Shown here in pieces: positions 1-64,000 of a stretch of 64,000 nucleotides of DNA (position 1 is the first letter of the stretch; each line of letters opens with the position of its first letter). The translations under genes were made by a program, and so were the position numbers. The stretch is from positions 124,001 to 188,000 of the forward strand of contig JAHUUK010000001.1 in the NCBI GenBank assembly GCA_019218375.1, written 5' to 3'. Below the pieces are notes generated by a model that saw only the letters and a list, made by a program, of their open reading frames with translations, had not been told where the DNA came from and made no database searches. Origin of the DNA: Dermabacteraceae bacterium TAE3-ERU5 (GTDB lineage Bacteria > Actinomycetota > Actinomycetes > Actinomycetales > Dermabacteraceae).

Positions 1-3000
1 AGTCTTCCGGCTTGACCTTCGGTACAGGAAGCAGTGCGGCGATGGCGTAGTCGTACCACGAGGTGGAATCGTCGATCAGGTTCGCGCCTGAGTCGATCTC
101 GTCGAGAACCGTCGCCATTAATGGCGGCCAGAACTCTGCCAGCAGGGTGCGCAGTTCGTCGTCATAGCTGAACACGGTAGCGAAACTGTGAAGCAACGAA
201 TGAAGGGCGTGTGCGTTCGACGCGAAAAGGCGGAGGTGCGCGTTGAGAGCCTCCCTGTCTCCTTCGGTTGCAAGCTGGATGAACAGGCGTGCGACGAGCT
301 CATGATGGCGTTCGTCCAAGTGGTCGTAGTTCTCGCGCCAGGCGTGATCAAGGGCTCGCAGATGAGCGTCCCAAAGCGGGCTAGCGAGGAGTTCCGCGCG
401 TGCAACCGTACATTTGGACGAGAGCGCGGCGTGGTTGCAGACCACTGGCATTCGGAGACGGTTGACCAAAAGTTCCTCTCCGGGGACTCTCAGTAGCGTT
501 TGCTCAAAGGGACCCTCAAGTCGGATAGGTTTCCGGCGTTGCGTTTCGTGCTCCCACGGCCCTAGGCGAACGGTCGAAATGCAGGCCTGGATGGCCTCCC
601 ACAACGGCTCGTGTCGCGTGCAAACCATCCCTTTGCTGGTCGCGCAGTCTGCCGCCCATACAGGAGCCGCCCCTTTCGCGAAGGCGGTGCGAACCTCGTC
701 GTAGACACTCGTCGCCAGCGAGATCAATGCTCTTTGAAGGCGAGCAGCATCCACGTCCAGGTGCTCGAAGACCGGCAGGAGTAGAAGCGGTACCGCGATA
801 GCCGCGGCACGATCGGCCCTCATGGAAAAGAGGATTGAGGAGGTGCTGAAACTGTCTATCCATGGCTCTTCAGCTGCAGCGAGCACGCTGTCGACCGCCC
901 AGTCCAGATCGGTCGGTTCTAGTGACACAAGGCTTAAAGCGTGCGCGCGCAGGGCTGCGGCCGCGAGTGCGACAACGGAGTTTTCGTGCCGGTCGAACAT
1001 CGTGAACGAGCTCTCATCCATGAGACGTCTCACCTCGGCAATGTCCGCAGCGATCGAGTCAACCGGCCACGCCTCAGGTGTCTCGTTCTTCAACGCGTAT
1101 GCGACCTCCAGCCGCGTGAACACCTGCGTCATGTTGATCTGAGCGTTAACTGGCTCTAGTGCAGCTTCGATTTTTGCCGGACGCTCAAACTGAACGAGGA
1201 TGTCGCCGTCGACAACGGATGCCCCGTAGTTCTCGGCGCTGAACTCCGCAGCCCAGCTGCCGATCATAGCCAGGTACTGTTCCTGTCCTTCTCTCGTCAA
1301 ATCTGCTTCGGCAGGTGTTGGATCCGATGCCGCTGTTTTTTCGGCGTCAACACTCCGTTGAGCCGACTCCAGTAGCCGTGAGCCGACTGCACTAAGTTGG
1401 TCGAGACGTGCCTGGTTGCCAGCCGCATGCGCGTTGACGACCATCCAGCCGACAGTATCGTGAGGCGAGTACCTGCGCTTGTCCTGGCCTGTCAGCATAT
1501 CGGCGTCACGGTCTCGAACGGTGAACGCCCCTTCATACGTCACGCGTTCAATCTCCAAGTGCCAGACGTCCACGTCTGCGAAAAACGGGTCGAGAAGGTC
1601 TCCCACATCGTCGAGGTGTCGGGTCAAGAATCCGTAGAGCAGGCCGGGAATCGCGAGATTGTGGCAGTCCTCCAGTAGGAGATCGACGATTAAGGCCAAT
1701 GGAATCTCAGCTTCGCTGTGCAAGTGGTCGATGAAGCGTTCGAGCGCAAGGAGTGCGCTCATGCACGGGTAGGGACCGGCACTGGTACCGCGGTACCAAC
1801 TCCACACGTGGGAGTCTCCTACGAAGTGCCGCAGCCCGCTCTTGGCAGTCAGATGTAGCGACACGCCAGGATAGCTGCTCCAGTCAAGGCCTGCGGTCAC
1901 AGTCTGGGTCTCGTCTGTGACGCGATAAAGAGCCGCCTGGTTTAGCATCCGATTTATGAACACGATGGTCTTGAGCGGCGTTAGGTTCAGCAGCTCGAAG
2001 AAGGGACCGAAGTACCAGGCGGCACTAGGCGGCCCGAACCCGAATTTGTCTCCATGTCTGAAGCCACGAATCCCGTCGTGGAGAGGTCTGCATTCCCTCA
2101 GACCGACCCATCCGAGTTCAGTATCTTCTGGTTGGGGTTGCTCGATGTAGTAGGCCTCGGTGAGTTCGAGGAGGAGGTCGGGGTCGATTGGTGCCAAAGC
2201 GCGCACCGAGGACGGTGACTCGGGTATCTCGCGAAGTGAATTCGGCTGCTCGCGAGCGACTGTGCGTAGCCACGAGGCAGCATCGTCGTTGAGGTCTTTA
2301 CCCAGTGCAGCTAGAGCTTGGATTGCGAACTCGTCATAAAGGGGCCGGCCTTGTCCGAGGATCGTTTCACGCACTCGTTGACGGAGAGGGTCAGGACCTA
2401 CTCCGGCGTGAGCCACGCCGCGCAACCACGCGAGTACCAGTTCCTGGACTTGTTCTTGCCGGGTATAGCGCGTGCCGACCCGCGGGCACCCGAGGTCTCT
2501 ATCTTCGCAGAAGGCAACCTCAACAATGGGAGCCAACGCGAACCGGTCACCGAACATGCCTACGTATCGCGAAGCCGCAATGCGCAACAGCGTGTCGAGG
2601 CCCTCTCCTCGTTGGAGTACGTCCCAGAGATCCCCGATCGCCTCGCGTGCATCGCCAACGGTTAGGAGGGCTTCGATTGGGATTTCTCCCCATCGGACCC
2701 CTTCACGAGCGGCGATGGTATTGAACTCCTCGGCCAGCTCATCCCAGACTTGGCGGCGTGTTCGATCACCTAGGTTTGCCAGACGCGCTTCGCACGCCAA
2801 CCTCACTGCCCGAATCGTCCAGCGGGGCGCTGCGTTCTTGGTGAGCGGTGTCCATCCGACTGACAGGAAGAGCCTGCATAACGCGAAGTCGCGGTACAGG
2901 TCTGTTGAGAAGTCAGGCCCTTGAGAGAGGGCAGGGTTCGTATCGGCGCGGAAGACTCCATCGGAACGCAGCTCTCTGACAGCGGCCGAAATAGGAATTG

Positions 3001-4672
3001 CCTCCTGCAGTCCGAGACGCCGCCGAGCGACCGTGAGGGCTGCATCTTCGCGTTCCTCGGGTAGCGCAGTACCCGGTATATGCGTCCCGTCGCGGAGCAC
3101 GAGGCCGTTCCAAACGGCGACGTAGACATCTGCTTCGCAGAGGAGACGATCGGGTTCAATATGCCTGCCAGAACGAAGTAAGGCGTCGACCAGCCCCGGG
3201 CGCCCGAGCAACCAATTGGATTTGGCGTCCTCGTTGACTCGGGTTAGCCCAGGGATGCGTTCGGCGAGGAGCGCGCGTTCTGCCTGGGTGAGTTCCTGAA
3301 CCACATGGATCTGCACCTTTTGCAGGGGATCCACCGTATTGGCTACCCGCTGCAAGACAGCTCCCACAAATTTCGCCCCGTCGGACCGCGTAACTGCCAC
3401 GACGCCCATGGATTGCTTCATTGCCGACGCAGTCAATTCCGTGAAGAGCGACTCGCGGCCCTCCAAGACTGCTTCGCACCCGTCGACTACGAGCAAGCGC
3501 GCCGCGGCGGTCGGCGCGCCACCGAAGAGGTCAGTCAGAGTCACTCCGCCAAGTTGGTTCTCGAACTCAAGGACACTGCCACGAACGTCTCGGAGGCTCA
3601 TACACACGACTAACGCTCCGTTGGCGCGTAGCAAGTCCCCGACTGCCACCGAGAGCGCAGACTTGCCGACGTCTGGCTCGCCCGTAACTATGAGCGGCCC
3701 GCCTGCATCAGCACAGGCCTCCATTGCCCGCCGGAGCGCTTCGACAGCTTCATCACGCTGAAGATGAACCGACTCGGTCCCAGCAGAGATGGTCGAACGA
3801 GTCTGCTGGCGTAGGAGACCATCAAGTCGTTCGACGATCGCCCAGGCACGCTGGTGAGGCCCGAACTGCTTCAACGGATAGGTAGTAAGGCGGCGGCGCA
3901 ACATCGCACCTGTCACCTGAGCACCAGATGGGGCGTATTCTCCGACGAGCTCGGTAAGACTGTGAAGCACGGCCTCTGCCGTTGCCGACGTTCCATCAAG
4001 TACGGCCCCCTGGAGGACTGAGACGGCAGACGATCTGTCAGACGTGTCAGTTCCTTCAAGCTTCAAGGTACGGATGGACAGGTTCGACAGCAGTCTCCAA
4101 ACGAGCTCATCCACGCCGAGGTTGGCTAGGTCGGTGTCCTCGGCCGCGGCGGCAACCAGCTTCTTCAGATGCACCAGGCGATTACGAGTAGGAGCGTTGG
4201 TAGCTCCTGGGCGATTCACGGCGGCGTCGAAGGCGTCGGCGTTAGAAACCGACCGGGCGATGACCGAGAGTGCTGCTACCTCCCCAAACGCCTGTCTCGA
4301 CCCGGCTACGGCCAGCACCAGCGACCATCGCCCAGTGAACACTTCGTCCCAGTGCTCCGTGACAACCTCCAGGAAGGCGCGAATGAGTGGGATAGAGGTC
4401 TTGTCACTGGAGTTAAGGGCTGGATTGCGACGAACTCCGATAGAGGCTCGATGGAGGGCCCCTTCGGGCGCTTTACCCTCAAGGACGATGTCGTCAACAG
4501 CGCTGATGTCACTCGCCTGAAGGCGCACCTTGGTTAGTTCGATGTTGTCACCGATCTCTGCACAAGGTGCTCCGACGAGCAATCGCGCGAGGAGGGTCGC
4601 AGCGTAACGGTGCTCCAGGACAACGCCTCCACCACCCGTGGAGTAGGAATTCGCCGCACGATCTGTCGTCAT
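1..4672 (-). CDS. Giant DUF4297/Cap4-like nuclease-STAND NTPase, putative antiphage protein (3' end beyond window)
   Basis: Reading the reverse strand from the ATG at 4670-4672 gives 1557 codons with no stop, running off the left edge. The N-terminus has a Gly-rich stretch, then E20, the pair D60-D61 and an IGVRRNP strand (residues 78-84). That spacing resembles the E...D...(Q/G)xK core of DUF4297/Cap4 endonucleases, with Arg where Lys is usual. A Walker A motif (GEPDVGKS, residues 331-338) and a Walker B-like strand (LLVVDG, D397) mark a STAND/NACHT-type NTPase. The rest, beyond about residue 600, is long and apparently helical, as in STAND sensor regions. Seen: the continuous frame, P-loop and Walker B. 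Known: nuclease-STAND fusions (Avs group) sense phage proteins and cut DNA. Inferred: an antiphage role. Codon use is less GC-extreme than in the core genes, and the gene lies in a disrupted comM, both pointing to acquisition. The nuclease call is less certain than the NTPase call. Confidence 0.8.
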   Translation of the reverse strand, partial: MTTDRAANSYSTGGGGVVLEHRYAATLLARLLVGAPCAEIGDNIELTKVRLQASDISAVDDIVLEGKAPEGALHRASIGVRRNPALNSSDKTSIPLIRAFLEVVTEHWDEVFTGRWSLVLAVAGSRQAFGEVAALSVIARSVSNADAFDAAVNRPGATNAPTRNRLVHLKKLVAAAAEDTDLANLGVDELVWRLLSNLSIRTLKLEGTDTSDRSSAVSVLQGAVLDGTSATAEAVLHSLTELVGEYAPSGAQVTGAMLRRRLTTYPLKQFGPHQRAWAIVERLDGLLRQQTRSTISAGTESVHLQRDEAVEALRRAMEACADAGGPLIVTGEPDVGKSALSVAVGDLLRANGALVVCMSLRDVRGSVLEFENQLGGVTLTDLFGGAPTAAARLLVVDGCEAVLEGRESLFTELTASAMKQSMGVVAVTRSDGAKFVGAVLQRVANTVDPLQKVQIHVVQELTQAERALLAERIPGLTRVNEDAKSNWLLGRPGLVDALLRSGRHIEPDRLLCEADVYVAVWNGLVLRDGTHIPGTALPEEREDAALTVARRRLGLQEAIPISAAVRELRSDGVFRADTNPALSQGPDFSTDLYRDFALCRLFLSVGWTPLTKNAAPRWTIRAVRLACEARLANLGDRTRRQVWDELAEEFNTIAAREGVRWGEIPIEALLTVGDAREAIGDLWDVLQRGEGLDTLLRIAASRYVGMFGDRFALAPIVEVAFCEDRDLGCPRVGTRYTRQEQVQELVLAWLRGVAHAGVGPDPLRQRVRETILGQGRPLYDEFAIQALAALGKDLNDDAASWLRTVAREQPNSLREIPESPSSVRALAPIDPDLLLELTEAYYIEQPQPEDTELGWVGLRECRPLHDGIRGFRHGDKFGFGPPSAAWYFGPFFELLNLTPLKTIVFINRMLNQAALYRVTDETQTVTAGLDWSSYPGVSLHLTAKSGLRHFVGDSHVWSWYRGTSAGPYPCMSALLALERFIDHLHSEAEIPLALIVDLLLEDCHNLAIPGLLYGFLTRHLDDVGDLLDPFFADVDVWHLEIERVTYEGAFTVRDRDADMLTGQDKRRYSPHDTVGWMVVNAHAAGNQARLDQLSAVGSRLLESAQRSVDAEKTAASDPTPAEADLTREGQEQYLAMIGSWAAEFSAENYGASVVDGDILVQFERPAKIEAALEPVNAQINMTQVFTRLEVAYALKNETPEAWPVDSIAADIAEVRRLMDESSFTMFDRHENSVVALAAAALRAHALSLVSLEPTDLDWAVDSVLAAAEEPWIDSFSTSSILFSMRADRAAAIAVPLLLLPVFEHLDVDAARLQRALISLATSVYDEVRTAFAKGAAPVWAADCATSKGMVCTRHEPLWEAIQACISTVRLGPWEHETQRRKPIRLEGPFEQTLLRVPGEELLVNRLRMPVVCNHAALSSKCTVARAELLASPLWDAHLRALDHAWRENYDHLDERHHELVARLFIQLATEGDREALNAHLRLFASNAHALHSLLHSFATVFSYDDELRTLLAEFWPPLMATVLDEIDSGANLIDDSTSWYDYAIAALLPVPKVKPED

Positions 4673-4953
4673 GACTCAAGGATATTCTTCCTGCCGGGGA
4701 TAAACACCAGCCGCCGACGAGGTAGTCTGCGACTGGCCCTCTGGGAAGAACTGGAGTGACGGCACAGGTGAGGTTGAGAAGCACAGTCGCCACATTAAGT
4801 GGCCCGGCCCTGGCCATCTGATGAGTCCGCGTTACACCGCCACAAGTGGCGCACTCCTCTACATCTAACCGCAAGCAATCTCGAGCCATGGTTCCAGCCT
4901 CGACGCTCACGGCAGAGCTATCAGTGCACCCGGTGTGGTTGGCATTTCACGCC
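4673..4953. other. Island edge next to disrupted comM, with paired inverted repeats
   Basis: This stretch separates the giant NTPase gene from the last comM-derived codon (Glu, 4954-4956). I see no convincing gene in it. It contains two short inverted repeats with the same arms: GCCAC-(5 nt)-GTGGC at 4789-4803 and CGCCAC-AA-GTGGCG at 4838-4851. The comM-side boundary of the foreign DNA is close to 4953, where the protein stops matching the ComM family. I could not identify transposon ends or an attachment core. The repeats could be operators for the large gene or sites used by the mobilising enzyme. Confidence 0.5.
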
Positions 4954-5898
4954 CTCGTCCAGGAACAGCAGGCTGCAGTGGGCGCGGGAGATCGCTCCCG
5001 GCGCGGCCATGCCGCTACCGCCTCCTACTAGCGCGGCCATGGATGTGCTGTGGTGAGGGCTGACCATCGGCGGGGTGCGCAGCAGACCACCGCTCGCATC
5101 GAACACTCCGGATAGCGAGGCGATAGCGCTGACCTGCACGGCCTCTTCGTCGGTGAGGGGCGGCAAAATACCGGGCAGCCTCTTCGCGATCATGGACTTT
5201 CCCGCACCGGGCGGGCCGAGTAGGAAAAGGTTGTGCCCGCCCGCGGCCGCGACAAGCGCCGCCTGTAGCGCCTCTGCCTGGCCCAGCACGTCCGCGAAAT
5301 CTGGGGCGTCACCGGCGGCCTGGGTTTCGGGTGCCTCCTGTTCCGCGTCGGCCTGCCCGGAGCCGATCGGTTTTGTCGCTGCTGGCTCCCCGCGATGGAA
5401 CGCGATAACTTCCGCTAGGGTAGCGGCGCCGACCACTTCCACCCCCGGCACCAGGCTGGCTTCTCGCTGCGCTTCGGCGGCCACCACCACGCGTTTATAT
5501 CCGGCCTGCGCCGCCGCCAAGACTGCGGGCAACACGCCCGGCACCGGGTGCAGTGTGCCGTCCAGCCCGACCTCCGCGTAGTGCACGGATTCCGCCGCGC
5601 TTTTAACGCCGAGCGCTTCGTGCGCGGCAAGCACTGCGACCGCTATCGCTAGGTCGTGCCCGGAGCCGTGTTTGGGCAGCCAGGCCGGGGTCATGTTCAC
5701 GGTGATGCGGCGGGCCGGGAGCGGCACCCCGGCGTGCTGGGTAGCGGAACGTACGCGTTCGCGGGCCTGCAGGGTGGAGGAGTCGGGCAGGCCAACCATG
5801 TGAAAGGCGGGCAGGCCGGGGCTGACGTCGGCCTCTACCTGAACGATTACGCCCTCCAGCCCGCGCAGTAGAACCGTTGCGGTACGGCCGATGCTCAT
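4921..5898 (-). pseudogene. comM: comM/yifB Mg-chelatase-like AAA ATPase, 5' fragment interrupted by an island
   Basis: The start is the ATG at 5898 (MSIGRTATV), which overlaps the yraN stop as ATGA; a longer in-frame start at 5940 has no family support. The product has the ComM N-terminal fold, a Walker A (GPPGAGKS) and a Walker B ending LLFLDE. After that Glu (about residue 315) family similarity stops; ten unrelated residues and a stop at 4921-4923 follow. Intact ComM/YifB proteins are about 500 residues, so the rest of the AAA module and the C-terminal domain are missing. ComM is a hexameric helicase that promotes branch migration during natural transformation. comM is a known insertion target (AbaR islands of Acinetobacter baumannii). 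The remaining 3' part presumably lies left of the window. Loss of function is inferred. Confidence 0.88.
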
Positions 5899-6395
5899 GC
5901 ACCGACTCCCCGCAGGTGGCTGACGTGCACGCCTTCCCACCAGTCAGCGCTATCCCACGCGGCGCTGCCGTGTTCGGGACAGAACTGGGCGGGGTCCAGC
6001 ATCAGAGCGATAACGTCTATCCGGCTATCGCGGTGGCGCGGCGAAAACTCCTCAAAGAACGCCCCGCAAACCCTGCGAATGCGGCGCAGTTTCGCCTCCG
6101 TGACCGCCTCCTGCGGCGGGCCGGTGAGGACGCTGCGGCGGGTCTTGACCTCCACGAACACAAGCGTTTCGCCGTCCCGCGCCACAATGTCGATCTCTCC
6201 CCTGCCGCCACGGTAGTTGGTTTGCAGAATCTGCCAGCCCAGGCCCCGCAGGTAACGGGCCGCAAGGTGCTCACCGAGCAGGCCGGTCTCTTTGCGGCTC
6301 AGCGATGAGACGCGGCAAAGACGGGGCGGGGACTCGGTTTCCGGGTCTGGGGCGTGAGAGACGGTGGCGACTGGCGGCGTGATTGCGGTTTCCAT
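5895..6395 (-). CDS. yraN: YraN family (UPF0102) putative endonuclease
   Basis: The protein has 166 residues; the first 30 or so are non-conserved and Pro-rich, after which the UPF0102 core begins (RKETGLLGEHLAARYL). The core shows the nuclease-like signature GRGEIDIVARD followed by FVEVKTRR, matching the E...D...ExK arrangement of PD-(D/E)xK enzymes. The cellular role of the family is not settled; it is often found next to comM and dprA. The stop overlaps the comM start in an ATGA junction, so both were probably translated from one message. The start could lie further in, but no better ATG or GTG is visible near the core. Confidence 0.9.
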   Translation of the reverse strand: METAITPPVATVSHAPDPETESPPRLCRVSSLSRKETGLLGEHLAARYLRGLGWQILQTNYRGGRGEIDIVARDGETLVFVEVKTRRSVLTGPPQEAVTEAKLRRIRRVCGAFFEEFSPRHRDSRIDVIALMLDPAQFCPEHGSAAWDSADWWEGVHVSHLRGVGA

Positions 6396-6509
6396 GCCGA
6401 CAGCATCGCGCCGCTGCCGGCATAGGTTGTCGGGCCTGTGGAAAATATGCGCTGGCGAACCGCTGTGTACAACCCATGCGCTATCCGTCAGCGTCCCTGC
6501 TGACTAACA

Positions 6510-6566
6510 TTTGGGTGCACTAAGTGCTGCTAAAACGCCCTTTTACCTAACGTTTCTGCACCCAAA
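6510..6566. repeat. Inverted repeat in the DUF2469-yraN gap
   Basis: TTTGGGTGCA at 6510-6519 is exactly repeated in inverted form (TGCACCCAAA) at 6557-6566 with a 37-nt spacer. It lies in the 204-bp space downstream of the DUF2469 gene and upstream of yraN. The loop is long and the stem is not followed by a T-run, so it is not a typical intrinsic terminator. Its function is unknown. Confidence 0.5.
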
Positions 6567-6599
6567 CGTCACGGCGGGGCCCAAAACCCCCAAGATTCC

Positions 6600-6905
6600 C
6601 TACTCCGGGATCCGCAGCTCCTGCTTGGTCAGCTCCTCGATGTTGACGTCCTTGAACGTCACCACGCGCACGTTGCGCACGAAGCGGGAGGAACGGTAAA
6701 CATCCCACACCCAGGCGTCGGCCAGCGTCAGTTCGTAGAACACTTCGCCGCCAGCGGTGCGCACCTGCAGGTCCACCTGATTAGCCAGGTAGAAACGCCT
6801 TTCGGTTTCCACCACGTAGCTGAACAGGCCCACCACGTCCCGGTATTCCCGGTAGAGCTGCAGCTCCATCTCGGATTCGTAGTTTTCCAGGTCGTGCGTG
6901 CTCAC
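6600..6905 (-). CDS. DUF2469 family protein
   Basis: This 101-residue acidic protein begins with the characteristic MSTHDLENYESEMELQLYRE block and is rich in aromatic and acidic residues throughout. It matches the actinobacterial DUF2469 family, which almost always follows rnhB and has no established function. The start is a GTG (6903-6905) overlapping the rnhB TGA as GTGA, indicating translational coupling. Length and sequence look complete. Confidence 0.92.
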   Translation of the reverse strand: MSTHDLENYESEMELQLYREYRDVVGLFSYVVETERRFYLANQVDLQVRTAGGEVFYELTLADAWVWDVYRSSRFVRNVRVVTFKDVNIEELTKQELRIPE

Positions 6906-7675
6906 CAGAGTGTTCCTTCCTCTTGTCCAGCCCCAGGGTATGCCACAGCGGGCGGATCCTGCGACACCGCTTCGTCCCCCTCAGCCACTTCTACCGCAGC
7001 CGCAGCCGCAGCCTGCGCTACCGGCGGCGCCGCCACAGTATGCGCCGCCGCACCGCCCAGGTTCCAGCTCACCCGGTGCTGCTCGCTCACGCCGTGCTCC
7101 AGGATCGCCTGCCGGTGCACGGCGGAGCCGTAGCCCTTGTTGCTTTCCCACGCGTATTGCGGGTGCCGCGCGGCCAGCGTAACCATCAGTTCGTCGCGAG
7201 CCACCTTCGCCACCACGCTCGCGGCGGCCACGCTCAGGCAGTCCCTATCGGCCTTCGGCCGCACCGTCACGGGCGCGGGCAGGCTTCCCCCGTACGCGCT
7301 CAGCCAGTCGTGGCTGCCGTCCAGCAGGATCGCGTCCACTCCCCGCAACGCTTCTTCACCCAGACCCGCCAGAGCCCGCTTTGCGGCCAGCGCCAAGGCG
7401 CGGGTGATGCCCAGTTCGTCTATCTCCCCCGGTTCGGCCATGCCCACGGCGCAGGGGGCGCACTGCGGGATCTGCTCCGCGAGCGCCAGGCGCCGCTTCG
7501 GGGTAAGTAGCTTGGAATCGCGCACGCCCGCCGGGAACTGCGTCAGTTCGGTGTCCACCAGGCAAGCGCCGACGGCCACCGGCCCGGCCAGCGCTCCCCT
7601 GCCCACCTCGTCCAGGCCGATCACGCGGCCGCCGAGGGCGCGTTCCAGTTCCAGCGTCGGCGCTACGGCTGCCAC
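6902..7675 (-). CDS. rnhB: Ribonuclease HII
   Basis: RNase HII removes RNA from RNA-DNA hybrids and misincorporated ribonucleotides from DNA. The 257-residue protein carries the GLDEVGRGALAGP motif (catalytic Asp-Glu, about residues 21-22), a central LLDGSHDWL segment with the next catalytic Asp, and KADRDCLSVAAASVVAKVARD for the fourth acidic site. The last 45 residues are Ala/Val-rich and non-conserved. The start is GTG at 7673-7675, directly after the lepB TAA (7677-7679). It is coupled downstream to the DUF2469 gene. Confidence 0.96.
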   Translation of the reverse strand: MAAVAPTLELERALGGRVIGLDEVGRGALAGPVAVGACLVDTELTQFPAGVRDSKLLTPKRRLALAEQIPQCAPCAVGMAEPGEIDELGITRALALAAKRALAGLGEEALRGVDAILLDGSHDWLSAYGGSLPAPVTVRPKADRDCLSVAAASVVAKVARDELMVTLAARHPQYAWESNKGYGSAVHRQAILEHGVSEQHRVSWNLGGAAAHTVAAPPVAQAAAAAAVEVAEGDEAVSQDPPAVAYPGAGQEEGTLW

Positions 7676-7676
7676 G

Positions 7677-8429
7677 TTAGCCCCGGTTCGGGACGCCCAC
7701 GAAAGCCTCCCGGCCCTGGTTGAGCAGTCTCCAGTTGCTGATCGGCCACATCACCAGCTCGGCCCGCCCGCTAACTTTCCCTATCGGAACGAAAGCATGG
7801 CGCGCGGCCTCGCGCGGGTCCTGCGCGTAATGGTAGGAGGAATCGGCCGAACCGTAGCGGTTATCGCCCATCACCCAAAGATGATCGGCGGGAACCACCA
7901 CATCGAAGGGCCGGGCGCAGGCGGAACCGTCCGGGTTGATGTAAGGCTCGTGCACCACCACGCCGTTCACTTCCAGCTCGGCGCCGCGTTCCCGGCACAC
8001 CACGTGATCGCCGGGCAGTCCGATCAGGCGCTTCACCAGGTGCGGGTTGGACGGATCGATCACCGGGCCAACATAGGAAAGCAGCTTCGCAAGCCTGGCC
8101 CCGAAGGAATGGCTGACGGGCACGCCCTCTAACCAGTCGTCCGGGTCCTCGAACACAACCACGTCGCCGCGCTGCAGCTTGATGTATTCGGGCGAAAGGC
8201 GCGAAACCAGGATCTGATCCTTCACCTGCAGCGTCGGCACCATCGAAGAAGAGGGGATGTAGAACGGCTGCACCACCGTTTTGATCAGCATGGAGATGAT
8301 CAGGGCGATGAACAGCGTCAGCGCGTATTCGGCGACGATCCTGCCAAAGGACCGTTTCTGCTTAGTCTCTTGCGGGGCCTCCTCCGCGCCGTCTTGCGCG
8401 TCGGCCTCCGTCTCAGGATGCGTCGTCAT
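7677..8429 (-). CDS. lepB: Signal peptidase I
   Basis: This membrane serine protease cleaves signal peptides from Sec and Tat substrates. The 250-residue protein has a hydrophilic acidic N-terminus, one membrane segment (about residues 33-53), then box B with the catalytic Ser (PSSSMVPTL), box D with the catalytic Lys (LVKRLIGLPGD) and box E (VMGDNRYGSADS). All catalytic elements are present. A second signal peptidase gene lies immediately upstream on the same strand (12 bp away), so the two are probably co-transcribed. rnhB follows directly. Confidence 0.95.
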   Translation of the reverse strand: MTTHPETEADAQDGAEEAPQETKQKRSFGRIVAEYALTLFIALIISMLIKTVVQPFYIPSSSMVPTLQVKDQILVSRLSPEYIKLQRGDVVVFEDPDDWLEGVPVSHSFGARLAKLLSYVGPVIDPSNPHLVKRLIGLPGDHVVCRERGAELEVNGVVVHEPYINPDGSACARPFDVVVPADHLWVMGDNRYGSADSSYHYAQDPREAARHAFVPIGKVSGRAELVMWPISNWRLLNQGREAFVGVPNRG

Positions 8430-8441
8430 ATCGTCCCTATC

Positions 8442-8963
8442 CTACTTGAGCTGGTCGGCTTTAAACCTGAAAGGCTCCAGCCGCCAATGCGCAACGCCGG
8501 TGATGTCCGCTACCTCCAGCATCCCGCCTCCCGGCAAGCCGAGCGCGGCGCGGGAATCGAGCGACGAATCGCGGTTGTCCCCCAGCAGCCACACGTGCCC
8601 GGCGGGCACCTTAACGTGGAAATCTATCGCGCCCGCGCCACTGCCGGGGGCCAGGTACGATTCCCTTAGCGGTTTGCCGTTCAAGATGAGCCTGCCGTCC
8701 CTGGAAATCAGCTCGTCCCCGCCCACCGCGATCACCCGTTTAATCAGGTGCCGGTGCGTGCTTGGCAGGTTCAGCGCCGACGCGGGGAACACCACCAGGC
8801 TGCCGCGTTGCACCCCCTCGCTACCGGGGCTCACACCAACCAGGGTGCCGACGGGCAGGGTCGGTTCCATGGAAGCCGACGAAACCCGGTAGACGTCGAA
8901 CAGGTAGGCCCGGCAGGCCAGCACTGCGGCCGCGAAAAAGGCAGCAAAAAGGGCAAGGCCCAC
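8442..8963 (-). CDS. Second signal peptidase I (start uncertain)
   Basis: The product has one N-terminal membrane segment, a catalytic Ser box (SSASMEPTLPVGT), a Lys box (HLIKRVIAVGGD) and LLGDNRDSSLDSR, so it should be an active type I signal peptidase. The start is difficult. The frame is open far upstream, overlapping rplS, and the only conventional start after the rplS stop is the GTG at 8961-8963. The residues just upstream (RARPRRLLR) look like a natural positively charged N-terminus, hinting at a non-standard start near 9000. A terminator hairpin for rplS covers the same bases. Paralogous tandem signal peptidases occur in other actinomycetes. Confidence 0.82.
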   Translation of the reverse strand: MGLALFAAFFAAAVLACRAYLFDVYRVSSASMEPTLPVGTLVGVSPGSEGVQRGSLVVFPASALNLPSTHRHLIKRVIAVGGDELISRDGRLILNGKPLRESYLAPGSGAGAIDFHVKVPAGHVWLLGDNRDSSLDSRAALGLPGGGMLEVADITGVAHWRLEPFRFKADQLK

Positions 8964-8995
8964 GACTGCGCGTAGCAGCCTGCGGGGCCTTGCCC
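8946..8995 (-). terminator. rplS terminator nested in the start of the second signal peptidase gene
   Basis: On the reverse strand GGGCAAGGCCC (8995-8985) pairs perfectly with GGGCCTTGCCC (8961-8951), leaving a 23-nt loop, and is followed by TTTTT (8950-8946). This is a strong intrinsic terminator shape 15 nt after the rplS stop. It overlaps the first codons of the second signal peptidase, whose likely GTG start lies in the loop, so read-through may set signal peptidase expression. Confidence 0.75.
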
Positions 8996-9009
8996 TCTGC
9001 GCTGAGAGA

Positions 9010-9360
9010 TCAGCTATGGTCGCGCTTTTCCTTGATGCGAGCCTTCTTACCGTGCAGCTTGCGCAGGTAGTACAGCTTCGCGCGGCGAACGTCGCCACGG
9101 GTAACGACCTCGATCTTTTCGATCGTGGGGGCGTGTACCGGGAAGACGCGCTCAACGCCAACACCGAAGGAAACCTTGCGGACGCGGAAGGTCTCGCCCA
9201 CGCCGCGGCCCTGGCGGCCGATCACGTAGCCCTGGAAAACCTGGACACGGGAGCGGTTGCCTTCGACGACCTTCACGTGAACCTTCACGTTGTCGCCGGG
9301 GCGGAATGCGGGAACATCGTCGCGCAGCGACGCCGCATCAATAGCATCGAGATTATGCAT
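9010..9360 (-). CDS. rplS: 50S ribosomal protein L19
   Basis: L19 sits at the 30S-50S interface. The 116-residue protein has the family's [18 protein letters not shown] opening, [21 protein letters not shown] centre, and a basic C-terminus ([18 protein letters not shown]). It is complete and of usual length. It follows trmD on the same strand but has its own 206-bp upstream region with a plausible promoter, and ends at a strong terminator. Confidence 0.97.
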
Positions 9361-9501
9361 TAATCTTCTCCATCCCTCGCCCCGGGTCGATAGGACTTGT
9401 GTCGTGACCGGCGTGGCCGGTCGGAATTTGTGCAGTGTGCCGATTTAGCGGACGCTCGCTCCCCCGAGGCAGAGGCGTCCACGGCACACAGTCAGTAACC
9501 G

Positions 9502-9530
9502 ATTCTGCCAGATCCTCCCCCGTCAGCCAA
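9502..9530 (-). promoter_or_regulatory. Candidate rplS promoter
   Basis: On the reverse strand TTGGCT (9530-9525) and CAGAAT (9507-9502) are separated by 17 nt, a reasonable SigA-type pair, about 140 nt upstream of the rplS ATG. The downstream leader contains GC-rich inverted segments, possibly involved in ribosomal-protein regulation. This is pattern-based only. Confidence 0.4.
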
Positions 9531-9566
9531 GTCGCTGTGACGGGAGCGGCGCGCTGGCAGCGAGCC

Positions 9567-10286
9567 TTAGTTTTCTAGCAGGTCGGGCCGACGCTGCCGG
9601 GTGCGTTCCAGGGACTGTTCCCGCCGCCAGGCTGCCACCTTGCCGTGGTCGCCGCCGAGCAGCACCTCCGGCACCGCCCTCTCTGTGCCGGCAGGGTCCA
9701 CCCAGACGGCGGGCTTCGTGTAGAGCGGGTATTCGAGCAGGCCGTTGCTGTGCGATTCCTCGACCACGCTTTCGGGGTTGCCGACCACTCCGGGGACCAG
9801 GCGCACGATCGCCTCGGTCATCGCGAGCACCGCCACCTCGCCGCCGTTGAGCACGTAGTCGCCGAGCGAAAGCAGCGCCACCGCGATGCCGGAATCGGCC
9901 AGGTAGTCATACACCCGCTCGTCGATTCCCTCGTAGCGGCCGCACGCGAAGATCAGCCAGTCATGGCCCGACAGTTCCTGCGCCCGCGCCTGGCTGAAGC
10001 GTTCACCGGCGGGGTTCGGGAAGATCACCAGCGGTTCGCCGTGCCCCGCGGAGCGGCCCGCGGCCAGCACGTGCGCGAACGCTTCGGCCCACGGCTCGGG
10101 CTTCATGACCATGCCCGCTCCGCCGCCCGCCGGGGTATCGTCCACCGTCCGGTGGCGATCGTGCGTGAAGTCGCGCAGGTTGTGCAGGTTAAGGGAAAGC
10201 AGGCCCTCTCGCTGGGCCTTACCGAGCAGGGACAGCCTGAGCGGTTCCAGGTACTCGGGGAAAATGCTGATTACGTCTATGCGCAC
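9567..10286 (-). CDS. trmD: tRNA (guanine-N1-)-methyltransferase TrmD
   Basis: TrmD methylates G37 of tRNAs that read CNN codons, preventing frameshifting; SAM is the donor. The 239-residue protein shows the family start ([16 protein letters not shown]), the knot-forming SAM site ([11 protein letters not shown] and [12 protein letters not shown]) and a C-terminal region ending in the usual basic helix. It lies 5 bp downstream of rimM, the standard rpsP-khpA-rimM-trmD-rplS order, although a hairpin separates khpA from rimM here. Confidence 0.97.
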
Positions 10287-10291
10287 TTATC

Positions 10292-10819
10292 TCACGCGTC
10301 TTCCGGATCGAACAGGCCGCCGGGCGGGGTCGCCACCAGGTAGCCGTCTGCCACGTTCACCTCGGGCACGAGCGCGGTCACAAACGGCAGCATGACGCGG
10401 CGCTTGTCCGGGGTGCGCACGATGAGCAGGTCCTGCGCCGGGTAATGTTCCAGATCCAGCACGCTGCCCAGCACCTCCCCCTCCGGGGTGCGCACCTCCA
10501 GGCCACGCAGCTGCGACGGATACCAGGCGTCGTCTTCCGCCTCTTCGTCCTCGTCCACCTCGGTGGTCAGCTCGGCGCCGCGCAGCCCCTCGGCCAGTCC
10601 ACGGTCGGTGATCTCAACGAAGCGCACGTACCAGCGCCCCTGCTGCACGCGGGTCTTCGCCACGGTCAGCGGGTAGGTTACGCCGTCCACCTCGACCGCG
10701 AATTCGCTGCCGGGAGCCAGCCGTTCTTCCGGCTGATCGGTGCGCAGAATCAGCGCCACCTCGCCTTTTAGCCCGTGGGCCTTGCCGATCGTGGCTACGG
10801 CCACCTCAAAAGTGCTCAT
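10292..10819 (-). CDS. rimM: Ribosome maturation factor RimM
   Basis: RimM helps assemble the 30S head and binds S19. The N-terminal RimM domain (VAVATIGKAHGLKGEVAL) is followed by an acidic linker (DEDEEAEDD) and a PRC-barrel (WYPSQLRGLEVRTPEGEVLG). I chose the ATG at 10817-10819 (MSTFEV) because it starts just before the conserved block and has GGACAAAC upstream; an in-frame start 33 bp earlier adds unconserved residues. The product is 175 residues. trmD follows after 5 bp. Confidence 0.95.
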   Translation of the reverse strand: MSTFEVAVATIGKAHGLKGEVALILRTDQPEERLAPGSEFAVEVDGVTYPLTVAKTRVQQGRWYVRFVEITDRGLAEGLRGAELTTEVDEDEEAEDDAWYPSQLRGLEVRTPEGEVLGSVLDLEHYPAQDLLIVRTPDKRRVMLPFVTALVPEVNVADGYLVATPPGGLFDPEDA

Positions 10820-10842
10820 GTTTGTCCTTATAGAAAAGAGCG

Positions 10843-10874
10843 AGGGCGGCACCGCACTATGTGCGATGCCGCCC
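10843..10874 (-). terminator. Terminator or attenuator hairpin between khpA-like gene and rimM
   Basis: On the reverse strand GGGCGGCATCGCAC (10874-10861) pairs with GTGCGGTGCCGCCC (10857-10844) with a three-base loop and is followed by a T-rich stretch (CTCTTTTC). It lies downstream of the khpA stop and close to the rimM RBS, so it should reduce read-through from rpsP-khpA into rimM-trmD. Confidence 0.7.
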
Positions 10875-10896
10875 TACGCTAGCCAAAACTGTTTGC

Positions 10897-11139
10897 TCAG
10901 CGGCGGTCGACGTCGACGATATCGACGCGCACACCGCCCTCGCTCAGCGCGCCGGTGACGGTGCGCAGTGCACGTGCGGTACGACCGCTGCGGCCGATTA
11001 CGCGACCGAGATCCTCCGGATTCACCCTGACTTCCAGCAGGGGCCCGCGGCGCAGGTTTTTCTCCTTCACCACGACGTCGTCCGGGTTATCTACGATCCC
11101 ACGCACCAGGTGCTCGAGGGCTTCCGCTGACGCGCTCAC
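10897..11139 (-). CDS. khpA: KH-domain RNA-binding protein (KhpA/YlqC family)
   Basis: This 80-residue single KH-domain protein carries the GxxG loop in the form VIGRSGRTARALRT, preceded by RVNPEDLGR. KhpA binds RNA, and in some Gram-positive bacteria works with KhpB in cell-division and sRNA regulation. It lies 2 bp downstream of rpsP on the same strand, the conserved actinobacterial arrangement. The start codon fits the start of the conserved block (ALEHLVRGIVDNPDDV). Confidence 0.93.
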   Translation of the reverse strand: MSASAEALEHLVRGIVDNPDDVVVKEKNLRRGPLLEVRVNPEDLGRVIGRSGRTARALRTVTGALSEGGVRVDIVDVDRR

Positions 11140-11141
11140 GC

Positions 11142-11597
11142 TCAGGCCTCCTGAGCCTCTTCGGCGGTCTCCTCGGAGGCGGCCTCTTCGGTCGCTTCCT
11201 CGGCGGCAGCCTCTTCAGCGCTGGCCTTGCTCTTCTCGACCTCGGCGCGCTTCTCAGCAGCAGCCTTGTCGGCCTCGGCGATCAGCTCGGCGGCAGCCTT
11301 CTTGGGGGCCTTGGTCTTGAGGGTGCCTTCGGCGCCCTCTTCGCCCTTGAACTTCTGCCAGTCGCCGGTGATCTTCAAGATCGCGGCAACCTGCTCGGTC
11401 GGCTGCGCGCCGACACCCAGCCAGTACTGAGCGCGCTCAGACTTAACCTCAATGAACGAGGGCTCCTCGGTGGGGTGGTACTTGCCGATCTCTTCGATCA
11501 CGGCACCATCGCGCTTCTTGCGCGAGTCAGCCACAACGATGCGGTAGTAGGGTGCACGGATCTTGCCAAGACGCTTCAGGCGGATTTTGACGGCCAC
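11142..11597 (-). CDS. rpsP: 30S ribosomal protein S16 with long acidic/Ala-rich tail
   Basis: The first 85 residues are ordinary S16 ([20 protein letters not shown], then READ-like ADSRKKRDG and WLGVGAQPT). The next roughly 65 residues are a low-complexity tail rich in Ala, Glu and Lys, ending in repeated EEA/EEAA units. S16 is normally 80-100 residues in many bacteria, but extended tails occur in actinobacteria. It probably heads the rpsP-khpA unit, with a promoter suggested at 11729-11758. Confidence 0.96.
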
Positions 11598-11728
11598 GGT
11601 AGTGGACTCCTTCTTAGTTTCGCTTGTGAGACGTGCGGCTTCCCTGTGGGGTGTGCGGGGACGCCGGATCCTCGGATGGTTGCGCGCCGTACACAGTAGA
11701 GGGCCGTCACGGACGCATACAGTTACAG

Positions 11729-11758
11729 ATTATGCCAGAGAGCCGCCCGTCGGGTCAG
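11729..11758 (-). promoter_or_regulatory. Candidate rpsP promoter
   Basis: On the reverse strand CTGACC (11758-11753) and CATAAT (11734-11729) are 18 nt apart, about 130 nt upstream of rpsP. The -35 element lies inside the loop of the hairpin that follows ffh, so terminator and promoter overlap. Pattern-based only. Confidence 0.35.
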
Positions 11759-11775
11759 CCCCGGAAGGGCGGCTC
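11740..11775 (-). terminator. Hairpin downstream of ffh
   Basis: On the reverse strand GAGCCGCCC (11775-11767) pairs with GGGCGGCTC (11748-11740), 27 nt after the ffh stop. The following sequence lacks a long T-run, so termination strength is uncertain. Confidence 0.55.
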
Positions 11776-11801
11776 ATCCTCTGGTGTGTCGGACGTCTCG
11801 A

Positions 11802-13379
11802 CTATTTGCCGAACATCTTTTTCAGCGCGTCGGGCAGTTCCACGTCGTCCAGGTTCGCGGCGGATCCGCCCTGCGGCAGGGACGGCGGGGCGAACGCGCT
11901 GCCTCCCGCGTTAGCGGAACGCTGCGCGGCGGCCTTCTCCTCGGCGGCGCGCTTGGCCGGGTTACCGGAGCGAGACTTCTTGCCCTTCTTACCCGCCTGC
12001 GCCTTGCCGCGCGACTTCTTGCCCATCCCCATGCCGGGCATTCCCGGCATCGCAGGCATACCGCCGCCCATGCCGCCGCCACGCTTCATCGAACGCATCA
12101 TCTGCTGCGCCTGCTTGAAGCGTTCCAGCAGCTGGTTGATCTCGGTGACGGTGGTGCCGGAGCCCTTCGCGATGCGGGCCCGGCGGGAGCCGTTGATCAG
12201 CTTCGGGTCCTGGCGTTCGGCCGGGGTCATCGACTGAATCATCGCCTCGACCCGGGTGATATCGCGCTCATCGAACTGATCGAGCTGCGCCCTGAACTGG
12301 GCGGCACCGGGCAGCATACCCAGCATCTTCTTGAGCGAGCCCATGTTCTTGAGCTGCTGCATCTGCACCAGGAAGTCGTCCAGCGTGAAGTCCTCATCGC
12401 TGGCCAACTTCTGGGCCATCTTCTCGGCCTGGGCCTGATCGAAGTTCTTTTCCGCCTGCTCGATCAGGGTCAGCACGTCGCCCATGTCGAGGATCCGATT
12501 CGCCATGCGGTCCGGGTGGAAACGCTCGAAGTCATCGAGGTTCTCGCCGGTGGAGGCAAACAGGATCGGGCGCTCGGTGACGCCCGTGATCGAAAGTGCG
12601 GCGCCACCGCGCGCGTCGCCATCCAGCTTGGACAGCACCACGCCGGTGAAGCCGACGCCATCGCGGAACGCCTGCGCCACATTGGCCGCGTCCTGACCGA
12701 TCATCGCGTCTACCACGAACAGCGTCTCATGCGGGTTCACCGCATCGCGGATGTCCCGAGCCTGCTGCATCATCTCTTCGTCGATACCGAGGCGGCCCGC
12801 GGTATCGACGATCACGACGTCGTGCTGCTGGAACTGCGCGGTAGAAACGCCGTTCATCGCCACCAGCACCGGATCGCCGACGCCGTTGCCCGGCTCGGGG
12901 GCGAACACGGTCACGCCCGCGCGCTCACCGACGATCTGCAGCTGATTAACGGCGTTCGGGCGCTGCAGGTCGGCAGCGACCAGCATCGGGGTGTGCCCCT
13001 CGTCCTTCAGCCACTTGGCGAGCTTGCCCGCCAGGGTGGTCTTACCGGCACCCTGCAGACCGGCAAGCATGATCACGGTGGGCGGGTTCTTGGCGAAGGT
13101 GAGCGAACCGCTCGCCCCGCCCAGGATCTCCACCAGTTCGCCGTGCACGATCTTGACGACCTGCTGCGCCGGGTTCAGCGCCTTCGATACTTCCTCCGAG
13201 AGCGCCTTTTCCCTAACGCGGGAGGCGAACTCGCGCACCACCGGAACCGCGACGTCGGCATCGAGCAGCGCGCGACGAATCTCGCGCACCGTCTTGTCTA
13301 CGTCGGCCTCGGTCAGGCGGCCGTGCCCGCGCAGCCCCTTCAGGGATGCGGTTATGCGATCGGAAAGATTGTTAAACAC
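11802..13379 (-). CDS. ffh: Signal recognition particle protein Ffh
   Basis: Ffh binds signal sequences on nascent chains and 4.5S RNA and docks to FtsY. The 525-residue protein has an N domain, the GTPase G domain (GLQGAGKTTLAGKLA, VDTAGRLGIDEEM, LSKLDGDARGGAAL) and a Met-rich M domain (FLVQMQQLKNMGSLKKMLGMLPG). The C-terminal tail from about residue 440 is Gly/Met- then Lys/Ala-rich (GGGMGGGMPAMPGMPGMGMG) and variable. The SRP receptor gene ftsY lies upstream on the same strand with one gene between. Confidence 0.97.
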   Translation of the reverse strand: MFNNLSDRITASLKGLRGHGRLTEADVDKTVREIRRALLDADVAVPVVREFASRVREKALSEEVSKALNPAQQVVKIVHGELVEILGGASGSLTFAKNPPTVIMLAGLQGAGKTTLAGKLAKWLKDEGHTPMLVAADLQRPNAVNQLQIVGERAGVTVFAPEPGNGVGDPVLVAMNGVSTAQFQQHDVVIVDTAGRLGIDEEMMQQARDIRDAVNPHETLFVVDAMIGQDAANVAQAFRDGVGFTGVVLSKLDGDARGGAALSITGVTERPILFASTGENLDDFERFHPDRMANRILDMGDVLTLIEQAEKNFDQAQAEKMAQKLASDEDFTLDDFLVQMQQLKNMGSLKKMLGMLPGAAQFRAQLDQFDERDITRVEAMIQSMTPAERQDPKLINGSRRARIAKGSGTTVTEINQLLERFKQAQQMMRSMKRGGGMGGGMPAMPGMPGMGMGKKSRGKAQAGKKGKKSRSGNPAKRAAEEKAAAQRSANAGGSAFAPPSLPQGGSAANLDDVELPDALKKMFGK

Positions 13380-13416
13380 GCCTATTTATCCTTTGGTTGG
13401 CTTGTGCCGTGACAGT

Positions 13417-14604
13417 CTAGCGGAGCGAGTACGCGAGCTTGCCCGCCAGCAGCACCATTTCCCTGCGCGGGGCGCGCACCAGCGCGTCCATCGGGTTCTC
13501 CGCGTCCAGCAGCACGATGTCCGCCCGCTCCCCCGGCTTGATACCGGTCGGCTGTCCGCCCACGAAGGTGTGCGCCGCACCGGTAGCCCAGTCCAGCACC
13601 TCCACCAGTTCCTCGTCGTAGCGGGCACCGCTCATGCGGGCGTAGTTGAGCGCGATCCGCAGCGTATCGCCGTCGCCGTAGGGACTCCACAGGTCACGGA
13701 TGCCATCGGTACCGAAGCCGACGCGTACCCCGGCCTCGCGCAGCAGGCGGCGCGGCAGCGGGGCCACGTAGGCGGGAGCCACGGTGGTCAGCGAAACGTC
13801 GCCCTCGGCCATGCGAGCGATGATGCTTTCCTGCTGGCGGGCGGGCAGGCCGCCGAGCGCCAGGCCGTGCGCGATGGTTACCTTCCCCTTGAGGTCGAGC
13901 GCCTCCACGCGGTCCAGGATCAGCTCGAACTGGAAACCGCCCAGGCTTTCGCCGTCGTGCAGGTGAATATCGATGCCGCAGCCGGTTTCTTCCGCGATCT
14001 CAAACAGCAGATCAAGCTGGCCGACGGGGTCGCGGTCGATCCCGGCCGGGTCCAGACCGCCGATGTGTTCGGCCAGGCCCTCGCGTGCTGCCGCGCGCAG
14101 CAGCTCGTCCACGCCATCGCGGCGCAGCACACCGTCCTGCGGGAATGCGACCAGTTCAAACAGCATGTCGGGGGCGACCTTAGCGACAGCTTCGCGCACC
14201 ACTTCCAGCCCGGTAAGGCCGATTCCGGGATCGACGTCCACGTGGCTGCGCATGGCGGTGGTGCCGTGCAGCACGAACTGCTCCAGCACCTGCGAGGTGA
14301 CGTCTACGCCGGGAATTCCCAGTTCACCGCGTCGGGCGCGCTCGTGCTGGATACGGCCGTCGAGGGTGTTTTCGCCGCCGTAGCTCTGCCAGTCCCTGCC
14401 CCACCAGGACTTGTCCACGTGCGCGTGGGTGTTGACCACGCCGGGGATGGCGAACAGGCCGCGGCCGTCGATATCGCCCTCCGCTACCTGGCCGGCGGCG
14501 TCGGTGATCGCGGCGATGTTCGCGCCGTCCAGCTCGATATCTACCTTGCGGGTAACGCGGGGATCGCTACCGTCCGCGATACGTACATTGCGTAGGAAAG
14601 TCAT
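13417..14604 (-). CDS. Amidohydrolase, cytosine-deaminase-like
   Basis: This 395-residue protein has the metal-dependent amidohydrolase architecture: NTHAHVDKSWW (first metal histidines, with the HxDKS of CodA-type deaminases), HVDVDPGIGL, DIHLHDGES, TIAHGLALG and the catalytic Asp in FGTDGIRDLW. An N-terminal beta domain (FLRNVRIADG) and C-terminal GIKPGERADIVLLDAENP complete the fold. Substrate cannot be read from sequence; a nucleobase or related cyclic amide deaminase or hydrolase is likely. It lies 5 bp downstream of ftsY and 37 bp upstream of ffh, an unusual interloper between the two SRP-pathway genes. Confidence 0.85.
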   Translation of the reverse strand: MTFLRNVRIADGSDPRVTRKVDIELDGANIAAITDAAGQVAEGDIDGRGLFAIPGVVNTHAHVDKSWWGRDWQSYGGENTLDGRIQHERARRGELGIPGVDVTSQVLEQFVLHGTTAMRSHVDVDPGIGLTGLEVVREAVAKVAPDMLFELVAFPQDGVLRRDGVDELLRAAAREGLAEHIGGLDPAGIDRDPVGQLDLLFEIAEETGCGIDIHLHDGESLGGFQFELILDRVEALDLKGKVTIAHGLALGGLPARQQESIIARMAEGDVSLTTVAPAYVAPLPRRLLREAGVRVGFGTDGIRDLWSPYGDGDTLRIALNYARMSGARYDEELVEVLDWATGAAHTFVGGQPTGIKPGERADIVLLDAENPMDALVRAPRREMVLLAGKLAYSLR

Positions 14605-14609
14605 TTTTA

Positions 14610-16013
14610 CTACTTCGCCTCCTCGCCCAGCAGGGCATCAACAAATCCGTACGGGTCGAACGGGGCCAGGTCATCCATGCCCTCACCCAGGCCGACAAGT
14701 TTCACCGGCACGCCTAGCTCGCGCTGCACGTTCATGACGATGCCGCCCTTGGCGGTGCCGTCCAGCTTCGTCAGGGCAATGCCGGTAATCTGCACCACCT
14801 CGGAAAACACGCGGGCCTGCTGCATACCGTTCTGCCCGGTGGTCGCGTCGATCACCAGCAGCACTTCCTGCACGCCAGCGCCGCCCAGGCCCTTTTCGGC
14901 CACGCGGCGCACCTTGCCCAGCTCGTCCATCAGACCGCGCTTGTTTTGCAGGCGGCCAGCGGTATCCACGATCACAACGTCTGCGGTTTCCTCTACGCCG
15001 CGGCGCACCGCGTCGAAAGCGACCGCCGCCGGGTCGGCCCCGTCCTTATCGGAACGCACCGTCGGCACGCCCACGCGCTCGCCCCAGGTCTGCAGCTGCT
15101 CTGCGGCTGCGGCGCGGAAGGTGTCGGCAGCGCCCAGCACGACGCTGCGCCCCTGCGCCACCAGCACACGCGCCAGTTTCCCGGCGGTGGTGGTTTTGCC
15201 GGTGCCGTTCACGCCGACCATCATCACGACGGCGGGCACCTCGCGTCCCTCTTCGTTGGTGACGCGGCGCGAGGCGATCCTACGGTTGAACGAGACGTCC
15301 ACCAGGTTCAGCAGTTCCTCGCGCAGCACGGCGCGCACCTGCGCCGGATCGTCGCTGCCGAGCACCAGCATGCGTTCCTTGAGCGTTTCCAGCAGTTCGT
15401 CGGTCAGCTGCGGGCCGAGGTCCGCTAGCAGCAGGGTCTCCTCGATCTCATCCCAGGTGTTCGCGTCCACCTTGTCGCTGGTGAGCAGGGAAAGCAGCCC
15501 CTTGCCGAAGCCGCCGGAGCGGGCCAGGCGGGCGCGCAGCCGCACCATGCGATCGGCGGGCGCCTCCGGCACCTCCACGGCTGCGGTTTCCCCGGCGGGA
15601 GTTTCCGCCGCCGGTTCGGGCTGCGGCGTCTCCGCCGGAGCGTTCGCGTCCTCCGTTACCGGTGCGGCAGGCGCGGATTCCTCAACGGGGTGCGCTTCTG
15701 CGGCCTGCTCGCCCACCGCTTCCAGGCTGGATTCCTGCGCGGGATCGGCTGCGGGCTGCGGTGCCGGGTCGGCATCCGCAGGCGCGGCGGAGCGCGGCTT
15801 TTCTGCCGCCTCGGCAGGCTTATCCTCACCCTCTGCCGGGCCGAATGCGTCATCCCAGGTGGGAGCATCCGGGCGGGGCTTAGCGGGGGGCGGCGTCGGC
15901 GCCCCGGCATCGTCCTTTTTCCGGCCCCGGCGCGTCAGCAGGTAGGCGGCGGGCACGCCCGCGCCGACCAAACCGGCAACGACGACGAGAATTTCAACTA
16001 TCTGGGGATCCAT
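14610..16013 (-). CDS. ftsY: Signal recognition particle receptor FtsY
   Basis: FtsY is the membrane-associated GTPase partner of Ffh. The 467-residue protein begins with a membrane segment (IVEILVVVAGLVGAGVPAAY in part, residues about 4-26), then a long Pro/Ala/Glu-rich linker to about residue 155, then the NG domain with GVNGTGKTTTAGKLA, VDTAGRLQNK and LTKLDGTAKGG. A true N-terminal membrane anchor is typical of actinobacterial FtsY. A small membrane-protein gene ends 3 bp upstream. Confidence 0.97.
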   Translation of the reverse strand: MDPQIVEILVVVAGLVGAGVPAAYLLTRRGRKKDDAGAPTPPPAKPRPDAPTWDDAFGPAEGEDKPAEAAEKPRSAAPADADPAPQPAADPAQESSLEAVGEQAAEAHPVEESAPAAPVTEDANAPAETPQPEPAAETPAGETAAVEVPEAPADRMVRLRARLARSGGFGKGLLSLLTSDKVDANTWDEIEETLLLADLGPQLTDELLETLKERMLVLGSDDPAQVRAVLREELLNLVDVSFNRRIASRRVTNEEGREVPAVVMMVGVNGTGKTTTAGKLARVLVAQGRSVVLGAADTFRAAAAEQLQTWGERVGVPTVRSDKDGADPAAVAFDAVRRGVEETADVVIVDTAGRLQNKRGLMDELGKVRRVAEKGLGGAGVQEVLLVIDATTGQNGMQQARVFSEVVQITGIALTKLDGTAKGGIVMNVQRELGVPVKLVGLGEGMDDLAPFDPYGFVDALLGEEAK

Positions 16014-16016
16014 ATA

Positions 16017-16196
16017 TCAGCTCTCAGAGTCTTTTGCGTCTTTACGGGCCGCGCGCTGCCCCCGGCTACGGGAGCCGCGGCGCTTTTCCGCCGTGCTTTG
16101 GTCGCTATTTAGCGACATGTGCGGCAGCGCCACCAGCAGAATTACCGCGCCTGCCGTCAGCAATGCGAAAAGGAAAAACAAAATAATGGGGAACAT
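16017..16196 (-). CDS. Small membrane protein upstream of ftsY
   Basis: An ATG at 16194-16196 opens a 59-codon frame ending at TGA 16017-16019. Residues 3-25 form one clear membrane segment (begins MFPIILFFLFALL) and the rest is a strongly basic and polar tail (EKRRGSRSRGQRAARKDAK). It ends 3 bp before the ftsY start on the same strand. A hydrophobic helix plus charged cytoplasmic tail and tight spacing favour a real gene. No family is recognised. Confidence 0.6.
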   Translation of the reverse strand: MFPIILFFLFALLTAGAVILLVALPHMSLNSDQSTAEKRRGSRSRGQRAARKDAKDSES

Positions 16197-16280
16197 TTTT
16201 ATACGACCGCTTTAAAGGAAGTTACTGCGCTAGGGGCGCGCGAAATGCGCGCTACATAGGCAATGCTACAAGGCTGGCGG

Positions 16281-16673
16281 TCACTCCCCTCCCAGCACTC
16301 GGCGGTCGATCTCATCCTTCTCCGCGTCGATGCGATGCCCCTGCCACAGCCCGGCCAGGTACATGATCGCAAACAGCGCGCCGATGCCCCACATCATCGG
16401 CACCACCAGACCGAAAGCCAGCACCGCTATCTGCAGCAGCGCTCCTATCTGGTAGCCGACGGCGGAGGACAGCTTGCGGGCACTCAGCATCAGAGCCACC
16501 ACCAGGGCCAAGCCCAGCCCCCAGGCCATGAGCCGTGACTGGCCGGTGGTGTAGGCCAGGCCGTGCGCGGCCAGCACTGCGAAGAACACTACGAACGCTT
16601 CCAGGGTCAAAACCGTGGCGCAAAACATGCGCTGCGCTCCGCCCTTGCGCGGGGAGGGCACGAAAACGCTCAT
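16281..16673 (-). CDS. DUF4233 membrane protein
   Basis: The 130-residue protein has four hydrophobic segments and matches DUF4233, a family found directly after folC in actinobacteria. Recognisable parts are the first helix (LEAFVVFFAVLAAHGL) and the last (MMWGIGALFAIMYLAGLW), followed by an acidic/basic cytoplasmic tail. Its ATG overlaps the folC TGA (ATGA), so it is translationally coupled. Function is unknown. Confidence 0.9.
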   Translation of the reverse strand: MSVFVPSPRKGGAQRMFCATVLTLEAFVVFFAVLAAHGLAYTTGQSRLMAWGLGLALVVALMLSARKLSSAVGYQIGALLQIAVLAFGLVVPMMWGIGALFAIMYLAGLWQGHRIDAEKDEIDRRVLGGE

Positions 16674-18010
16674 GCCTGATCCTCCGGGGCTTTCAACAGC
16701 GCGCGTACCTCAGCCGCGACGGTGACGCTACCGCAGGCAACTACGCCACCGAAGAGGTCATCGCGCCGCTCCGCGAGGTCCACGGCAAGCTGGATCGCAT
16801 CATCCAGGCGCGGGGCCTCGTGCACCCTGTCCGGGTCTTCGAAAATGTCCCGCGCCAGGTCTGCCAGCTCATCGGCCGGGATGGCGCGCGGCGAGGACGA
16901 GCGGGTAACCACCACTTCGTCTAGCAGCGGCTCCAGGATCGCGAGGATTTCCGCCGAGTCCTTGTCGGCCAGCACCCCGACGATGCCGACGGTGTGGGTG
17001 AAGCGGAAGTTTTCCCGCACCGCCTCCACCAGGGCTTCGGCACCGGCCGGGTTGTGCGCGGCATCCACCACGATGGTCGGGGCCTGGCGCACCACCTCGG
17101 CGCGGCCGGGCGAGGTCACGGCGGCGAGCGCCGCCGCGAGCAGGTCGCCGTCGAGCGGGGCCTGCCCGCCGGTCAGGAAGGCTTCGCAGGCGGCCACCGC
17201 GAGCAGGGCGTTTTCCGCCTGGTGGGAACCGAGCAGGGAAAGGAAGACGTTTTCGTAGCGGCCCGCCATGGTTTGCAGGGTGAGCAGCTGCCCGCCCACT
17301 CCGGGGGTGCGGGAGATGACGCCGATCTGTTCACCGACCAGGGCCGCGCTGGCGCCGACCGAGGTCAGCTTTTCGCGCAGCACGTCGGCCGCCTCCGCGT
17401 ACGGTTGCTCCGCGATCACGGCGAAAGCGTCGGTTTTGAGGATGCCCGCCTTTTCTGCGGCGATATCGGCAATGTCGTTGCCCAGATAGGCCTGGTGGTC
17501 GTAGCCGATGGGGGTGATAACGGTGACGGCGGGGGCCACAGCGTTGGTGGCGTCCCAAGTACCGCCCATACCGGTCTCGATTACCGCGACGTCCACGGGG
17601 GCCGACGCGAACGCCTGGAACGCCATGAGCGTGACTACCTCGAAGAAGGTCATCGGCACCGCGTTTTCGGCATCCACCATTTCCACGAACGGCAGCACGT
17701 CGGCGTAGGCCTGCGCGAAATCGGCGGTGGAGATCGGTTCGCCGTCGATGGCGATGCGCTCCGTGGGGGTGTGCAGGTGGGGACTGGTGAAGCGCCCGGT
17801 GCGCAGCCCGGCCTCGCGCAGAATTCTTTCGCTCATGCGCGCGGTGGAGGTCTTGCCGTTGGTGCCCGCCAGATGGATCGTCTGGTAATCCAGGTGCGGA
17901 TCGCCCATCAGGTTAAGCGCCCGCTGCACGCGGGAAATATCGGGTTCGATCTTGTTTTCGGGTGCGCGCGCCAGTAGCGCCGCGTAGACCTCTCGCAGTG
18001 TCTCGTCCAC
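16670..18010 (-). CDS. folC: Bifunctional dihydrofolate/folylpolyglutamate synthase
   Basis: FolC adds glutamate to dihydropteroate and to tetrahydrofolates, using ATP. The 446-residue Mur-ligase-type protein shows the P-loop HLAGTNGKTSTARM, FTSPHLHTPTERI, ETGMGGTWDATN, ITPIGYDHQAYLG and VVDAAHNPAGAE. It is full length and probably active. DUF4233 follows with a start-stop overlap. A hairpin between ileS and folC suggests that folC is not simply read through from ileS. Confidence 0.96.
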   Translation of the reverse strand: MDETLREVYAALLARAPENKIEPDISRVQRALNLMGDPHLDYQTIHLAGTNGKTSTARMSERILREAGLRTGRFTSPHLHTPTERIAIDGEPISTADFAQAYADVLPFVEMVDAENAVPMTFFEVVTLMAFQAFASAPVDVAVIETGMGGTWDATNAVAPAVTVITPIGYDHQAYLGNDIADIAAEKAGILKTDAFAVIAEQPYAEAADVLREKLTSVGASAALVGEQIGVISRTPGVGGQLLTLQTMAGRYENVFLSLLGSHQAENALLAVAACEAFLTGGQAPLDGDLLAAALAAVTSPGRAEVVRQAPTIVVDAAHNPAGAEALVEAVRENFRFTHTVGIVGVLADKDSAEILAILEPLLDEVVVTRSSSPRAIPADELADLARDIFEDPDRVHEAPRLDDAIQLAVDLAERRDDLFGGVVACGSVTVAAEVRALLKAPEDQA

Positions 18011-18049
18011 TCACGTTCCTTTGCTCGGCTCGCGTCCCATTGTATGAGC

Positions 18050-18080
18050 GAAAGGGGCCGGAAACATTCCGGCCCCTTTC
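18050..18080 (-). terminator. Terminator after ileS
   Basis: GAAAGGGGCCGGAA (18050-18063) is mirrored by TTCCGGCCCCTTTC (18067-18080), forming a long perfect stem with a tiny loop, 22 nt downstream of the ileS stop on the reverse strand. The stem's own T-rich arm supplies only a short T-run. Confidence 0.65.
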
Positions 18081-18101
18081 ATTTCGGCTGCTTGGCCGCC
18101 G

Positions 18102-21100
18102 TTAGTTGGCGCGTTTCACGCCGACGCGCACGCTGGCGCCTCCGGCCACCTTCTCTTCACTAACGTAGGCGCCCTCTTCGGGAGCGGTGGCGGTCGCGTA
18201 CGCGGTCGCCAGCACCTCCCCTGCCACCAGTTCGCGGTGGGCGGTGAGCGCCTGGGTTACAGTCTCGTCGCCGTCCACGGTGAGGCTGATGCGGTCGGAG
18301 ACGTCGAACCCGGCGTCACGGCGGGCCTGCTGGATGACGCGGATGACGTCGCGGGCCAGGCCTTCGGCTTCGAGCTCCGGGGTGAGGCGGGTATCCAGCA
18401 CCACGAAGTCGCCCCCCTTGAGCACGCCGATGGCCTGCTCGTCGGTGTTTACGTCGCTGCCCGCCACCATGTCGAGGGTGTATTCGCCCTCGGCGAGCGC
18501 GATACCGCCGCTGGTGACGGTGCCGTCCTCTGCCACGCTCCAGTCGCCGCTCTTGGCTCCCTTGATGACCTGCTGCACCTGCTTGCCAAGGCGCGGCCCG
18601 GCAGCGCGGGCGTTGACGGTGAGGCGCTGCTGCACGCCCATCGCCTGGGCCTCTTCGCTGGCGACGTCGACCAGGCGCACGTTCTTCACGTTGAGCTCGT
18701 CGGCAATGATGGCGGTGAACGGCTCCAGCTCGGTCGGGTTAGCGACCACCACGGCGAGTTCGCTCAGGGGCAGGCGGGCACGCAGGTTGTTGGTTTTGCG
18801 CAGGCCGTTGGCGACGGAGCAGACGCTGCGCACCTCGTCCATGAGCGCAACCAGGCTGGCGTCCTGCGGGAACAGGGAATCGTCGGGCCAGTCGCACAGG
18901 TGCACGGAGCGGCCGCCGGTGAGCTGGCGCCAGATACCTTCGGTGATCATCGGCGCGAGCGGCGCGGCGACGCGCAGCAGCGCTTCCAGGCAGGTGTAGA
19001 GGACGTCGAACGCGGCCTCGTCACCTTCCCAGAAGCGTTCGCGAGAGCGGCGCACGTACCAGTTGGTGACCATATCCAGGTGCGCACGGATCAGCTCGGC
19101 GGCACCGGGGATGTCGTAGTTATCGAGCGCTTCGCGGGTTTCGCGCACCAGATTGCCCGTGGCGGCCAGCAGGTAACGATCCATTACCTCGTCGGATTCG
19201 TAGCGCGGCTTGGCCTGGTAGCCGGAGGCGTTCGCGTAGAGGCCGAGGAAGTAGTAGACGTTCCACAGCGGAATCAGCATCTGCCGGGCCGCGTCGCGAA
19301 TACCCTTTTCGAGCACGACCAGGTTGCCGCCGCGCAGGATCGGGGTGGACATCAGGTACCAGCGCACCGCGTCGGCCCCGTACTTGTTGAAGGATTCTTC
19401 TACGTCCGGGTAGTTGCGGCGGGACTTGGAGGCCTTGAAGCCGTCGTCACCGAGCACGATGCCGTGGCAGACCACGTTCTTGAACGGGTTGGAATCAAAC
19501 AGTGCGCTGCCGAGCACGTGCATGGTGTAGAACCAGCCGCGGGTCTGGCCGATGTATTCCACCACGAAGTCGGACGGGAAGTGGCTTTCGAACCATTCGC
19601 GGTTCTCGAACGGGTAGTGCACCTGCGCGAACGGCATGGAGCCGGACTCGAACCAGCAGTCCAGCACCTCGGGAACGCGGCGCATAACCGATTTGCCGGT
19701 CGGATCGTCCGGGTTCGGGCGGGTCAGTTCGTCGATGTAGGGGCGGTGCAGGTTTACGTTGCCCTCGGGGTCGCGCGGCAGGGTGCCGAAGTCGGCTTCG
19801 AGCTGCTCTAGCGAACCGTAGACGTCGGTGCGCGGGTATTCCGGGTTGTCGCTCTGCCACACCGGGATGGGGCTGCCCCAGTAGCGGTTGCGGGAGATCG
19901 ACCAGTCGCGCGCGCCCTCCAGCCACTTGCCGAACTGGCCGTGCTTGACGTTGCCGGGGATCCAGCGGATGTTTTCGTTCAGTTCCATCATGCGTTCGCG
20001 GATCTGGGTGACCTTCACGAACCAGGACGAAACCGCCTTATAGATGAGGGGGTTGCGGCAGCGCCAGCAGTGCGGGTAGGAGTGCACGTAGCTGGCTTCG
20101 CGGAAGAGCCGGTTTTCGGCGCGCAGAATGCGCACGATGGGGCGGTTCGCCTCGAACACGTGCATGCCTGCGACCTCGTCGAGCGCGGTGCCCTTGAACA
20201 GCGGCAGGAGCTGCGCGGCTTCATCCACGGAAACGATCACGGGAATGCCGTAGGCGGCGTTGATTTTCTGGTCTTCTTCACCGTAAGCGGGAGCCTGGTG
20301 CACGACGCCGGTGCCGTCAGTGGTAGAGACGTATTCCGCGACCGTGATGATCCAGGCGTTTTCGGTACCATACTTTTCGGTGTCGGTGTAGATGTCCCAC
20401 AGCGGCTGGTAGGTGATGTATTCCAGTTCGCTACCGAGGTAGACGCGGCCGCCGGTGCTGGCCGAGCAGGCCGCGATGGCCGCTTCCGCATCGGCGTAGC
20501 CGAGTTCCTTCGCGAACGCCCCGACGAGGTCCTGGGCGAGCAGGTAGGTGCCCGCGCCAGCGCCCTGGTCGGCGGCGCCTTCCGGCCCGGCGGGCACGGT
20601 GACGTAGCTGACTTCGGGGCCGACTGCCAACGAGAAGTTGGTGGGCAGGGTCCAGGGGGTGGTCGTCCAGGCGAGGGCACGCACGCCCTCCAGGCCCAGT
20701 TCGCGCGCCTTGTCGCCGGTCAGCGGGAAGGTGACGGTGACCGACAGATCCTGTCGCTCCTGGTAGACCTCATCATCCATGCGCAGCTCGTGGTTGGAGA
20801 GCGGGGTCTGGTCTTTCCAGCAGTACGGCAGCACGCTGTGGCCCTCGTAGGCGAGGCCCTTTTCCCACAGGGTCTTGAACGCCCACATGACCGATTCCAT
20901 GTAGGGCAGGTCGAGGGTCTTGTAGTCGTTTTCGAAGTCCACCCAGCGCGCCTGGCGGGTAACGTACTCTTCCCATTCGCGGGTGTACTTGAGCACGCTC
21001 TTTTGGGAGGCGTCGTTGAATGCCTCCAGGCCCATCGATTCGATCTGCGACTTTTCGGTGATGCCCAGTTCGCGCATGGCCTCCAGCTCTGCGGGCAGGC

Positions 21101-21380
21101 CGTGGGTGTCCCAGCCGAAGCGGCGATCAACCTTTTTTCCGCACATGGTCTGGAAGCGCGGCACCACGTCCTTCACAAAGCCGGTCAGCAGGTGACCGTA
21201 GTGGGGCAGGCCGTTGGCGAAAGGCGGGCCGTCGTAGAAAACGTATTCCTCCGCCGAGTCCCGGTTGCTGATGGAGGCGTGGAAGGTATCGTCCTTACGC
21301 CAAAAATCCAGGATCTCGCGCTCTAGCGCGGAAAAGTTCGGGCTGGGCGTCAGTTTCTCGCCGTTCACCGGGTAAGGCAT
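18102..21380 (-). CDS. ileS: Isoleucyl-tRNA synthetase (long form)
   Basis: This class I synthetase charges tRNA-Ile. The 1092-residue protein has the HIGH-type motif as HYGHL (after PPFANGLP), the long-form GWDTHGLPAELEAM segment, the CP1 editing domain, and the KMSKS motif in the form KASKS (GFKASKSRRNYPD). Length and motif style match the long, eukaryote-like IleS class common in actinobacteria. The start (MPYPVNGEKL) is preceded by AAGGAG, which is part of the T-box-controlled hairpin upstream. A terminator follows. Confidence 0.97.
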   Translation of the reverse strand: MPYPVNGEKLTPSPNFSALEREILDFWRKDDTFHASISNRDSAEEYVFYDGPPFANGLPHYGHLLTGFVKDVVPRFQTMCGKKVDRRFGWDTHGLPAELEAMRELGITEKSQIESMGLEAFNDASQKSVLKYTREWEEYVTRQARWVDFENDYKTLDLPYMESVMWAFKTLWEKGLAYEGHSVLPYCWKDQTPLSNHELRMDDEVYQERQDLSVTVTFPLTGDKARELGLEGVRALAWTTTPWTLPTNFSLAVGPEVSYVTVPAGPEGAADQGAGAGTYLLAQDLVGAFAKELGYADAEAAIAACSASTGGRVYLGSELEYITYQPLWDIYTDTEKYGTENAWIITVAEYVSTTDGTGVVHQAPAYGEEDQKINAAYGIPVIVSVDEAAQLLPLFKGTALDEVAGMHVFEANRPIVRILRAENRLFREASYVHSYPHCWRCRNPLIYKAVSSWFVKVTQIRERMMELNENIRWIPGNVKHGQFGKWLEGARDWSISRNRYWGSPIPVWQSDNPEYPRTDVYGSLEQLEADFGTLPRDPEGNVNLHRPYIDELTRPNPDDPTGKSVMRRVPEVLDCWFESGSMPFAQVHYPFENREWFESHFPSDFVVEYIGQTRGWFYTMHVLGSALFDSNPFKNVVCHGIVLGDDGFKASKSRRNYPDVEESFNKYGADAVRWYLMSTPILRGGNLVVLEKGIRDAARQMLIPLWNVYYFLGLYANASGYQAKPRYESDEVMDRYLLAATGNLVRETREALDNYDIPGAAELIRAHLDMVTNWYVRRSRERFWEGDEAAFDVLYTCLEALLRVAAPLAPMITEGIWRQLTGGRSVHLCDWPDDSLFPQDASLVALMDEVRSVCSVANGLRKTNNLRARLPLSELAVVVANPTELEPFTAIIADELNVKNVRLVDVASEEAQAMGVQQRLTVNARAAGPRLGKQVQQVIKGAKSGDWSVAEDGTVTSGGIALAEGEYTLDMVAGSDVNTDEQAIGVLKGGDFVVLDTRLTPELEAEGLARDVIRVIQQARRDAGFDVSDRISLTVDGDETVTQALTAHRELVAGEVLATAYATATAPEEGAYVSEEKVAGGASVRVGVKRAN

Positions 21381-21382
21381 GG

Positions 21383-21590
21383 AAATGAGTGCTCCTTCGG
21401 GGTGGGACTACCCCGAGGACGCAGCGCCTTAGGAAGGCTACTACGCGGTACCACCCCGGTTGGCGGACTCGCGCCCGCCCTCTCGTTCGTCAGCTGTAAC
21501 GGGCTGGTCCCGGCGGGTTCTACTCGGGCCGTAGCCTTTTCTTCCCGCGGCTCCCCGGTGATTGCCGGTTCAACGCCATTCGTTTTATAA
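21383..21590 (-). promoter_or_regulatory. T-box riboswitch (translational, ultrashort stem I) controlling ileS
   Basis: The reverse strand upstream of ileS contains the T-box core GGGGTGGTACCGCG (21457-21444). Upstream, CCGG-CAATCA-CCGG (21568-21555) forms a very short stem I whose loop shows ATC, an isoleucine specifier codon (21562-21560). Between T-box and start codon, CCTCGGGGT pairs with ACCCCGAAGG (about 21415-21391), and the 3' arm contains the Shine-Dalgarno of ileS. This is the known actinobacterial design in which uncharged tRNA-Ile frees the ribosome binding site rather than preventing termination. No terminator T-run lies between T-box and ileS. Confidence 0.9.
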
Positions 21591-21778
21591 GCCTACCGGC
21601 GGCGCAGGAAGCGCGCCAGTCGATAAGGTCCCGTAACTACTGGTTAGTTCCGCCACAGGTTAGGGTCGGGAATAGTGACCTCCGCCCCTCGCTGATGCTC
21701 CGGTTGGGACTTTTGCACTGCGCGCCCGGCCCGGATGTGTCATTGTGGGCGATGTAAAAGTCGCGCTAAGGAGTAAAC

Positions 21779-22051
21779 ATGTCGCTGTTTGGACAGCCTT
21801 TCACCGCCAAGTGCCTTAAGTCCGGCATCACGGTGGAGGTTCAGGAGGGGCAATCCCTGCTGCAGGCGCTGCTTGATGCCGGTATTCCGATGGACTATTC
21901 CTGCGAGGGCGGCCTGTGCGGTACTTGCGTGGTGCCGCTGGTCAGCGGGGACGTCGAACATAACGACGAGTTCCTGATGGATGACGAGCAGGAAACCCGC
22001 ATGATCACCTGCGTTTCCCGCGCTAACGGCGTGGTGGAACTGGATATCTAA
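21779..22051 (+). CDS. 2Fe-2S ferredoxin
   Basis: The 90-residue protein has the plant-type ligand set: C-x4-C-x2-C (SCEGGLCGTC, about residues 41-49) and a distant Cys in MITCVSR. The C-terminal strand VVELDI completes the beta-grasp fold. It resembles the ferredoxin domains of oxygenase and reductase systems, but no partner oxygenase is adjacent. The start ATG has AAGGAG 6 nt upstream. It is transcribed divergently from ileS and ends at a clear terminator. Confidence 0.93.
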   Translation: MSLFGQPFTAKCLKSGITVEVQEGQSLLQALLDAGIPMDYSCEGGLCGTCVVPLVSGDVEHNDEFLMDDEQETRMITCVSRANGVVELDI

Positions 22052-22065
22052 ACGCAGGTAAGCGC

Positions 22066-22104
22066 AAGGCCCGCCCCGGCATGCCGGGAACGGGCCTTCT
22101 TTTT
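22066..22104 (+). terminator. Terminator after ferredoxin gene
   Basis: AAGGCCCG (22066-22073) pairs with CGGGCCTT (22091-22098), reinforced by CCCGGCATGCCGGG within the loop, and is followed by a T-run (22098-22104). It lies 15 nt after the ferredoxin stop. Confidence 0.85.
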
Positions 22105-22154
22105 ATCTTCGCGCTAGCCGCAAAGCCGTCTGCGTCGGTTTCTCGGGGCCGATG

Positions 22155-22370
22155 CTACCTGCGGCGCAGCCACAGCGGCAGCGAAACCAGCCAGGCTGCC
22201 GCCACCAGTCCCAGCGCGGCCAGGCAGCCGCAGATGGAGAAGTGCATGGTGATGCGGGGCGCGGCGGTCAGGGTGACGAGCAAAACCATGACGGCGGCGG
22301 CGAGCAGGGAAGCGAAGAGGATTCCCGAACGCGCCCGGGTGTCGGTAATGGAAACGTGCTGCGTTGTCAT
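22155..22370 (-). CDS. Small two-helix membrane protein
   Basis: The 71-residue frame has a polar N-terminus (MTTQHVSITDTRARSG), two hydrophobic segments (about residues 17-38 and 44-65) and a basic end (LWLRRR), the pattern of an integral membrane protein. It is convergent with the ferredoxin gene and divergent from valS. No family is recognised. Codon and residue pattern look coding, but it could be missed or dismissed because it is short. Confidence 0.6.
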   Translation of the reverse strand: MTTQHVSITDTRARSGILFASLLAAAVMVLLVTLTAAPRITMHFSICGCLAALGLVAAAWLVSLPLWLRRR

Positions 22371-22521
22371 TGCTCTCTTCTCCTTCCCCGCGTCTGCGGT
22401 GCGTTTGCTTTAACCAAAGTTTGTCGGCCAGGTCACTTTGCGCGCATCCGACGCGGGGTGGTTCATCACTACTACTTAGGGATGATTTCCCCGAACTTTT
22501 AGGTAGTGAGACAATGAGCGC

Positions 22522-25164
22522 ATGGAGTCGACGCCACTTAATGCGAATGTGCCCGACCGCCCCTCGCTGGACGGCCTGGAAGCCAAATGGGACAGCGCCT
22601 GGTCTGAGGGCGGTATCTACCACTTTGATCGTGAGACTACGCGCGAGCAGGTCTTTTCGATCGACACTCCCCCGCCCACCGCGTCGGGGTCCCTGCACGT
22701 AGGCCACGTTTTCGGCTATTCGCAGGCCGACATGATCGCCCGCTACATGCGTATGCGCGGCAAGAACGTCTTTTACCCGATGGGGTGGGACGATAACGGC
22801 CTGCCCACCGAGCGCCGCGTGCAGAACTACTTTGGTGTGCGCTGCGATCCCTCCCTGCCCTACCAGGAGGACTTCACTCCCCCGCAGGAGGGCGGCGATA
22901 ACAAGTCGGCCAAGGCCGCTAACCAGCTGCCGATCTCGCGCCGCAACTTCATTGAGCTTTGCGAACGCCTCACCACCGAAGACGAAAAGTCGTTCGAGCA
23001 GGTGTTCCGCCAGCTCGGTCTTTCCGTGGACTGGCGCCAGACCTTCCAGACGATCAACGACCGCGCACGCGCCACCAGCCAGAAGGCGTTCCTGGAGCAC
23101 CTCAGCGCGGGCAGCGCCTACCAGTCCGAGGCCCCCACCCAGTGGGACGTCACCTACCGTACCGCCGTGGCGCAGGCCGAGCAGGAGGACCGCGAACGGC
23201 CCGGCGCCTACCATCGGATTTCTTTCCATAAGGCCGACGGTTCCCCGCTTTACATCGAAACCACCCGTCCCGAACTGCTGCCCGCCTGCGTGGCGCTGGT
23301 GGCGCACCCGGACGATGAGCGCTACAGCGACCTGTTCGGCACCACCGTGACCTCTCCCCTGTTCGAGGTCGAGGTGCCCGTCCTGGCGCACCCGCTGGCG
23401 CAGATGGACAAGGGCGCGGGCATCGCCATGATCTGTACCTTCGGTGACGCGACCGACGTTATCTGGTGGCGCGAGCTGCAGCTGCCGACCCGCTGCGTGA
23501 TCGGCCGCGACGGCCGCCTGCTGGCGGACGCCCCCTGGATCGAGTCCGAGGCCGGCCGCGCCCGCTACGCCGAGCTTGCCGGGCTCACCGTGTTCAGCGC
23601 GCAAAAGCGCGTCGTGGAAATGGTTACCGAGAGCGGCGATCTGGACGGCGAGCCCCGCGCGATCAGCCACCCGGTGAAGTTCTACGAGAACGGCGATAAG
23701 CCGCTCGAATACGTGACCTCCCGCCAGTGGTACATCGCCAACGGCGGCCGCGATAAGAGCGAGGACGGCCTGCGCAGCGAGCTGCAAAAGCGCGGCGAGG
23801 AACTGACCTGGTATCCGGCGTTCATGCAGTCGCGTTACGCGAACTGGGTGGACGGCCTAGCAGGCGACTGGCTGATCTCCCGCCAGCGCTTCTTCGGCGT
23901 GCCGATCCCGGTTTGGTACGGCGTTAATGCCGAGGGCGAGGTCGATTACGACAAGCTTTACACCCCGCGCCCCGAGCAGCTGCCGGTGGATCCGACGCTG
24001 GATGCCCCGGAGGGCTTCAGCGAATCCCAGCGCGGGCAGGCGGGTGGCTTCGTGGCCGACCCCGACATCCTGGACACCTGGGCCACCAGCTCCCTCACCC
24101 CCGAACTGGTGAGCGGCTGGCTGGACGATCCGGAACTGTTCGAGCTGGTTTACCCGATGGACCTGCGCCCGCAGGGTCACGACATCATCCGCACCTGGCT
24201 GTTTAGCACCATCGTGCGCTCCCACCTGCTGCATAATCAGCTGCCGTGGAAGAAGGCGTCCATCAACGGCTGGATCCTGGACCCCGACCGCAAGAAGATG
24301 TCCAAGTCCAAGGGCAACGTGGTTACCCCGATCGGGCTGCTGGAAAAGCACGGCTCGGACGGCGTGCGTTACTGGGCCGCCCGTGCCCGCCAGGGCGTGG
24401 ATACCGCGTTCGACGAGGGGCAGATGAAGATCGGCCGCCGCCTCGCGATCAAGGTCCTGAACGCCTCCAAGTTCGCGCTCGGTTTCGGTAGCGCGGAGGC
24501 CGACCCGTCGGGCTCCCTGGCCGCTAACCCGGCACTCGTCACCGAGGCCGTGGACCGCGCCATGCTGGCCGGGCTGGCCGACGTGGTTGCCCGCGCCACC
24601 GCCGCTTTCGAGGAGCTCGACTATGCTCGCGCGATCGAGGTTGCGGAGCCGTTCTTCTGGACTTTCTGCGACGACTACATCGAACTGGTGAAGGATCGCG
24701 CGCACGGCGTGCAGGGCGAGGAGGCCGCGGCGTCGGCCCGCGCCGCCCTGGCTATCGCGCTCGATGTGCAGCTGCGCCTGTTCGCACCGTTCCTGCCGTT
24801 CGCTACCGAAGAGGTTTGGTCCTGGTGGCGTAGCGGCAGCGTGCACAACGCGGTTTGGCCGAGCGCCGACCCGCTGCGCGCGGCGGCGCAGGGCGTGGAT
24901 GCCGGCGTGCTGGTGGCGCTTTCCGAGGCCGCCGGGCGGCTGCGCCGCGTCAAGACCGACGCGAAGGTTTCCCCCAAGACCCCGATCCTGGACGCGACCC
25001 TGCAGGCCCCGGCCGAGCAGGCGCAGTACCTGGAGTCCGGTCTGGCCGACCTGATGGCGCTTTCCCGCGCGGAGAAGCTGAGCGTTAACGCGGGCGGCGA
25101 GGAAATCACGCTGGAGTCCGTGGAGCTGGGCGAACCGCCCGTTAAGGCACCGCGCAACAAGTGA
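22522..25164 (+). CDS. valS: Valyl-tRNA synthetase
   Basis: This class I synthetase charges tRNA-Val and edits threonine. The 880-residue protein shows HVGH (PPPTASGSLHVGHVF), the editing domain, ATSSLTPELVSGW, HDIIRTWLFSTI and KMSKSKGNVV. It is of usual length for the actinobacterial form, which lacks the long C-terminal coiled coil seen in some bacteria. Unlike ileS it has no T-box motif upstream. Its stop overlaps the start of the lipoprotein gene. Confidence 0.97.
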   Translation: MESTPLNANVPDRPSLDGLEAKWDSAWSEGGIYHFDRETTREQVFSIDTPPPTASGSLHVGHVFGYSQADMIARYMRMRGKNVFYPMGWDDNGLPTERRVQNYFGVRCDPSLPYQEDFTPPQEGGDNKSAKAANQLPISRRNFIELCERLTTEDEKSFEQVFRQLGLSVDWRQTFQTINDRARATSQKAFLEHLSAGSAYQSEAPTQWDVTYRTAVAQAEQEDRERPGAYHRISFHKADGSPLYIETTRPELLPACVALVAHPDDERYSDLFGTTVTSPLFEVEVPVLAHPLAQMDKGAGIAMICTFGDATDVIWWRELQLPTRCVIGRDGRLLADAPWIESEAGRARYAELAGLTVFSAQKRVVEMVTESGDLDGEPRAISHPVKFYENGDKPLEYVTSRQWYIANGGRDKSEDGLRSELQKRGEELTWYPAFMQSRYANWVDGLAGDWLISRQRFFGVPIPVWYGVNAEGEVDYDKLYTPRPEQLPVDPTLDAPEGFSESQRGQAGGFVADPDILDTWATSSLTPELVSGWLDDPELFELVYPMDLRPQGHDIIRTWLFSTIVRSHLLHNQLPWKKASINGWILDPDRKKMSKSKGNVVTPIGLLEKHGSDGVRYWAARARQGVDTAFDEGQMKIGRRLAIKVLNASKFALGFGSAEADPSGSLAANPALVTEAVDRAMLAGLADVVARATAAFEELDYARAIEVAEPFFWTFCDDYIELVKDRAHGVQGEEAAASARAALAIALDVQLRLFAPFLPFATEEVWSWWRSGSVHNAVWPSADPLRAAAQGVDAGVLVALSEAAGRLRRVKTDAKVSPKTPILDATLQAPAEQAQYLESGLADLMALSRAEKLSVNAGGEEITLESVELGEPPVKAPRNK

Positions 25165-25850
25165 TGACGCGACTGTTTTCCGGGAGGGCCGCGCGGGTAA
25201 TCGCCTGCGCGGCCCTCGCCGCTACCTCCCTTACCGGCTGTTCCCTGTTTACCGGGGAAAAGGCCGCGCCCGCTAAGCCCGCTACCGACGGCACGGTGGC
25301 GGTTGCCGGGTATGACGGCAAACAGCCGTCGGGGCTAAACCCCTCCCCCGGCATCTTGGCCCCCAGCCCGGACCTGTTCCCCGGCATGGAGCAAAACACC
25401 GAGGCGGGCGCTTTTAAGGCGCTCGAATACTGGCATTACGCGTACAACTACGCGATGGTCACCGGCGATACCTCCTATGCCCGCGCGATCACCGGGCCAG
25501 ACTGTTCCTTTTGCGGGGAAAGCCTGGACGATGTGGTGAAGCATCACCGCACGCGCGGTTATTTCACGGCCGCGAAGCTGAGCTTCAGCAACCCGGAGGT
25601 GGTGACGCAGGGCGACGAAACCCGTTACGTGGTGGACGGCGCCTACGAGGGCCGACGCTACGTTGACGTGGCAAAGGGCGGCGAGCAGGAGGTCGCGCCC
25701 TATAAGTTCCTGATTGCCGCCCGCATGGAGTACCGCGACGGGCGCTGGCTGGTACAGGCGCAGGACCTTGGCCAGATAGACCCGCAGGATGCCGACAAGG
25801 GCGAAGCCCCTGCGCAGGAGGAAGGCCCGCAGGAGGGCGCGGAAAAATAG
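25161..25850 (+). CDS. DUF6318 family lipoprotein
   Basis: The 229-residue protein has a basic N-terminus, a hydrophobic stretch and a lipobox (SLTGC, Cys at about residue 27), then a Pro-rich spacer and a domain containing the pattern KALEYWHYAYNYAMVTGD and CSFCGE, typical of the actinomycete DUF6318 lipoproteins. It ends with an acidic Glu/Gly tail. It should be anchored outside the membrane; function unknown. The GTG at 25161 overlaps the valS stop, and an ATG follows directly, so coupling to valS is likely. Confidence 0.87.
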   Translation: MMTRLFSGRAARVIACAALAATSLTGCSLFTGEKAAPAKPATDGTVAVAGYDGKQPSGLNPSPGILAPSPDLFPGMEQNTEAGAFKALEYWHYAYNYAMVTGDTSYARAITGPDCSFCGESLDDVVKHHRTRGYFTAAKLSFSNPEVVTQGDETRYVVDGAYEGRRYVDVAKGGEQEVAPYKFLIAARMEYRDGRWLVQAQDLGQIDPQDADKGEAPAQEEGPQEGAEK

Positions 25851-25866
25851 GAAGTAGCGGCTTAGC

Positions 25867-27141
25867 TTAGGCCGACTTTTCCTGCGGGGTCGCTTCCTGC
25901 TTGGTGAGCATTAGAGGCTCCTGGCCTTCGCGCACCACGCCCTCGGTGATTACCACCTTGCTGACGTCGTCCCGCGAGGGAACATCGAACATGACCGGCT
26001 GGAGCGCCTTTTCCATGATGGCCCGCAGCCCGCGCGCACCGGTGCCGCGTTCGATGGCGAGTTCCGCCACCGCGTTCAGGGCGGCGGAATCGAAGTCCAG
26101 TTCCACGCCGTCCAGCGCAAACATGTGCCGGTACTGCTTCACGAGCGCGTTGCGCGGCTCGGTGAGGATGCGCAGCAGCGCATCGCGATCCAGGTTGGTC
26201 ACGCTGGTCATGACGGGCAGGCGGCCGATGAATTCGGGAATCAGGCCGAACTTGAGCAGATCCTCCGGGCGCAGTTCGGCGTAGATGTCGGCCTCTTCGA
26301 GCGGGGTGTGCAGGTTCGCGCCGAAGCCGATGCCGCGCTTGCCGATCCGGTTGCCGATGATGTCTTCGATACCCGCGAAAGCGCCCGCCACTACGAACAG
26401 CACGTTGGTGGTGTCCAGCTGAATGAAATCCTGGTTCGGGTGTTTGCGCCCGCCCTGCGGCGGGATGGAGGCTACCGTGCCCTCCAGGATCTTCAGCAGC
26501 GCCTGCTGCACGCCCTCGCCGGAGACGTCGCGGGTGATCGACGGGTTCTCGCTCTTGCGCCCGATCTTGTCGATCTCGTCAATGTAGATGATTCCCCGCT
26601 CGGCGCGCTTCACGTCGTAGTCGGCGGCCTGGAGCAGCTTCAGCAGGATGCTTTCGACGTCTTCGCCCACGTAACCGGCCTCGGTCAGGGCCGTGGCGTC
26701 GGCCATCGCGAAGGGTACGTCGAGCAGCTTCGCGAGGCTCTGCGCCAGATAGGTTTTCCCGCAGCCGGTGGGGCCGACGATAAGCACGTTCGATTTCGCG
26801 ACGTTAACTTCGGGCTCCGCCGTATCGGGGGCGGTTTCCTGGTTACGCACACGCTTGTAATGGTTGTAGACGGCCACCGACAGGGCGCGTTTCGCGGCTT
26901 CCTGGCCGATGATGTATTGCTGCAGGAAATCGTAGATTTCGCGGGGACGCGGCAGGCGCGGCGGTTCGGGCTGTTTCGGGGCCGCCGCCTGCATCTCTTC
27001 ATCGATGATCTCGTTGCAAAGCTCGATGCACTCATCGCAGATGTAGACGCCGGGGCCGGAGATCAGCTTCTCGACCTGTTTCTGCGTTTTACCGCAGAAA
27101 GAGCATTTGAAAACGTCGGCGCCGTCGCCTGCTCGTGCCAT
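25867..27141 (-). CDS. clpX: ATP-dependent Clp protease ATP-binding subunit ClpX
   Basis: ClpX unfolds substrates and feeds them to ClpP. The 424-residue protein has the C4 zinc-binding domain (CSFCGKTQ and CDECIELC, residues about 14-40), Walker [11 protein letters not shown], Walker [12 protein letters not shown], pore loop GYVGEDVE, and the IGF-type ClpP-docking loop region (GIGFGANL). It is complete. clpP2 and clpP1 lie upstream on the same strand, separated by a hairpin, so clpX may have its own promoter. Confidence 0.97.
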
Positions 27142-27218
27142 AGCCTTCTAAGCTCCTTGCCGTCCTAAAAATTTCCTACTGCAAACTTACCGCACCCTAC
27201 CCGCGCGGCGCGGTATAT

Positions 27219-27258
27219 GAACGGCCCCGCCCGAAAGTAATTCGGGGCGGGGCCGTTT
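27219..27258 (-). terminator. Hairpin between clpP2 and clpX
   Basis: AACGGCCCCGCCCGAA (27220-27235) is mirrored by TTCGGGGCGGGGCCGTT (27241-27257), giving a long stem with a 5-nt loop, 26 nt after the clpP2 stop on the reverse strand. There is no strong T-run. Confidence 0.65.
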
Positions 27259-27283
27259 CAGATATTCATGCGCGGTTTGTTCT

Positions 27284-27958
27284 TTAGCGCAGGCGCGGGG
27301 CCTGGCGGGTGTCCTTGCGGGACGCCAGCACCTGATCAACCAGGCCGTAGTCGAGCGCGGCCTGCGCGGTCAGGATCTTGTCACGTTCGATATCGCGGCT
27401 AATAGTGGCCTTTTCGCGCCCGGTGTGATGAGCCAGGGTATCTTCGAGCCATTCGCGCATACGCATGATCTCGTTGGCCTGAATCTCGATGTCGGATGCC
27501 TGGCCACCGTTCTGGCCGCCCATCGCAGGCTGGTGGATCAGCACGCGCGCGTTCGGCAGCGCGAGGCGCTTGCCCTTGGTGCCCGCAGCGAGCAGCACGG
27601 CGGCGGCGGAGGCGGCCTGGCCCAGGCACACGGTGGTGACCTCGGGCTGAATGTACTGCATCGTGTCGTAGATGGCCGTCAGCGCGGTGAAGGAACCGCC
27701 GGGGCTGTTGATGTACATGGTGATGTCGCGGTCGGGATCCATCGATTCGAGCACGAGCAGCTGCGCCATCACGTCATCGGCCGAGGCGTCGTCCACCTGC
27801 ACGCCGAGGAAGATGATGCGATCCTCGAACAGCTTGGTGTAAGGGTCCTGGCGCTTGAAGCCGTAGGCGGTGCGCTCCTCATACTGCGGGAGAATGTAGC
27901 GCGAGCTCGGCATGGCGGGCATTGCTGCGCCGTAGGTGGCGCGGGGGTCAATATTCAC
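27284..27958 (-). CDS. clpP2: ATP-dependent Clp protease proteolytic subunit (ClpP2)
   Basis: The 224-residue protein has the catalytic Ser in [14 protein letters not shown], catalytic His in LIHQPAMGG, and the Asp further on in the conserved ERD region. In actinobacteria two different ClpP rings form a mixed ClpP1P2 tetradecamer. This gene is second in the pair, 23 bp after clpP1. The N-terminus ([30 protein letters not shown]) includes a likely processed propeptide. Confidence 0.96.
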
Positions 27959-27981
27959 TCTAGATACTCCTGCCGTAGCCG

Positions 27982-28608
27982 TCAGTTGCTTGCGCCGTCG
28001 GCACCGCCACCACCGGTGACGTCGCCAGCCCGGGTAACGATCTTGTCGATGAAGCCGTATTCGAGGGCTTCCTGTGCCGTGAACCAGTGATCGCGGTCCG
28101 CATCGGCCGTGATCTCTTCGACGCTCTTGCCGGTCTGCTGCGCGGTCAGTTCCGCGAGCTGACGCTTCATCGAAAGGATCAGTTCCGCCTGAATCTTGAT
28201 CTCGGTCGCGGTACCGCCCAGGCCGCCGAGCGGCTGGTGCAGCAGCACGCGGGTATGCGGGGTCGCGTAGCGCTTGCCGGGCGCGCCCGAGGAAAGCAGG
28301 AACTGCCCCATCGATGCTGCCATACCCATCGCGACGGTCACGACGTCAGGCTTGATGTACTGCATCGTGTCATAGATAGCCATGCCGGCGGTGATCGAAC
28401 CGCCGGGGCTGTTGATGTAGAGGTAGATGTCCTTTTCGGGGTCTTCCGCGGCGAGCAGCAGCATCTTCGCACAGAGCGCGTTCGCCACATCGTCGCGCAC
28501 CTCGGTGCCGAGCCAGACGATGCGTTCCTTCAGCAGGCGCTGGTAAACGTTGTCGTCCAGGCCCATCAGGCCGGCGTCGGCGGCGTTGATCGGGTTCGGA
28601 TTGGTCAC
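27982..28608 (-). CDS. clpP1: ATP-dependent Clp protease proteolytic subunit (ClpP1)
   Basis: The catalytic Ser lies in [15 protein letters not shown] and the His in [12 protein letters not shown] start it at the GTG 28606-28608 (reading [10 protein letters not shown]) because AGGAG sits 8 nt upstream; the in-frame ATG at 28656 would add 16 unconserved residues. The product is 208 residues, usual for ClpP. It is followed by clpP2 on the same transcript. A candidate ClgR-type operator lies about 70 bp upstream. Confidence 0.95.
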
Positions 28609-28675
28609 TGGGCATCTCCTTGATTCGTGAGCGCAATACCTTGACTCTATGCGCAAAAGTTCGCCTGCGCGCGCG

Positions 28676-28692
28676 TGTTCGCCACTGGCGCA
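28676..28692. promoter_or_regulatory. Candidate ClgR-type operator upstream of clpP1
   Basis: GTTCGCCACTGGCGCA contains CGC-N5-GCG (28680-28690), the pattern of ClgR boxes that activate clp genes in corynebacteria and streptomycetes. The clgR gene is not in this window. Match by eye only. Confidence 0.35.
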
Positions 28693-28724
28693 AGGGCCGA
28701 CGGCGCGTTGGCGCAGACAAGGAA

Positions 28725-28758
28725 GGGGCCCGCCCCGCGCGTGCGGTGGGAGGGCCCC
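28725..28758 (-). terminator. Hairpin downstream of tig
   Basis: On the reverse strand GGGGCCC (28758-28752) pairs with GGGCCCC (28731-28725), with further GC pairing inside, followed by TTCCTTGTCT. It starts 24 nt after the trigger-factor stop and upstream of clpP1. Confidence 0.6.
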
Positions 28759-28782
28759 GGCCTAAGAAAGATCGTTAAAGGG

Positions 28783-30087
28783 TCACTCGGACTCTTCGCC
28801 GGCCTCTTCCTCTTCGGCGTCGAGGCCAAGCTCAACAACCTTGCCGTCCTTGTTCTTCACGGTGACCTCAGCCAGCACGGAATCGAGAGCCTTGGAACGG
28901 TTCACCTCGGCGGCGATCATTTCCATCTGGCCCGACTGCAGGATGGCCTGCAGGAACTGGCTGGTGTCCATGCCGTACTGCGCGGCGGCCTGGGTCATGT
29001 AGTTCATGAAGTCCTGCTGGGTAACGTTTACCTCGCGGGTCTCCGAGAGAACGTCGAGCAGGAACTGGGCGCGCAGCGCATCCTCGGTGTCCTTGCGGAT
29101 CTCTTCGCGGTGCGGGTCGTCGCTGTTCTTGCCCTCGTTCTCCAGGTGGCTGTTCAGCTCCTGGTCGACGATGCGCTGCGGAACCGGGATCTCCAGCTCG
29201 GCGAGGAGCTTCTCGACCAGGGCGGCGCGGGCGATGCCCAGGCGGCCTGCCTCGGCGTCCTTCTCGGCCTGCTTGGCCAGGTCGGCCTTCAGCTCTTCCA
29301 CGGTGTCGAACTCGGATGCCAGCTGAGCGAACTCGTCGTCAACCTCGGGCAGTTCACGTTCCTTGACGGACTTCACGCTCACCTTGATGGTAGCCTCTTC
29401 GCCCGCACGCTCGCCACCGGCAAGCTTGGAGGTGAAGGTGGTCTCTTCGTCGGCGGAAAGGCCGGTCAGAGCCTCGTCCAGGCCCTCGAGCATGTTGCCT
29501 TCGCCGATGCGGTAGGAAACGCCCTCGGCGGTCTCGATCTCTTCGTCGCCGATGGTGGCAACCAGGTCGATCGAAACGAAGTCCTTCTCGGCGGCCGGGC
29601 GGTCAACGCCGACCAGGGTGCCGAAGCGCTCACGCAGAGCCTCGAGGCGCTCCTCGACGGCGCTCTCGCCGACCTCGGGCTCCTCGATCTCTACCTCGTA
29701 GCCGGAGAACTCGGGCAGCTCGATGTCGGGGCGCACGTCGACCTCGACGGTGAACTTGAGGTCGCTCTCGTCGTCGGCGGACTCGAGGCCGGGGACGGCC
29801 TCAACCGAAACGTCGGGCTGGCCGAGCGGGCGGATGCCGGCCTCGGTGGCAGCCTGACGGTACAGCTCCGGCAGCGCCTCGTTGACGGCTTCCTGCATGA
29901 TCATCGGGCGACCGAAGCGCTCTTCGATGAGGCGAGTGGGCACCTTGCCCTTACGGAAGCCAGGAATGTTTACCTGCTCCGAGATGTTCTTCAGCGCCTT
30001 GTCGACACTGGGCTTCAGCTCGACGAAAGGCACTTCGACGTTCAGCTTCGCCCGCGTCGGGTCGAGCTTTTCCACAGTGGTCTTCAC
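28783..30087 (-). CDS. tig: Trigger factor
   Basis: Trigger factor is the ribosome-bound chaperone and peptidyl-prolyl isomerase. I start it at GTG 30085-30087 (KTTVEKLDPTRAKLNV follows), with a preceding GGAGACC, because this is where the family begins; the longer open frame upstream runs into tRNA-Pro. The product is 434 residues: ribosome-binding domain with the signature GFRKGKVPTRLIEERFG, central FKBP-type PPIase domain, helical C-terminal domain, and a Glu-rich tail (EEEEAGEESE). It is probably transcribed separately from clpP1P2. Confidence 0.95.
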   Translation of the reverse strand: MKTTVEKLDPTRAKLNVEVPFVELKPSVDKALKNISEQVNIPGFRKGKVPTRLIEERFGRPMIMQEAVNEALPELYRQAATEAGIRPLGQPDVSVEAVPGLESADDESDLKFTVEVDVRPDIELPEFSGYEVEIEEPEVGESAVEERLEALRERFGTLVGVDRPAAEKDFVSIDLVATIGDEEIETAEGVSYRIGEGNMLEGLDEALTGLSADEETTFTSKLAGGERAGEEATIKVSVKSVKERELPEVDDEFAQLASEFDTVEELKADLAKQAEKDAEAGRLGIARAALVEKLLAELEIPVPQRIVDQELNSHLENEGKNSDDPHREEIRKDTEDALRAQFLLDVLSETREVNVTQQDFMNYMTQAAAQYGMDTSQFLQAILQSGQMEMIAAEVNRSKALDSVLAEVTVKNKDGKVVELGLDAEEEEAGEESE

Positions 30088-30178
30088 CAGTAGGTCTCCA
30101 TCGGAATCGGTGTATCGGTTTACGTCTGTCCCGCAGCACCGCGCGGGGCGGTTAAGGGTTACCCCATGTACGGGACAC

Positions 30179-30253
<75 letters not shown>

Positions 30254-30450
30254 TGCACGGGTAACCTGCCTAATTTTGCCACACACTGGCCGCAAGGCAT
30301 AGCCACACCGCCCTAACCTGCGCAGCGAGGCACAATCTGGGCGTGAGGTTAGCCACCCGTGAGGGCGCCGACTCGACTCACGGCCCACAACGAATCTAAA
30401 GTGGGGCCGTAACCTCAGCGCCCCCGCACAGACGGGCGACTGCGGTTCAC

Positions 30451-30521
30451 GCGGATGTAGCTCAATGGTAGAGCCTCAGTCTTCCAAACTGATTACGCGG
30501 GTTCGATTCCCGTCATCCGCT
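30451..30521 (+). tRNA. tRNA-Gly (TCC anticodon)
   Basis: The acceptor stem GCGGATG/CATCCGC, D arm GCTCAATGGTAGAGC, anticodon loop CTTCCAA with anticodon TCC, and T arm GGGTTCGATTCCC form a standard 71-nt tRNA. No CCA is encoded. The 200 bp between this and tRNA-Pro holds no gene that I can support. Confidence 0.97.
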
Positions 30522-30591
30522 CCGAATAAGACCAGCGCCGAACCAATGTGCGCACCCACCCCCTATCTCCCCAACGGATTAATTGGGTGGA

Positions 30592-31791
30592 ATGATGGTG
30601 CCCATGGCGAGAAGCAGCATCCCCTTACCCCACGAAATTAGCTTGCTGCGCATCTGCGCCCAAAAACTGGTGCCGCAGCTGTTCGCGCCCGACGTCACGG
30701 GGGTGGTAGAGCACCTGCTCGCGGTGCAGGGACAGCAGGTTTCGGCCCTACCGCACGCGCTTCTCGCGCGCAGCGCGGGCACCTTGGGTAGCGATGTTGC
30801 CGAGGCATTTGCGCAGGGAACCTTGGTACGCCATCGCCCCATGCGCGGCACCGTGCACATCACGCACGCCCGCGATTTTCACTGGATGCGGCTGGCGCTA
30901 AAACCCCGCTATTCGGCGTGGGACGAAAAACATTATGCGCAGTTCGGCATCGATCACGCCGTAGCGGAGCAGGCTACGAGTATCGCGCAGGCCGCTATCG
31001 CACAGGCCGGTGGCGCTATTACCCGCAAAGATTTGTTTACCGCATGGGAACAAAATCTTGCGACCGACCATCTGGAACCAAAGCAGCTGCGCCGCTGGTG
31101 CCAGTGGCTGATGTTTCGCTGCGCCCACGATGGCACCGTGATCGAAGGGCCTATGGGTGCAAATCAGCACCTGTTTATCGATGTCACCGCTTTGCCGGAG
31201 GCGGATAGCCCAGAATCGGGTTTTCGTCTCACGCAGGAAAAGCGTGAGGACGGCCTGGTGGAGGGACTGGTGGAGATCGCCCGTCGCTACGTTCACGGCC
31301 ACGGCCCTGTGCTGATAGACGATCTGGCTTGGTGGGCCGGGATGAGTAAGACGGTGGCGGCACGTTGTCTGGAAGCCGCGCTAGAAAATGACCCGCGTCT
31401 GGGCCGATACCGGCTGGAGGGCGAGCGGTTGCTGCCCAGCGCTCCGGCGAGCAGCGCCCAGGAGCGCAAGCTCTTGCTTTACATGCGCCGGGACCTTCCC
31501 GATCTGCTTTCTAGCCAGCGCGATGCCGCAGCAGAGCTGATGTTTTTGCCGTCTTTCGACGAACTCTATGTCGGCTACGCAAACCGCACCTGCCTGACCG
31601 ATAGTGCCGGGGACCGCCTGATCTGCCCGGCACGCAACGGCATGTTCCGCCCGCTGATTATCCAGGATGGCCGCCTCGTCGGGGTGCGCCCGGTAGCGGA
31701 CGGCTTGCAGTGGCTGGCACCGCCTAGCGAAAAACTGGCGCAGCGGACCGAACTCCTCGTAGAGAGTTTTCTCAAGCGCTTGGAGCGCTGA
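30592..31791 (+). CDS. Winged-helix DNA-binding domain protein (AlkX/HTH_42-like)
   Basis: The roughly 400-residue protein matches the PF06224-type winged-helix family: it opens with a LLRICAQKLVPQL segment, then LLAVQGQQVSALPHAL, VRHRPMRGTVHITHARD, and near the end FLPSFDELYVGYANR and NGMFRPLIIQDGRLVG. Relatives include the YcaQ/AlkX DNA-glycosylase group, but many members have unknown function. Starts at 30592, 30595 or 30604 are possible. It lies between tRNA-Gly and a bile-salt-hydrolase-like gene, 31 bp before the latter. Confidence 0.8.
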   Translation: MMVPMARSSIPLPHEISLLRICAQKLVPQLFAPDVTGVVEHLLAVQGQQVSALPHALLARSAGTLGSDVAEAFAQGTLVRHRPMRGTVHITHARDFHWMRLALKPRYSAWDEKHYAQFGIDHAVAEQATSIAQAAIAQAGGAITRKDLFTAWEQNLATDHLEPKQLRRWCQWLMFRCAHDGTVIEGPMGANQHLFIDVTALPEADSPESGFRLTQEKREDGLVEGLVEIARRYVHGHGPVLIDDLAWWAGMSKTVAARCLEAALENDPRLGRYRLEGERLLPSAPASSAQERKLLLYMRRDLPDLLSSQRDAAAELMFLPSFDELYVGYANRTCLTDSAGDRLICPARNGMFRPLIIQDGRLVGVRPVADGLQWLAPPSEKLAQRTELLVESFLKRLER

Positions 31792-31822
31792 CCATACCGT
31801 AAAAAATTAGGAGATAGCCGCC

Positions 31823-32836
31823 ATGTGCACCGCCCTTAACCTGAGCCTCGACGGAGAGGTTTTCTTCGGCCGCAACCTCGATCTGAACTGTGGTTTTGGT
31901 GAGGAAGTGGTGGTTACGCCGCGCAACTATCCGTTTACGTTTAGCGACGGTTCCCACCTAGCTAGCCACCACGCGATGATCGGTATGGCCACGGTAGTAA
32001 ACGACTACCCGCTCTACGCCGAAGGCAGCAACGAAAAGGGGCTGAGCATAGCGGGCCTCAATTTCCCCGGAAATGCCCACTATTTTCCGCCAAAGCCCGG
32101 CAAGACCAACGTCTCCCCCTACGAGCTGATCCCGTGGCTGCTCGGGAATTTCGCGACCCTCGCCGAGGTGCGCACGGCGCTGGCCGAACTTAACCTGACG
32201 GATATCGCGTTCTCTCCCCAAATGCCGCTGGCTCCGCTGCACTGGCTGGTGGCGGACGGCAGCGGGGCGCTGGTTATCGAGTCCACGGCGGACGGCCTGC
32301 ACTGGTACGAGAACCCGTTCGGGGTGCTCACGAATAACCCGCCGTTCCCCTACCACCTGGAGAACGTAAAGCAGTACCTGCATTTGAGCGCCGACTGGCC
32401 CGAGAACCGGATCGTCCCCGAGGTTCCCCTACAGCCGGTCGGGGTGGGCTTCGGTAGCGTCGGCCTGCCGGGAGACACCTCCCCCGCGTCGCGGCTCGTG
32501 CGGGCGGCGTTCCTGCGTTCTGCCACGTTAAATGGCCGGGATGTGCTGCCGGGCGGGCAGCCACTATCGGGTGGTGAAAATCTGGCGGCGGTCGGCCAGT
32601 TCTTCCGCATACTCGCAAACGTGGCGATGGTGAAAGGCTCAACCCGTAACGAGCAGGGGGAAAACGAATACACCGTGTATTCCTGCTGCTGCGACGCGGG
32701 CAGGGGAATCTACTACTACACCACCTACGAGAACCTATCCCTCACGGCGGTGGACATGCACAAAACCGACCTGGCATCCGCGGTGCTCGCACGCTACCCG
32801 CTGGCTCGCACGCAAGAGGTCATTAGGCAGAACTAG
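31823..32836 (+). CDS. Choloylglycine hydrolase-type amidase (bile salt hydrolase or penicillin acylase family)
   Basis: The 337-residue Ntn-hydrolase begins MCTALNL, so removal of Met exposes the catalytic Cys2. It has R17 and D20 in FGRNLD, the Asn-rich loop LTNNPPFPYHLEN with the oxyanion-type Asn, and the conserved Arg in SPASRLVRAAFL. These fit bile salt hydrolases closely. The enzymes cleave glycine or taurine from conjugated bile acids or other linear amides; which substrate is used cannot be told from sequence alone. No signal peptide, so cytoplasmic. Possible co-transcription with the upstream winged-helix gene; an AT-richer MFS gene follows. Confidence 0.88.
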   Translation: MCTALNLSLDGEVFFGRNLDLNCGFGEEVVVTPRNYPFTFSDGSHLASHHAMIGMATVVNDYPLYAEGSNEKGLSIAGLNFPGNAHYFPPKPGKTNVSPYELIPWLLGNFATLAEVRTALAELNLTDIAFSPQMPLAPLHWLVADGSGALVIESTADGLHWYENPFGVLTNNPPFPYHLENVKQYLHLSADWPENRIVPEVPLQPVGVGFGSVGLPGDTSPASRLVRAAFLRSATLNGRDVLPGGQPLSGGENLAAVGQFFRILANVAMVKGSTRNEQGENEYTVYSCCCDAGRGIYYYTTYENLSLTAVDMHKTDLASAVLARYPLARTQEVIRQN

Positions 32837-32976
32837 CCTAGCCAGATTAGAATAAGTACCTATTAAAAACCGCAGCACCATATATTACACACAAATACCC
32901 ATTGGGAAAACGATTCCTAAATGCCTGACGGGCAAAATCCATACGCCCAATGACAGTCCTGCCAACAAAGGCAATT

Positions 32977-34212
32977 ATGCAAACAAATAACTTATGGTCA
33001 AACAGGCCATTTAGACTCCTGCTAGGATCAACTTTAGCCAATGATTTCGCGCAATCTATGGCATTCATTATCGTACCCATGGCAATATTGGCAAATGGCC
33101 ACTCGCCAACAACTGCCGGAGCAGTCGCGGGCACAGTCGCAGCAATCGGAATAATATCCCAAATATTTAGCGGAGTTATCGCCGACAGATTCTCCCCCTC
33201 CACCCTCATCAGGGTGGCTTCCGTGACACAAATGCTTTGCTGGCTAGCAATAGCGGCGGCGCAGGCTTTTCAAATTAAACACCCTCTAGTCATCTGTATT
33301 TTAGGCTCAATTGCCGCCGCATTCGCCTCAGTGAGTGTGCCATCAGAGCATTCCATAATCCAACGCATAGTACCCAAGCAGCTATACGCGAAAGCAAATT
33401 CAGTAACTCAAGGCAGAGAGGCCGCAGCAAATCTTTTAGGCGCCCCGGCCGCTGGACTCATATTCGGCCTAAGTCACCTCGCCTCGTACATTACGCAAGC
33501 ATTTTTCCATTTCACGGCCTCCATATTAGTTCCACACTCCCCCTCAAAGGGAGATGCGACCAGAGAGACTGGCATTAGCATCCTGGGAGAGCTTAAAAGC
33601 GGATTTTCTTTCGTGTTTAAGAACAGCGAGTTGCGAACCCTGATCGCAGCTGCATCGATCATCAACCTCCCTATGGCGATGCTGCCAATCGCAATGATAA
33701 GCAACTATCAATCACTGGGATATTCACCACTGCTGATAGGGGTTTATGCAAGCAGCATGGGGGTTGGCATAGTCTTTGGAGCAACCTTTGCCGACAGGGC
33801 ACTGGAAAAGCTATCCCCAGCCACAATCACCCTCACATCAATAGCGACTTTAGCACTGTCAATTTTAGCGACATCTTTTGCGAGCAACATTTTTGCTCTA
33901 ACCTGCCTATTCTATTTCCTTGGAGGGCTCCCACTCCCCGCGATCAACTCTCTAATGGCCTCATATACAATGCTGATAACGCCGGATCACATGCTAGGCA
34001 AAGTCGTGGCGGCGTCAGGAGTTCCAGGAATGGCACTCATGCCATTAGGAAGCTACCTTGGAGGAAAGCTGTACCAAGAATACGGCATACAGAACACGCT
34101 GCTTGTAGCAGCGTTAATAGCCTGCTCGGCGGCAGCGCCAGTCATATTCTCGAAGAAATTTCACCGCATGCCTAAAATAAACCACCATGCGACCAGCGCG
34201 AGCAATTGTTGA
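32977..34212 (+). CDS. MFS transporter, AT-rich and probably acquired
   Basis: The protein (about 411 residues from the ATG at 32977, which has AAAGG upstream; an alternative ATG is at 32950) has about 12 hydrophobic segments and MFS loop signatures such as GVIADRFSP between helices 2 and 3. It is related to the MFS_3/enterobactin-exporter-like class of drug or siderophore efflux proteins. The gene is visibly richer in A and T than its neighbours, with many A- and T-ending codons and unusual AT-rich flanks, pointing to recent transfer. Substrate unknown. Confidence 0.87.
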   Translation: MQTNNLWSNRPFRLLLGSTLANDFAQSMAFIIVPMAILANGHSPTTAGAVAGTVAAIGIISQIFSGVIADRFSPSTLIRVASVTQMLCWLAIAAAQAFQIKHPLVICILGSIAAAFASVSVPSEHSIIQRIVPKQLYAKANSVTQGREAAANLLGAPAAGLIFGLSHLASYITQAFFHFTASILVPHSPSKGDATRETGISILGELKSGFSFVFKNSELRTLIAAASIINLPMAMLPIAMISNYQSLGYSPLLIGVYASSMGVGIVFGATFADRALEKLSPATITLTSIATLALSILATSFASNIFALTCLFYFLGGLPLPAINSLMASYTMLITPDHMLGKVVAASGVPGMALMPLGSYLGGKLYQEYGIQNTLLVAALIACSAAAPVIFSKKFHRMPKINHHATSASNC

Positions 34213-34290
34213 CGGTTTAAAGCAAGAGCAGCTCCCGCTTAAGGCCCGGTTATATACGTAGTTCTCTTTATGAGGTAAGTATCTGCCTAC

Positions 34291-35193
34291 TCACCGGGCG
34301 GCGTCGCAGATGCGTTTCAGCATCGCTACCCGCTCGCCCAGGATCGCGTCCTCGGGCACGCAGATCTTCGCGCCCAGCACGACGTCCGGGTTGTACCCGC
34401 GCGCGGCCTGCGCGCAAGCGGCAACCTCGGCATCGCCCAGCAGGGACGAGGGTTCGTCGGCGCGCGCGGGCAGGTGCCCGTCGATCCAGGAATAGCCGTA
34501 GCGGGTTTCCTCGGGTCCTGCGCCGGAGAAGATCACGCCCTCCAGCACGCCCACCTGGCCCGCCAGCTCGATGTGGCGCAGCGGGGCCTCGGCGTCGCGT
34601 TCTTCCAGGCAGGAACGCCCCCAGTTGATGTAGATTCCCGCACCCACCTTGGCGGCCACTGCTACCTCGTCGGCGATCTCCAGGAAGCCCTTTTCAGGCT
34701 TGCGGCCCGCGCGCGGGGCGTCGCAGTGCTCCACCACCAGGCGGGCACCGCCCCAATCCTGGCCGAGCAGTTCTTCGAGCGAACGGGCGAAAGCGTCCGC
34801 GTCGGCCCCGTTCGTGGGGGCGGAATGAAGCTGCACGCGGCTCACGGAGGGGCGGCCATTACGTTCTGCGATAGCGAGCAGGGTGCGGCGTACGCCAGCG
34901 ACGTATTCTAGGGCGGCCGCGCGCCCGGCTTCGTCCGTGCTGGCCAGGCCGAAGGTCGGATTCGCACCGACCTGTTTCATGGTGCCGGGGATGACGGTAA
35001 TGCTGGTCTGGTCCCATTCGTGGGCGAGCTGATCGGCGAGCCAGCGGGGATCGTCAGCGATATCGCCGGGGTAGGGAACCTCTAGCCCCGAAACCCATTC
35101 CTGCGCCCGCAACAGGGCGTAATAGTCTTCCTGGTTTTCGCGCCCTGCCGGGAGCGAAGCGTAAGCACCGAGAACGAATTTCTGAGTTGCCAT
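34291..35193 (-). CDS. DUF4862 family protein
   Basis: The 300-residue protein starts MATQKFVLGAYASLPAG and shows the family pattern GLEVPYPGDI, VIPGTMKQVG, LVVEHCDAPRAGRKPEKGF and GAGIYINWGRS, consistent with a TIM-barrel (xylose-isomerase-like) fold. DUF4862 members in actinobacteria occur near sugar genes, and this one is divergent from the gluconate transporter gene, so a role in sugar or sugar-acid metabolism is possible. GGAAG lies 9 nt upstream of the ATG. Confidence 0.88.
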   Translation of the reverse strand: MATQKFVLGAYASLPAGRENQEDYYALLRAQEWVSGLEVPYPGDIADDPRWLADQLAHEWDQTSITVIPGTMKQVGANPTFGLASTDEAGRAAALEYVAGVRRTLLAIAERNGRPSVSRVQLHSAPTNGADADAFARSLEELLGQDWGGARLVVEHCDAPRAGRKPEKGFLEIADEVAVAAKVGAGIYINWGRSCLEERDAEAPLRHIELAGQVGVLEGVIFSGAGPEETRYGYSWIDGHLPARADEPSSLLGDAEVAACAQAARGYNPDVVLGAKICVPEDAILGERVAMLKRICDAAR

Positions 35194-35432
35194 TTGAGGA
35201 CTTCCTGCCGTTGTCTTAGGCGGCGCCCGTGAACTGCATATCGACGCCGACGGGCAACAGATTACTACGAAGGCCGTAAGTGTTACAGACCGTTACAGAT
35301 TAACCATCATTGCCAAAGGTCGTACCTTTCTGTAAGTATATGAATACCCAATTTGGGCTGCGATCCGTGCGAAGAAGCACTCGCCCGGTATGCAGCACGG
35401 CCCTAGAACAGCTCTTTCCAACGGAGAAAAGA

Positions 35433-36896
35433 ATGCTTAACAGCCAATTAACCCCTCTGCTGCTACCCGCAGCCCCCTTACCCATGGCGCCGCAGGAATG
35501 GCAGCAAACCATGTCGGCAGGCCCCCTGCTCGGCATTGCCGCCGCCGCCATCGCGGTCATTTTGGTGGCGGTGATCGTGTTCCGCACCCACGCTTTCATC
35601 ACCCTGATCGTGGTTTCCCTGCTTACCGCCTTTGCAACCGGCATCCCGGTCAGCAACATCCTGCCGACCATGATGAGCGGTTTCAGCGGCACGCTCGGTT
35701 CGGTGGCGCTGCTCGTCGGCCTGGGAGCCATGCTCGGCAAGCTGGTCGAAGCCTCCGGCGGCGCGAAAGTGCTTGCCGACGCGATGATTTCCGCGTTCGG
35801 TGAGAAACGCGCCCCGCTCGCGCTCGGCGTGGCCTCCCTGCTGATGGGCTTCCCGATCTTCTTCGACGCGGGTCTGATCGTGATGCTGCCGGTGATCTTC
35901 GCGGTTGCCCACCGGCTGCGCGGCTCCATCGTGCTCTACTCGATTCCCGCCGCCGCCGCGTTCTCCGTCATGCACGTGCTGACTCCTCCGCACCCCGGCC
36001 CCGTCGGCGCGGGCGTGCTGCTCGGCGCGAACATCGGCACCGTCATGATCGTCGGCCTGCTGATCGCGATCCCCACTTTCTATGTTTCCGGTTACCTGTG
36101 GGGCAAGTTCATTTCCCAGCGCGTGAACGTGCAGATGCCCAAGCTGTTCGGCTCCCTGAGCGATAGCGAACTGCCCAGCAAGCTGCCGTCCGTTGGCCTG
36201 GTGATCGCCATGCTGGTACTGCCCGCGCTGCTCGTATTCTTCAACACCGGCCTCAGCACGCTGATGAAGACCGGTCACATCGCCACCGTCGGTGAAGGCA
36301 AAGACGCGGTGGCCGCCTCCGAGCTGGTGCAGGTGCTGCTGCTGATCGGCCAGACCCCCGTGGCGCTGCTGATCTCTACCATCGTGGCGATGCTGCTGCT
36401 GGGCCGCTACATCACCCGCGATAAGACGGCCCTCGAAGCCACCATCAACTCCTCTCTCGGCCCGGTCTGCGCGGTCATCCTGATCACCGGCGCGGGTGGC
36501 ATGTTCGGTGGGGTGCTGCGCACCTCCGGTATCGGCGATGCGCTTTCCTCCACCATGGCCGACATGGGTATCCCGCTCCTGCTCGCCACCTATCTGATCG
36601 CCGTCGCGCTGCGCCTGGCGCAGGGCTCCGCCACGGTGGCGCTGCTAACCACCGCTGCACTGGTGGCCCCGGCGGTCGAGGCGGCGGGAATGTCCTCGCT
36701 GGGCCTGGCCTGCATCGTGCTGGCGGCCTCCGCCGGTTCCGTGTTCGCCTCTCACGTAAACGACTCCGGCTTCTGGCTGGTGGGGCGCTTGATGGGCATG
36801 GACGTAAAAACCACCCTGCAGGTGTGGACCGCCCAGCAAACCATCGAGTCCGTCACCGCGTTCGCCCTGGTGTCGCTCGTCTACCTGTTCGCCTAG
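35433..36896 (+). CDS. gntP: Gluconate:H+ symporter, GntP family
   Basis: The true start is the ATG at 35433 (MLNSQLTPLL) with GGAGAAAAGA just upstream; the longer frame adds an unlikely Cys- and Arg-containing leader. The 487-residue protein has about 12-14 membrane segments and GntP motifs such as GFPIFFDAGLIVMLP, TPPHPGPVGAG and SHVNDSGFWLV. It imports gluconate or a related sugar acid. gntK follows after 63 bp. The DUF4862 gene diverges from it across 239 bp, which holds no recognised gene. Confidence 0.95.
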   Translation: MLNSQLTPLLLPAAPLPMAPQEWQQTMSAGPLLGIAAAAIAVILVAVIVFRTHAFITLIVVSLLTAFATGIPVSNILPTMMSGFSGTLGSVALLVGLGAMLGKLVEASGGAKVLADAMISAFGEKRAPLALGVASLLMGFPIFFDAGLIVMLPVIFAVAHRLRGSIVLYSIPAAAAFSVMHVLTPPHPGPVGAGVLLGANIGTVMIVGLLIAIPTFYVSGYLWGKFISQRVNVQMPKLFGSLSDSELPSKLPSVGLVIAMLVLPALLVFFNTGLSTLMKTGHIATVGEGKDAVAASELVQVLLLIGQTPVALLISTIVAMLLLGRYITRDKTALEATINSSLGPVCAVILITGAGGMFGGVLRTSGIGDALSSTMADMGIPLLLATYLIAVALRLAQGSATVALLTTAALVAPAVEAAGMSSLGLACIVLAASAGSVFASHVNDSGFWLVGRLMGMDVKTTLQVWTAQQTIESVTAFALVSLVYLFA

Positions 36897-36959
36897 CTCG
36901 GCCACTTCCCTCCCTGGGAAGATGCGGTTAGCAAAAGACAAAAGATTTGAAGGGAAATC

Positions 36960-37478
36960 ATGTCTAGCTTCGAAACACCCGTGCAGCACCTGGTGGTGAT
37001 GGGGGTGTGCGGCAGCGGCAAAACCACGGTGGCGGCGCTGCTGGCGCAGGAACTGGGGCGCGTCAGCGCGGAGGCCGACGACTTCCACCCGCGTGCGAAC
37101 GTGGAAAAGATGGCGTCGGGCCACCCGCTCACCGACGAGGACCGCTGGCCGTGGCTTGCCACCATCCGCGACTGGCTGGATGAGCAGGCCGCCGCCGGGC
37201 GATCCGGGATCGTTACCTGCTCCGCGCTGAAACGTTCCTACCGCGACCTGCTTTCGCAGGCGGGCGGCCGGGTCACGTTCGTGCACCTGGACGGTGACCG
37301 CGCCACCCTGGAGGAACGCATGGCCTCCCGTAGCGGGCATTTCATGCCGACCACGCTGCTCGATTCGCAACTGGAGACGCTGGAACCGCTCGGGGAGGAC
37401 GAGGACGGTTTCCGGCTGGACATTCACGAAAGCCCCGAAAATCTGGTGCGCGAGGTTGCCTCTCGCCTCAACCGATAA
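36960..37478 (+). CDS. gntK: Gluconokinase
   Basis: The 172-residue kinase has the P-loop GVCGSGKTTVAALLA, the substrate-binding EADDFHPRANVEKM and CSALKRSYRDLL motifs. It phosphorylates gluconate to 6-phosphogluconate for the pentose phosphate route. It pairs with the upstream GntP transporter. Its 3' end overlaps the convergent metX gene by 11 bp. Confidence 0.96.
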   Translation: MSSFETPVQHLVVMGVCGSGKTTVAALLAQELGRVSAEADDFHPRANVEKMASGHPLTDEDRWPWLATIRDWLDEQAAAGRSGIVTCSALKRSYRDLLSQAGGRVTFVHLDGDRATLEERMASRSGHFMPTTLLDSQLETLEPLGEDEDGFRLDIHESPENLVREVASRLNR

Positions 37479-38604
37479 AGCCCGCAAGCAGCGCGGCCAC
37501 CTGGTCGTTTTCGATTAGGAAACCGTCGTGGCCGTGCGCGGAACGGATTATGGCCGTCTCGCCCCTCGGGGTGAGGCGGCCTATCTGTTGGCTCTGCGCC
37601 GGGTAAAACAGGCGGTCGCTGTCCACCCCGATCGCCAGCACGTCGGCGCTTACCCCGGCGAGCGCCCGCACCAGCCCTCCCCGGCCCCGGCCGACGTCGT
37701 GGGTGAGCATGGCGCGTGTGAGCGTCCGGTAGGAGCCTGCATCGAAGCGCCGGGCCAGTTTGTGCCCGTGGTGTTCCAGGTATGCCTGAACTGCGAGCCT
37801 GCCGCCGGTGAGGGGTTCCTCCCGGTAGCCGGGGTCGCGGCCGAAGCGCGCCTCCAGTTCGCGCGGGCAGCGGTAGGTGGTGTGCGCTACCTGTCGGGCG
37901 ATGGCTAATCCCCGGTGCGGACCGTTGCCGGGCGCGAAATCGTAGTAGTCGCCGCCGTTAAAGCACGGGTCGAGTTCGAGTATCTGGATCTGGGTGTGGC
38001 ACCAGGCGGCCTGTTCGGCCGTGGTGGAGGCTCCACTGGCGATCACCGCTAGCTTGCTCACCTGCTGCGGGTAGCCGACCGCCCATTCGAGGGCGCGCTG
38101 CCCGCCAAGCGAGGGGCCGACGACAGCGTGCCAGCGCGCAATGCCGAGGTGGCGCATGAGGTCATATTCGGCGACCACCTGATCGCGGGTGGTGAGCAGC
38201 GGGAAACGCGAACCCCAGGGTTTACCGTCGGGCGCACGGCTGGCCGGGCCCGTCGATCCCTGGCAGCCGCCGAGCACGTTGGGGGCGACCACGTAGAACC
38301 TGTCGGTATCTATCGCCAGGCCGGGGCCGACGATGCCGCGCCACCAGCCGGGGGTGGGATGGCCGGAGCCGCTTTCTCCCGACACATGGGAGTCGCCCGT
38401 GAGGGCGTGGCAGATCAATACCGCGTTATCGCGCCCGGGGGCCAGTTCGCCCCAGGTTTCGTAGGTGAGCCGGGCGCCGGGCAGCGTGCCTCCCACTTCC
38501 AGGGCACGGTCGGTGGCGGGGCCGAAGCGGCGGCGACCAACCGGATCGCCGTCTTGCCAGGCCCCGCTCACCGGCAGGCCGTTCACGATTTGCCCGTGTG
38601 TCAC
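37468..38604 (-). CDS. metX: Homoserine O-acetyltransferase
   Basis: This alpha/beta hydrolase-type enzyme activates homoserine with acetyl-CoA (or succinyl-CoA in some members), the entry step to methionine. The 378-residue protein has the nucleophile elbow VGPSLGGQRALEW, the NVLGGCQGSTGP motif and the final HGHDGFLIE with the catalytic His. It is the last gene of metY-metF-metE-metX, 9 bp after metE, so the operon holds activation, sulfhydrylation and methylation steps together. Confidence 0.96.
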   Translation of the reverse strand: MTHGQIVNGLPVSGAWQDGDPVGRRRFGPATDRALEVGGTLPGARLTYETWGELAPGRDNAVLICHALTGDSHVSGESGSGHPTPGWWRGIVGPGLAIDTDRFYVVAPNVLGGCQGSTGPASRAPDGKPWGSRFPLLTTRDQVVAEYDLMRHLGIARWHAVVGPSLGGQRALEWAVGYPQQVSKLAVIASGASTTAEQAAWCHTQIQILELDPCFNGGDYYDFAPGNGPHRGLAIARQVAHTTYRCPRELEARFGRDPGYREEPLTGGRLAVQAYLEHHGHKLARRFDAGSYRTLTRAMLTHDVGRGRGGLVRALAGVSADVLAIGVDSDRLFYPAQSQQIGRLTPRGETAIIRSAHGHDGFLIENDQVAALLAGFIG

Positions 38605-38613
38605 GTAAACCGC

Positions 38614-40980
38614 CTATTTTTCCGCTATCCGCTCGCGTACCTGCCGCGCCGCCGCCACCAGGTTTTGCAGGGTGGCCACGGTTTCGGGGTAGGCGCGCGT
38701 CTTTAGACCGCAGTCGGGGTTTACCCAGAGCTGGCGCGGGTTGAGCGCCGCGACCGCGGCTTCCAGCAGCGCCACTTCCTCGTCCAGTTTGGGCACGCGC
38801 GGGGAGTGAATGTCCCAGATGCCGGGGCCGAGCTGGCGGGTGAAGCCGTGCGCGGAGACGGCGGGCAGAATGTCCATCTTGGAGCGGGAGGCCTCGATGG
38901 AGGTTACGTCCGCATCCAGGCGGTCGATCGCGTCGATTACCACGTCGAACTCGGAGTAGCACAGGTGGGTGTGGATCTGCGTGTCGGGCTTCGCCCCGCC
39001 CGTGGCCAGCCGGAAAGCGCCGACGGACCAGGTCAGGTAGTCCTCGCGCTGGCTGGCCCTGAGCGGCAGCAGTTCACGGATCGCTGGCTCGTCCACCTGG
39101 ATGATGGGGATACCGGCTTCTTCTAGGTCGGCTACCTCTCCCCGCAGGGCAAGGCCGAGCTGGTCGGCGACCTCGCGGCGCGGCACGTCGTCGCGTACGA
39201 AAGACCAGGCCATGATCGTGACGGGACCGGTCAGCATGCCCTTTACAGGTTTGTTGCTGCAGCTGGCGGCGTAGGCAGACCAGGCGACGGTGATCGGGCG
39301 GGGCCGCGCGATATCGCCCCACAGGATCGAGGGGCGGGTGCAGCGGGAGCCGTAGGACTGTACCCAGCCGTGCACGGTGGTGGCGAAACCTGCCAGGTTT
39401 TCCGCGAAATACTGCACCATGTCGTTGCGTTCGGCCTCGCCGTGTACCAGCACGTCAAGCCCGAGTTCTTCCTGCAACTTAACCACGCGCGCGATCTCGT
39501 CCCGCATCGCCTGCAGGTAGGTAGCTTCGTCTATCCGACCGGCGCGGTGGTCGGCGCGGGCGCGCCGGATTTCCGCCGTCTGCGGGAACGAACCGATGGT
39601 GGTGGTGGGCAGCAGCGGCAGGTTAAGCCGTACCTGCTGCGCGGCGGCGCGCTGCGCGTACGGGAGGCGTTGCCGGTCTTCCTCTTTCACGCTCGCCGTC
39701 GCCGTGCGAATGTCGCTGCGGCGCACGCCCGGATGGTTTGCGCGTTCCTGCAGGATGCGGGCATTTTCTGCGAATTCGCTCGCCACCGCCTCGCACCCCT
39801 CGGCTAGCGCCTGCGCCAGTATGCGCACCTCCCCCACTTTCTGATCCGCGAATGCGAGCCAGGAGCGCACATCGGCGGGCACGGTTTCCTCGCGCGCAGC
39901 GTCATGCGGCACGTGCTGGAGCGAGGTGGAGGTGGTAACGGCAATGCGCGCTTTCGGCGCGGCCTCGCGCAGTGCGCAAAGCTGCTGGTAGGCGTGGGCC
40001 AGGTCGGTGCGCCAGATATTGCGGCCCGACACGATACCAGCAGCGATGTTGCGCCCGTCCCAGGCCGCGATTTCTTTCCGGTCCGGCAGCGCTCCGGCGA
40101 CCAGGTCCAGGCCGATCGCTTCGATGCCGGTCTGTGCGAGCGCGCTGCGGCCGTCGCTTCCGAGGTCGCCGTAGCCCGCGTGCACGTAAATCGCGGGGCG
40201 CTCGGTTTCCTCCGTCAGCGCGGCATAGGCCCGGCGCGTGGCTTCTAGGATGCGCTTGCGCGGCACCGTCCAGGTGTCGCTGACCAGCGCCGGTTCGTCG
40301 AGCTGCACCCATTCGGCACCGGCCGCTCGCAGCCCCCGCAGCAGCGTTCGGTAGGCCGCGATGACGTCCTCCAGCCGATCCAGCGGCAGGAAGTTTTCGG
40401 GGGCGTCCAGGGTGGCCTTGGCGAGCAGCAGCCAGGTGATCGGACCCACCAGCACGGGGCGCGCCGCGATGCCGTTCCGTACAGCCTCTTCTACCTGCTC
40501 CGCCCACGGATTAGCGACCGCGCCGAGCGCGGTGTAAGGGCCGATCTCCGGTACCAGGTAGTGATAGTTCGTATCGAACCATTTGGTCATTTCCAGCGCG
40601 GCCTTATCGTCCACTCCCCTGGCCAGGGTGAATTCGCCGTCCAGGTCGAGGGAGCCGTCCTCTCGCACCAGGTTGCCGAAGCGCTGCGGGACGGCGCCGA
40701 GGGCGCAGGTCAGGCTGAGCACCTGGTCGTAGGCCACGAAGTCCGCGGGTACCGCGCCCGCCTCGCTCAGCCCCAGTTCGTGCAGGTGACGCGCGCGCCC
40801 CTGCCGAATGCTGGCGATATCGCCTGCCAACGTTTCGGCGTCGATGCGTCCGGCCCAGTGGTTTTCAAGCGCCTTTTTGAGTTCCCTACCGGCCCCGATG
40901 CGGGGGTAACCGGCGATGGTGGCGGCGGGAAAAGCGGCCTCCGGCAGGGCGGCTTTTGCGGGGTTGCTCTGGTTTGTCAT
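38614..40980 (-). CDS. metE: Cobalamin-independent methionine synthase
   Basis: MetE transfers the methyl group of 5-methyl-THF (polyglutamate) to homocysteine using zinc. The 788-residue protein has two related TIM barrels: the N-terminal one opening TIAGYPRIGAGRELKKALE, and the C-terminal catalytic one with TTTIGSFPQT, VHGEAERNDMVQYF, IHTHLCYSEF (zinc His and Cys) and WVNPDCGLKTR (zinc Cys). It is complete. It lies 62 bp after metF and 9 bp before metX. Confidence 0.97.
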   Translation of the reverse strand: MTNQSNPAKAALPEAAFPAATIAGYPRIGAGRELKKALENHWAGRIDAETLAGDIASIRQGRARHLHELGLSEAGAVPADFVAYDQVLSLTCALGAVPQRFGNLVREDGSLDLDGEFTLARGVDDKAALEMTKWFDTNYHYLVPEIGPYTALGAVANPWAEQVEEAVRNGIAARPVLVGPITWLLLAKATLDAPENFLPLDRLEDVIAAYRTLLRGLRAAGAEWVQLDEPALVSDTWTVPRKRILEATRRAYAALTEETERPAIYVHAGYGDLGSDGRSALAQTGIEAIGLDLVAGALPDRKEIAAWDGRNIAAGIVSGRNIWRTDLAHAYQQLCALREAAPKARIAVTTSTSLQHVPHDAAREETVPADVRSWLAFADQKVGEVRILAQALAEGCEAVASEFAENARILQERANHPGVRRSDIRTATASVKEEDRQRLPYAQRAAAQQVRLNLPLLPTTTIGSFPQTAEIRRARADHRAGRIDEATYLQAMRDEIARVVKLQEELGLDVLVHGEAERNDMVQYFAENLAGFATTVHGWVQSYGSRCTRPSILWGDIARPRPITVAWSAYAASCSNKPVKGMLTGPVTIMAWSFVRDDVPRREVADQLGLALRGEVADLEEAGIPIIQVDEPAIRELLPLRASQREDYLTWSVGAFRLATGGAKPDTQIHTHLCYSEFDVVIDAIDRLDADVTSIEASRSKMDILPAVSAHGFTRQLGPGIWDIHSPRVPKLDEEVALLEAAVAALNPRQLWVNPDCGLKTRAYPETVATLQNLVAAARQVRERIAEK

Positions 40981-41042
40981 TTTTGATTCCTAGGTTTTTG
41001 GAGAGAGGTCTGGCGGAGGTTGGGTTTTGCTGCGGTGCGCGG

Positions 41043-42032
41043 TTAAGGGCTGATCCGGCCGAGGTTCGCGCTGACCAGGTCGAGCAGCTGCGCCGATTCA
41101 CTCGGGCCGACCCTGCCGTAACCGCGCGAACGCAGGTGGCCCACCAGATCGAGCACGGGGCGCGCCCGGTTAAAGGTGTAGAAGTGGAAGCTGTCGGCAC
41201 CGAGCAGGAGCAGCTGATCCAGAAAGTTAAGGCTGGCCGACAGCGTGGCCCGCAGGCGCTCGCGGGGGTCGGGAATGTAGGAAAGCCCGGCGAGTTCGCT
41301 GGGCACGCCTACCCCCGAGAGAGATTCGAGCCTGCGCAGCCGCGCAACGTCGGTGAACGGGATGATTCCCGGCACTATCGGCAGCGCGACCCCGCGTTCG
41401 GCGGCGGCATCCACCAGATCGCGATAGTCCTGGGAGCGGTAAAACACCTGCGTGATCGCGAAGTCGGCCCCGGCCGCGTATTTGTCGGCGAGCGCCGCCA
41501 CCGCGTTTTTGCGGGTGAGTGCCTCCCCCGCCGGGTAGGCCGCGACCGCGATAGAAACACTGCGGGCGTCACCGAGTTCGCGCTGCGCCACGGCGCGGAT
41601 CAGTTCCACCAGTTCCGCCGCCCGGCTGAGCCCGCCCGGCTGCGGAGTCCATTCCCGGCTCCCCTTGGGCGGATCGCCCCTGAGCGCCAGGAAATCGCGC
41701 GTGCCGTCGGCGATCAATTCTGAGACGAGCCGATCCAGGCCGTTCTTGTCCCGCCCCACACAGGTCAGGTGAGCTAGGCCGGGGCTGCCCGTGCGCCGCA
41801 GCACGTGCCCGAGCGCCTGCCGGGAAAGTTCCTGGGAGGCACCGGACGCGCCGAAGGTGACCGACACGTAGTCCGGCCCGGCCTGCAACAGTCGGTTGAT
41901 TCCGGCCCAGGCCGCCGAATGCGGGTTCGGGTCTCTGGGCGGGAACAGCTCGAAAGAGATGGCGGGCCGGGGCCTTCCGGCGCGAGAGTCCTGCGGCGCT
42001 TGGCGACGCCGATAGATTTCCGCGATGCTCAT
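41043..42032 (-). CDS. metF: Methylenetetrahydrofolate reductase
   Basis: This flavoenzyme makes the 5-methyl-THF used by MetE. The 329-residue TIM-barrel protein shows SFELFPPRD, YVSVTFGASGAS, HLTCVG, LALRGDPP, QVFYRSQDY and GIIPFTDVARL. It lies 18 bp after metY and is followed by metE. A longer reading of the N-terminus is not supported. Confidence 0.96.
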   Translation of the reverse strand: MSIAEIYRRRQAPQDSRAGRPRPAISFELFPPRDPNPHSAAWAGINRLLQAGPDYVSVTFGASGASQELSRQALGHVLRRTGSPGLAHLTCVGRDKNGLDRLVSELIADGTRDFLALRGDPPKGSREWTPQPGGLSRAAELVELIRAVAQRELGDARSVSIAVAAYPAGEALTRKNAVAALADKYAAGADFAITQVFYRSQDYRDLVDAAAERGVALPIVPGIIPFTDVARLRRLESLSGVGVPSELAGLSYIPDPRERLRATLSASLNFLDQLLLLGADSFHFYTFNRARPVLDLVGHLRSRGYGRVGPSESAQLLDLVSANLGRISP

Positions 42033-42050
42033 AGCGTCTCACTCAAGCGT

Positions 42051-43418
42051 TTACGCGCTGGCCGTGGCGTCGGCTGCGACCGCCGCGAGCGCACGGTCGA
42101 TGTCGGCGATGATGTCGGCGCTGTCCTCTATGCCTACCGAGAGCCGCACCGTGCCTGCGCCGATTCCCTGCGCCGCGAGTTCCTCGACGCTGAGCTGGGA
42201 ATGGGTGGTGGAGGCGGGATGAATGGCGAGAGAGCGCACGTCACCGATGTTTGCAACGTGGGAGTGCAGTTCCAGCGCGTCCACGAATGCCCTCCCTGCC
42301 GGGTAGCCCCCGGCAAGGTCGAAGTTGAGCACCGCGCCCGCACCCCTGGGCAGGTATTTTTCCGCGAGTTCCCGGTAGGGCGAATCCGGCAGGGAGGAAT
42401 AGCGCACCTCGGTTATCTGCCCCTTGCCACGTAGCCCCGCAAGATGTTCGGCCACGGCGCGGGCGTTTTCCACGTGTCGTTCGATGCGCAGGGAGAGGGT
42501 ATCCACCCCCAGCCCGAGAGTGAACACGGTGAACGGCGATACGGCGAAGCCGAGGTCGCGCTGGCCCTCCACGCGGGCCTTGAGGATGAACGCCAGGTTC
42601 GCCCCCAGCGGGCACCCCACCCCGAGGTCGCGGGCGTAAACCAGGCCGTGATAGGACGGGTCCGGGGTGTTGAAGCCGGGGAAGCGCGCGCGGGCACCGT
42701 CTGCCGCGTAGTCGAAATTGCCCGCGTCCACGATCACCCCGGCGAGCGCGGAGCCGTGCCCGCCCAGGTATTTGGTGGCGGAGTGCACCACGATGTCGGC
42801 TCCCCATGCGATGGGCCGACACAGGTACGGCGTGGCCACGGTGCTGTCTACCACCAGGGGAATACCGTTTTCGTGGGCTGTCTGGGCGATGCGTTCGATG
42901 TCGAGGATGTCCCCGCGCGGATTCGGCACCACCTCACCGAAGTAGGCGACCGTGTTTTCGTCCGTGTTTTCCTGCCACGAGTCGTAATCGCCCGGGGTGA
43001 CGAAGCGGGTCTCTACCCCGTAACGCGGCAGGGTGTGCGCGAGCAGGTTGTAGGTGCCGCCGTAGATCGAATTGGAGGCCACGATGTTGCTGCCCTGCCG
43101 AGCGAGGGTGAGCAGCGCCAGGGTGATCGCGCCCTGCCCGGAGGAGGTCAGCAGCGCGCCGACGCCTCCCTCCAGGTTCGCGAGTCGGTTTTCCAGGAAC
43201 TCGCTGGTGGGGTTGCCGAGCCTGCTGTAGATCGGGCCTAGTTCTTTCAGGGCGAAGCGGTCGGCTGCCGACTGCGCGCTCGGGAAATGGAAGGAGTTGG
43301 TGACGTAGAGCGGCGGGGTCTGCGCGCCGGTGGCCGGATCGCCGCTGTAGCCGGCGTGGATCTGGCGGGTGTTGAAACCCCATTCGGGGTGGCTGAGGTA
43401 ATCGGGGCCGATGGTCAT
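42051..43418 (-). CDS. metY: O-acetylhomoserine sulfhydrylase
   Basis: This PLP enzyme converts O-acetylhomoserine and sulfide to homocysteine. The start is the ATG at 43416-43418 (MTIGPDYLSHPEWGF), with AGGAG 7 nt upstream; the longer frame reads through the leader. The 455-residue protein has TSSGQGAITLALL, VDSTVATPYLCRP, the PLP lysine motif VHSATKYLGGHG and SLAIHPASTTHSQLS. It is first in the methionine operon and preceded by a structured leader. Confidence 0.96.
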   Translation of the reverse strand: MTIGPDYLSHPEWGFNTRQIHAGYSGDPATGAQTPPLYVTNSFHFPSAQSAADRFALKELGPIYSRLGNPTSEFLENRLANLEGGVGALLTSSGQGAITLALLTLARQGSNIVASNSIYGGTYNLLAHTLPRYGVETRFVTPGDYDSWQENTDENTVAYFGEVVPNPRGDILDIERIAQTAHENGIPLVVDSTVATPYLCRPIAWGADIVVHSATKYLGGHGSALAGVIVDAGNFDYAADGARARFPGFNTPDPSYHGLVYARDLGVGCPLGANLAFILKARVEGQRDLGFAVSPFTVFTLGLGVDTLSLRIERHVENARAVAEHLAGLRGKGQITEVRYSSLPDSPYRELAEKYLPRGAGAVLNFDLAGGYPAGRAFVDALELHSHVANIGDVRSLAIHPASTTHSQLSVEELAAQGIGAGTVRLSVGIEDSADIIADIDRALAAVAADATASA

Positions 43419-43620
43419 GGTCTTGCTCCTGTCAGAAGTGAACTTACGGGTGAGTCCTGGTTCTTTTTCTCTGACGGGCACGCGGACGTTCCATCCGATG
43501 CGGCGGGCGGGTTGTTTAGCCTGGCGGGGGCGGTCTCCGCCGTTTCTTCTCGCGCCGGGCTTGCCCTCATCTGGTGGCTGACGTGCTCGTCAGCGCCACA
43601 TTCGTTTGTTCATGGCTTTA
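43419..43620 (-). promoter_or_regulatory. Structured leader of the methionine operon
   Basis: The gap between metY and the divergent SseB-like gene (43419-43789) holds no normal gene. On the reverse strand a strong hairpin (GTGGCGCTGACG...CGTCAGCCAC, 43599-43574) and a smaller one (GGCGGAGACCGCC) precede metY. Two tiny frames overlap the first hairpin: ATG at 43613 (7 codons) and GTG at 43599 (10 codons, ALTSTSATR). The conserved cores of SAM-I, SAM-IV and T-box elements are not visible. A transcriptional or translational attenuator is plausible, but the class is unknown. Confidence 0.4.
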
Positions 43621-43789
43621 ACTTAAACCTTTGTTGGGCGGGCGCAAACCAAACCGTTCACACAGCGACTCACTTCTTAACACTCCCCCGTAAGAGACGG
43701 CTACGCATCCTTCCGCAAGGGGTTCACAAACCGCGAGCCGGGTAGGAGGGCCCGAGGCCGGCGCCTTCCCCGGTGCCATAATCGAGGCC

Positions 43790-44518
43790 ATGACGGGAAA
43801 CCTGTTCACCTACGCCAGACCCCTGGCCGAGATCGCCGCCCGGCTCTGCGAACAGGACGGCCCGGAACAGTTCGATACGTTCAACCTGCTGCTGGAAGAA
43901 CTGACCATGCGTGCCCAGGTGGTCGTGAGCGCCTCTCACGATCGGGAGGGGCTGGGCATCTACCGGGACGGCACGCTAAATACGCGCCTGCCGCTATTTA
44001 CCAGCGAGGCATCTTTCCGCGCCACCCACCCGTTCCTGCGGGACGGCACCTACGCGAAGGTGGTAACTTTCGACGACATCATGCGCTTCTTCGCCCGTTA
44101 TCCGCAGGTTGCGGGCGCCACCCTGGACCCGGCCACGCACGCGGTTCCGCTCGAAAAGCAGCTCCTCTTGGACGCGGCGCTGCAGCGCCAGCAGCGCATA
44201 AAGCCGACCCAGGATTTCTACGGCGCACCCCCGGAGGAAAAACCCCACCCCACCCGCTTGCCGTCGGGAATGTGCGATGCCCTATCGGTGCTCTCTTCCA
44301 CGGATGACAGGGTGCGTTCCCTGGCCCTACTTAAAAAGGGCGACGGGCTAATCCTGGTGGCCGACGCGGAGAGGGAACAGCTAGACGTTTTCGAGCGCCT
44401 GGCCTCCGCCTGCCTGCCGTTTTTGACGGAGGCCGACACCCTGGACATCGTCGGCCCGTACCCCGCCAGCGAGGGTGCGGAAGTGTTCTACCGGCGCAAG
44501 CCGCGCCTGTTTCGCTAG
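43790..44518 (+). CDS. SseB-like protein
   Basis: The 242-residue soluble protein appears to carry two SseB-type N-terminal modules: LPLFTSEASFRATHP in the first, and a second around LILVADAEREQLDVFERLASACLPF. SseB-domain proteins are common in actinobacteria, with no firm biochemical role. No signal peptide. The first methionine is placed directly after a plausible leader and the frame is short of other starts. It lies alone between the divergent met operon and cstA. Confidence 0.7.
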   Translation: MTGNLFTYARPLAEIAARLCEQDGPEQFDTFNLLLEELTMRAQVVVSASHDREGLGIYRDGTLNTRLPLFTSEASFRATHPFLRDGTYAKVVTFDDIMRFFARYPQVAGATLDPATHAVPLEKQLLLDAALQRQQRIKPTQDFYGAPPEEKPHPTRLPSGMCDALSVLSSTDDRVRSLALLKKGDGLILVADAEREQLDVFERLASACLPFLTEADTLDIVGPYPASEGAEVFYRRKPRLFR

Positions 44519-44715
44519 GTAACTCCCCTATTTTGGCTGCTCGCGCGGGACTTACGCCCCTAGCGCGGGCAAACCTCCATAACTCCTGGTAGAAGTCTGA
44601 AAAACAAGTAGCGCGGAATCCCTTTAACAGGGGTTAGTGAATGACTATTATTTTTCGTGTCAGACGGTTTCGCCTGAGTCTTTGTAACACCAGCCAACTA
44701 CAAAGGAGTACGGCT

Positions 44716-47079
44716 ATGACGCGGAGCGCCGCGCCCGCCCTCCCCTCTTACACAGAGGAAGAGGAAGAACTAATCATCAGAAACAAGGACGGCATTCCGG
44801 TCGGGGTAAAACCGCGAAATAAGTGGACCCCGGCAAAGATCGCCCTCTGGGTGGCGATCAGCATCGTGGGTGCCATCGGCTGGACGATGCTGGCCGTGGT
44901 GCGCGGCGAGGAAGTGAACACGATCTGGTTCGTGGTCACGGCCGTCTGCACCTACGCCATCGCCTACCGCTTCTACGCGCTCTACATTCAGCGCACGATC
45001 ATGCGCCCCGATGATGCGAACGCCACCCCGGCGGAGCGCATCAATAACGGAAAAGACTTCGACCCGACCAACCGCGTGGTGCTTTACGGCCACCACTTCG
45101 CCGCCATCGCCGGTGCCGGCCCCCTGGTCGGCCCCGTGCTTGCGGCCCAGATGGGTTACCTGCCCGGCACGCTCTGGATCATTCTGGGCGTCTGCGTCGC
45201 CGGTGCGGTGCAGGACATGCTGGTGCTGTTCTTCTCCATGCGGCGCGGCGGCCGTTCCCTCGGCCAGATGGCGACCGACGAGATCGGCAAGATCGGCGGC
45301 ACCGTAGCGACCGTGGTTGTGCTGGTAATGCTGATGATCGTGCTGGCCGTGCTGGCCATGGTTTGCGTGAACGCCCTGGCAGAATCCCCCTGGGGCGTGT
45401 TCTCCGTAGGCATGACCATCCCGATTGCCGTAGGCATGGGCCTGTGGCTGCGTTACGTGCAGCCCGGCAAGATCACGCAGGTTTCGATTGCCGGTTTCGT
45501 CCTGCTGATGCTGGTCATCATTGCGGGCCGCTGGGTCGGCGAATCCGATTTCGGCCAGACCTACCTGCACGTTTCGCCCGAAACACTGGTGTGGGCCATG
45601 GTTATCTACGGTTTCCTGGCCGCCGTGCTGCCGGTGTGGGTGCTGCTTACCCCGCGTGACTACCTTTCCACCTTTATGAAGGTCGGCACCATCGTCGTGC
45701 TGGCTCTCGGTATCGTGCTGGTGCAGCCGCTCGCGGAAATGCCCGCCGTCACCGAGTTCGCGAGCAACACCGAAGGTCCCGTGTTCGCGGGCACCCTGTT
45801 CCCGTTCCTGTTCATCACCATCGCCTGCGGTGCCCTCTCCGGTATGCACGCCATGGTTTCTTCCGGCACCACCCCCAAGATGGTGCAGAAGGAAACCCAC
45901 GTGCGCATGATTGGTTACGGCGGCATGCTTATGGAATCGTTCGTGGCGATCATGGCGCTGGCGGCTGCGGTATCGCTCAACCCCGGCATCTACTTCGGTA
46001 TGAACACCCCGGCGGCTTCCATCGACACCCTGGCGGGCACCTCTGTTACGCAGACCGTCACCGACCGTGAAGAGATCACGGCAGTGGCAATGAAGAACCT
46101 GGGCGTGACCGACACGCACGGTGACAAGATCAGCGTGGTTTGGGAGTCCTGGGACGAAACGGGCGCACCGAAGGTGTTCACCGACGCCGAGGCCTACCGC
46201 CAGCTCGCTAACGACGTGGGCGAACCGTCCGTCGTTTCCCGTACCGGCGGCGCACCGACCCTGGCCGTAGGCATGGCCCACATCCTGCACCAGATCGGTG
46301 GCGGGCGCGCCATGATGGGCTTCTGGTATCACTTCGCCATCATGTTCGAGGCGCTGTTCATTCTGTCGGCGGTAGACGCGGTGACCCGCGTGGCCCGCTT
46401 CCAGGTATCCGACGCGCTGGGTAACCTGGTGCCGAAGTTCCGCGACCCCTCTTGGAAGGCCGGTGCCTGGCTGGCCACCGCCCTGGTGGTGGCTACCTGG
46501 GGTTCGCTGCTGATGATGGGTGTGACCGACCCGCGCGGCGGCATCAAGACCCTCTACCCGCTGTTCGGTATCGCCAACCAGTTGATCGCCGCCGTGGCGC
46601 TGCTGCTGGTGACCGTGATGGTGGTACGTAAGGGCTACGTGAAGTGGGTTTGGATCCCGCTGATCCCGTTCCTGTTCGATACGGCGGTTACGTTCACGGC
46701 TTCCTACCAGAAGATATTCTCGACCGACCCGCGTATCGGCTACTTCCAGCAGTGGCGTGACGCAAAGGCCCTGCTGCCGAACCTGACCGACCCGGCCGAA
46801 ATCGAGGTCACTAATGCGATCATCCGCAACACCCTGATCCAGGGCACGCTGTCGGTAGTGTTCGTGCTCGCGGTAGCGTTCGTGATCGGCGCGGCGGCGA
46901 TCCGGGTGTACCGCACCCTCGCCACCAAGGACGAAACGAATTCCGAGGATCCGTACCAGGAATCCAAGTTCTTCGCTCCGTCCGGGCTGTTCGCCACCAA
47001 GCTCGATAAGAAGCTGGAGGCGGAGTTCGCACAGGTGGGAGACCCCGACCTGGTGCCGGGGCTGAAGAAGTCGCACTAA
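44716..47079 (+). CDS. cstA: Carbon starvation protein CstA (pyruvate/peptide transporter)
   Basis: The start is the ATG at 44716 (MTRSAAPALPSY) with AAAGGAG 8 nt upstream. The 787-residue protein has about 16-18 membrane segments and CstA signatures: NNGKDFDPTNRVVLYGHHFAAIAGAGPLVGP in parts, PLWLLTPRDYLS-type WVLLTPRDYLSTF, ISSGTTPK-type VSSGTTPKMV and YPLFGIANQL. CstA proteins import pyruvate or peptides under carbon limitation. A ybdD gene follows, as in many bacteria. The 197 bp upstream contains no recognised regulator site. Confidence 0.95.
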   Translation: MTRSAAPALPSYTEEEEELIIRNKDGIPVGVKPRNKWTPAKIALWVAISIVGAIGWTMLAVVRGEEVNTIWFVVTAVCTYAIAYRFYALYIQRTIMRPDDANATPAERINNGKDFDPTNRVVLYGHHFAAIAGAGPLVGPVLAAQMGYLPGTLWIILGVCVAGAVQDMLVLFFSMRRGGRSLGQMATDEIGKIGGTVATVVVLVMLMIVLAVLAMVCVNALAESPWGVFSVGMTIPIAVGMGLWLRYVQPGKITQVSIAGFVLLMLVIIAGRWVGESDFGQTYLHVSPETLVWAMVIYGFLAAVLPVWVLLTPRDYLSTFMKVGTIVVLALGIVLVQPLAEMPAVTEFASNTEGPVFAGTLFPFLFITIACGALSGMHAMVSSGTTPKMVQKETHVRMIGYGGMLMESFVAIMALAAAVSLNPGIYFGMNTPAASIDTLAGTSVTQTVTDREEITAVAMKNLGVTDTHGDKISVVWESWDETGAPKVFTDAEAYRQLANDVGEPSVVSRTGGAPTLAVGMAHILHQIGGGRAMMGFWYHFAIMFEALFILSAVDAVTRVARFQVSDALGNLVPKFRDPSWKAGAWLATALVVATWGSLLMMGVTDPRGGIKTLYPLFGIANQLIAAVALLLVTVMVVRKGYVKWVWIPLIPFLFDTAVTFTASYQKIFSTDPRIGYFQQWRDAKALLPNLTDPAEIEVTNAIIRNTLIQGTLSVVFVLAVAFVIGAAAIRVYRTLATKDETNSEDPYQESKFFAPSGLFATKLDKKLEAEFAQVGDPDLVPGLKKSH

Positions 47080-47108
47080 CAGCCGCACCGAATCGAGTGC
47101 GCTAGATT

Positions 47109-47144
47109 GGGGCGGGGCACGGGGTTTTCCCGGTGCCCCGCCCC
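47109..47144. repeat. Very GC-rich inverted repeat between cstA and ybdD
   Basis: GGGGCGGGGCACGGGG (47109-47124) is matched by CCCGGTGCCCCGCCCC (47129-47144), nearly perfect 16-bp arms around TTTT. It lies 29 nt after the cstA stop and before ybdD. No T-run follows; it may partially terminate or protect cstA mRNA from 3' decay. The sequence TAGATTGG occurs on both sides. Confidence 0.7.
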
Positions 47145-47214
47145 TCACTGGGTAGATTGGCCGCACGCGGGAGCTTACCGCGCCGGTCCGACGTGTTTAC
47201 GAAAGGGCATTGCC

Positions 47215-47409
47215 GTGTGGCAGACGATTAGGGACAAAGCCCGTGAGGCCCGCGCGCTGTGGCGCGACTTCACCGGGGAGTCGGCCTACGAGCGTTATTT
47301 GGAACGGCACGCCCGCCACCATCCCGATCATCCGCCGATGAGCGAAAAAGAGTTCTGGCGGGCACGCGATACCTTCGACGAAGATAATTTTTCTACCGGC
47401 TGCTGCTAG
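47215..47409 (+). CDS. ybdD: YbdD/YjiX family protein (DUF466)
   Basis: From the GTG at 47215, with GAAAGGG upstream, the frame encodes 64 residues (MWQTIRDKAREARALWRDF opening), with HPDHPPMSEKEFWRAR and the terminal double Cys (STGCC) typical of YbdD. These small proteins are obligately paired with CstA-type transporters and are needed for their activity in enteric bacteria. A longer upstream frame is not supported. Confidence 0.92.
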   Translation: MWQTIRDKAREARALWRDFTGESAYERYLERHARHHPDHPPMSEKEFWRARDTFDEDNFSTGCC

Positions 47410-47436
47410 TGCCTTTTCCCCGCCGACGAGTAATCT

Positions 47437-48183
47437 GTGAATACTATGAATGACGCGCCTTCCTCCCGGTTTACGGAAATCCTCGAAACCGTCGGCCCTG
47501 AGATTGTTTCCGGTGAAAACGCTCCCGGCACCGCACTCACACTAGCGGGCATAGAGGAGCGTTTCTCCTGTTCACGCACCGTTGCAAGGGAGGTGCAGCG
47601 CAGGCTGGAAGGGCTTGGCCTGGTGCGTGCGCAGCGCCGTATCGGCCTGACGGTGCTCCCCCGCGAGGAATGGGCGGTGTTCGATCCGGCGATTATTCGC
47701 TGGCGGCTTTCCGGGCCGGACCGTGCCAGGCAGCTGGAGTCCCTGACGGCCTTGCGCTTGGCGATAGAGCCGCAGGCGGTATCTTCCGCCGCGCGTTTCG
47801 CCTCTAAGCAGCAGCGCCAGGAAATCCTGGATGCCGGGCTGCGTGTGGTGGCGCTCGGCGCGGAGGGATCGGGCGAAGAATTCATGCGGGCCGACATCGC
47901 CTTTCACACGATGATCCTGGCATACAGCGGCAACGAAATGTTTGCTGCGCTCAGCCCCGTGGTTGAGTCCGTGCTGACCTGGCGCACCGAGGTCGGCCTG
48001 ATGCCGCCGCACCCGGAGCCGCGCGCGATGGAGGACCATCGCCGCATCGCGGTAGAAATCTACCGGGGCAACCCCCAGGCCGCTGCCGCCGCTATGCGTG
48101 ACCTGGTGGATGAGGTGCAGGAGGCGTTCGCGGAGATAGATCCGAGCCTGCTGGGAAGCCCCGCAGAGATTCCCGCCGAATAG
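47437..48183 (+). CDS. GntR-family regulator with FCD domain
   Basis: The 248-residue protein has an N-terminal winged helix (LTLAGIEERFSCSRTVAREVQRRLEGLGLV) and a C-terminal FCD ligand-binding helical domain with RADIAFHTMIL, and the metal-binding type His pattern (MEDHRRIAVEIYRGN). FCD GntR regulators often answer to sugar acids. Candidates for control are cstA-ybdD next door, or gntP-gntK about 10 kb away; the sequence does not decide. It begins 27 bp after ybdD. Confidence 0.9.
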   Translation: MNTMNDAPSSRFTEILETVGPEIVSGENAPGTALTLAGIEERFSCSRTVAREVQRRLEGLGLVRAQRRIGLTVLPREEWAVFDPAIIRWRLSGPDRARQLESLTALRLAIEPQAVSSAARFASKQQRQEILDAGLRVVALGAEGSGEEFMRADIAFHTMILAYSGNEMFAALSPVVESVLTWRTEVGLMPPHPEPRAMEDHRRIAVEIYRGNPQAAAAAMRDLVDEVQEAFAEIDPSLLGSPAEIPAE

Positions 48184-48209
48184 GGCCGGTTAGCTGGCGC
48201 GAGAGTGGT

Positions 48210-49280
48210 TCAGCGGGATTCGACCCGTTGCCGCGTGGTCAGGTTTTCGCACAGCGGCGCGATCTGACCGCCGCTGATCGGGGCGGGAGGCACCCAAAAC
48301 GCTCCCTGCGCCTGACGGAACGGGAAAGTATCCGCGGGCAGGCGCTCCAGGCTAATCATGGGATCGCGCGGACCGTCCGCGCTGTCTTTCACCCGCAGCC
48401 CGTTCCAGGGCAATTCGGCCCTGAAAAGCCCCAGGTCCGTCAGTGCCCGCACGCGCCAGGTAATCGGCGGTTCCATCAGCGCGAACGCGGTCACGATCTC
48501 GGCTTTGCCGCCGGTTCCCGCCCGCATCGCTACCTCGCGCATGTTCGCTTCCAGCCACAGCAGCTTCGATACCGCGAGCACCCCGAAATAGTCGGGGGCG
48601 GCGTCGGGCGCGAGCAGGGTCGCATAGCGATCCGCCGTGTATTCCTCGGTTCTGGCCAGCGCGTGTTTCACATAGGGCACGGTCTTAGCGAGCGAGGTGA
48701 AGAACTGGTAGCGAAAACTCCTGTGTCCGGCCACCAGGTGTCCTATTTCGCGGGCGATAGCGAAACGGAACGCGGCGCAGTCCCCGCCCGGCCGGGAAAC
48801 TTCCAAAAGGTCGTTGTGCACGATGATGCTGTGCTGGGCAAGCAGCGTGTTAGAGGTGGACATCGGATTGTTTCCGGTGACCACGATCAGCGCCGGGGCG
48901 CTTTCCAACCCTGCCAGGCGCGCATAGTACTGGACATAGGACCAGGCCTCGGGGAACTGGTCGGGGGTGGCCGCGAACCCGGTGGCGCGTGCTTTCGCGG
49001 CCGCCACCATGCGCACGAACATGAGCACGAGCGGACCGAACAGGATCAGCAGGAAGATCCAGATGATGTCGTCAACATCCTCTTCGCTAAGCAAAAACAC
49101 GCCGGGGCCGTTTTCGATGACCAGGTAGATGACTACGCCCAGGATGAGCGCCGTGATGAACGTGCCCAGCCCGGAGGCGATCACGAGCGGGCGGTGCCAG
49201 CGGTAACGCAGTATGTTCTTTTCTGCGCGCGTGAAAGCGGCGGGCTGCTCCTGCTGCCCGTGCGGGGGCGTATGTGTCAT
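48210..49280 (-). CDS. M48-like membrane protein with degenerate HExxH motif
   Basis: The 356-residue protein has two membrane segments near the N-terminus (about residues 31-53 and 70-90), then an HtpX-like domain. The zinc motif region reads REIGHLVAGH rather than HEIGH, so the first His ligand is Arg. The second His and the downstream Glu-x-x-x-Ala-Asp element (EEYTADRYA) remain. Without the first His it may be an inactive protease homologue, or the metal site may differ. Neighbours are the GntR regulator (convergent) and the cydCD pair (upstream on the same strand, 24 bp). Confidence 0.75.
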   Translation of the reverse strand: MTHTPPHGQQEQPAAFTRAEKNILRYRWHRPLVIASGLGTFITALILGVVIYLVIENGPGVFLLSEEDVDDIIWIFLLILFGPLVLMFVRMVAAAKARATGFAATPDQFPEAWSYVQYYARLAGLESAPALIVVTGNNPMSTSNTLLAQHSIIVHNDLLEVSRPGGDCAAFRFAIAREIGHLVAGHRSFRYQFFTSLAKTVPYVKHALARTEEYTADRYATLLAPDAAPDYFGVLAVSKLLWLEANMREVAMRAGTGGKAEIVTAFALMEPPITWRVRALTDLGLFRAELPWNGLRVKDSADGPRDPMISLERLPADTFPFRQAQGAFWVPPAPISGGQIAPLCENLTTRQRVESR

Positions 49281-49304
49281 GTACGTCTTTCCTAGGCTTA
49301 CCTG

Positions 49305-51059
49305 TCAGCGCTGCAGCAGGGCGGCGAACGTGCCACCCGCTTCCGTTAGTGACTCAACGCTACCGTGTTCCACGATGCGGCCGGAATCCATCACGTAGAG
49401 GTGATCTACCCCGGAGAGCTGGCCGAGCCGGTGCGTGATCTCCACGACCGTCGCCTCGGGCAGGGTCGCGCGCAGGCTGCGGCGTACCTCTTCCGCCAGG
49501 GCATCGTCCAGGTGCGCGGTGGCCTCGTCCAGCACCAGCGCGCGGGGGCTGCGCAGCAGGGCGCGGGCGAGCGCGAGACGCTGGCGCTGGCCGCCGGAGA
49601 CGGATTCGCCGCCCTCCCCCACCAGGGTTTCCAGGCCGTTCGGCATGGCCCGCACTTCGTCGGCTATCCGCGCGATTTCGAGCACCCGCCACAGGTCTGC
49701 GTCGGTGGCGTCGGGGGCGGCGAGGCGCAGGTTCCCCGCCACCGTGTCGTTGAACAGGTGGGCGCGCTGGGGCAGGTATGCCACCGCTTCGCGCAGGGAG
49801 GTGACGTCCAGCGTGGCCGCGTCGGCACCGCCCACCGTGATGCGGCCGCTTTCCGGGTCCTCGAAACGCGCCCACAGGGTGGCCAGGGTGGATTTGCCGC
49901 AGCCGGTAGCGCCGACGAGGGCCGTCCAGGAAGCCGCGGGCACCTGGACGGTGACGTCCCTCAGCACCTCGTGCCTGGCACCGGTGCCGTCGGTGTAGCT
50001 GTAGCCGACTCCCTCTGCGGTGAGGGCGAGCGGGCCCGTCGGCACCGGGGCGCTGCCGCCTGCGGGGATAGGGGGTGCGTCGGTGATTTCGCGGAGCCTG
50101 CTCGCGGCAGCGAGGGAGGCGGTGAGGGCGGTAGAGAAGTCCTCCACCCCTTTGACGCTTTCCCAGCTGCGCATCGCGCCGCCGATGCAGGCGAGCAGGA
50201 CGGGCAGGCCGATCTGACCGGCGGCGTACTGGTTAGCGCCGAGCAGCGCGGTGGCGGCGATCAGGCCGAGCATGCCCGCCGTACCGAACATGGCGCGCAG
50301 CGCGAGCAGAGCACGGGAAGGCCGGGAGGCGCGCAGCAGGTCGGCGTTGAGCGAGTCGAGATCCTCGAGCATGGGCTTTTCGATGCCGTAGCCGACGATG
50401 TCGCGGTGGCCCTGCACGATGTCTTGCACACACGAGGTGATCGCGGAGCGGGCGCGCAGGGTAGGCCCGGCGTTGCCGCGCGCGAAACCGTACCCGGCCA
50501 GCGAGATCAGGGCGATTGCCGCCGCGTGCAGGGAGAGGGTGAGCAGGCCGAGCAGGGGCGCACCGAGCAGCCACATGGCGGCGCAGGTGAGGACCGGCAC
50601 GGCGGCGGCCGAGAGCGCGGGAACGATGGTGTGCGCGTAGAACACCTCGATCCGGTCGATATCGCGGGTGAGGCGGGCCAGCAGATCGCCAGAGCGGGCG
50701 CGGCGCGTCAGGGCGGGAGACTGCGGATAGAGCCGGGTGTAGGCGTAGCCGCGCAGCAGTTCCAGCGCCTTAAATGCGACGTAGTGACCGCTGAACTGTT
50801 CCAGGTAGCGCAGTCCCGCTTTCGCGAGGGCCAGGACGATCAGCACCAGGCAGATCAGCCAGAGGGGTTGGCCGCTGCCGCTGGCGGCATAACTGCCGAG
50901 CTGCCAGAGCGGATACATCAGCATGGCGATGCCGATCATTATGTTGCTGATGCGCGCGACGGCGGAGATCGCCAGGGGCTTTAGCACCGGGCGCGCCTGC
51001 CGCAGCAGCCAGGCGACCGTGCCGGTGGTGCCGGGGACATTAGCGGAACGGTTGTTCAC
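49305..51059 (-). CDS. cydC: CydC-like ABC exporter subunit
   Basis: The 584-residue protein has an N-terminal membrane domain with about six helices and a C-terminal ABC domain: Walker A LVGATGCGKSTLA, signature VSGGQRQRLALARAL, Walker B RALVLDEATAHLD. Pairing with a second half-transporter directly upstream (ATGA-type 4-bp overlap) and the sequence style match the CydDC thiol/heme exporter. CydDC exports cysteine and glutathione or supplies heme for cytochrome bd assembly; cydAB is not in this window. Confidence 0.88.
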   Translation of the reverse strand: MNNRSANVPGTTGTVAWLLRQARPVLKPLAISAVARISNIMIGIAMLMYPLWQLGSYAASGSGQPLWLICLVLIVLALAKAGLRYLEQFSGHYVAFKALELLRGYAYTRLYPQSPALTRRARSGDLLARLTRDIDRIEVFYAHTIVPALSAAAVPVLTCAAMWLLGAPLLGLLTLSLHAAAIALISLAGYGFARGNAGPTLRARSAITSCVQDIVQGHRDIVGYGIEKPMLEDLDSLNADLLRASRPSRALLALRAMFGTAGMLGLIAATALLGANQYAAGQIGLPVLLACIGGAMRSWESVKGVEDFSTALTASLAAASRLREITDAPPIPAGGSAPVPTGPLALTAEGVGYSYTDGTGARHEVLRDVTVQVPAASWTALVGATGCGKSTLATLWARFEDPESGRITVGGADAATLDVTSLREAVAYLPQRAHLFNDTVAGNLRLAAPDATDADLWRVLEIARIADEVRAMPNGLETLVGEGGESVSGGQRQRLALARALLRSPRALVLDEATAHLDDALAEEVRRSLRATLPEATVVEITHRLGQLSGVDHLYVMDSGRIVEHGSVESLTEAGGTFAALLQR

Positions 51060-52888
51060 TGCCGGGCCTCCTTTGCGCCTTCGGCAGCTGTTTGGAGCGT
51101 GCCGTTTTGCACCGTAACGGCGCGGGTGGCCCCGGGGAGCAGCCCGGCCCGGTGGGTCACCATGACGAGGGTGTATTCGGGGCCGAGGTTAGCCAGGGTG
51201 TCGGCTATCAGCTTCTCGGAGCGCAGATCCACGGCCGAAGTGGGTTCGTCCAGCAGCAGCAGGGTGCGTCCGCTGAGCAGGGCGCGGGCAAGCGCGATGC
51301 GCTGGGCCTGGCCTCCGGAGAGCCCGTAGCCGCGCTCCCCCACCCTGGTTTCCAGCCGGTCGGGCAATTCGCGGATGTCCGCTGCGACGTGCGCCTGTTC
51401 GAGGGCCCGCCACATGTCGGTTTCGCTGGCGGCGGGGTTTACCAGGCGCAGGTTGTGGGCGATGGTGCCGGTGAACAGCCAGGTTTTTTGGGTGACGACG
51501 GCGCTGGCGGCGCGGAGGTCGTTCAGGCTGGCTGGCTGGCCGTGCAGGCTGATGCTGCCGCTCGCGGGGGCGTTTTCGCCGGAGAGGATTTTCAACAGGG
51601 TGGTTTTGCCCTGCCCGGACGGGCCGGTGATGGCCAGGCGCTCGCCCCGGTGCAGTTGCAGGCTTACGCCTTTCAGCACGGCGCGGGGCGCTGGCTGCTT
51701 CGCTGCGGCTGCGGGGACTGCGGAGGCGGGCTTGCCGTGCTGGGCTGCTGCCTTGCCAGGGTGCCCGCCTTTTCCGGGGTGGCCGGGTTTGCCGGGGTGG
51801 CCGTGGCTGGCGGGGGCTGCCTGGGGCGCGTAGCTGAAGTGGATGTTTTCGAGGGTCAGCAGCGCGTCTTTTGCGGGGGTGCTGCCGGGAGCGGTTTGCG
51901 GGGCCGGGGCGGCGTCGGCGGTTTTCTTGCTGGCCAGGTAGCGGCGGGCGGCGCGTTCTGCCGCCATGCCGCCCATGCCGACGTAGAAGAATGCGCCCAT
52001 TTGGTCGATCGGATCTAGCAGGATGATGGAGAGCAGGATGAGCGCGGCGGCCTGGCCGAGGGTGATGGTGCCGTTGCCGTATTGGTGGATGGCGAGGGCG
52101 GTGGCGATGACGGTTATGAAGAGGGAGAACGTCAGGTCTACAACGAGGATGACGAGCTGGTTTCCAGCCAGGAGCTGCATGGTGCTGCGCCGGTTTTGTT
52201 CGCCCTGTTCTGCCAGGCGGGCACCGATGCGGGGCGCGGCTCCGATGAGTTGCAGGGTGTCCATGCCTTCGATCGCGTCGAGGTAGGCGGCGGCGAGCTG
52301 GCTGCGGCGCTGCCGGGAGCCGCTGGATACCTTGCGGAACATCTTCATGAACCCGCGCACCAGCAGGGGGATGCCGGGAATGGCGGCCGCGATGACGAGG
52401 GCGCTAAACGGGTTGATCCAGATGCCGATGTAGATGAGGACGATGACGGGCAGGGCGAGCGCGCCGATCGCCTGCGGCAGGAATCCCTGCCGGTAGGCGG
52501 CGATGCGTTCGACGCTTTCCGTCATGAGGGAAACCGTGGACCCGGTGCGGGCAGCAGGAGCCGGGTCGGTGGCGAGGCTGTGCGCGGCCAGGGTGGCACG
52601 ATGGCGGTTCTCGGAGACGGCGGCATTGCGCGCGCTATAGGCAGCACGCGCGGCTTGGGTGAGGGAGGCGAGTGCTAGGACAATAACGAATGCCCAAATT
52701 TCACCTTGCGTGGGCAATCCTCCAGATGCCGCCGTATTAATGACCGAAGCGACGATACCAACAAGCCAGAGCGCTGCAACAAGGGAAACGATGTTAATCG
52801 CAATAGCCAAAAAGTTACGCCGCTTGTCGGACTTGCCGTAGATACTGGGGGCGTTGGCCGGTAGTGGTGGCCCTACGGGACGCGGCAT
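51056..52888 (-). CDS. cydD: CydD-like ABC exporter subunit with His/Gly-rich linker
   Basis: The start is the ATG at 52886-52888 (MPRPVGPPLP), with TTGGAG upstream. About 610 residues: six membrane segments, then ABC domain with Walker A ITGPSGQGKTTLL, signature LSGGQAQRIALARALL and Walker B RTLLLLDEPTSAVD. Between membrane and ATPase parts (about residues 355-390) lies an insert with three HPGK units (GHPGKPGHPGKGGHPGK) plus further His, Lys and Ala, possibly metal- or heme-binding. cydC overlaps the 3' end by 4 bp. A membrane protein with Cys/His-rich N-terminus is divergent. Confidence 0.87.
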   Translation of the reverse strand: MPRPVGPPLPANAPSIYGKSDKRRNFLAIAINIVSLVAALWLVGIVASVINTAASGGLPTQGEIWAFVIVLALASLTQAARAAYSARNAAVSENRHRATLAAHSLATDPAPAARTGSTVSLMTESVERIAAYRQGFLPQAIGALALPVIVLIYIGIWINPFSALVIAAAIPGIPLLVRGFMKMFRKVSSGSRQRRSQLAAAYLDAIEGMDTLQLIGAAPRIGARLAEQGEQNRRSTMQLLAGNQLVILVVDLTFSLFITVIATALAIHQYGNGTITLGQAAALILLSIILLDPIDQMGAFFYVGMGGMAAERAARRYLASKKTADAAPAPQTAPGSTPAKDALLTLENIHFSYAPQAAPASHGHPGKPGHPGKGGHPGKAAAQHGKPASAVPAAAAKQPAPRAVLKGVSLQLHRGERLAITGPSGQGKTTLLKILSGENAPASGSISLHGQPASLNDLRAASAVVTQKTWLFTGTIAHNLRLVNPAASETDMWRALEQAHVAADIRELPDRLETRVGERGYGLSGGQAQRIALARALLSGRTLLLLDEPTSAVDLRSEKLIADTLANLGPEYTLVMVTHRAGLLPGATRAVTVQNGTLQTAAEGAKEARQ

Positions 52889-53012
52889 GAAAACTCCAAG
52901 CGGTAAGGGGTGACTAACCAACTATATCCACTTCGCCAGGGATCATATTTTTCTTGGGCACCTAGCCAGATGTAACCTTGAGATTGGCTTATTTACAGGG
53001 AGAATCGTAGAA

Positions 53013-53792
53013 GTGAGCGAAGAAAATACATCGTGCTGTGGTTCGCAAGGCTGCGATCACCAACACGGCCCTACCGGCGCCCAGATCGTTAAGGGTCTGA
53101 GCACCGGATTTGCTGTGCTTTCCCTGGTAACGCCGCTGGTGGCGTTGCTTTTGCTGCTGTTCGGGGCCACCCGCCCCGTCGGCTCCCTGGCCCTGCCGCT
53201 CGCGGGCGTGCTGATCGCCGCTCTGCACCTGCTCATCGGGGCGGGCGTGAACCGTTTCGTGCAGCGGGACGAACTGCGCTACGGCCTCAGCCCCGTCCCC
53301 GTGGTCGTGCGGGCGCTGCTGGACGAATCGGTGCGCGTCGGGATCGCCCTGGCTGCGGTCACCGTACTCACGGCGGCCCCCTATGCGGAGAAGCCCGAAA
53401 ACGTCGGCGCGTGGCTCGGCATTGGCGCGGCCCTCACCTGGGCGGTGCTCGCCACGGTGCAGTTCGTTAGCGCCACGAAACGTATGCGCACCCCGTCCGA
53501 CTGGTCGAAAGCGATCGTCGGCAACGTGCTCGCACAGAAGGTCACGCCCCGCCGCGTGATCGCCCTGCGCTTTATCGACCTGCTGGGCACACTCGCCTAT
53601 CAGCTGGGCGCGTGTATCCTGGCGGCACTTAGCCCCGTCATGTTTATGCCCTTAGCGGTACTGGCCATCGGCAGCGGCCTAAGCCGCGTAGTGTTGGCTG
53701 CAAAGCAGCCGCGCCAGCGCTCCACCAGCGCCTGGGTATACGCGGCACCCGCCGTCGGCGCGTTCACCCTCGCGCTTGCCCTGATCGTCTAA
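53013..53792 (+). CDS. Membrane protein with Cys/His-rich N-terminus
   Basis: From the GTG at 53013 the 259-residue protein opens with SCCGSQGCDHQH, a likely metal-binding motif, followed by about seven hydrophobic segments and a positively charged loop (KRMRTPSDWSK). I do not recognise the family. It is divergent from cydDC with 124 bp between. Its CC/C/HxH tail and the His-rich linker of CydD next to it may be related, but this is only suggested by proximity. Confidence 0.8.
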   Translation: MSEENTSCCGSQGCDHQHGPTGAQIVKGLSTGFAVLSLVTPLVALLLLLFGATRPVGSLALPLAGVLIAALHLLIGAGVNRFVQRDELRYGLSPVPVVVRALLDESVRVGIALAAVTVLTAAPYAEKPENVGAWLGIGAALTWAVLATVQFVSATKRMRTPSDWSKAIVGNVLAQKVTPRRVIALRFIDLLGTLAYQLGACILAALSPVMFMPLAVLAIGSGLSRVVLAAKQPRQRSTSAWVYAAPAVGAFTLALALIV

Positions 53793-53868
53793 ACGCCAGA
53801 CACGTTAAAGACCATCCGAAGCAAATGTTCCCGGCCCCACCCGGCGCGGGAACAAATAAGGAGACAGT

Positions 53869-55830
53869 ATGACCACCCCCAGCGGTATCACTTACGAACA
53901 CTGCGACAAGAACGTGCGGATTCAGGACGATGCGTTCCGCCACATGAACGGCGCCTGGCTTGAGAACTACAAGATCCCTGCAGACCGCGCCAGCGATGGT
54001 GCTTTCCGCGAGGTCTACGACCGCGCCGAGGCAGACGTTCGCGAAATCGTCGAAAACTCCGCCGAAAAGGGCGCTGCCGGTAACGCAAACGAGCGGCTCA
54101 TCGGCGCGCTCTACAGCACTTTCATGGACGCGGACGCCATCAATGCCGCCGGGATCGCGCCGCTGCGCCCCGTCCTCGCGGAGATCGCCGCGCTCTCCGA
54201 TCACACCGCCGCCACCGCGTTCATGAACGGGCCGCGCGCGGGGATCACCCTGTTCGAGCCGTACGTGTGGAGCGACCTGAAGGATTCCACCCGCTACCTG
54301 CTCTACCTTTCCCAGGCCGGGCTGGGGCTGCCCGATGAGTCCTACTACCGGGAGGATTCTAAGGCCGACATTCGCGCCAAGTACCTGATCCACCTCGCGG
54401 AAATGGCACGCCTGGCTGAGCTGCAGGGCGATCCCGCGCAGGTAGCCGAGCGCGTCATGGCGTTCGAGACCGAACTGGCCACCCACCACTGGGACGTGGT
54501 TAGCTCGCGTGACGCGGACAAGACCTACAACCCGCGCAGCCTAGCCGAGATCAAGGCGATGGCACCCGAATACGACTGGGACACCATGTTCGCCTCCCAG
54601 GGCGTTCCCGCCGCGCACACCGAAAAGATCGGCGTGCGTCAGCCCGACTTCCTGCCCGCTGCCGCCGCCCTTTACGCGCGCACCGATCTGTCGGTAATCA
54701 AGGAATGGCTGGCCGTGCACACCCTGGCCGCGTTCGCCCCCTACCTGTCCGACGAGATCGCGCAGGCCGCGTTCGAGTTCAACGGCAAGGTGCTGAAGGG
54801 CCTGGAGGAACGCCCGGTGCGCTGGAAGCGCGGCGTTGACTTCGTAGAGGGCGCGGCCGGTGAAGCGGTGGGCGAGCTGTTCGTCGCCAAGCACTTCCCA
54901 CCCAGCCACAAGCAGCGCATGGAGGAACTCGTTTCGCGCCTGATCGACGCCTACCGGGAATCGATTAGCAGCCTGGAATGGATGACCGCCGAAACCCGCG
55001 AAAAGGCGCTCGAAAAGCTTTCCAAGTTCACCCCGAAGATCGGTTACCCGGTTAAGTGGCGCGACTACAGCGGCCTGGAGGTAGTGGCCGGGAACCTGGT
55101 CGAGACCCGCATTAACTCGCTCGCTTTCGAGCGCGCCCACGCGCTCGGCAAGCTGAACGGTCCGATCGATCGCGACGAGTGGCACATGACGCCGCAGACC
55201 GTGAACGCCTACTACAACCCCGGCGCGAACGAAATCGTGTTCCCGGCCGCGTTCCTGCGCCCGCCGTTCTTCAACGCCGACGCCGACGATGCCGCGAACT
55301 ACGGCGGCGTGGGCGGCGTGATCGGCCACGAGATCGGGCACGGCTTCGACGACCAGGGCAGCAAGTACGACGGCGACGGCAACCTGCGTTCCTGGTGGAC
55401 GGAAGCCGACCGCAAGGCGTTCGAGGAGCGCACGTCGGCCCTCATCGCCCAGTATGACGCGCTCACCCCGAGCGGCCTGAGCGAAGAAAACAAGGTAAAC
55501 GGCGCGTTCACCATCGGTGAGAACATCGGTGACCTGGGCGGCCTGGGCATCGCCGTCAAGGCCTACCTGGCCTCCCTGGAAGGCGAGGAAGCGCCGGAGA
55601 TCGACGGCTACACGGGCCTGCAGCGCGTGTTCCTCGGCTGGGCGCAGGTGTGGCGCGGCAAGTCCCGCCCGGAAGATGCGCTCTACCGTCTCGCGGTAGA
55701 CCCGCACTCCCCCGCCGAATTCCGCTGCAACCAGATCCTGAAGAACGTCGATTCGTTCTACGAAGCGTTCGGCGTCAAGGAGGGCGACGGCATGTACCTC
55801 GCCCCCGAGGATCGCGTCAGCATCTGGTAG
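53869..55830 (+). CDS. pepO: M13 family zinc metallopeptidase (PepO/neprilysin type)
   Basis: The 653-residue protein has the M13 zinc motif HEIGHGFDDQGSKYDGDG, the third zinc ligand in GENIGDLGG, the NAYYNPGANEIVFPAAFLRPPFF segment, and the terminal CNQILKNVDSFYEAFGVKEGD pattern. No signal peptide or membrane anchor is present at the start (MTTPSGITYEHC), so this is a cytoplasmic form, as in many actinobacteria and lactobacilli. An RBS (AAGGAG) lies 7 nt upstream. The next gene starts 12 bp after the stop. Confidence 0.95.
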   Translation: MTTPSGITYEHCDKNVRIQDDAFRHMNGAWLENYKIPADRASDGAFREVYDRAEADVREIVENSAEKGAAGNANERLIGALYSTFMDADAINAAGIAPLRPVLAEIAALSDHTAATAFMNGPRAGITLFEPYVWSDLKDSTRYLLYLSQAGLGLPDESYYREDSKADIRAKYLIHLAEMARLAELQGDPAQVAERVMAFETELATHHWDVVSSRDADKTYNPRSLAEIKAMAPEYDWDTMFASQGVPAAHTEKIGVRQPDFLPAAAALYARTDLSVIKEWLAVHTLAAFAPYLSDEIAQAAFEFNGKVLKGLEERPVRWKRGVDFVEGAAGEAVGELFVAKHFPPSHKQRMEELVSRLIDAYRESISSLEWMTAETREKALEKLSKFTPKIGYPVKWRDYSGLEVVAGNLVETRINSLAFERAHALGKLNGPIDRDEWHMTPQTVNAYYNPGANEIVFPAAFLRPPFFNADADDAANYGGVGGVIGHEIGHGFDDQGSKYDGDGNLRSWWTEADRKAFEERTSALIAQYDALTPSGLSEENKVNGAFTIGENIGDLGGLGIAVKAYLASLEGEEAPEIDGYTGLQRVFLGWAQVWRGKSRPEDALYRLAVDPHSPAEFRCNQILKNVDSFYEAFGVKEGDGMYLAPEDRVSIW

Positions 55831-55842
55831 GAAACGCGCAAA

Positions 55843-56451
55843 GTGGCTGAAAAGCAGACGGCGGCCGGGGAGGAAACCCCCGGCCGCCTGCCCTACACGG
55901 CAAGGCTGCGCCCCTGCGGCATGCTGAAAACCCGCACCTTCACCTCGGGTGCCGTATCGGTGCTTTTCGTGGCGTGGTTTTTCACCCGCCCGGAACCCGA
56001 ATCGACACTGTACGGACTGCTCGCCGCCCTCGTGCTGGGGCTGGCCGTGGCGTGGGAATACAGCCGCAGCCACATCAACCTGCACGTCACGAAAGACGGC
56101 ATCACCCCCTATCAGGGCGGTTTTCTGCCCCGCGCCGCAATTCCCGCCGCAGACTTCCGTAGCGTGCACCTACGCACGCTGTCTCACGAACGAGTTCGCC
56201 CGGTAATCCGCCGCTACGGGGTGCGCCCAAACGCCACCGCGCTCGCAGCCGAACCGTCGGAACTACGGGCCGTCCCCGGCAGCAAACTGCGCACCACCGG
56301 TAAGGAGATGGACGACGCCACCCTGTACGTCACCAAGCCGGGAACGCTGGTAGAGGTTGTCGGCCATTCCGGGCGCGTCTATCTGTTTTCCCCGGAAAAT
56401 CCGGAGGAAATGGCGGCGGCGCTGGTAGAGGTAATTCGCGCTAACAGATAA
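55843..56451 (+). CDS. Membrane-anchored protein, DUF3093-like
   Basis: The 202-residue protein (GTG start) has two hydrophobic segments (about residues 38-48 and 56-70) then a soluble part with NLHVTKDGITPYQGGF and VTKPGTLVEVVGHSGRVYLFSPENPEEMAAAL, reminiscent of actinobacterial DUF3093 proteins with a PH-like domain. Family placement is tentative. It starts 12 bp after the M13 peptidase and is probably in its operon. Confidence 0.65.
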   Translation: MAEKQTAAGEETPGRLPYTARLRPCGMLKTRTFTSGAVSVLFVAWFFTRPEPESTLYGLLAALVLGLAVAWEYSRSHINLHVTKDGITPYQGGFLPRAAIPAADFRSVHLRTLSHERVRPVIRRYGVRPNATALAAEPSELRAVPGSKLRTTGKEMDDATLYVTKPGTLVEVVGHSGRVYLFSPENPEEMAAALVEVIRANR

Positions 56452-56504
56452 AAACCGGGTAACTTTGGGGGAATCTTTTTCTCCCCACCCCAGAAAGCAC
56501 CCCC

Positions 56505-57128
56505 ATGTCTACCCCGCACTCCCCCGCCCTTGCCAGCCTGCCGTTGCTGAAATACCGCACCCAGGACCTCCTGGCCGCCGCCACCATCGCCGTCGCCTTC
56601 GGCGTCGTGTTCCGTCTCTACGGCGAGCTGTATTCGGTGCTCGCCCCCTGGTATCTGCTGCACCCGCCAACCATCGGCCTGCTGATCGGGTTCTGGTCCC
56701 TACCCGCCCTCGTCGCTGGCTTCATCATCCGCCGCCCCGGAGCCGCGCTGTTCACCGAGCTGGTGGCAGCCTCCATCGAGGCGCTGCTGGGCGGTCAGTG
56801 GGGAGTCGGCACCCTGATCGGTGGCTTCAACGCCGGTATCGGCATCGAAATTGCTCTGCTGATTTTCATGTACCGCAAATACACCCTGCCTGTAGCAATC
56901 CTGGGCGGTTTCTTGCACACCATTCCCGAATGGTTCTACAAGCTCACCGTGGCCTACGGCGAATGGTCCTGGCCGCACAAGGTGGAACTGTTCGGCTTTT
57001 ACGCTATTTCCGGTGTCATCATGACCGGCATCGGCGGCTACTACCTGGTGCGTGCGCTGGCCGACACGGGCGCGCTCAACATGTTCCCCGCTGGCCGGGA
57101 GCGGCTGCTAAACAGTGGCGGTAAATGA
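56505..57128 (+). CDS. ECF transporter S component, YkoE-like (copy 1)
   Basis: The 207-residue protein has about five or six membrane helices with the YkoE pattern: DLLAAATIAVAFGVVFRLYG, FWSLPALVAGFIIRRPGAALFTELVAASIEALLGG, and a C-terminal GYYLVRALADTGALN. YkoE is the substrate-binding subunit for thiamine or its pyrimidine moiety in the YkoEDC ECF transporter. Copy 2 at 58587 has a TPP riboswitch; none is visible upstream of this copy. It may use the ATPase/EcfT encoded downstream. Confidence 0.87.
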   Translation: MSTPHSPALASLPLLKYRTQDLLAAATIAVAFGVVFRLYGELYSVLAPWYLLHPPTIGLLIGFWSLPALVAGFIIRRPGAALFTELVAASIEALLGGQWGVGTLIGGFNAGIGIEIALLIFMYRKYTLPVAILGGFLHTIPEWFYKLTVAYGEWSWPHKVELFGFYAISGVIMTGIGGYYLVRALADTGALNMFPAGRERLLNSGGK

Positions 57129-57209
57129 CAGAACCACTAGGCCAAACGGCACGGAATAGCCGATTCGACCTGCACTTTCAAGAAATCGATGCTGGCCGCT
57201 CACTTAGCC

Positions 57210-57881
57210 CTATGCGCTTTCTACGCCCTTCTCACAGCCAAGCGCAGTGTTGCGAAGGACCTCTAGTGCATCCCGCATCTTGTCTTCAATTTCTGACCCA
57301 TAGCCAAACCTAAGAAATTCGTCTCTCTGCGGGAAACGTGGGTTGTTTGGGTCTAGACTCCTAGCAAGCTGCGCTAGATCAAGACTGGGGTCATTGTTTT
57401 TCCCAAGCGCGATCACCTCGGCAGGAGCCCACCTGCCACTGAGCACGATGGAAGCCACGTCCATGTAGTCCCTGAACTCATTACGGCTATACAGTGCAAC
57501 TACTTTCGAACCCGCAGAGTCTCGAATGTCCAACACAGGACCAATCTCCATGTTCACCGGAGGATAAGCCCGCCAGTCAATTCCAAGGTCGAATCCGATC
57601 TCGTAGTTTGCGTACCTGATTTTGCCGGCAACAAATTCGGGAAGCTCTCGCTCGATCTCAACCTCAGCACCGATTTTCGCCAGGGCAGTCCGCACCGGCT
57701 CAATAGCATCGGGGATATGCATCCCGCTGTTGCTTGCAGCGAACAGATCGACGTCTTTGGTTTCCCGGCTGATTAGCCCATGCTCCATCAGCGCACTGGC
57801 CCCCGTCAGCACGAAGGTCGTTTCCTGCAAGGACTCCAACATGGTCTTAGCTATCAGCCGCCGGGCCTGATCCTGTTCCAT
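57210..57881 (-). CDS. AbiEii/nucleotidyltransferase-type toxin
   Basis: The 223-residue protein has the nucleotidyltransferase-like core of AbiEii/AbiGii proteins: GASALMEHGLISRETKDVDLF (a GxSxxL...R.TxDxDL signature), with later helical regions containing RDYMDVASIVLSGRW. AbiEii toxins transfer nucleotides to tRNA or other targets and act in type IV-like toxin-antitoxin modules. The ATG overlaps the upstream gene's stop in TAATG, so the two are coupled. Cognate partner is the 110-residue protein upstream, not a classic AbiEi. Toxicity is inferred. Confidence 0.75.
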   Translation of the reverse strand: MEQDQARRLIAKTMLESLQETTFVLTGASALMEHGLISRETKDVDLFAASNSGMHIPDAIEPVRTALAKIGAEVEIERELPEFVAGKIRYANYEIGFDLGIDWRAYPPVNMEIGPVLDIRDSAGSKVVALYSRNEFRDYMDVASIVLSGRWAPAEVIALGKNNDPSLDLAQLARSLDPNNPRFPQRDEFLRFGYGSEIEDKMRDALEVLRNTALGCEKGVESA

Positions 57882-58213
57882 TAGAACTCTCTGCCGCGAG
57901 CTGCCAGCTCAGGGAACCTGCCTTCCCACATTTCAACCACTCGCCTATCGAGGGCGAGGCGCGGCCAGTCCTTAATCAGCAGGTCGCGGTTTACGAACTC
58001 CACGATGCGCTCGCGCGTCCCGTTAGCCAGGGCGGCCTGATATACAGAGGCTCTCTCGCGCTCCTTGGAAAGGTCAAAGGTACTGCTTGCACCCGACCAG
58101 TAGACGGTAACCGGCAGCGTCACCACACCGGCGCCAGGCCCCCGAAGCTCATCCAGGGAATCAACGCAGTCGTACGGCTTGATGTCCCGGAATCTAATCC
58201 TCTGCTCGGTCAT
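57881..58213 (-). CDS. Small protein coupled to AbiEii-like toxin, putative antitoxin
   Basis: From the ATG at 58213 (MTEQRIRFRDIKPYD) the product is 110 residues, acidic and basic mixed, without membrane segments. It ends in an overlap (TAATG) with the AbiEii-like gene. I do not recognise the family; the position immediately upstream of the toxin-like gene suggests an antitoxin or a substrate-specifying partner. Confidence 0.6.
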   Translation of the reverse strand: MTEQRIRFRDIKPYDCVDSLDELRGPGAGVVTLPVTVYWSGASSTFDLSKERERASVYQAALANGTRERIVEFVNRDLLIKDWPRLALDRRVVEMWEGRFPELAARGREF

Positions 58214-58251
58214 GGCGCCCTCCATGTTTCAAAAACTTATACCCCTAAGAT

Positions 58252-58329
58252 ACGCGCGGCTACTACCTGGTGCAGTCACTGGCCCGCGCGGGCGCGCTTA
58301 ATCAGTTCCCGCCCGGACAGGAAAACTAA
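58252..58329 (+). pseudogene. 3' remnant of another ykoE-like gene
   Basis: Forward-strand codons from 58258 read GYYLVQSLARAGALNQFPPGQEN followed by TAA (58327-58329). This closely resembles the C-termini of the two intact YkoE copies (GYYLVRALADTGALNMFPAG and LVKALAATGALNQFPPG). Nothing upstream of 58252 continues the gene, because the toxin-antitoxin pair begins there. It is a truncated ykoE end, probably left by an insertion or an incomplete duplication. Confidence 0.8.
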
Positions 58330-58423
58330 CGCCGCACCTGCGCTGACGGGAAAGAAACCGAATCCTCTCTATCGGTGGCGCAGGTTACATTCCGCCACCG
58401 ACAGGGCAGGTTACGATGGTGCA

Positions 58424-58525
58424 CGTCAGAACTGACAGGGGAGCACCGAACGGTGCTGAGAGTGCGCATTGTGCGCAGACCCTCGAACCTGATCCGGTTA
58501 ACACCGGCGTAGGGAGTCGGGACAT
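58424..58525 (+). promoter_or_regulatory. TPP riboswitch (THI element) controlling ykoE copy 2
   Basis: The thi-box segments are all present: ACAGGGGAGC (58435-58444), GCTGAGAGTGCG (about 58455-58466), GACCCTCGAACCTGATC (58478-58494) and CACCGGCGTAGGGAG (58502-58516). It lies 62 nt upstream of the ykoE copy 2 ATG. Thiamine pyrophosphate binding should repress the downstream transporter operon. The tail before the ATG was not resolved as terminator or RBS-masking form. Confidence 0.95.
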
Positions 58526-58586
58526 CTCGCGCTGACCGCACACGAGTGGTTGGCGTCCCTTCCGCATATTCACGGAAGGAATACAC

Positions 58587-59195
58587 ATGACCAGGGAAAG
58601 CGTGCGCGCTACCGGCAATCTATTTAGCTACCGCACCTCCGATATTCTGCTCGCCGCCACCATCGCCGTCGCGTTCGGCGTTATTTTCCGTGGCTACGGC
58701 GTGTTTTACGACGTGCTCGATCCGGTCTTTAAGGGCTTCCCGCCGCTTGTTGGCCTGCTCACCGGCATCTGGTGCCTGCCCGCGCTGCTGGCCGGTCTGA
58801 TCGTGCGCCGACCGGGTGCCGCAGTCTTTGCCGAGGTGGTGGCTGCCTCCATCGAGGCGCTGCTCGGCGGCAAGTGGGCGCTCGGCACCCTCATCTCCGG
58901 CGTGCTGCAGGGCCTCGGTGTGGAGATCGTGTTGGCGGTTACCGGTTACGCCCTGTTCACCCTGCCGGTAGCGGCCGCGGCAGGGGCGCTCTCCACCGTA
59001 TTTGAATGGTGCTACGAGCGTTTCGCCTATTACGGGGAATGGAGCAACTTCTGGGGCTTCAGTCTGCTCGGCTTCTTCGTGATCTCCGGCGTGGTGCTGT
59101 GCGGCGTACTCGGTCACGCCCTGGTCAAGGCGCTTGCCGCCACCGGCGCGCTGAACCAGTTCCCCCCTGGGCGCGAACATCTTGCAAACCGCTAA
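58587..59195 (+). CDS. ykoE: ECF transporter S component YkoE-like (copy 2)
   Basis: The 202-residue protein has YkoE motifs: LAATIAVAFGVIFRGYG, WCLPALLAGLIVRRPGAAVFAEVVAASIEALLGG, and LVKALAATGALNQFPPG. It is the substrate-binding subunit of a thiamine-type ECF importer under TPP riboswitch control. Its ATG follows GGAAGG at suitable distance. The stop overlaps the start of the ATPase/EcfT fusion gene by 14 bp, suggesting coupled translation. Confidence 0.93.
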   Translation: MTRESVRATGNLFSYRTSDILLAATIAVAFGVIFRGYGVFYDVLDPVFKGFPPLVGLLTGIWCLPALLAGLIVRRPGAAVFAEVVAASIEALLGGKWALGTLISGVLQGLGVEIVLAVTGYALFTLPVAAAAGALSTVFEWCYERFAYYGEWSNFWGFSLLGFFVISGVVLCGVLGHALVKALAATGALNQFPPGREHLANR

Positions 59196-61533
59196 AGGCG
59201 ACGCCAGCGCCGTCCCCTCCCCCACTGCGGCGGGCGGGGACGGCGCTTTTGGCGCGCCCGATAACCCTGCCCCTCCGGGCGCGGTGGCGGTAACCAATCT
59301 GGTTTTCACCCCGTTCGGCGCACCCGCGCCTACCCTCAACAACATCACCCTGAGCGTTAAGCCCGGCGAGCGCGTGCTTCTGCTCGGCCCCAGCGGCTGC
59401 GGCAAGTCCACCCTGCTCACGGCGCTTTCCGGGCTGGCCGATCACCTGCCGGGCGAATACACGGGAACCATCCCCCCGCCCCCGGCGCAGGCGGCGGTCG
59501 CCTATCTGCTACAGCAACCCGAAAACACACTGCTGGCCCCGAGCGTCGGCCGTGATGCCACATTCGGCCCGGAAAACCTGGCCCTGCCACGCCCCGCGAT
59601 TCACGAGCGGGCCATAGAGGGGCTGACGCAGGCGCAGTTGGACGTGGCTTCTTCGCGCGACGTCACCACCCTGTCGGGTGGGCAGCAGCAACGCCTGGCC
59701 CTCGCGGGAGCGCTCGCCTGCCACCCGTCGCTGCTGTTGCTCGACGAACCTACCGCGATGCTGGACGATGCGACCGCGAGCGAGGTGGTGGCTGCGATCA
59801 TCGCCGTCACCGGCCCCCGTACTCTGATAGTCGCGGAACACGACGCCTCCCGTTGGCTGCCGCACGTCACCCGCGTGGTGCGGATGGGGGCCGACGGCAC
59901 CGTTCTTTCCGACCTGCCCGTTGCGGAAGATGCGGCACAAAATCCTGCCCGCAGCGCGGACGCGCGCCCCGGCTCGATGTCCCCGCAGCCGGTCACCCCG
60001 TACCCGACCGACTCGGCCCCGCTGCTCACCCTGCGCGGCCTGGCGCTAAAACCGGGCGGCCCCCGCACGCGGCGCGGCGTAGGCACGCAGCGCCGTGTAC
60101 TCGCACAAAACATCAACCTCACCCTCGCCCCCGGCAGCCTGACCGCGCTGGTGGGGCGCAGCGGAATCGGCAAATCCACGCTGTTGCGCGTCATCGCCGG
60201 ACTGGAGGAGCCAGCGGCGGGAAGCAGAGAGACTCCCCTAACGCAGGGGCAGATCGGCTGGCTGCCGCAGAACCCGGAACACATGTTCGTGAAGAACACG
60301 GTGCTGGATGAGGTGCTCGCCTCCGCCGCTCCCGGCACCGACGCCTCCGCCGCGCGCGCCCTGCTGGAAAGGGTGGGCCTGGCCGGGCGCGAGGCAGATA
60401 ATCCGTTCGCGCTTTCCGGCGGGCAGCAGCGCCGCCTCGCTTTCGCGGCGGCGCTCGCCGCGAAGCCGGAGCTGCTGTTGCTAGACGAACCGAGCGTCGG
60501 CCTGGACGATGCGGCGTGGCTTTCCCTGCGCGAACTGCTGGATATGGCGCGCGCCGAGGGCTGCGCGGTGATCGCGGCGACGCACGATGCCCGCCTGCGC
60601 GAAAGCGCAGATAGCGTGCTCGATCTGGCCGCGCACCTACCCGCCGCCGAACCCCACGGCAGAGAATCGGCCGCCACCGTACACCGGGCCATAGAACACC
60701 AGGCCACAGAACGGCCCGGTGCCGGGAGCGAAAACGCCGCCCCGGTGGATCGCAGCATCACCCCCCGCCGCCTCAGCCCGTGGCGTCCGATAGATGCCCT
60801 AAACCCGGTGACGGGCCTCGCGATATCGTTCGCGGCGCTCGCCGGATCGTTCTGGGTACGTGACATTACCGCGGGGCTTTTCGGGCTGGTGCTCATCGCA
60901 CTATTGGCCCCGCTCGCGCTGCGCAGTTGGCGCAGCGCCGCCTGGCGGGTGTTGCCGGGGCTGGTAAGCGCGCTCAGCATCGGTTATTCGACCCTGCTGC
61001 TCGGTCAGGGCGGCTGGGGCGATCCGCACACCTGGGAGGTGGCGGCGAAGGAATCCCTGCGCATCGCCTACCTGTCAATAGGCGGCGTGGTGGCGCTTTC
61101 CGGCATCACCACCACCAACCTGCCGGATGCCCTGGCGCAGCGGCTGCACCTACCGGCAAAGCCGCTGGCGGCAACGTCGGCCGCCCTCACCCGCACGGCA
61201 CAGCTCGATACCACCTGGCATACGCTCACGATCACCCGCACCATGCGCGGCCTGGCACCGGTGAAGGACTGGCGCCACCCCGTTAAAACGGTACGGGCTT
61301 TCTCCCGCCACTACGCCTCGCTCACATTCGCCCTGCTGCTCAGCGCGATTCGCGGGGTGAGCAGCCAGGCGCTGGCGATGGACGCGCGCGGGTTCGTGGC
61401 CGCGGGCAGGCGCACCTGGGCGCTGCCCTCCCCCGTCAGCTGGGCCGACGCGGTGGGCGCGCTGGTGGCGCTGCTGCTGCTATTTGGTCCGCTGCTCGGC
61501 GGGGCACTTTTTGGCGGGACGCTTTTTAGATAG
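59182..61533 (+). CDS. ECF transporter fused double ATPase and EcfT (YkoD-YkoC fusion)
   Basis: The 783-residue protein (TTG start at 59182, inside the end of ykoE) has ABC domain 1 (Walker A GPSGCGKST at 69-77, signature LSGGQQQR near 164), ABC domain 2 (VGRSGIGKST near 324-333, signature LSGGQQRR near 411), and a C-terminal membrane part (from about residue 540) with EcfT-like helices and RGLAPVKDWRHPVKTVRAFSRH region. Duplicated ATPase plus T subunit in one chain corresponds to YkoD plus YkoC. Alternative starts further in would lose only the variable linker. The 3' end overlaps the convergent ocd-like gene by 8 bp. Confidence 0.9.
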   Translation: MQTAKGDASAVPSPTAAGGDGAFGAPDNPAPPGAVAVTNLVFTPFGAPAPTLNNITLSVKPGERVLLLGPSGCGKSTLLTALSGLADHLPGEYTGTIPPPPAQAAVAYLLQQPENTLLAPSVGRDATFGPENLALPRPAIHERAIEGLTQAQLDVASSRDVTTLSGGQQQRLALAGALACHPSLLLLDEPTAMLDDATASEVVAAIIAVTGPRTLIVAEHDASRWLPHVTRVVRMGADGTVLSDLPVAEDAAQNPARSADARPGSMSPQPVTPYPTDSAPLLTLRGLALKPGGPRTRRGVGTQRRVLAQNINLTLAPGSLTALVGRSGIGKSTLLRVIAGLEEPAAGSRETPLTQGQIGWLPQNPEHMFVKNTVLDEVLASAAPGTDASAARALLERVGLAGREADNPFALSGGQQRRLAFAAALAAKPELLLLDEPSVGLDDAAWLSLRELLDMARAEGCAVIAATHDARLRESADSVLDLAAHLPAAEPHGRESAATVHRAIEHQATERPGAGSENAAPVDRSITPRRLSPWRPIDALNPVTGLAISFAALAGSFWVRDITAGLFGLVLIALLAPLALRSWRSAAWRVLPGLVSALSIGYSTLLLGQGGWGDPHTWEVAAKESLRIAYLSIGGVVALSGITTTNLPDALAQRLHLPAKPLAATSAALTRTAQLDTTWHTLTITRTMRGLAPVKDWRHPVKTVRAFSRHYASLTFALLLSAIRGVSSQALAMDARGFVAAGRRTWALPSPVSWADAVGALVALLLLFGPLLGGALFGGTLFR

Positions 61534-62506
61534 CGACCTGCGTGCCGATTCCCTGTTCGCGGGCCGCGCGCAGCACGGCGTCGGCGCACACCACGTCCAG
61601 CACGGCGGAGCCGACGCTGTTAAACAGGGTGATCTGCTGCGCGTCTGCGCGCCCGGTAACGCTGCCGTTCACCAGGTCGCCCAGGTTCAGGCAGTCCTCG
61701 GCGCGGATGATGCCGCGCTCTATCGGTCCGATGATGTCTCCCGATTCGGCCAGGCAATCCTGCGTATCCACGAAAATACGGTCGGCACGCGCCACCAGGG
61801 AGTCGGGAATTTCCGCCATTTCGGGCGTGAACGAACCGATCCCGTTCACGTGGCAGCCCGCCGCGATCGCATCGCCGTCGAAAACGGCGTCTTTCGCGCT
61901 GGTGACGGCGGTGACCACATCGGCCCCGCGCACGGCCTCGGCCGCGTCCCGGCAGGGCACGATCTCGCAGCCGCTAAACAGCGAGGCCTGTTCGGCAGCG
62001 AACGCCTGCGCCTTTGCGAAGCTGGTGGCCGACACCCGCACCTCGCGCAGGTCGCGCACCTCCAGCATCGCAGCCAGCTGGCCGCCGGCCTGGCCGCCGC
62101 ATCCGATCAGCGCGCCCACCTGCGCGTCCGCGTGCGCCAGCAGATCGGTGGCCGCTCCCTGCACCGCTCCGGTGCGGATGCGCGTCAGCGAGGTACCGTC
62201 CATGATCGCCTGCAACATGCCCGTCTCGCCGTCAAACACCAGTACCTGGCCGGGCACCACGGGCAGACCGCGCGCGGCGTTGCCGGGGAAGTGCGAAACA
62301 ATCTTGATGCCGATGGTGTTTAGCCCCGGCACGGATGCGGGCATGAACAGCGCCGACGCTCCCTGCTGCGCGGGAACCGGAATGTTGGTGCGCAGCGGCA
62401 CGGTGGTTTCCCCAGCCGCGTGCATGGCAAGGGCCTGTTTGCAGGACTCTACGGCGAGTCCCATCGGCAATAGCCGTTCTACGTCGGCGGCGGTCAAAAC
62501 GATCAT
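61526..62506 (-). CDS. Ornithine cyclodeaminase/mu-crystallin family protein
   Basis: The 326-residue NAD(P)-type protein has the family pattern: MIVLTAADVERLLPM, GIKIVSHFPGN, LTRIRTGAVQGAATDLLA, IGCGGQAGGQL as the nucleotide-binding loop, and INGIGSFTPEMAEI-type NGIGSFTPEMAEIP. Members deaminate ornithine or reduce related imino acids (for example ketimine reductase), so substrate is uncertain. It is convergent with the ECF fusion gene; a 15-bp tandem repeat array lies upstream of its start. Confidence 0.9.
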   Translation of the reverse strand: MIVLTAADVERLLPMGLAVESCKQALAMHAAGETTVPLRTNIPVPAQQGASALFMPASVPGLNTIGIKIVSHFPGNAARGLPVVPGQVLVFDGETGMLQAIMDGTSLTRIRTGAVQGAATDLLAHADAQVGALIGCGGQAGGQLAAMLEVRDLREVRVSATSFAKAQAFAAEQASLFSGCEIVPCRDAAEAVRGADVVTAVTSAKDAVFDGDAIAAGCHVNGIGSFTPEMAEIPDSLVARADRIFVDTQDCLAESGDIIGPIERGIIRAEDCLNLGDLVNGSVTGRADAQQITLFNSVGSAVLDVVCADAVLRAAREQGIGTQVAI

Positions 62507-62538
62507 CGCTGTTCCTCTCGGCGTTGCTTGCTACTGCT

Positions 62539-62597
62539 TTTATTACTGCACGGTTTATTACTGCGCGGTTTATTACTGCGCAGTTCACTGCTGCGTG
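62539..62597. repeat. Tandem 15-bp repeat upstream of ocd-like gene
   Basis: Three near-identical copies of TTTATTACTGCGCGG occur at 62539-62553, 62554-62568 and 62569-62583, with a degenerate fourth copy to 62597. They lie 33 bp upstream of the ocd-like ATG (62506), in its promoter region. The function could be regulatory binding sites or slipped-strand variation. Confidence 0.8.
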
Positions 62598-62675
62598 CTG
62601 GGGTCCGTAAATTTCTCCGGCCCGCTAACGCTGCGCCGCTGGACGGCAACCGGACGGTTCCCTACGCGCAGGGTT

Positions 62676-63143
62676 TTAGCGCGCGGCCGGGTAGACCATA
62701 GGGACGTGCGGGATGCCCGCTTCCATGAATTCTTCCCCGACGCTCACATACCCCATGCCCAAATACCATTTCACAAGGTGCGCCTGCGCCGCTATGTGCA
62801 CGTCTCTGCCGGGGGCGTGCTGCCCGGCCGCGTCCAGTGCGGCGCGCATCAGGGTGCCGCCCAGCCGGTGCCTGCGGAAGTCCTCGCGAACCGCGAGGCG
62901 GCCAATCCGCACTTGCTCGCCGCCCGTCATGAGCCTGATGTGGGAAAGCGGCACACCGGGGTTTGCTGATTCTTCCTGCCACAGCAGCAGGGTGCCTTCC
63001 TCCAGGTCGCGCCCGTCCAGGTCTAGTTCCGTGATGGACTGCTCGCCGTGGAACACTTCCTCCCGCAGCGCGAGCAGCCGGTACAGCACCGCCGGTTCGA
63101 TCTCGCGCAGGCGGGCACTTTTCACCGTGAAACGCTCAGACAT
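62676..63143 (-). CDS. GNAT N-acetyltransferase, ElaA-like
   Basis: The 155-residue protein has the ElaA-style opening YRLLALREEVFHGEQ and the acetyl-CoA loop RIGRLAVREDFRRHRLGGTLM, followed by AQAHLVKWYLGMGYVSVGEEFMEAGIPHVPMV. It probably acetylates an amine substrate of unknown identity. Its ATG lies within the 3' end of the glycosylase gene (8-bp overlap), so both genes are likely coupled. Confidence 0.9.
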   Translation of the reverse strand: MSERFTVKSARLREIEPAVLYRLLALREEVFHGEQSITELDLDGRDLEEGTLLLWQEESANPGVPLSHIRLMTGGEQVRIGRLAVREDFRRHRLGGTLMRAALDAAGQHAPGRDVHIAAQAHLVKWYLGMGYVSVGEEFMEAGIPHVPMVYPAAR

Positions 63144-64000
63144 TCCACCATTCGCTTTCGCTCACCCAGGCCTTCTTGCGTTTGCGCGGCTTTTGGCAGG
63201 TCGGGCACCAAAATACGGTGCGGTTATCCAGCTGCGCTTTCTTAATGTGCGTGCCGCACAGTCGGCACGGCTTCGCGTCGCGCTGATAAACGTAGAACGA
63301 TTCCCCGCGCGGCACCGGGAATTCGTCCGGGTCGGCCCGATGCTCCGGTTCGGTGGTGACGATCCGCCCGATTCTCTCGCCGTAACGCATGGTGTGCACC
63401 AGGTCGTCCCACATCTGCTGCAGCACGCTCTCGGGCACTTCCTTCGCGGGCACAAACGGATCCAGCCCGGCCCTGAAAAGCGCCTCCGCCCGGTAGATGT
63501 TGCCGACGCCCGCTATTGCCGCCTGGTTCATCAGCAGCGCGCCGATGGTGGAGCTGCGCTTCGCGGCGGCGGCGAAGAATCGTTTGGGGGTATCGTCTAG
63601 GCGCAGCGGGTCGGGCCCCAGCCGCGAGGCTAGCGCCGCCCTGTCCTCTCCCTGGTAAAGCTCGCAGGCGGCGGGGCCGACCAGATCGGCGAGCGCCCGC
63701 TCCCCCACCAGGCGCAGCCGGGTGGTGTCGGTGGCGGGCGTGGCCCGCCAGTCGTGCAGGGCCTCGCCGTCGCTTTCGCGTTCGCCCATGCGTTTGCGGG
63801 GCGCGCCGATGGCGTGCGCTAGGCGCGAATCAACGTCGGCCGCGAAACTCCATGCGCCGTACAGCCCTAGGTGAACGTGCAGGGTGTGCAGCGGCGGATG
63901 GTCTTTTTCGGGCGCGAAGTGCACCAGCAGGTGTTTGCCTATCGCTTCGGTGCCGGTCAGCACGTGATTATCGATCAGTCCGGCCCCGGAGGCGAAACGC
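63136..64000 (-). CDS. Fpg/Nei family DNA glycosylase, 5' end beyond window
   Basis: The frame is open to the right edge: codons from 63999 read RFASGAGLIDNHVLTGTEAIGKHLLVHF, the interior of the Nei/Fpg N-terminal domain, so the start lies outside the window. Visible parts include LHVHLGLYGAW, GNIYRAEALFRAG (helix-two-turn-helix) and the C-terminal zinc finger with CRLCGTHIKKAQLDNRTVFWCPTCQ. It should excise oxidised bases in base-excision repair. The stop overlaps the GNAT start. Confidence 0.94.
   Translation of the reverse strand, partial: RFASGAGLIDNHVLTGTEAIGKHLLVHFAPEKDHPPLHTLHVHLGLYGAWSFAADVDSRLAHAIGAPRKRMGERESDGEALHDWRATPATDTTRLRLVGERALADLVGPAACELYQGEDRAALASRLGPDPLRLDDTPKRFFAAAAKRSSTIGALLMNQAAIAGVGNIYRAEALFRAGLDPFVPAKEVPESVLQQMWDDLVHTMRYGERIGRIVTTEPEHRADPDEFPVPRGESFYVYQRDAKPCRLCGTHIKKAQLDNRTVFWCPTCQKPRKRKKAWVSESEWWNV

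What the first reader, a model, noticed from the sequence alone, without database searches (positions are those of the whole stretch)
4921..5898. comM cut after its Walker B motif by foreign DNA carrying the STAND gene
ComM similarity ends abruptly after LLFLDE near 4954, and ten unrelated codons lead to a stop. The large gene begins 282 bp further on. The natural transformation helicase is therefore probably inactive in this strain, and the locus serves as an island hotspot, a parallel to AbaR in Acinetobacter comM.
Basis: partly seen in the sequence, partly recalled or inferred. Interest (0 to 1): 0.7.

Follow-up and report, generated by a model that had tools for sequence, protein, structure and literature searches.

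The report
Mobile defence genes split comM
In this bacterium a DNA-uptake helper gene has been cut in two at one exact point where mobile DNA inserts, and the insert that remains is anti-virus defence genes; its sister species carries the missing half of the gene and different defence genes at the same point.

Summary
comM (window 5898 to 4953, minus strand) stops right after the Walker B Asp-Glu codons, runs ten foreign codons to a stop, and a 1681-residue STAND-like gene starts 282 bp on. No comM 3' part and no dprA were found in the genome. The only other same-genus genome held (Dermabacteraceae bacterium TAE3-ERU27) has the reverse: no comM 5' half, but a 3' half plus dprA beginning at the same bases, next to a XhoI-type restriction system and a PDC-S53 helicase. 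Joined at GACGAG, the two halves give an uninterrupted 510-residue ComM.

A third genome, from another family of the order (G196), shows the mechanism. comM is cut at the same GACGAG, its 5' half abuts a large serine recombinase gene, and its 3' half follows relaxase-bearing conjugative DNA ending in the same recombination-site arm. comM's Walker B codons thus look like the attB of serine-recombinase elements. The window holds an integrase-less remnant: a single-gene STAND unit, a complete attP-like site and a broken Shedu gene. The island reading is supported; the AbaR parallel holds in effect, not in mechanism. ComM-family-targeting serine recombinases and defence cargo in comM are published; att-bounded defence units without an integrase are the new variant.

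The parts
4953..5898 (-). comM 5' remnant (ChlI domain, Walker A, up to Walker B Asp314-Glu315)
4953..4959 (-). recombination core GACGAGG (GACGAG shared by all three cut comM genes read); comM codons for Asp-Glu of Walker B; attL core
4929..4952 (-). P' half-site (element side of attL), similar to the P' arms of G270 and G012
   Evidence: 7 and 5 of 4000 random 30-mers score as high against the G012 and G270 arms; not similar to the G196 P' arm (1239 of 4000)
4921..4952 (-). foreign codons and stop that end the truncated ComM frame (overlaps the P' arm)
1..4672 (-). STAND-like (Avs-like) gene, 1681 aa; continues to window position -373 (G000:C1:123627)
5895..6395 (-). yraN, chromosomal neighbour upstream of comM (right flank of the island)
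   Evidence: and position; named by me from its sequence and place, no family search run on it

Best explanation
The Walker B codons of comM (GAC GAG) are the attB of mobile elements that carry a large serine recombinase (LSR). In the ancestor of this strain such an element integrated there, giving comM-5'/core/P'-element-P/core/comM-3'. Shown: the cut is at the core; the left junction has a P' half-site; about 5.57 kb further on, after the single STAND gene, lies a complete P-core-P' site; a second stretch with a broken Shedu (SduA) gene follows; and the chromosome resumes 42 bp before xerC, with the comM 3' half and dprA gone. Also shown: in another family (G196) an LSR gene sits directly at the comM 5' half, and relaxase-bearing conjugative DNA ends at the comM 3' half, with the same core. 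Inferred: the same kind of LSR, now lost, acted in this lineage; deletions later removed the recombinase, transfer genes, comM 3' half and dprA while the defence genes stayed; ComM is inactive and transformation, if the lineage ever had it, is blocked or much reduced; the STAND gene acts in anti-phage defence.
For: Same cut in three genomes: G000 and G001, G196. Joined halves give uninterrupted ComM of 510 aa (G000+G001) and 516 aa (G196). LSR in G196 (Resolvase 6.4e-21, Zn_ribbon_recom 2.9e-6, Recombinase 4.1e-6); the first ATG of its frame lies 43 bp from the core. G196 P and P' arms form an inverted repeat, 0 of 20000 shuffles as good; one G270 site is a perfect 23-bp inverted repeat around an 8-bp spacer. 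TrwC relaxase 1.9e-93 and TraG/TraD-type coupling protein 2.4e-27 in G196; relaxase relatives beside the site in G270 (54-65% identity by piece) and G012 (75%), and a DprA paralogue in G012 (60%). Cargo beside most sites is defence-type: Avs-like and SduA, XhoI-type RM and PDC-S53, PD-Lambda-5 and SIR2-HerA. Flanks of G000 and G001 are 93-95% identical and break at comM. No dprA in G000, present in the 9 other genomes searched. The STAND unit has lower GC, 60.2% against 63.6% and 65.7% in the flanks.
Against: No LSR over the cut-off in G000 or G001. G012 and G270 carry complete P-core-P' sites with no comM on the fetched stretches, which a simple integration does not explain. The LSRs near the G012 and G270 sites are not recognisably related (best alignment E 0.88), and the G270 and G196 LSRs are only 24% identical. 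The G000 left arm matches the P' arms of G270 and G012 but not that of G196 (1239 of 4000 random 30-mers score as well), nor, reversed, the P arms of G196 and G001 (1301 and 1268 of 4000). The inverted-repeat test failed for the G012 and G000 internal sites taken alone (854 and 4281 of 5000 shuffles). By the site profile only 3 of 396 order genomes match (strict filters, and G012 was not in that sample), so the family is rare or diverged. The site's neighbour in G196 is a DprA paralogue, and the genes between the two G270 C88 sites are ABC/FtsX-type, neither a known defence system.
Confidence: 0.85

Rival explanations
1. A Tn7-like (AbaR-type) transposon targeted comM, and GACGAGG is its target-site duplication.
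For: comM is the AbaR target in Acinetobacter, usually within the MgCh domain (PMC11472951 passages); the same bases are present at both junctions.
Against: The core is conserved in four complete sites of G012 and G270 that lie on stretches without comM and, as AACGAGG, in the internal G000 site, which a duplication would not be. The unit holds one ORF over 150 aa in the non-overlapping list, the STAND gene. In G196 the comM 5' half abuts a serine recombinase. No search for tni genes was run.
Confidence: 0.05
2. Random breakage: an illegitimate deletion or insertion happened to end in comM, and the sister's cut is a coincidence or one shared old event.
For: Both genomes show large deletions next to the cut; a single shared insertion followed by cargo turnover cannot be excluded.
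Against: Three cuts fall at the same six bases of a gene of about 1.5 kb, each with an element half-site beside it; the shared 73-bp end is only 74% identical while the flanks are 93-95%.
Confidence: 0.06
3. Assembly chimera or a natural short ComM form.
For: Both G000 and G001 are drafts.
Against: Both junctions lie inside long contigs (415 kb and 822 kb), and 44 of 46 family genomes with a ComM match continue through the position.
Confidence: 0.02

Closest known systems
Large serine recombinase elements that target 'magnesium chelatase/ATP-dependent protease' genes (which I take to be the ComM family), PMC10083194 (passages and the LSR-discovery section read)
   Same: ComM-family gene as attB. 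[quoted passage not shown]
   Different: The paper reports no enrichment of targets within or near anti-phage defence genes, whereas the comM cargo here is defence-type. The window's unit has lost the LSR. The word comM does not occur in the main text, and the section read gives no position within the gene.
comM interruptions in Acinetobacter baumannii (AbaR and other elements), PMC11472951 (passages read)
   Same: comM cut in its MgCh domain by mobile DNA, often with defence systems (the paper names CBASS and Zorya); reduced transformation there.
   Different: AbaR is Tn7-like; here a serine recombinase att system is indicated. Here dprA is lost as well, and the host is an actinobacterium.
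SCC elements and integron cassette arrays (recalled, no call)
   Same: Tandem units bounded by copies of a recombination site, with cargo unit by unit.
   Different: No search for ccr or integron integrases was run; the array here is at most two units in G000 and was not seen to move.

Membership tests
LSR-type integrative element | LSR gene with Resolvase, Recombinase and zinc-ribbon domains at the element end | tested here: met
   Met in G196, beside the comM 5' half.
LSR-type integrative element | LSR gene present in the window's own genome | tested here: not met
   PF07508: one scrap of 35 positions in G000 just below the cut-off (20.9 against 21.1 bits), none in G001. The window therefore holds a remnant, not a complete element.
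LSR-type integrative element | attL and attR share a core, and their outer halves rebuild the intact target gene | tested here: met
   G196 within one genome; G000 plus G001 across sisters.
LSR-type integrative element | attP arms are imperfect inverted repeats | tested here: inconclusive
   G196 0 of 20000 shuffles and one G270 site perfect over 23 bp, but G012 and the G000 internal site not significant.
LSR-type integrative element | Integration and excision by the enzyme | not testable with these tools
   Needs an assay.
ICE (conjugative element), in G196 | Relaxase, coupling protein and integrase in one element | tested here: inconclusive
   TrwC relaxase, TraG/TraD-type coupling protein and LSR are present, but on two contigs (C13, C30), each holding one comM half; that they form one element is inferred, and a mating-pore set was not shown.
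AbaR / Tn7-like comM island | tni-type transposition genes in the element | not tested
   No tni search was run; the unit's only listed ORF over 150 aa is the STAND gene.
AbaR / Tn7-like comM island | Target-site duplication that depends on the target | tested here: not met
   The core stays the same at sites on stretches without comM.
Avs (STAND defence) family | Match to an Avs profile over the protein | tested here: inconclusive
   PADLOC Avs4 1.8e-8 over residues 831-1046 only; AAA_16 below its cut-off; no solved natural relative at E up to 0.1.

The most novel reading that the evidence does not exclude
Actinobacteria carry a serine-recombinase counterpart of cassette arrays: integrase-less units, each one anti-phage system plus a palindromic attP-like site with a GACGAGG core, that accumulate in tandem at the Walker B codons of comM (and elsewhere). 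They would be moved in trans by the recombinase of a co-resident conjugative element, so that gaining phage defence and losing transformation (comM, then dprA) are one event.
Probability: 0.3. Interest if true: 0.75.

Novelty: new variant of a known kind. Interest (0 to 1): 0.52.

Why it matters
It gives one precise, testable point (the Walker B codons of comM) where mobile DNA enters, breaks a transformation gene and leaves phage defence behind, seen as complementary halves in two sister species. It ties the published serine-recombinase preference for this gene family to defence cargo in Actinobacteria. It also supplies an attB/attP pair and a candidate recombinase (G196) for an assay.

Tried and rejected
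Tn7-like/AbaR mechanism: rejected on the conserved core and the G196 recombinase. An early reading of the shared 73-bp end as a simple terminal repeat was dropped when G012 showed that homology continues past the core. Inverted-repeat symmetry from G012 or the G000 internal site alone was not significant. The G270 LSR as the enzyme of the G012 site: not related. Site patterns in viral contigs: 0. Site DNA in phages and plasmids by blastn: no match. ComM alignment in viral contigs: 2 loci with only the first 75-85 residues (confirmed), not followed up. G012 LSR fragment in viral contigs: 3 loci at 48-49%, none with the site by profile. G270 LSR in viral contigs: none. G196 LSR by tblastn: 15 plasmid and 719 phage records, all under 60% identity, best listed about 27%, so no close named relative. 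STAND relatives: 3 of 247 genomes including itself, the other two at 29% identity; their loci gave at best E 0.1 with the site profile. The island DNA search matched 12 of 58 genomes; apart from G000, G001 and G012 the matches fall in the CTGAGC hexamer repeat and were dropped. The order-wide ComM listing (386 of 396 with a match) was cut off in the output, so no count of split comM genes in the order is claimed. The end-motif search hit 5 of 396 genomes at up to 2 mismatches; only G000 and G270 are true sites on reading. In genome contigs there were 4 hits, of which only the sister is real (read).

Full report
Check of the observation. comM is read on the minus strand from 5898. Its similarity runs through the ChlI domain and the first half of the Mg_chelatase domain and stops after LLFLDE. 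Ten foreign codons lead to a stop at 4921-4923. The next gene starts at 4672, 282 bp from 4954, and ends outside the window at G000:C1:123627 (1681 aa). The window is G000:C1:124001-188000 of a 1.92-Mb draft, 96% complete. No C-terminal ComM domain is found in it, and a full-length ComM query finds only the 5' half. dprA (PF02481), which follows comM in the sister, was not found in G000 and was found in the other 9 genomes searched. A ComEC domain in a frame without internal stops was found in all 11 genomes searched.

Left of the window. After the STAND gene come an intergenic stretch, a SduA (Shedu) gene on the + strand (PADLOC 4.5e-70, Pfam SduA_C 9e-13) whose frame is broken by an in-frame stop after 264 codons, and then xerC. 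Identity with the sister genome resumes 42 bp before xerC.

Sister species. The only other same-genus genome held (2 in the genus search) is G001. Its flanks are 93-95% identical to G000. It has lost comM from about codon 7 onward but keeps the 3' half, starting at the same GACGAGG, followed by dprA and xerC. In front of it lie a type II methylase (PADLOC 1.3e-200), a XhoI-type nuclease (PF04555 1.6e-88) and a PDC-S53 helicase (E 0). G000's 5' half joined to G001's 3' half at the core gives a 510-aa ComM that aligns end to end with two relatives. Apart from gaps in the variable middle, it lacks one residue after DEVPEF, just past the core, and has a two-residue gap further on against G005. Of 46 family genomes with a ComM match (47 searched), 44 run through this position; the two exceptions are G000 and G001.

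The recombination site. G001's cut is preceded by an arm also found inside the G000 island about 230 bp after the STAND stop codon (73 bp, 74%). The same arm plus its other half occurs complete in G012 (85% over 73 bp) and at three places in G270. Five complete sites align without gaps. One in G270 is a perfect 23-bp inverted repeat around an 8-bp spacer. The DNA after the core at the window's comM cut resembles the P' arm: 0 of 230 other stretches after ACGAG, and 12 of 20000 random 27-mers, score as high against the G012 and G000-internal arms. Against single P' arms, 7 (G012), 5 (G270), 20 (G000 internal) and 1239 (G196) of 4000 random 30-mers score as high; against reversed P arms, 45 (G270), 343 (G000 internal), 1268 (G001) and 1301 (G196). 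So the window's junction reads comM-core-P', and the sister's reads P-core-comM; the first rests on the G012/G270-type arms, not on G196's.

The recombinase. A profile of the five sites searched over 396 order genomes matched 3 at E up to 0.001: G000, G270 and G196 (strict filters; G012 was not in this sample). In G196, of another family, the match is a P arm followed by the core and the 3' half of comM. Upstream lie a DprA paralogue (PF02481 4.8e-59) and a TrwC relaxase (1.9e-93), and further along the contig a partial cytosine methylase, a primase-polymerase and an IrrE/ArdC-like protein. The 5' half was found on another contig (C30) beside a large serine recombinase with Resolvase, Recombinase and zinc-ribbon domains; the first ATG of its frame is 43 bp from the core. 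About 0.9 kb beyond the recombinase is a TraG/TraD-type coupling protein. The two G196 halves joined at GACGAG give a 516-aa ComM, and the P and P' arms form an inverted repeat (16 aligned bases, 1 mismatch; 0 of 20000 shuffles). This is the attL/attR structure of a serine-recombinase element with comM as attB. That C30 and C13 are the two ends of one element is inferred. Relatives of the G196 relaxase lie beside the sites in G270 C88 (54-65% by piece) and G012 (75%), and of its DprA in G012 (60%, in a copy with an internal stop).

Cargo. A defence system lies next to a site in G000 (Avs-like STAND and SduA), G001 (XhoI-type RM and PDC-S53), G012 (PD-Lambda-5; a 92%-identical copy lies beside the G270 C93 site) and G270 C88 (SIR2-HerA). 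Two cases do not fit: between the two G270 C88 sites lie ABC-transporter and FtsX-type genes, and in G196 the gene next to the site is the DprA paralogue. The STAND assignment is weak: Avs4 1.8e-8 over 216 residues and a sub-threshold AAA_16.

How it works. Shown: the position of the cuts, the rebuilt target, the half-sites, the recombinase at the G196 cut, the defence cargo, and the absence of dprA. Inferred: that a relative of the G196 recombinase acted in this genus, that deletions followed, that the truncated ComM (315 aa plus ten) is dead, and that transformation suffers. Passages of PMC11472951 state that ComM eases recombination of heterologous DNA in diderms and that its loss lowers transformation in A. 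baumannii; whether it does the same in actinobacteria is not known to me. In G001 the 3' half lies in an open frame of 213 residues that can start at a GTG in the P arm. A TAnnAT box begins exactly 40 bp before the core in five of seven arms (not in G270 C93 or G196). Its role as a promoter is a guess; the consensus scan of the G001 junction found no promoter.

Against known systems. [quoted passage not shown] PMC11472951 reports defence systems in cut comM genes of A. baumannii. So the kind is known. What I did not find in print is the exact Walker B attB in Actinobacteria, complementary halves in sister species, loss of dprA alongside, and integrase-less defence units bounded by complete attP-like sites. 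The searches behind this were made, listings of an open-licence library only; searches matched 'comm' as a word start, so they were blunt.

Unexplained. Complete P-core-P' sites on stretches without comM in G012 (whose comM is whole elsewhere) and G270; the unrelated recombinases near them; why G001 lost its 5' half; and where the G000 deletion began.

Noticed in passing
L031 12178-13240 (G000:C1:122178-123240, left of the window): SduA (Shedu) gene broken by an in-frame stop after 264 codons; its 3' part ends in a (CTGAGC)6 repeat (L031 13186-13221), and similar hexamer repeats match in other genomes of the order.
   Followed up: partly
L095 6270-7268 and L081 3583-4539: A DprA paralogue lies beside the relaxase in the G196 element and in the G012 island (60% identical; the G012 copy has an internal stop): an element that cuts comM carries its own dprA-like gene.
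   Followed up: partly
L044 1990-2700: yraN of the sister genome is broken by stops and frame changes, next to the lost comM 5' half.
   Followed up: no
L086 8328-16044: G270 C88 holds a SIR2-HerA system and two palindromic sites 4 kb apart with ABC/FtsX genes between them, an array-like layout.
   Followed up: partly
G000:C7:144546-144650: A 35-position scrap of a serine recombinase, just below Pfam's cut-off, elsewhere in the window's genome.
   Followed up: no
G032:C1:1463036-1473492: comM in another order member appears split near residue 97 by about 9.5 kb, a different position from Walker B.
   Followed up: no
L067 6001-6249 and L068 475-696: Two viral contigs hold only the first 75-85 residues of a ComM-like protein; these may be further comM cuts at another position.
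   Followed up: no
L044 9532-9537 and the matching position of the other sites: A -10-like TAnnAT box begins 40 bp before the core in five of seven arms compared, so the site may carry a promoter reading into the target's 3' part.
   Followed up: no
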